Origin: Candidatus Omnitrophota bacterium
Lineage (GTDB): Bacteria; Omnitrophota; JACPQZ01
Assembly (NCBI GenBank): GCA_016190205.1
Contig: JACPQZ010000001.1
Span: 1-9,726, forward strand
Length of the DNA stretch: 9,726 nt
Reading direction: 5' to 3'
Of the stretch, positions 1 to 9,726 are shown one piece after another. A model generated the notes under the pieces. The model was not told where the DNA came from. It did not search any database and saw only the letters and a program-made list of their open reading frames with translations. The translations under genes and the position numbers were made by a program. Position 1 is the first letter of the stretch. Every line of letters starts with the position of its first letter.

Positions 1-1
1 C

Positions 2-1249
2 CGCTCGTCCGCTCATTTCAGGACGATCAGCGATCCTGCCAGCCGAACCTATATGGAGGCGTTTCCGGACCATCGAGCGGTGCGCCTGACCGAGCTGGAA
101 TGGTTTCTGCAGACATCCGATTGCTTCAGGCCGGAAGTAACAGGCGCACCGTACGACGGCTGCGGCGCGGAGGCGCTCATGTATAAACTCAAAACGAACA
201 GCCTGATGCACAGCGACGCCTTTCGTAATAAGCATTCTGTGGTGATATTTCCAATCTGGGGAATGCCCGCATGGCTCAACGGCGGGAAGGGGTTGCAATA
301 TCCGCCGTCCGATTACGACCTCTGGCGGAACGTGGCGCGTGAGATTGCGGCATTCTACGGCCAGTTTGAGGGCCCTGATTTTTATTTTGAGATTTGGAAT
401 GAGCCGGACTTTGAGATTTTCTGGATGGGGAACACGGACGAATATCTGGAGTTTTACGCTGAAACGGCACGTGCCATGAAAGCAGCCAATCCCTCGGCCC
501 AAGTAGGCGGGCCGGCGGTGAACCAGTGGTATGCCAGGATCGACGCGGACCGCGACCCGCTCGCGTTCGAGCTCATCCGAAAAGCTGCCGCGGAAGGCCT
601 GCCGCTCGATTTTCTCTCCTGGCACAGTTATTTCAGCGACCCCGCTTTTTTTAAGCAGGCTAAAGACGCCTATTCTCAAGCAGTGACCTATTACCGCCTG
701 CCCCAAATGCCACGCTTTGTGGTGAGCGAATGGAACATGAGCGGGGTCCAGACCCGCACCTCCGAATGGGCACCCCTCATCATGGCGGAGGGCTACCTGG
801 GAATCACACGGGCGGGGATAGATATCCAAACCGTCTATAGCTGGGTGGACGACCATCCCCTAGATTATCCAGACCAGACGTATTACGGCCTGTTGACCCA
901 GGAGGGGACCCCCCGGCCTGTGTTTTATATCCACCAGTTTTTCGACTCCTTAAGCCGCGATTCCCAGGGAATCGCCATCGTGGAGGCCGGAGGCGCCAAG
1001 GTGCTCATATCAAAGGCTGCGGCCGACGGGAACCGATATAAGATCATGTTTTGGAAGCCTGTCACGCAAGGGGATTGGAGCGCGCCCAAGGAATACCGAA
1101 TCACGTTCGCCGACCGAGGGCTCGTTATGGTGCAGGGGGCTTACTCGGTCTCCGACGGGCTCCATACAAAACAAGTGAGCGTTTCAGGAAACGCGATTTC
1201 CTTTTCGTTAGCAGGCAACGAGGTTCTGGGGGTTGAAGTAAGCTTTTGA
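2..1249 (+). CDS. GH39-like glycoside hydrolase, clan GH-A (5' end outside the window)
   Basis: A secreted or periplasmic glycoside hydrolase that probably cleaves glycosidic bonds of a polysaccharide or oligosaccharide by the retaining mechanism. The frame is open from base 2. The first ATG (53) has no ribosome binding site and sits inside conserved-looking sequence, so it is internal and the true start is upstream. Numbering from that ATG, IWNEPDF puts the acid/base Glu at residue 117 and VVSEWNMSG puts the nucleophile Glu at 226. This spacing of about 110 residues is normal for clan GH-A. Also visible are a FPIWGMPAWLNGG strand before the WNEP motif and LSWHSYFS between the two glutamates, both typical of GH39. 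Residues from about 310 form a C-terminal beta-sandwich ending in LAGNEVLGVEVSF. GH39 includes beta-xylosidases, alpha-L-iduronidases and exopolysaccharide hydrolases of the PslG type; the substrate cannot be read from the sequence. The gene is probably cotranscribed with the large gene 39 bases downstream. Family confidence is good, substrate unknown. Confidence 0.85.
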   Translation, partial: RSSAHFRTISDPASRTYMEAFPDHRAVRLTELEWFLQTSDCFRPEVTGAPYDGCGAEALMYKLKTNSLMHSDAFRNKHSVVIFPIWGMPAWLNGGKGLQYPPSDYDLWRNVAREIAAFYGQFEGPDFYFEIWNEPDFEIFWMGNTDEYLEFYAETARAMKAANPSAQVGGPAVNQWYARIDADRDPLAFELIRKAAAEGLPLDFLSWHSYFSDPAFFKQAKDAYSQAVTYYRLPQMPRFVVSEWNMSGVQTRTSEWAPLIMAEGYLGITRAGIDIQTVYSWVDDHPLDYPDQTYYGLLTQEGTPRPVFYIHQFFDSLSRDSQGIAIVEAGGAKVLISKAAADGNRYKIMFWKPVTQGDWSAPKEYRITFADRGLVMVQGAYSVSDGLHTKQVSVSGNAISFSLAGNEVLGVEVSF

Positions 1250-1251
1250 GG

Positions 1252-1271
1252 CAGACACGATAACGTGTCTG
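1252..1271 (+). other. Perfect intergenic hairpin between the GH39 gene and the modular esterase gene
   Basis: CAGACACG and CGTGTCTG form a perfect 8-bp inverted repeat around a 4-base ATAA loop. It starts just after the GH39 stop codon and ends three bases before the next Shine-Dalgarno. No T-run follows, so it is not a classical intrinsic terminator. It could protect or process the 3' end of the upstream message, attenuate, or be a small operator. The structure is directly visible; the function is inferred. Confidence 0.6.
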
Positions 1272-1273
1272 GT

Positions 1274-1280
1274 GGGAGGA
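1274..1280 (+). promoter_or_regulatory. Ribosome binding site that sets the start at 1289
   Basis: GGGAGGA lies 8 bases before ATG 1289, an ideal distance. The alternative in-frame GTG at 1265 falls inside the right arm of the intergenic hairpin and has no Shine-Dalgarno. It would also place a run of arginines before a clean signal peptide. ATG 1289 is therefore preferred. Confidence 0.8.
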
Positions 1281-1288
1281 GACGGGGA

Positions 1289-4200
1289 ATGAAGCGATGC
1301 ATCCTGCATAAATTTTTCTACTTTTTAGTTCTTTCTCTGGGTGCTTGGCTCGTCTTCCAGGGCTCTTCTCAAGCCTGGTCGGGTGAGGTCGTGAGCTTCT
1401 CGCTCATAAACGCAGATACCGACCAGCCGATCGCGGGCTTTAATCCAATCCCAGCCAGCGCTTCTATTTATCTTGGAGCTCTCCCTACCCGCAATTTAAA
1501 TATCCGCGCAAACGTTTCAGGGAAAATAGTGGGCGTGCGTTTTGGCCTGCCCGGCGATTCCAATGACGGTCGGCTCGACACAATAGCTCCCTATGCCCTG
1601 GCGGGGGATGTGAGCGGAAACTTCAATTCTTGGACGCCTTCGGCAGGCACACACAACCTCACGGCGACACCGCTTGTCAAACGTGGCTCACGCGTCAGGT
1701 CAGGAACCAGTAGTTCCCTGGGCTTTACGGTCGTGGATGGGACAGCCCCTCCCCCACCGGACACGACTCCGCCCACTGTTGAAAATAGCTCGCTACCCCA
1801 GGGTGAAGTAACCGTCGTATTGCAATACGGCCGCCCTGTGCCCGGGCTCGGCGTCACCTCCTTTACGGGGTCCAAGGATACACTTCTGAAGGCAGAATCT
1901 CCGAATGCAGGGTACTACGAGCAAGGATCAGCACCCGTGGTGACCTACCGGTTCCTGCGCTTCGGGCTTTACTGGTTCGATTTATCCGTCCTGCCCGCTG
2001 GAGTCAGCATAACCCGTGCCCGGCTCCATCTTTATTCGGTGGAGATGAATTCTTTTGATCTAGGGGGTTCGGCTCCCATTTTTGTCGTGCGGTCTTTACA
2101 GCCCAATAGAGCGATCACATGGGTTGAAGGGTCAGGCGTGGGTTTTTATGACCAGTATGGCGGGACGAGCTGGCTCAAGAAGGATAACGAGTCCGGTCTT
2201 AAGCCCCGGTATGCCTGGTCGGATCTCCCGGGCCACTATTCCACGGGCGACCTGTCATCGGCATACCAATCGCCTGCGGCCGGCTACATGAATTTTGTCA
2301 AGGCGCTGGGTGATCAGGTCTCTACCGATCTTTCACCAGCCATTCAGGCGATTCTCAATTCGGGCGGTCGGTATGAGGGTCTTGCGGTTGACCGCACTCT
2401 AGTCTCCGCGGAAATCCGTAAGGACAAGATCGCGCACCGGGAATACGCGGACGCCGCCCTGCGACCCGCCTTGGAAATTACATATCGCATCGGAAGCGCG
2501 CCGCCCCCGCCGCCGTCCGGACAAACAGCACCTAGTAGTTATCTCATAGAGCATATAGGGACAGGAACCCATTCAATCGTCAACGGATATACCGGGGCGC
2601 AGCCTGGAAAAAGCGGTTCGTTCATTGAGCCTGAAACCGGTCACCGCATCACGCGCATCACAGATATCAACGAATACAATCCCCTGCAGAACGGAAACCC
2701 TTCCATCGGGTTCTACAATGGCTACTCCACTTATACCAATATTAACTATCTCGGGGATTATGCCCTGGCGTACAACACGAGTAACTCAATCGCCCTCTAT
2801 GGCCTTTCCGATTGTGCCTTTATCCATTCCTTAGGGGTAGGGGAGACTAATGATCCGCGCTTCGATCTATCCGGAAGGCCCGGGACCGAATACGATCTTT
2901 ATTACCACTCCGGGACATACATCAAAAAGATGAACGTGCTCACCAAGGCCAGCGAAGTGATCTATAACTTCGGCGAATGGATCTATTCGGATGACCACAT
3001 GGATCAAGCTACCCGCGCCCGTTACCGGCCGGGCCGCCTGTCGAATTACCGGGTTTTCGTATTTGATCTATATGAGAAACGTCCCTTGCAGGGAATCGTG
3101 AATGGATACGGATACGACGTGTCTCCTAAGGGAGCCTTCCTTTATTCAGATGGCCGTTACTTCAGGACAGCCGATCTGGATGTGGGTAACACCACTCCCT
3201 TTGCCCTGATACCTACCGCGAGCGCCGGCCACTCCGGCTGGGCGTTCGATTCTAACGGGGATGAGGTGCACGTCTTTCAGGACAACAGAAATGACTGGTT
3301 TTCAGCGTTTAATCCGGCTACGGGGGAGCGGATTGATATAGCTCACTTTTTGGATTTCGGCGTGGGCTGGAGTCTAGGTCAGCACATCGCCCGAATTCAT
3401 AATCCGCTTAAAAAGGGATGGTTCCTGATGGCGACCTATACGCCGCCGAGCGCGGTCGGTTGGGGGGCGAATAACATCTTCATGGTCGAAGTCCTTCCGA
3501 AGGCGCAGAGTCCCCGCGTCTGGAGAATCGCGTCCACACATAACGGGCCGTTTGCGGTCGGCACGACCGCTAAGGATTATTTTGCCGAGGCCTTTGCCAA
3601 TGTTGATCCGAGCGGAAATAACATCTACTGGGGGGCGAACTGGGGAAGAGAGGACAATTTGGAGCTATACCGCGTGGAGCTACCTCAAAACTGGCATGAG
3701 GTACTGGCAGGCGGCGTGGTTCCGCCTCCTCTGAATCATCCCCCGGCGCTTTCGGTCCCAGGGCCTCAGACGGTCCAGGAAGGCACAGCCCTCAACTTTA
3801 CGGTCTCGGCCGGTGATCCGGACGGTGATACCGTCACGCTCACGGCATCGGGCCTGCCCACAGGGGCTACATTCAGCTCTGCACGCTATGACTGGACTCC
3901 TGATTTCAATCAGGCAGCGGGTTACGTCGTTTCATTCACCGCTTCGGATGGCAGCCTTTCTACTACTGCAACCGTTTCGATTACAGTTGTAGATGTCCCG
4001 CAGCCGAGTAATTTACGCCGGATTGAATTGTATGCGGGGGCCAATATACCAGAATTCGGAATTTCCAATTACGATGGGGTCAGCCAAAATTTCGTGACTC
4101 AAGGCAATTCCGCACTTTATCAGACGGCAACGCGTGGAAATTATTGTCCTTTAGCAAGCCTGCGACAGGATACTTATACATGGAATGGGACAACCTACAC

Positions 4201-7200
4201 GGCTCAGTCTTGGCTAGATGCGGGTTTGGTGGATTGCGGTGAACTTTTATTTTTCGATGTCAGTAAACTGCCCAAGGATCTCAATATTAAGCGCGCTTAT
4301 ATTGGATTATCGGCGACGAATGAATACAATGAATTTGGAAATCATCCCCACGGGCAAGAAGGCATTCCTGTTCGGCAAATTCTTAATTTATTGAATTTGC
4401 CAACGCCTTGGACACGGGCCTATTTAAGACCGGGCACCGTTGGCACCCAGGAAGCCAACTGGGATGGGGCGAGTTGGGGATTTTCTAAACAGGAAGTGGC
4501 CACTCCTGCTACCACCATGAAGACCTATTCATTTGTGAGCGCATCAGGAACTGTAACAAACGTCAGCTACCCCGATAATCTAGCGCCCTGGTCGCTGGTA
4601 GCCACAGGCACTGAAAGATGGGGCACGGGTCCTGGGCGTTATGGCAATTTATCCACCGCACTAAGGATGTTAGCGAACGATCCGCGAATCAGTTTCAATC
4701 CTGACCATAGATCCATGAGCTATTCCGACGAGATTACAGAACTTGTTAAGGGCTGGACGGATGGAAGTATAGAAAATTTTGGCGTATTCCTGGATGCGAA
4801 CAACTCAAGTTCTACAACATACTTTGGTACGTCGGGAAGTCCAAACCCCAAGAATCGCTGCCTAGTGGGCATCATGACGAATTATTCTGCAGATCCGTCG
4901 GTGAGACCGCGTTTGGTGATCGAATACGATCTGACACCAGCCCCTTCACCAGGTCCATCTCCTACGAATCAGCCGCCAGTCGCTACACCTCAATCTGTCA
5001 CCACAATCGAAAACACCGCTAAGCCCATTACATTAGCGGGTTCAGACCCTGATGGAGACCCCCTAACCTATATTGTAGTAACACAACCTAGTCACGGCAC
5101 ATTAACGGGCACTGCGCCAACATTTTCTTATACACCCGCTTCTAACTATACCGGCCCTGACACCTTCACCTTTAAAGTAAACGATGGAACAGTAGATTCA
5201 TCGACTGTTATTGTTACGATTGAGGTAATTACTATCCCCCCGCCCGTGCCGGGAACGGATCTCGTCACCCTGCGCTTCGGCGAACACCTGACAAGCGATG
5301 TCACCGGTGTGCATCAAGACGCGGTGATTAAGTCAGGCGCCCAGAATCAAAACTACAACGGCGGCTCGTCCGGTGAGCACTACTACCGTTGGGACAGCAA
5401 TATCCTGATGCGATTTGACCTTGCCGGTATCCCAACGGGGGCACGGGTGCATCGGGCCCTCCTGCGCATGTTCATGCCGACGAGCTACTATGACGGCGGC
5501 GCGACGGGCGTGACATTACCGCTCTATGCCCTGACGGATCCGGAGGGAACAGGGGCCTGGGCCGAGCAAGAGGTCACCTGGAAAAATAAGCGTAACGGAG
5601 TACCATGGAGCGGCACTTCGGGAACTATTGACACCGTCAAGGGTGCTTCCGGCGCCACGATCTACTTCAAGAACTGGCTGGCCGGGGGACAGTATTTCCT
5701 GGATGCCGATCTCACCGGGCTCGTGCAGGGATGGGTGGATAACCCATCGTCCAATCTGGGCGTCCTCATCCCCGAGCACGCCAACTTTAACAAGAGGGTG
5801 GGGGCTAAGGAAAATACCGACCCAGCCTTGAGGCCGTACCTGGAAGTGACGTTTGAAGGAACGCAAACTGAAAACATTCCGCTCCCCGCTGACATCCGCG
5901 CCGTGCATCATTCTGGACAGACCTTCGTCACCTGGAAGGAAGTGGTCACGGGGCGCAACGAAACAAGTTACAAGATCTATCGCTCGGCCAACGCGATCAC
6001 CCACACCGACGATCTTAGCTCTGCAGAGCTCTTGGATCAGGTTTACCAGGGCTCCTCGTGGGTTGCGGATTGGTCGACGGACACGGCCGCGCGCCAGCCG
6101 GATCTTGCGCCCCTTGGAATAACTCTCGCGGAGGACAGCGGGCTTTATGTCTATCCTGTCGAGGCGGGGTCATCTGCCTATTACGCCGTGACGACCGTTG
6201 TAGAGGGCAATGAAAATCGCGATATCACCCTTGGCGTGAATGCTATTGTTTCACCTATTGAAGAGCATGTGGGGATTCCGGACGCCTTCTATGTTAACGA
6301 GCATAATTATGACGGCTATTACACGGGATACGTCATGTGGCTCGGGCGCTTCAATCCGAAGGACGCTGCAGACCGCTTCGGCTTTGACAACCGCCGCTCG
6401 GCGCCGGTTCTTTTTTCAATCTCGTTCCCGCACCGGGCGGTCCCAAGCCCGAGTGAGCGCGACCGCATTGGCCGGGAAAGGCTTCCCATCATCTCCGACG
6501 AACGCTTCCCCCTCACGATTTACCTCCACTCCTTTGGCCACGGGTACTTTGACAGCAATGAGGGCAGGGATAACTCCATCGTGGTGGACAGCGAGCGCTA
6601 TGGTGGATTTTGCATGAATTTTACGGACATGTCTCGCATCGTGATCAAGGACAAGGAAGGGGTCAAGCGTAACGTGAGCTACCTGGATGCCGGCAATGAC
6701 TACGACTATTCCTATTACACGGGCTGGAACTCGAATTACGCCCCCACAGAAGTGCTCAAAGGATTCATTCCGACCTTCAAGAGCGCCCGGCCCTTTAACG
6801 AAGGGGTGAGCGTCCCCTACGCCGAAAAACAGATACGCTTCATTGCCGAGTGGCTCCTCACGACAAGCCCCTGGGCGAAGAACGGAGACCCGGCCCGCGT
6901 TTACGCGACAGGGGCCTCTATGGGAGGCTGGGGTGCGGCGGAGCTCGCAGTGCATCACCCGGATTTGATCTCCGCGGCGGATATTATAAAGGGGAGGTTG
7001 AAGTATCTCGCGGCCGGAAGAGGGAAGGAAAATGATCGCCAATATGGCAGTGTTGCGGAAAATATCCGGACACCCGGGGGTATGGGAATTTATGACTACA
7101 TGGATCTTGGCAAATACGCGGGAATCATGCCGGGCCTGGACTATCCTTCCATACGCCTGCTCCACGGCAAAAACGATACCACCATTGTCTGGAACCACGT

Positions 7201-7768
7201 TCCGCCGTTCTATGCCGATGCTCGCGCGGCCAGGCTCGGAATCCATGCCTGGTTTGATCAATCCCAACATTCCGGAGGGGATCCGGAGGCGGTTTTCCCT
7301 GAGCGTGTCGACAGCCGCAATTTTGTGGCCGATCAAAAAGCGCCCTACTGGAACATATTCCACTTCAGCCAAAATGAAAGTTATCCGGCCTTCACGGACT
7401 TTTCGCTCAATAATGACCCGGGCACGGGGGACCCGCTGTCGGGGGATCTGCGCGGCGGGATCAGCCGCTACACCTCTTGGGAACGCTCCACCATTGTAGA
7501 CACGCCCAGCCGTTACGAGATAACGCTGTATCTCCTGGTGGAGGCGCCGCAGAACACAGCCACCGTCACTGTGACTCCTCGCAGATTGCAGGCGATGACC
7601 CATGTACCCGGGATCAGTTACTCGTGGCGGAATCAGCGCGTAAGTGACGGCGTGCCCCTCCAGTCGGGCAGTGTGACGGCAGATGCCGCAGGCCTCGTCT
7701 CCATTTCAGGATTTGAGATTTCCAAAGAGCCCTCAAGACTGATTATTATTCAAGGAGGTTCCCAATGA
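1289..7768 (+). CDS. Giant secreted multidomain putative carbohydrate esterase with three DNRLRE (CBM96-like) modules
   Basis: A 2159-residue exported protein. Domain order, with approximate residues: signal peptide 1-29 (KRCILHK, hydrophobic core, SQA cleavage site); N-terminal beta domain 33-150, then a Pro-rich linker; DNRLRE module 1 at 174-401; putative beta-propeller 416-809, with NGYSTYTNINYLGDYAL and a repeat-like YWGANWG region; Ig-like domain 816-903 with DPDGD at 843; DNRLRE module 2 at 910-1215; cadherin-like domain 1227-1315 with DPDGD at 1253; DNRLRE module 3 at 1324-1524, ending LRPYLEVTF; FN3-like region 1532-1662; alpha/beta-hydrolase from about 1700; beta-rich tail to the end. 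The hydrolase shows an oxyanion-type LHSFGHG (1746-1752), nucleophile elbow GASMGG with Ser1877, LHGKND with Asp1963, and QHSGG with His1994. This resembles the PHB depolymerase/feruloyl esterase superfamily. DNRLRE modules occur in Methanosarcina disaggregatase and define CBM96, reported to bind alginate. I infer a polymer-binding deacylase acting with the adjacent GH39 enzyme. No sortase, T9SS or autotransporter anchor is visible. Modules are clear; the substrate is unknown, and a peptidase role is possible. Confidence 0.85.
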   Translation: MKRCILHKFFYFLVLSLGAWLVFQGSSQAWSGEVVSFSLINADTDQPIAGFNPIPASASIYLGALPTRNLNIRANVSGKIVGVRFGLPGDSNDGRLDTIAPYALAGDVSGNFNSWTPSAGTHNLTATPLVKRGSRVRSGTSSSLGFTVVDGTAPPPPDTTPPTVENSSLPQGEVTVVLQYGRPVPGLGVTSFTGSKDTLLKAESPNAGYYEQGSAPVVTYRFLRFGLYWFDLSVLPAGVSITRARLHLYSVEMNSFDLGGSAPIFVVRSLQPNRAITWVEGSGVGFYDQYGGTSWLKKDNESGLKPRYAWSDLPGHYSTGDLSSAYQSPAAGYMNFVKALGDQVSTDLSPAIQAILNSGGRYEGLAVDRTLVSAEIRKDKIAHREYADAALRPALEITYRIGSAPPPPPSGQTAPSSYLIEHIGTGTHSIVNGYTGAQPGKSGSFIEPETGHRITRITDINEYNPLQNGNPSIGFYNGYSTYTNINYLGDYALAYNTSNSIALYGLSDCAFIHSLGVGETNDPRFDLSGRPGTEYDLYYHSGTYIKKMNVLTKASEVIYNFGEWIYSDDHMDQATRARYRPGRLSNYRVFVFDLYEKRPLQGIVNGYGYDVSPKGAFLYSDGRYFRTADLDVGNTTPFALIPTASAGHSGWAFDSNGDEVHVFQDNRNDWFSAFNPATGERIDIAHFLDFGVGWSLGQHIARIHNPLKKGWFLMATYTPPSAVGWGANNIFMVEVLPKAQSPRVWRIASTHNGPFAVGTTAKDYFAEAFANVDPSGNNIYWGANWGREDNLELYRVELPQNWHEVLAGGVVPPPLNHPPALSVPGPQTVQEGTALNFTVSAGDPDGDTVTLTASGLPTGATFSSARYDWTPDFNQAAGYVVSFTASDGSLSTTATVSITVVDVPQPSNLRRIELYAGANIPEFGISNYDGVSQNFVTQGNSALYQTATRGNYCPLASLRQDTYTWNGTTYTAQSWLDAGLVDCGELLFFDVSKLPKDLNIKRAYIGLSATNEYNEFGNHPHGQEGIPVRQILNLLNLPTPWTRAYLRPGTVGTQEANWDGASWGFSKQEVATPATTMKTYSFVSASGTVTNVSYPDNLAPWSLVATGTERWGTGPGRYGNLSTALRMLANDPRISFNPDHRSMSYSDEITELVKGWTDGSIENFGVFLDANNSSSTTYFGTSGSPNPKNRCLVGIMTNYSADPSVRPRLVIEYDLTPAPSPGPSPTNQPPVATPQSVTTIENTAKPITLAGSDPDGDPLTYIVVTQPSHGTLTGTAPTFSYTPASNYTGPDTFTFKVNDGTVDSSTVIVTIEVITIPPPVPGTDLVTLRFGEHLTSDVTGVHQDAVIKSGAQNQNYNGGSSGEHYYRWDSNILMRFDLAGIPTGARVHRALLRMFMPTSYYDGGATGVTLPLYALTDPEGTGAWAEQEVTWKNKRNGVPWSGTSGTIDTVKGASGATIYFKNWLAGGQYFLDADLTGLVQGWVDNPSSNLGVLIPEHANFNKRVGAKENTDPALRPYLEVTFEGTQTENIPLPADIRAVHHSGQTFVTWKEVVTGRNETSYKIYRSANAITHTDDLSSAELLDQVYQGSSWVADWSTDTAARQPDLAPLGITLAEDSGLYVYPVEAGSSAYYAVTTVVEGNENRDITLGVNAIVSPIEEHVGIPDAFYVNEHNYDGYYTGYVMWLGRFNPKDAADRFGFDNRRSAPVLFSISFPHRAVPSPSERDRIGRERLPIISDERFPLTIYLHSFGHGYFDSNEGRDNSIVVDSERYGGFCMNFTDMSRIVIKDKEGVKRNVSYLDAGNDYDYSYYTGWNSNYAPTEVLKGFIPTFKSARPFNEGVSVPYAEKQIRFIAEWLLTTSPWAKNGDPARVYATGASMGGWGAAELAVHHPDLISAADIIKGRLKYLAAGRGKENDRQYGSVAENIRTPGGMGIYDYMDLGKYAGIMPGLDYPSIRLLHGKNDTTIVWNHVPPFYADARAARLGIHAWFDQSQHSGGDPEAVFPERVDSRNFVADQKAPYWNIFHFSQNESYPAFTDFSLNNDPGTGDPLSGDLRGGISRYTSWERSTIVDTPSRYEITLYLLVEAPQNTATVTVTPRRLQAMTHVPGISYSWRNQRVSDGVPLQSGSVTADAAGLVSISGFEISKEPSRLIIIQGGSQ
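4010..5240 (+). other. AT-richer island inside the giant gene (DNRLRE module 2 plus cadherin-like domain)
   Basis: Hand counts of sample 60-base rows give roughly 37-48% GC here (4321, 4381, 4741, 5041, 5161), against about 57-65% in sampled rows just downstream (5701, 6541). Codons shift towards A/T-ending forms such as ttt, aat, tta and gta. The boundaries match domain boundaries: the island begins just after the first Ig-like domain and ends at the IPPPVPG linker before DNRLRE module 3. The reading frame is uninterrupted. I infer module acquisition by recombination from a lower-GC source or a diverged homologue. Edges are accurate only to some tens of bases. Confidence 0.6.
7752..7758 (+). 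promoter_or_regulatory. Near-ideal Shine-Dalgarno before an ATGA overlap at the end of the giant gene
   Basis: AAGGAGG ends 6 bases before ATG 7765, and this ATG overlaps the TGA stop (7766-7768) of the giant gene, a classic layout for translational coupling. The reading frame from this ATG now holds only 20 codons (7765-7827, stop TAG), starting MTTPLQRL and ending AMRC. That peptide is too short to call a gene. The signal more likely belonged to a downstream gene that has since been lost. A chance match is possible, because these bases also code the last residues QGGSQ. Confidence 0.5.
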
Positions 7769-7805
7769 CGACTCCACTACAGCGCCTAAGGAATTGCCAT
7801 CTTGG

Positions 7806-7847
7806 TTGGCGGGCAATGAGGTGTTAGGAGTCGAAGTCTGTTTTTAG
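7806..7847 (+). pseudogene. Relic of the 3' end of a second GH39-like gene
   Basis: Read in the frame of 7806, the sequence codes LAGNEVLGVEVCF followed by TAG. The upstream GH39 protein ends LAGNEVLGVEVSF followed by TGA, so 12 of 13 residues agree. Most codons differ at silent positions, for example gca/gcg, aac/aat, ctg/tta, ggg/gga and gta/gtc. That pattern is expected of a paralogue that diverged under protein-level selection, not of a recent copy. Going back in frame there is no start codon and a TGA appears at 7740-7742; nothing convincing from the rest of a GH39 domain is present. Just before it, residues TAPKE weakly recall SAPKE of the upstream protein, which may be chance. With the coupled start at 7765, the simplest reading is a nearly complete internal deletion that kept only the ends of a gene. 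Confidence 0.65.
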
Positions 7848-7848
7848 A

Positions 7849-9726
7849 TCAGGGTCTTTGCGGTGTGCTGATCGCAATTTCTTTGGGCCCCGTGCCGGTG
7901 TGGATCTCCCCGATGACACTCACCTCTTTAGGATTGATGAGGGTAACTGTTCCAGAGGCCTCGTTCGCCACGTAGACGGCGTCACCGCTCGGCGTAATGG
8001 CGATGCCCGCCGGACGCTCCCCAACCTTCAGGCGCGCGATTTCCCTTCCTTCCTTGGGATCCACCACAGAGACCGTTCCATCTCCCCGGTTTGAGATGTA
8101 GAGGATGCCGTCCGGGCCCTTCTCGATGACGTGGGGGTAATTACCCACGGGGATGGCCTTCGTCTTCGAAAGGGTGCTGATGATCAGGATCCTGTTGTTC
8201 TGGGTATCTGTGATGTAGAGCGCGCTTCCGTCGTCGGAATAAGCCAGGCCGTAGGGCGAGCCGCCGGCCTTGATGACCAGCTCTTCCTCGCCTGTCTCGG
8301 CGTTGATCTTGGAAACCGTCCCATCCAGGCTGTTGCTCACGTAGAGCGCGCTCTCGTCAGGGGTGAGGAGAATCTGCGAAGGGTGGGAGCCGGTTGAGAA
8401 GGTCTGCGTGACCTTCTTTTGCGCAAGATCAACCACCTGTACCGTATCGGTCAAGGCATTTGCGACAAAGGCCTTGGTGCCGTGGGCGGCCAGGATAATT
8501 TGCGAGGCCTCCTCATTTAACCCGTAGATGTAGCCGCTGTTTCTTAACGATGCCGTGTCATAAGTGGCGAGCTTGCGGCTCGAGGGCAGGATGGCGTAGA
8601 CTGCTTTTCCATCGGGCGCCGAGATGATGTCGGAGGGGGCCTCGAGGCTCGCGAAGTGCCGGATCGTCTCATTGACGGTTGCCCGCAGGACGCGCACGCC
8701 GTCCACGTGGGTGATGTAGAGCGTGCGGGCGTCGAGGTGGGCCTTTCCCTGGGGGTCAACCGTGATCTTTTCACCTGTATAAATCTTGGTCTTGTTCACT
8801 TCCACCGCGCCTTCGTAGACATAAACGTGCGTGGTGGTGGCGGGCCGCCCGTCTTCTTTGCCGCTATCCGATTTGGGAAGGACCCCGGGGGCGCCCTGTC
8901 CAGTGCTGGTAGTTGCGGTGGGTTGAACGGGTCCGGCCGCGCTCGCAACGGTGGTTTCGCCGGCAGTATCCGCATCGGTCTCTCCGGTCGTGTCCGCCTG
9001 GGATTCGGCGGTTGTTTCCGCCCCGGTCTCGGTTGTGCCGGTCTCGGCGGTGCCCATCTCGTCAATGGTTTGATCCACTTGGGCAGGCTCCGGAGTCTGC
9101 GCGGGGGAGGGATCCGGGAATGTATCGGGGGTCGTGGTCGCGGCCGTTTGCGCGGCGAACCAATTGGTGTTGTTGCCGCTATTGGTCGAGCTCGCGGGGC
9201 CTATAACCGTAGTGTGGATGTTGTAGGAATCCATGACATCCACAAAGGAGATTGAGCGGGTGCCCTGGGGGTCTATCCGCCACTGGGTGCCGCTTGCCGA
9301 GGACCGGAGGCTCAAGAGACTGCCGCTTGCACCACCCAAGGTCGCCGTCCCCGTGATCGTCTGTGTGGCCCCTGCCCCAAAGGTTAAGGTATCGGCCGAG
9401 GTGACGGATTTTGTGAGGTTATAGAAGTTTGAGCTCCCCGTGATCTGCTGACTGGTGCCGTCCAGAACAACGGTGCTTGAGCCCGGGGTAAAGGTGCCGC
9501 TGTTGGCCCAGTTTCCGGTGAGATTGATTTGGCTATTTCCCCCTGCGCCAGAGGAAGCGTTTAAGGTGCCATTCAGTGTGATATTGCCTCCGATATCAAG
9601 GCTATAGCCTGCCGTCGCCAACGTCCCGGCCGCAAGGTCCACGTCATCCGTCACCACAAGGTCATCAGATAAGGTCCAAGTCCCGGCCCCGGTGACTTTT
9701 AAGTCACCAAAGTCATCCGCGTTGTC
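7849..9726 (-). CDS. Beta-strand-repeat surface protein with acidic linker and C-terminal seven-bladed YVTN propeller (5' end outside the window)
   Basis: The frame is open to the window edge, giving 625 visible residues. The 23 codons before the GTG at 9657 keep the same repeat character (VTGAGTWTLSDDLVV), so that GTG is internal and the true start lies outside. The N-terminal part (about 9160-9726) is rich in Gly, Ser, Thr and Asn, with repeats such as LDIGGNITLNGTLN and TLTFGAGATQTITG, as in secreted parallel beta-helix proteins. It ends in SGNNTNWFAA. A Thr/Glu/Ala/Pro linker of about 108 residues follows (8830-9156). Next is a short FecR-like segment, VYEGAVEVNKTKIYTGEKI, a tentative call. 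From about 8725 to the end I count six full YVTN-type blades with LYVSN, LYITD, LYISN and VYVAN strands. A seventh is completed by the N-terminal LYITHVDGVRVL strand and the C-terminal GPKEIAIS strand. YncE-like propellers bind partners or cofactors rather than catalyse. Likely role: surface display or adhesion. It converges with the + strand genes with only one base between stop codons if the relic is counted. Confidence 0.75.
   Translation of the reverse strand, partial: DNADDFGDLKVTGAGTWTLSDDLVVTDDVDLAAGTLATAGYSLDIGGNITLNGTLNASSGAGGNSQINLTGNWANSGTFTPGSSTVVLDGTSQQITGSSNFYNLTKSVTSADTLTFGAGATQTITGTATLGGASGSLLSLRSSASGTQWRIDPQGTRSISFVDVMDSYNIHTTVIGPASSTNSGNNTNWFAAQTAATTTPDTFPDPSPAQTPEPAQVDQTIDEMGTAETGTTETGAETTAESQADTTGETDADTAGETTVASAAGPVQPTATTSTGQGAPGVLPKSDSGKEDGRPATTTHVYVYEGAVEVNKTKIYTGEKITVDPQGKAHLDARTLYITHVDGVRVLRATVNETIRHFASLEAPSDIISAPDGKAVYAILPSSRKLATYDTASLRNSGYIYGLNEEASQIILAAHGTKAFVANALTDTVQVVDLAQKKVTQTFSTGSHPSQILLTPDESALYVSNSLDGTVSKINAETGEEELVIKAGGSPYGLAYSDDGSALYITDTQNNRILIISTLSKTKAIPVGNYPHVIEKGPDGILYISNRGDGTVSVVDPKEGREIARLKVGERPAGIAITPSGDAVYVANEASGTVTLINPKEVSVIGEIHTGTGPKEIAISTPQRP
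8947..9054 (-). repeat. Degenerate repeats coding an acidic Thr/Glu-rich linker
   Basis: Short imperfect repeats built on ACC/ACA-GAG-ACC-type codons encode the series TAETGTTETGAETT, then TGETDADTAGETT. They sit in the middle of the linker between the beta-strand repeats and the C-terminal propeller. The stretch has no lysine or arginine and alternates Thr with Glu/Asp, so it should be extended, disordered and negatively charged. Dense threonines could be O-glycosylated. Such tracts often change length by slippage. Confidence 0.6.

Follow-up and report, generated by a model that had tools for sequence, protein, structure and literature searches.

A remnant of a second GH39-type gene downstream of a modular esterase gene

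A stub of 13 codons and a stop, located at positions 7,806 to 7,847 on the forward strand of the window (a complete contig of 9,726 bp), is the terminal coding part of a second GH39-type gene, as its codons show, and the intact paralogue of that gene lies across a modular esterase gene. We judge it reasonably probable that this second gene was the third of an operon and suffered an internal deletion, with its start and its tail retained and joined out of frame.

Results

The window belongs to a draft genome of 1.65 Mb in 76 contigs with an estimated completeness of 92.8%. Glycoside hydrolases of family GH39 adopt a TIM barrel fold in which the acid/base glutamate resides in a WNEP motif and a further glutamate serves as the nucleophile. 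The gene at positions 2 to 1,249 (forward strand) belongs to this family, matching Pfam PF01229 (E 6.3e-19) and GH39 beta-xylosidases of known structure in the PDB (E 1e-16; for example 2bs9 and 8i0x), and it retains the WNEP and SEWN motifs; the contig edge truncates it at the 5′ end. Its final 13 codons and TGA stop (1,208 to 1,249), which read LAGNEVLGVEVSF*, provide the reference for the stub. A structure model of this protein had a mean pLDDT of 45 and, given this low confidence, was left out of the evidence. The modular esterase gene follows on the same strand (1,265 to 7,768) and carries DNRLRE, Ig/cadherin-like and PHB-depolymerase-like esterase domains; its product is very large and probably secreted, and translation is likelier to start at the ATG at 1,289, which stands behind a GGGAGGAG-type site, than at the frame start at 1,265. 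The reverse strand carries a convergent YVTN/YncE-type beta-propeller gene (7,849 to 9,726) whose 5′ end lies beyond the contig. The stops of the stub and of the propeller gene are separated by 1 bp (7,845 to 7,851), and a weak terminator-like hairpin occurs past the stub's stop, within the propeller gene, at 7,858 to 7,877. An Rfam search gave no match, and no SSU rRNA gene was found in the draft.

Translation of 7,806 to 7,847 yields LAGNEVLGVEVCF followed by a TAG stop, and alignment with the C-terminus of the intact GH39 protein reveals 12 identical residues out of 13, and the stop codons line up. Between the tails, 11 of 39 coding bases are different; nine of these differences, distributed over eight codons, are silent, and the other two fall within a single Ser/Cys codon. 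When 11 random substitutions were placed on the 39 coding bases in a neutral simulation, none of 200,000 trials produced one residue change or fewer. This result and the silent pattern indicate that both tails were still translated and under selection as they drifted apart, and thus that the loss of the second GH39-type gene came late, being recent relative to the split between the two genes. Recent duplication of nothing but the tail is ruled out by the 28% difference between the two DNA sequences. In six-frame scans for 13-residue matches covering 242 kb and, after pre-filtering, 776 kb of the organism's own genome, the best unrelated peptide reached a BLOSUM62 sum of 29, against 57 for the stub. 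At the level of DNA alone the match is moderate, with a local score of 25 that was reached by 14 of 2,000 shuffles; the strength of the match resides in its codons. The initial annotation had described this agreement of 12 residues with mostly silent differences, and the description holds, except that it began the stub at 7,800, which is six bases too early: the TCT TGG at 7,800 to 7,805 (Ser-Trp) has no counterpart in the intact tail.

The core of the shared ending, GNEVLGVEV, was back-translated and found twice in the organism's own genome, both times within the window, with no further site there even when two mismatches were allowed. Across 84,980 species genomes there were 17 exact matches to this 9-mer, all of them internal to other proteins and none at a C-terminus, and a search of viral contigs returned one internal chance match. 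A sharing of the 13-residue ending by many unrelated proteins, which had been named as an observation that could overturn the proposal, was therefore not encountered.

Immediately upstream, the sequence around the esterase stop reads AAGGAGGTTCCCAATGACG. A Shine-Dalgarno-like AGGAGG is embedded within the final esterase codons (7,753 to 7,758) and is followed, at a normal spacing of 6 nt, by an ATG at 7,765 to 7,767 that overlaps the stop in the arrangement ATGA. At present this ATG opens a frame of only 20 codons, MTTPLQRLRNCHLGWRAMRC*, which ends at a stop at 7,825 to 7,827. For calibration, we collected from 776 kb of the same genome the long frames that end in an ATGA overlap accompanied by a ribosome site of 5 bases or more. 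In 20 of 25 other such overlaps the ATG opens a frame of at least 135 aa, and a site of this kind accompanies only 29 of 1,448 out-of-frame ATGA sequences inside genes. Because of these frequencies, a third operon gene likely, if not certainly, began at 7,765, and the description of the tail as lacking its own start is probably mistaken. The other five overlaps open only 8 to 58 codons despite a strong ribosome site, so such a signal can exist without a gene; a smaller calibration on 242 kb, which gave eight out of eight, is too optimistic beside the larger one. The start and the tail need not derive from the same gene.

From the ATG at 7,765 to the TAG of the stub there are 83 nt, which is not a multiple of three and fits a deletion that joined both ends out of frame. 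The intervening 38 nt (7,768 to 7,805), where the putative deletion junction would lie, have no clear assignment and bear only a marginal, alignment-dependent likeness to the bases preceding the intact tail: depending on the scoring scheme, and for stretches of 38 to 42 nt, the observed score was reached by 0.5 to 10% of shuffles. The similarity of this stretch to bases 968 to 983 of the GH39 gene (GGAATCGCCATCGTGG) or to the pre-tail bases is likewise suggestive and not significant (43 of 2,000 shuffles). An accumulation of many small lesions between 7,768 and 7,805 would be hard to square with an undamaged tail, which favors one clean deletion.

That the tail lacks a body, as the initial annotation had proposed, was borne out, since no GH39 body is present at the site, and a search of the 92.8%-complete genome for a second full GH39 gene found none elsewhere. 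The junction region occurs once in the draft. The sequence at the contig break inside the first GH39 gene (1 to 52) is likewise found at no other place in the draft.

Relatives that preserve a full GH39 gene behind the esterase had been suggested as a source of evidence for the ancestral order. Neither the 384 phylum genomes nor the species collection yielded a relative in which the locus is intact. A GH39 query against the genome contig collection returned no relative, and neither the esterase domain nor the esterase end has a real relative in the 384 phylum genomes. GH39-like proteins that are about 30% identical occur in a quarter of these 384 genomes and differ in their C-terminal parts. 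The alignment of homologous C-termini that had also been proposed was uninformative, as these homologues end in low-complexity tails; the translation of 7,806 to 7,847 itself did support the proposal.

All eight GH39-like phylum proteins that we compared (about 600 aa) carry W[NST]AP at the position where the window protein (window positions 391 to 408) and GH39 enzymes have WNEP. The acid/base glutamate is thereby replaced by alanine, and the second glutamate (SEWN/DEWN) is retained. Most matches belong to a single family within the phylum. These proteins possibly form a widespread group that lacks normal glycosidase activity or uses another mechanism.

Discussion

According to the deletion model, the operon would once have continued from the esterase gene into a third gene, with its start at the ATG at 7,765 and its end at the TAG at 7,845 to 7,847, beside the propeller gene. 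This third gene would have coded for a GH39-type enzyme whose C-terminus closely resembled that of the GH39 protein encoded across the esterase gene. A deletion inside it would then have removed nearly all of the gene from start to tail and fused the ends out of frame, such that ribosomes initiating at 7,765 would meet a stop after 20 codons and no enzyme would be made. The ancestral order was then likely GH39-esterase-GH39. Several circumstances count against this model: five of the 25 calibrating overlaps open no long frame, the 38 nt ahead of the tail have no clear assignment, the order is intact in no relative found, the locus lies on a 9.7-kb contig from a 76-contig draft, and the 5′ end of the intact GH39 gene is missing, which leaves its N-terminus unavailable for comparison.

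The tail might instead be a replacement scar, in which an incoming or rearranged GH39-esterase block overwrote the body of a resident GH39 gene beside the propeller gene and left its last 13 codons, implying that GH39-esterase-GH39 never stood as three full genes. Such an event would explain a strongly diverged yet coding-conserved tail without invoking a paralogue, would allow the start signal at 7,765 to belong to another gene of the incoming block, and agrees with the three-gene order being seen in no relative. We nevertheless regard it as rather unlikely, as it requires two recombination points, one of them at a non-homologous place, and nothing in the block looks foreign, the codon usage values of the GH39 gene (0.278) and the esterase gene (0.19) both falling within the genome's 5 to 95% range of 0.17 to 0.38. 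Literature searches on replacement remnants, and on GH39 in combination with PHB depolymerase, yielded nothing usable. An assembly artefact, in which a full second GH39 gene exists and its body was lost during assembly, or strains were merged, so that only start and tail were left, would be in keeping with a short contig that ends inside the first GH39 gene. It is distinctly improbable, however: with 11 of 39 bases differing between the tails, a collapse of near-identical copies is unlikely, and the junction region, the contig start and another GH39 gene are found on no other contig, in a genome that is itself only 92.8% complete.

The two remaining explanations concern the tail itself. A programmed +1 frameshift site combines a slippery codon, a stop and a stimulator that are conserved across relatives. 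The segment at 7,752 to 7,769 (AAGGAGG, four bases, CAA, UGA, C) is loosely reminiscent of the release factor 2 site for +1 frameshifting, and the tail could still be translated as an extension of the esterase, through a +1 shift at CAA UGA C behind AGGAGG that gives ...GGSQ-DDSTTAPKELPSWLAGNEVLGVEVCF. The tail frame is indeed +1 to that of the esterase and open from 7,743, the UGA is followed by C, the Shine-Dalgarno-like element stands 4 nt before the last sense codon, and the silent pattern in the tail would be accounted for; if this were true, a remnant of one enzyme would now be a regulated extension of its neighbor. We consider it very unlikely, since the slip from CAA to AAU re-pairs poorly and no role is known for an esterase ending in a GH39 tail, and since the overlapping start, calibrated in the organism's own genome, explains AGGAGG and the layout of this segment better. 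The last explanation is that the tails agree by chance or through a generic ending widespread among proteins. The modest DNA-level score, reached by 14 of 2,000 shuffles, would permit it, but the core 9-mer stands at no other C-terminus and the next best 13-mer scores barely half as high (29 against 57). The genome and species scans thus refute this explanation, to which we assign a negligible probability, and they uphold the proposal that the stub is the tail of a second GH39-type gene.

Truncated pseudogenes and gene remnants are known from bacteria, such as the fragments catalogued in Rickettsia (PMC2374718). The stub, interpreted as a deletion product, resembles them in being a fragment that is still recognizably similar to an intact relative and still sits at its place in the gene order. 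Its similarity to part of a functional gene is significant (12 of 13 residues, an aligned stop and a unique core), and most of the coding length and the intact frame have been lost, with a frame-shifted 83 nt between the ATG at 7,765 and the TAG ending at 7,847 and no GH39 body. Unlike the Rickettsia fragments, it comprises only 14 codons of tail and is compared with a paralogue from the same locus; the lost gene seems to have left its start site behind too, and close relatives of the organism are absent from the collections. As the stub contains only the last 13 residues, it includes no catalytic residue of the family, and its assignment to GH39 is made solely through the tail of the paralogue.

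The stub represents ordinary gene decay that is well preserved, with edges that are unusually readable. Gene callers miss so short a stub, yet the past gene content of the locus can be read from it, the homology of the tail pointing to the lost enzyme and the overlapping start site to where in the operon its gene probably stood. For the organism, this means that one of two GH39 enzymes encoded beside the modular esterase has probably been lost; no general view is altered.
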